A DNA stretch of 5,947 nt from Candidatus Auribacterota bacterium (GTDB lineage Bacteria; Auribacterota; JAFGBW01). A program made the position numbers and the translations under genes. The notes under the pieces are model-generated. The model did no database searches, was not told where the DNA came from, and saw only the letters and a program-made list of their open reading frames with translations. Location of the stretch: the NCBI GenBank assembly GCA_016932965.1, contig JAFGBW010000267.1, forward strand, positions 1 through 5,947, read 5' to 3'. This document shows, piece by piece, positions 1-5,947 of this stretch. How positions within the stretch are numbered: the first letter of the stretch is position 1; every line of letters begins with the position of its first letter.

Positions 1-275
1 CAAGAGCCGTTTTTTCTTCCCACGGGGAAATCATGAGAAGCGTTTTAGCGAATTTTCAGTTTAACAGCAGGGATTGTCTGCTTGTAGATGAACCTGATGC
101 GGGAGAGGATATCGACGGGGTGATGAGGATAAAAAATGCATTTGAAAAAATAACAAAAAAAGGTTGTCAGGTAATCATAGCGACGCACCACCCCTTTTTT
201 TTAAAAAATGCGAATCTCATTGAATTGGAACATCATTATGCAGAGAAACTTATTAGCTTATATAAAAATGTTTAA
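1..275 (+). CDS. ABC/AAA-type ATPase, C-terminal fragment (5' end outside window)
   Basis: The reading frame is open from the left edge (first full codon at base 3) to TAA at 273-275, so this is the last ~90 residues of a longer protein. An ATG at 33 is in frame but is not the true start, because conserved motifs lie upstream of it. Seen: an ABC signature-like SSHGE at 15-29; a Walker B strand CLLVDE at 75-92 followed by PDAGED, a D-loop equivalent; and an H-loop ATHH at 180-191 after a hydrophobic strand (QVIIA). This order is that of the C-terminal half of ABC-class nucleotide-binding domains of the stand-alone soluble AAA/ABC ATPase type, where SHGE replaces the transporter LSGGQ. The protein binds and hydrolyses ATP; its partner and role cannot be told from the fragment. 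The DNA is visibly more A/T-rich than the genes at the right end. The methyltransferase starts 8 bases after its stop, so the two are probably cotranscribed. Confidence 0.8.
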   Translation, partial: RAVFSSHGEIMRSVLANFQFNSRDCLLVDEPDAGEDIDGVMRIKNAFEKITKKGCQVIIATHHPFFLKNANLIELEHHYAEKLISLYKNV

Positions 276-283
276 CGTGAAAT

Positions 284-919
284 GTGATGAAAAAAAATCA
301 CGCCTTTCAAAAATATACTGAGAAATATGATCAGTGGTTTGATGAAAACAGACCGGCATATGAAGCGGAGCTGCGCGCGGTGGGATCACTGCTCCCCGAT
401 AAAAGAAATGGAATTGAAATCGGCGCCGGGACAGGGCGTTTTGCCGTTCCGCTTGGTGTGAAACTGGGTGTTGAACCTTCCCTGAACATGGGGGGGATTG
501 CTAAAAACCGCGGCATTCATCTCATCAATGCTTATGCGGAAAACCTGCCGCTTAAGAATGCAGCATTTGATTTTGTGTTAATGGTTACCGCCATATGCTT
601 TCTCGATGATGTTCATAAAGCTTTTCTGGAGGCAAACCGTATATTAAAAAGAACCGGCTATTTTATAGTGGGCATGATTGACAGGCAGAGTTACCTTGGC
701 CGATTATACTCAGAAAAACAAAATAAGAGCGTGTTTTATAAAAATGCGCATTTTTATTCTGTGAACGAAATCATCCAACTCATGAGGCAGTCGGGCTTCA
801 ATGAATTTTTATTCAGACAGGCCCTGTTTAAGAATCATGAAGCAGAGAATGTCAAGAAAGTAGTATCAGGATACGGGGAAGGAGCATTCGTTGTGATAAG
901 AGGAAGAAAACGCAGATAA
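284..919 (+). CDS. class I SAM-dependent methyltransferase (Methyltransf_11-like)
   Basis: A 211-residue cytosolic protein with the Rossmann-like SAM-binding core in the usual order. Motif I is IEIGAGTGRF (residues 44-53); E64 in GVEPS is the acidic residue that would hold the ribose hydroxyls; NAYAENLPL (82-90) matches the motif that contacts adenine; FDFVLMVTAICFLDD (95-109) is the motif IV strand; and NRILKRTGYFIVG (118-130) is the conserved helix and strand after it. This is the pattern of UbiE/BioC-like small-molecule methyltransferases, but the substrate is unknown. The C-terminal third (SVNEIIQLMRQSGF, 159-172) is the usual cap. The start is either GTG at 284 or ATG at 287; neither has a good Shine-Dalgarno sequence, so coupling to the ATPase 8 bases upstream is likely. 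Length is normal and the gene is intact. It faces the TPR gene convergently. Confidence 0.85.
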   Translation: MMKKNHAFQKYTEKYDQWFDENRPAYEAELRAVGSLLPDKRNGIEIGAGTGRFAVPLGVKLGVEPSLNMGGIAKNRGIHLINAYAENLPLKNAAFDFVLMVTAICFLDDVHKAFLEANRILKRTGYFIVGMIDRQSYLGRLYSEKQNKSVFYKNAHFYSVNEIIQLMRQSGFNEFLFRQALFKNHEAENVKKVVSGYGEGAFVVIRGRKRR

Positions 920-938
920 GGAGCAGTTATTTTTTCAG

Positions 939-977
939 GCTTCAGCGAAGTCACGCCTTCCTCCGTATCCTTCGGGG
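939..977. repeat. pair of short hairpins in convergent gap, possible dispersed repeat
   Basis: The 85-base gap between the methyltransferase and the convergent TPR gene holds two small stem-loops. One is CTTC-AGC-GAAG at 940-950. The other is a 5-bp stem, CTCCG/CGGGG with one G-T pair, at 961-965 and 973-977 around a 7-base loop. Neither is followed by a T-run in either direction, so they do not look like intrinsic terminators. Compact GC-richer hairpin pairs in convergent gaps are often dispersed intergenic repeats, but copy number cannot be judged from one window. Confidence 0.35.
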
Positions 978-1004
978 TAGATTCTTTTACGCTTCTGGTG
1001 GAGG

Positions 1005-1508
1005 TTACTGACCGTCGGCCATTTTTTTTTGCGTTTTTTTCAAATATTTCTGGGCGGTTTTGTTTTTCGGGTCCAGGGCCAGAAGTTTATGGAAGACATC
1101 AGCCGCTTCATCGTATCTTTTTGTTTTAAAAAGTATTCTGCCTAGATTCAGGTAGGCGTCTTTGCAATTCGGGTCCGCTTTGACGGCTTTTCGGCAGCAG
1201 GTTATTTTTTCATCATTGAAAGAAGTCTGTCCCGCTTTTTTAAGCCATTGTCTGGCCGCTTCCGGCCCTTCAGTCTGGTTGTATTGATTGGCCACTTTCG
1301 GATCAAATAAATAGGCCTTGGCATAATCCGCGGCCGCACCATCGGGATCATCGTCTGCCTGCCTTTTTTTTGCCCTTTCCATGTAGTGCTTTGCCAGTTC
1401 CGTATTACACGTATAAGCCTTTCCACTTAACGAACCTTCTTCCTCCTCGGAAAAAGAGACCCCGTAACAAAGGATGGAAATAACAAAGATCAGGAAAGAT
1501 GATTTCAT
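1005..1508 (-). CDS. exported tetratricopeptide-repeat (TPR) protein
   Basis: A 167-residue protein starting with a signal peptide: Lys2, a hydrophobic stretch FLIFVISILCYGVSF, and a probable cut after residue 20 before an acidic EEEEG. The rest is helical. A TPR-like unit lies around residues 38-71 (helix pair ending AYLFDPK), and a clear TPR around 113-147 contains NLGRILFKTKRYDEAADVF and ends LALDPKN, preceded by a partial unit ending KADPN. TPRs are protein-binding scaffolds; the protein should act in the periplasm. After cleavage it keeps Cys34, the adjacent pair Cys104-Cys105, and Cys115. It is the last gene of a three-gene minus-strand operon: its ATG directly follows the TAA of the dodecin gene with no spacer and no Shine-Dalgarno sequence, so it is probably translated by coupling. 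The link with a thiol peroxidase and a flavin-binding dodecin may point to redox stress, but the partner is unknown. Confidence 0.75.
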   Translation of the reverse strand: MKSSFLIFVISILCYGVSFSEEEEGSLSGKAYTCNTELAKHYMERAKKRQADDDPDGAAADYAKAYLFDPKVANQYNQTEGPEAARQWLKKAGQTSFNDEKITCCRKAVKADPNCKDAYLNLGRILFKTKRYDEAADVFHKLLALDPKNKTAQKYLKKTQKKMADGQ

Positions 1509-1697
1509 TTATTCGACGGCAATTTTAAGGATGACCTGAAATTCTTTGATTTTACTGTCCCTGACGGCTCCTCTCTGCTCGATCACCTGGAAGAAATGGA
1601 CTTTTTTGCCTGAGGCTATGACTTCTTCAACCGCGGTTTTTACCGCTTCGCTAAATCCTTTATCAGAAACTCCCACTGCTTCTATGAAATTAAGCAT
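1509..1697 (-). CDS. dodecin family flavin-binding protein
   Basis: A 62-residue protein covering nearly the whole dodecin family (about 65-70 residues). Family members form hollow 12-subunit spheres that bind riboflavin, FMN or FAD, and sometimes CoA, and buffer or store flavin in the cytosol. Matching features: an N-terminal strand with EAVGVSDKGF, a helix FSEAVKTAVEEVIA (residues 15-28), the hallmark VIEQRG (38-43) and the last strand KEFQVILKI (51-59). The conserved Gln of the flavin site is present (Q54), as is Arg of QRG (R42). The Trp that stacks on the flavin ring in characterised dodecins (as in LRWFEVVEQRG) is Phe35 here (codon at 1593-1595), and the C-terminus is short, ending IAVE. 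It has the strongest ribosome-binding site in the window and is the middle gene of the gpx-dodecin-TPR operon, 17 bases after the gpx stop. Confidence 0.9.
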   Translation of the reverse strand: MLNFIEAVGVSDKGFSEAVKTAVEEVIASGKKVHFFQVIEQRGAVRDSKIKEFQVILKIAVE

Positions 1698-1702
1698 GTT
1701 TT

Positions 1703-1710
1703 CCTCCTTT
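1703..1710 (-). promoter_or_regulatory. strong ribosome-binding site of the dodecin gene
   Basis: Read on the minus strand this is AAAGGAGG, 5 bases before the dodecin ATG. It is a near-perfect Shine-Dalgarno sequence, much better than those of the neighbouring genes. It suggests that dodecin is made in excess over the peroxidase and the TPR protein from the same mRNA. Confidence 0.8.
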
Positions 1711-1714
1711 AAAA

Positions 1715-2227
1715 TTAACTGTTTTCTTTCAGTGCTTTTTCTATTGCTGCAGCGATTTTAGGATGATCCGGTGCGTCGGTTGATCCAAAACGCGCAGCAA
1801 TCCGTCCTTTGCGGTCCATAAGAAATTTATTGAAATTCCAGGTTATTCCACCTGAAAAATCAGGGTTTGTTTTCTTTGAAGTCAAAAATTGATAAAGAGG
1901 ATGTTGATCCTTTCCCTTGACCGATATCTTGGAAAACATGGGGAAAGTCACTTTATATTTGAGTGAGCAGAATTGTTTGATTTCTTCATCGGTGCCGGGT
2001 TCCTGCCAGAGAAAATTATTTGCCGGAAATCCCAGGATGACCAGTCCGTCCGGGCCGTATTTTTTGAAAAGTTTTTCAAGCCCCTCGTATTGCGGGGTGA
2101 AACCGCAGCGGCTTGCCACATTGACAATCAAAAGGACCTGCCCCTGATAATCAGCAAGCTTCACCTCTTTTCCGTTGATATTTTTTACGGAAAATTCATA
2201 AACTGAAGCGGGCGGCGTATTCTTCAT
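1715..2227 (-). CDS. glutathione peroxidase family thiol peroxidase (two-Cys type)
   Basis: A 170-residue protein of the GPx/BtuE/BsaA family, which reduces hydrogen and organic hydroperoxides. The peroxidatic cysteine lies in NVASRCGFTPQY (Cys41, counted from the chosen start). The catalytic tetrad partners are Gln75 in QEPGT and Trp130-Asn131 in WNFNKF. A second cysteine, Cys87 in IKQFC, sits where thioredoxin-dependent GPx proteins carry the resolving Cys, so electrons probably come from thioredoxin rather than glutathione. The usual FPCNQFGGQEPG is FPANNFLWQEPG here, so the middle, non-resolving Cys is absent. No signal peptide is seen; cytosolic. Start choice: ATG at 2227 has GGAG 8 bases upstream and begins just before the family's first strand. 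An ATG at 2251 would add eight residues but lacks a Shine-Dalgarno sequence and sits very near the predicted transcription start. It is the first gene of the minus-strand operon. Confidence 0.92.
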   Translation of the reverse strand: MKNTPPASVYEFSVKNINGKEVKLADYQGQVLLIVNVASRCGFTPQYEGLEKLFKKYGPDGLVILGFPANNFLWQEPGTDEEIKQFCSLKYKVTFPMFSKISVKGKDQHPLYQFLTSKKTNPDFSGGITWNFNKFLMDRKGRIAARFGSTDAPDHPKIAAAIEKALKENS

Positions 2228-2235
2228 GTCTGCAT

Positions 2236-2239
2236 CTCC
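2236..2239 (-). promoter_or_regulatory. ribosome-binding site deciding the gpx start
   Basis: GGAG on the minus strand, 8 bases before the ATG at 2227. The ATG further upstream at 2251 has no comparable purine-rich site, so this motif favours the shorter, 170-residue form. Confidence 0.55.
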
Positions 2240-2260
2240 GTTAATAATCATTCAGGGAAC

Positions 2261-2294
2261 AGTATAAGATAACCAGACAATAATAAATGATCAA
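2261..2294 (-). promoter_or_regulatory. candidate promoter of the gpx-dodecin-TPR operon
   Basis: On the minus strand, TTGATC (2289-2294) is followed after 17 bases by TATCTT (2266-2271), each matching four of six sigma-70 consensus bases. An overlapping TATACT (2261-2266) is a better -10 on its own but has no good -35 at 17 bases. Either would start transcription roughly 20-35 bases before the ATG at 2227. The A/T-rich spacer lies inside a 6-bp inverted repeat (ACCAGA at 2272-2277, TCTGGT at 2299-2304) that could be a regulator site. Confidence 0.35.
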
Positions 2295-2333
2295 TTTTTC
2301 TGGTACAGGATGCGATGATGTTTTGTTTTTTAA

Positions 2334-2348
2334 AGCCGCCATCCGGCT
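2334..2348. repeat. small GC-rich hairpin in divergent intergenic region
   Basis: A perfect 5-bp inverted repeat, AGCCG and CGGCT, around a 5-base loop. GCCGCC at 2335-2340 recurs at 2351-2356, 16 bases on. This is a GC-rich island in an otherwise A/T-rich region. There is no T-run after it in either direction. Function unknown. Confidence 0.35.
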
Positions 2349-2380
2349 ATGCCGCCCGATTCCTGGATTTCCGAGTTATT

Positions 2381-2409
2381 TCAGGCTGTGATTTATCAAA
2401 AAGCCTTGA
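2381..2409. promoter_or_regulatory. nested inverted repeat, candidate operator
   Basis: Two symmetric arms share one centre: outer AGGCT (2383-2387) with AGCCT (2402-2406), and inner TGAT (2389-2392) with ATCA (2395-2398) around TT. The outer arms extend by TC/GA past a one-base bulge. This dyad resembles a binding site for a dimeric regulator. It lies about 85-110 bases upstream of the plus-strand -10 and over 110 bases upstream of the minus-strand candidate promoter. No T-run follows, so a terminator is unlikely. Confidence 0.4.
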
Positions 2410-2471
2410 TTTATTTAGAAGAGAGTACTATGTTAATTGGAACCTTTTTTCTGCATTCCTGTCAATTAAAC

Positions 2472-2499
2472 TTTAAAGACTCATTCAATATGTTATAAT
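2472..2499 (+). promoter_or_regulatory. sigma-70-like extended -10 promoter of the CsgG-FN3 operon
   Basis: TATAAT at 2494-2499 matches the -10 consensus exactly and is preceded by TG at the extended -10 position (TGTTATAAT, 2491-2499). A weak -35, TTTAAA at 2472-2477 (four of six), lies 16 bases upstream. Transcription would start near 2506, giving a leader of about 35 bases. The -35 overlaps a small A/T palindrome (TTAAA-C-TTTAA, 2466-2476) that could be an operator. Confidence 0.65.
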
Positions 2500-2530
2500 T
2501 TTTTTTATTATTCAGATTGACATGGAGAAA

Positions 2531-2536
2531 AAAGGA
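2531..2536 (+). promoter_or_regulatory. ribosome-binding site deciding the CsgG-FN3 start
   Basis: AAAGGA lies 6 bases before the ATG at 2543. Three in-frame ATGs occur (2522, 2537, 2543). The one at 2522 has no site upstream and would sit only ~16 bases after the predicted transcription start; the one at 2537 directly abuts this motif, although a GGAG at 2524-2527 could serve it. The third ATG is therefore preferred. Confidence 0.55.
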
Positions 2537-2542
2537 ATGAAG

Positions 2543-4591
2543 ATGATTGATTCAGTAAAATCGAAATCCGGCTTTGGTCTCATTATATCCTTTCTGCTGA
2601 TTTTCAGTTTCGTATCTTATCTTGATGCTAAAAAACCGGGAAGCTCTCTGGATGTTTTTGTGTCCCCTACAATCAAAAATACGGTTTATGAAAAAATCGC
2701 CGTGCTTCCCTTTAAAGCGCCCACGGAACTGGCCGGATCATCCATTTCGGATTTTTTTACCAATGAAATCCTGAAGACCTATAAATACCAGCTGATTGAA
2801 CGCAGTCAGATAGAAAATATATTCAAAGAACAGGAGATGAATCTGTCAGGGGTAACGGAATCTTCAGTCGCTATCGAAGTGGGTAAAATACTGGGGGTCA
2901 ACGCCACCGTGATCGGGACGGTTTCCGAATACGGTTATCAGCAGTATAAAGCAACTAAACTCCCCTCAGTCGGATTGACGGTCCGGCTCATTGACACCAC
3001 CACCGGAAAAATAGTCTGGAGTGCCAGTGATACTCAGGTGGCTGCCTCTACCCGTCTATCTTTGTCTCAGCATGCCAATAATATGGTGGAGAACATGGTC
3101 TCAGCTATCATGGCCGCCTGTAAAGATATGGGTGATAATAAAGCCACGGCTTTACCGGTCCCGGTCATTTCATCTTACACCGGCGGAGTGCGCAGTGCCG
3201 CTATCACCGTGAATAAGATCAGCTCCGACCTCATCTCTTCTTATGAAATTTTAAGGAGTGTTGTTGATGAACAACAGGGTTATAAGACAGTATCCGTTGA
3301 GTCAAACAGCAAAAAATTGATCGTGTTCCAGGACAAAAACCTGCTGGATTCGACCCTGTATTTTTATAAAGTCCGGACCGTATCCAGGAACGGACTGGTC
3401 GGCAATGAATCCAAACCAGTACAAATTATCACCGAAGGGCCTCCCCCGACACCCAGGAAAGTGAAAGCAGAAAGCGAAATGTTGCGCCAGATACCCTTGT
3501 CCTGGGAACCTCCGGATTACCCTTATCTCTCCGGATATATTATTTACAGAAAGAACGGGTCCTCGGCATTTGGCGAGATCGCAGTCATTAAAAATCCGAA
3601 AACAGCTGATTATCTGGATAAAGAGAGCAGAAAAAACCCGATAGCCGACGACACGGAATACACCTATCAGATCTGTTCGTTCAATACAGCGGGCGTGAAA
3701 AGTCCGCCTTCGAAGGAGTTTTCAGCCGTTACGCTGGCCCTGCCGGTCAAGATCGAAAATCTGGTCTGCCAGAGTGGTTTGGTCAAATCCGTCAGCCTTT
3801 CCTGGGATATCAGCCCGGAACCCCAGACGGCCGGATACAATATTTACCGTTACGATCCAAAGAAAAAAGAGTTTGCCCAGCTGACTATTTTAAAAGGCAG
3901 GGATACGACCAGCTATGTAGACCAGAAAGAGGGTTTTTCCTCTCTTAAAGACGGGACCACTTATCAATACCGTGTTGCCGCCTACTATCGTAAAGATGCG
4001 GAAGGAGTGCTGTCTGATCCTCAAGAAGCCACGACCAAACCGGTTCCCCATAAAGTCAGCGGTTTTACCGCCTCCTCAGGAGAGGTCAAACAGATCACCC
4101 TGACCTGGGATCAAAATCCTGAGGACGATATCACCTATTATCTCATTTTTCGGGGGAATAAGGAAAACAGACTGTCGAAAATAGCCATCGTGCCGGCAGA
4201 ACAACTGACCTATACTGACAGGGACCTGAAAGACGGAACCCAGTATTTCTATGCCGCAGCCGCGCAGGACAAGGATGAATTGCTGGGGGATCAATCCGTC
4301 GGCATGCAGGGCAGTACCAAACCGATTCCGAAAACAGTACAGGGATTGTCCGCAACCATCTCCGGGATATCAGAGATCGTGCTCTCATGGGTCAGAAATC
4401 CGGAAGCGGATATTTCCTGTTATGAGATTCATGAAAATAAATCTTTATTGGGAAAGACCGGTGATACTTCCTGGGTTTATACTGACGGGAAACCGGGCGA
4501 GTCCTATCATTTTTACCTGACAGCAGTTGATGAAGACCAGCTGCGCAGCGAGCCGTGCAAAAAAATAATCGTCAAAATCCCTAAACTTTAA
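2543..4591 (+). CDS. exported CsgG-like protein with five fibronectin type III repeats
   Basis: A 682-residue protein (an upstream ATG at 2522 would add seven residues). Residues 1-29 form a signal peptide: basic start, hydrophobic FGLIISFLLIFSFVSYL, probable cut after LDA; there is no lipobox Cys. Residues ~48-193 are CsgG-like: strand KIAVLPF, then NEILKTYKYQLIERSQIENI, the family hallmark EQEMNLSGV, then GKILGVNATVIGTVSEYG and LTVRLIDTTTGKIVWSASD. Five FN3-like modules follow at about 205-299, 300-399, 401-498, 502-592 and 596-681, each with a central Trp or Ile strand (LSWEP, LSWDI, LTWDQ, LSWVR) and a late Tyr strand (YTYQI, YQYRV, YFYAA, YHFYL); TKPVP/TKPIP linkers join the last three. 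In E. coli CsgG forms the curli secretion pore, but the segments matching its membrane hairpins are short here, so a periplasmic scaffold is more likely. First gene of a three-gene operon. FN3 boundaries are approximate. Confidence 0.85.
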   Translation: MIDSVKSKSGFGLIISFLLIFSFVSYLDAKKPGSSLDVFVSPTIKNTVYEKIAVLPFKAPTELAGSSISDFFTNEILKTYKYQLIERSQIENIFKEQEMNLSGVTESSVAIEVGKILGVNATVIGTVSEYGYQQYKATKLPSVGLTVRLIDTTTGKIVWSASDTQVAASTRLSLSQHANNMVENMVSAIMAACKDMGDNKATALPVPVISSYTGGVRSAAITVNKISSDLISSYEILRSVVDEQQGYKTVSVESNSKKLIVFQDKNLLDSTLYFYKVRTVSRNGLVGNESKPVQIITEGPPPTPRKVKAESEMLRQIPLSWEPPDYPYLSGYIIYRKNGSSAFGEIAVIKNPKTADYLDKESRKNPIADDTEYTYQICSFNTAGVKSPPSKEFSAVTLALPVKIENLVCQSGLVKSVSLSWDISPEPQTAGYNIYRYDPKKKEFAQLTILKGRDTTSYVDQKEGFSSLKDGTTYQYRVAAYYRKDAEGVLSDPQEATTKPVPHKVSGFTASSGEVKQITLTWDQNPEDDITYYLIFRGNKENRLSKIAIVPAEQLTYTDRDLKDGTQYFYAAAAQDKDELLGDQSVGMQGSTKPIPKTVQGLSATISGISEIVLSWVRNPEADISCYEIHENKSLLGKTGDTSWVYTDGKPGESYHFYLTAVDEDQLRSEPCKKIIVKIPKL

Positions 4592-4607
4592 AGATAGAAA
4601 AAAGACC

Positions 4608-5444
4608 ATGAAAAAATCCTGTCTGATCATGACGATGTTTTTTCTTTCATCAATCTGCCTCAGTTCATCTGTTTCAGCTGAAGAAACCGTGAAGCCGCGC
4701 ATCATGATCCTGATGGATGAGAAAAATGTCGGCGGTTATAGTGTCCATCAGGCGGAAATCGACCTGATTTCCTTTTTTACGGAGAAAAATTATCCGGTCA
4801 TTGATACGGAACTGGTTAAAGCCAATTTAAAACGGGACCAGGCCCTGCAGGCCATGAGCGGCAGTAATCAGGCGGCCGCTTCCCTGGGACTGCAGTTCGG
4901 AGCAGACGTCATCATTGTCGGCCGGGCCATTGCCAAAGGATCGGCCACGGTGCTCGGCAAAACCAACATGAGGGCTTATCAGGCCACGGTCACCGCCAAA
5001 GCAATCAGGACAGATACAGCCGGATTGATCGGAACCGCTTCCGGCACAGGATCAAAACCTCATGTGGATGACACGGCAGGAGGTTCCGAAGCCATCGCCG
5101 TTGCCACCAGGCAGATGATAGAAAAACTTTTTCCGCTTATTGAAGAAAAATGGGGGGCGCAAGGGACTTCAGAGAATTCCATCCAGCTTACCATATCGGA
5201 TGTAAACCAGGTATGGCAGCTGGCGGCCTTGAAACGCATGCTGAAAGAAAAGACCCAAAAGACCTCCCAGGTGATCCAGAGGAGTTTTGTGGCCGGGGTC
5301 GCCTCTTTTGAACTCAAAACCGGGTCGGACAGCCAGACTCTGGCGGAAAATCTGGTCATGATCCAGGATGAGGCAATCCGTCTGAAAGTATTGGGTATTT
5401 CAGCCAATAAAATCGATGCCAAACTGATCATGTCTGATGAATAG
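4608..5444 (+). CDS. exported protein with CsgG/FlgT-like N-terminal domain and extra C-terminal domain
   Basis: A 278-residue protein with a standard signal peptide: MKKSCLI, hydrophobic core, probable cut after SVSA at residue 24. Residues ~28-182 repeat the element order of the CsgG-like domain upstream: strand RIMILMDE, helix IDLISFFTEKNYPVIDTELV, helix plus strand AASLGLQFGADVIIVGRAIA, strands AYQATVTAKAIRTDTAGLIGTASG, and a last helix SEAIAVATRQMIEKLFPLI. This is the general fold of TolB-N/FlgT-middle/LpoB-type envelope proteins. Residues ~190-275 look like a separate alpha/beta domain (strand SIQLTISDV, helix, strands around VAGVASFELKT, helix, strand). The molecular role is not known; cellular location is the periplasm or outer membrane face. 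It follows the CsgG-FN3 gene by 16 bases with only a weak ribosome-binding site, and its stop overlaps the next start, so the three genes are one transcription unit. Homology was judged by eye. Confidence 0.7.
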   Translation: MKKSCLIMTMFFLSSICLSSSVSAEETVKPRIMILMDEKNVGGYSVHQAEIDLISFFTEKNYPVIDTELVKANLKRDQALQAMSGSNQAAASLGLQFGADVIIVGRAIAKGSATVLGKTNMRAYQATVTAKAIRTDTAGLIGTASGTGSKPHVDDTAGGSEAIAVATRQMIEKLFPLIEEKWGAQGTSENSIQLTISDVNQVWQLAALKRMLKEKTQKTSQVIQRSFVAGVASFELKTGSDSQTLAENLVMIQDEAIRLKVLGISANKIDAKLIMSDE

Positions 5445-5947
5445 AATCCGTGATATCCTAACCTGTTTTGGACCCGTGCCGGTCGTCTTGTCTGTTTTCT
5501 GGACCGCAGCCTGTCTTTCCGCCAAGCCTGTTGAACGCACCGAACCCAGATACCAGGACACGGAATATCTCATGAGGCAGACCAGGCTTTCCAACGATAA
5601 AAATGAGAGGCAGCTGTATACTTCAGACAGGGACCGGGGTTATTCAGCCGCCTCGTATCAGGAGCTGAACCGCCGGATTCCGCAGGAGCAAAGCGCCAAT
5701 GTCCGTCAGGTGGTAACGGCTGTACAGCAGCAAGAGCAGCGTGAGATTCAGAGTGTGGCACTGCGCTATATCAAAAAAGTAAAAGATGCCATGACCCAGG
5801 AGAATGTTGAGGCACAGCTCCGTCAGCGTTATGAATCGGTCAATCAGGTCATCGACTTGCAGAGACAGGTCAATAACAACCGGATTGATGTTCAGCAGGC
5901 GGAAATCAGAAAGATAGAAGAGTCTCCGGAGTTTCGAACGGCCCGCA
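5437..5947 (+). CDS. exported Gln-rich helical protein, 3' end outside window
   Basis: An open frame from ATG at 5437 to the right edge, 170 codons without a stop. The ATG overlaps the previous gene's stop by 8 bases (ATGAATAG), which indicates translational coupling. Residues 1-29 look like a signal peptide: MNRIRD, then the hydrophobic VPVVLSVFWTAACLSA. Cutting after LSA is possible; TAAC around Cys26 is a poor lipobox, so a lipoprotein is less likely. After a polar stretch (30-75) the sequence becomes strongly helical and Gln/Arg/Glu-rich (e.g. VVTAVQQQEQREIQ, residues 92-105; VIDLQRQVNNNRI, 138-150), consistent with coiled coil. No known family is recognised. As the third exported product of the CsgG-FN3 operon it may be a partner or cargo of the two upstream proteins. 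G+C and codon use look like those of the gene before it. Confidence 0.75.
   Translation, partial: MNRIRDILTCFGPVPVVLSVFWTAACLSAKPVERTEPRYQDTEYLMRQTRLSNDKNERQLYTSDRDRGYSAASYQELNRRIPQEQSANVRQVVTAVQQQEQREIQSVALRYIKKVKDAMTQENVEAQLRQRYESVNQVIDLQRQVNNNRIDVQQAEIRKIEESPEFRTAR

Follow-up and report, generated by a model that had tools for sequence, protein, structure and literature searches.

PelC forms a 12-fold ring that feeds an outer-membrane channel. Its fold recurs in CsgG, known from curli (type VIII) secretion, in TolB, in the middle domain of FlgT and in LpoB, a single small lipoprotein. The mechanism by which very large and RHS-type proteins are placed on the surface of Gram-negative bacteria is often unknown, and a compact pair of ring-fold proteins encoded beside such proteins in several phyla, as described here, is a concrete and testable candidate.

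The operon and its surroundings

The window analyzed here is an entire contig (G000:C55) of 5947 bp, taken from a MAG of 3.14 Mb in 300 contigs that represents an uncultured member of Candidatus Auribacterota. According to the ORF list, it carries three co-oriented, rightward genes, named P1, P2, and P3, with the following features:

2472-2499, + strand: promoter-like site with an extended -10 (TTTAAA, 16 bases, TGTTATAAT), from a consensus scan
2522-4591, + strand: P1, exported protein of 689 aa with a CsgG/PelC-fold domain and about five FN3 domains (ORF, Pfam, relatives)
2648-3136, + strand: CsgG/PelC-fold domain of P1, alignable with relatives (alignment, model, fold comparison)
3161-4588, + strand: FN3 array of P1 (Pfam fn3, five stretches)
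4608-5444, + strand: P2, exported protein of 278 aa with a second CsgG-fold domain and a C-terminal alpha/beta domain
about 4683-5168, + strand: CsgG-fold domain of P2, aa 26-187 (AlphaFold2 model)
aa 188-278 of P2, + strand: C-terminal alpha/beta domain
5437-5947, + strand: N-terminal 170 aa of P3, with no stop, exported, Q-rich, and probably helical (ORF, composition)

The ORF coordinates agree with the places and tight spacing given in the first-pass annotation, with 16 bases between P1 and P2 and an overlap of 8 bases between P2 and P3. The right end of the contig lies inside P3, and the operon is therefore unreadable beyond the N-terminal part of this protein. Genes for a dodecin (1509-1697, - strand) and a glutathione peroxidase (GPx; 1715-2251, - strand), both ordinary, are divergent to the operon, as is a TPR gene. 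Mis-binning of the contig is unlikely, because its tetranucleotide profile correlates more highly with contigs of its own genome (0.72-0.90) than with those of other genomes (0.41-0.77), despite the overlap of the two ranges.

The operon had been described as running from one strong extended -10 promoter. The extended -10 is indeed present, but such sites are no more numerous in the region than expected by chance (three found versus 5.0 in shuffles), so that 2472-2499 is no more than plausible as a promoter. The start of P1 had been placed at 2522; judged from the sequence, the ATG at 2543, with AAAGGA 6 bases upstream, or the one at 2537 is likelier.

Two different proteins of one fold

The description of P1 as a CsgG-FN3 fusion holds, since Pfam recognizes a CsgG domain (6.5e-13) and fn3 over five stretches (9.8e-23) in a protein with a signal peptide. 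The CsgG match reaches 48.9 bits, where the cut-off is 20.8, and is partial, covering positions 35-159 of the 210 in the profile. The Pfam families GNA1162-like and LpoB likewise exceed their cut-offs on P1, whereas the NCBIfam LpoB equivalog does not (30.6 bits versus a cut-off of 110.6). The model of the CsgG domain, with a pLDDT of 85 in a spread of 46 to 85 over five models, contains short core strands only, and alignment with true CsgG from the same genome shows that it lacks the long insertion in which the first membrane hairpin lies. The closest fold, which the first-pass annotation had not named, is that of PelC (Z 16.2, rmsd 2.6, 142 aligned residues, 19% identity), followed by CsgG and FlgT at Z scores of about 11.5. 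PelC proteins are also the top sequence matches of P1 in the PDB (5e-6, phmmer), and a profile of P1 and its relatives gives the same ranking, with PelC first. The signal of the window P1 has no Cys and thus no lipobox, while a lipobox is present in its relatives.

The LpoB match, together with the common fold, would fit a P1 that regulates peptidoglycan synthesis in the manner of LpoB. This role is very improbable, given that LpoB works as a lone small lipoprotein and that the gene clusters of the relatives revealed no conserved association with a penicillin-binding protein.

P2 exceeds the cut-off of no Pfam family, and its profile has no match among PDB sequences. The proposal that it shares the apparent N-terminal fold of P1 nevertheless proved right, because the AlphaFold2 model (mean pLDDT 84) matches the CsgG/PelC/TolB/FlgT-middle fold over aa 26-187, with Z scores of 11.5 for PelC, 11.2 for CsgG and TolB, and 10.5 for FlgT. 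The last of these corresponds to residues 22-187, which superpose on the CsgG/TolB-fold middle domain of FlgT (3w1e). A search with P2 over 384 relatives recovers mostly long FlgT-like proteins. Those of the phylum (about 380-420 aa) are distant relatives of P2, which aligns after their N-terminal domain; P2 begins at the middle domain, and the N-terminal domain of FlgT is absent from it.

P3 had been called a Gln-rich, exported, helical protein, and what can be read of it agrees. Its N-terminus resembles a signal peptide, and the part from residue 37 onward contains 15% Q, three Pro, and one Gly, a composition that makes a helical structure plausible. Searches for P3 in 59 and in 384 genomes returned, besides P3, a single weak match interrupted by stops. 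PADLOC returned no match for P1, P2, P3, or three proteins of the related clusters.

The P1-P2 pair in other genomes and the exported proteins beside it

A scan of genome contigs with the single P2 sequence gave no match, while a profile built from a four-row alignment recovered four loci in Nitrospirota (46-49% identity) and seven in PVC phyla (34-38%). In the four Nitrospirota MAGs, a full-length CsgG-FN3 P1 lies directly upstream of P2, separated by 9-11 bases in three cases and 158 in the fourth. Six PVC loci (L079, L080, L081, L082/L136, L083, and L137) instead have a short, CsgG-only P1 lipoprotein beside P2, as read from the translation for five of them and from match positions only for L137. 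Near the cluster, the verrucomicrobial L081 and the lentisphaeral L136 also hold a CsgG-FN3 copy. In the kiritimatiellotal L138, a CsgG-FN3 P1 is followed by two large exported proteins and then by P2 in one gene run, and no P1 was found in the stretch read of L139.

In the P2 tree, the window protein groups with those of Nitrospirota and PVC in a single clade (99/96), to which none of the Auribacterota FlgT-like proteins belongs. P1 and P2 are thus a real conserved unit of two different CsgG-fold proteins, adjacent in distant phyla, the opposite of the scattered arrangement that would have spoken against a common system. The unit is rare, with three module-level P2 matches among 335 Nitrospirota genomes, followed by a gap to proteins of FlgT length. 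Its patchy occurrence in several phyla points to horizontal transfer.

Two alternatives can be weighed against other loci of the same genome. Since P1 lies above the CsgG family cut-off, the operon could encode a second curli-type (type VIII) secretion system. This reading, already disfavored, is extremely improbable: the membrane hairpin region of P1 is shortened, a true curli operon is present elsewhere, and the 12 related loci contain no match to csgE, csgF, or true CsgG at 1e-6. The window itself had been reported to be free of curlin-like repeats and other csg genes, which is correct. The curli operon sits on a separate contig (L070, G000:C120, 4213-9102) and looks complete, with curlin-repeat genes, csgE (9e-15), csgF (4e-33), and true csgG (7e-65).

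The other alternative is a flagellar-motor accessory of the FlgO/FlgT/FlgP kind, consistent with the distant relationship of P2 to FlgT-like proteins and with the FliF and flagellin genes of the genome. It is quite improbable, because P2 has no FlgT N-terminal domain, a separate FlgT-like/CsgG pair of flagellar type is found on contig C292 (with a Maf-like MptE-domain gene two genes further), and no flagellar gene was recognized among the scanned part of the flanking genes in the related clusters. The analogies drawn earlier to FlgO/FlgT rings and to LpoB-like activators accordingly come down to a shared fold. With a true curli operon and a FlgT/CsgG pair located elsewhere in the genome, the P1-P2 operon is read as neither of the two.

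At each of the 12 related loci, the cluster includes genes for large or multiple exported proteins. The large ones have sequence stretches in common in several groups but are not one family throughout, and matches to Pfam or NCBIfam are nearly absent: Pfam assigned a confident family to none of seven, and NCBIfam to none of five. Cys-rich, ribbon-like motifs close the sequence of several, and glycine-zipper segments occur in some. In eight PVC loci, the genes 3' of P2 encode homologous coiled-coil proteins that are exported and end in a glycine-zipper tail (seven of the eight were aligned, and all eight are related by match). The gene after P2 has a signal-like N-terminus also in L075, L076, L077, and L078, and in L078 it encodes a DUF6531/RHS protein.

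Several of these neighbors deserve individual mention. The next gene in L075 (9495-10655) encodes an exported protein of 386 aa whose C-terminal 90 aa repeat the C-terminal domain of P2 (48% identity). The exported proteins of L081 (1785-6581), L083 (1441-6579), and L082/L136 (8692-13038) are 1400-1700 aa long and have no Pfam match; they carry glycine-zipper segments and Cys-rich C-terminal ribbons, and two of the three have an N-terminal region with a TDTDV-like motif in common. Large Ig-repeat or RHS proteins also follow in Nitrospirota FlgT-like clusters that are related in kind. In the Nitrospirota locus L144 (G694:C366, 3968-11289), LPP20-like genes and a FlgT-like gene are clustered with genes for a DUF6531/RHS protein and for an exported protein of 635 aa that matches no Pfam family. 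In L143, a FlgT-like relative of P2 is followed directly by an exported protein of 1308 aa (G622:C2, 4891-8817) that contains Ig-like, PASTA, and TSP3 domains.

P3 occupies the place after P2 where the PVC loci carry the coiled-coil protein, without showing any homology to it. P3 scores 2.9 bits with an HMM of the PVC helical family and 1.2 bits with one of the tail shared by the large proteins, and a search for this tail in the window's own genome found no relative, an empty result that proves little. The view of the three genes as one assembly is therefore upheld in part: P1 and P2 are a conserved unit, whereas P3, with no relatives beyond the one weak match and no measurable similarity to the PVC exported helical proteins, is no more than a putative member, judged by its position and character.

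A candidate ring and its described counterparts

Two proteins of one fold, conserved as a unit that forms its own clade, are accompanied by exported proteins in every related cluster. By analogy with PelC and CsgG, and from the gene neighborhood, it is possible, at somewhat less than an even chance, that P1 and P2 are two subunits of a periplasmic ring of the PelC/CsgG type at the outer membrane, which exports or anchors the adjacent large proteins. P1 would provide a PelC-like ring domain, an FN3 stalk reaching out from it and, in the relatives, outer-membrane anchoring as a lipoprotein, while P2 would add another ring domain with this fold and, at its C-terminus, an adaptor domain. Such a ring might serve the large helical or glycine-rich exported proteins of its own cluster, either in crossing the outer membrane or in surface anchoring, and in this genome the readable part of P3 would likely be the beginning of a client of this kind or of a helical partner. 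The recurrence of large or multiple exported proteins in 12/12 clusters, the proximity of the P1 domain to PelC, and the lipobox of the P1 relatives argue for the ring. The window P1 without lipobox and the incomplete P3 without homolog argue against it, and a shared fold shows no function. No pore is identified, since no outer-membrane barrel was recognized in the clusters and P1 is without the long hairpin insertion of true CsgG.

The FN3 stalk, the absence of membrane hairpins, and the lipoprotein anchor of the relatives would equally suit a structural scaffold, a periplasmic collar or tether of P1 and P2 that keeps surface proteins in place or makes the envelope more rigid without taking part in transport, resembling the flagellar-motor rings built from the same fold. 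The scaffold is unlikely, and alone it leaves the recurrence of large exported proteins with the pair across phyla unexplained.

Because very large exported proteins of no recognized class accompany the pair in phyla that are far apart, it probably belongs to an undescribed and rarely seen cell-surface machine. The more specific proposal, an undescribed system that exports or displays very large exported proteins at the outer membrane, uses two different PelC/CsgG-fold ring subunits, and is patchily distributed in Nitrospirota, PVC phyla, and Auribacterota, is tentative and somewhat unlikely. A name search found no published description of such a pair; novelty is provisional, as the search omitted most subscription journals.

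Compared with PelC, which forms the lipoprotein ring at the outer membrane in the export of Pel polysaccharide (PDB 5t0z, 5t11, 9h80), the P1 domain has the same fold, likewise has no membrane hairpins, and belongs to a lipoprotein in the relatives. It differs in the added FN3 array, in its pairing with a second ring-fold protein and, in the window, in having no lipoprotein signal; no pel genes were found among the window ORFs scanned or in the partial scan of the relatives' genes. CsgG gives P1 its Pfam family and is similar in fold to both proteins, but true CsgG has the long hairpin insertion, and no csgE, csgF, or curlin gene lies beside P1 in the window. FlgT and FlgT-like proteins, including LipL46-like ones, align with P2 in their middle and C-terminal parts, while P2 is distinguished by the missing N-terminal domain, by its own clade and, as far as the relatives were scanned, by a location away from flagellar genes.

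The NHL-CsgG-FN3 proteins have the same order of CsgG and FN3 as P1 (about 25-31% identity). This family (about 1050 aa) extends across the phylum, with homologs in the Auribacterota genomes G001, G002, G027, G033, and G008. The copy of the window's own genome (L065, G000:C104, 254-3397) joins an NHL propeller, a CsgG-fold domain, and an FN3 array in one exported protein of 1047 aa, and the gene in G002 adjoins ORFs that by eye resemble Pal, YbgF, and TolQ/TolR. In contrast to P1, these proteins begin with an NHL propeller, and no P2 gene was seen in the neighborhoods listed. The FN3 array of P1 is homologous to theirs and to that of the Nitrospirota P1, to which P1 as a whole is nearer (39% identity over the full length). 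If the proposed function is true, the CsgG/PelC fold has been reused as two distinct subunits outside curli, Pel, and flagella.
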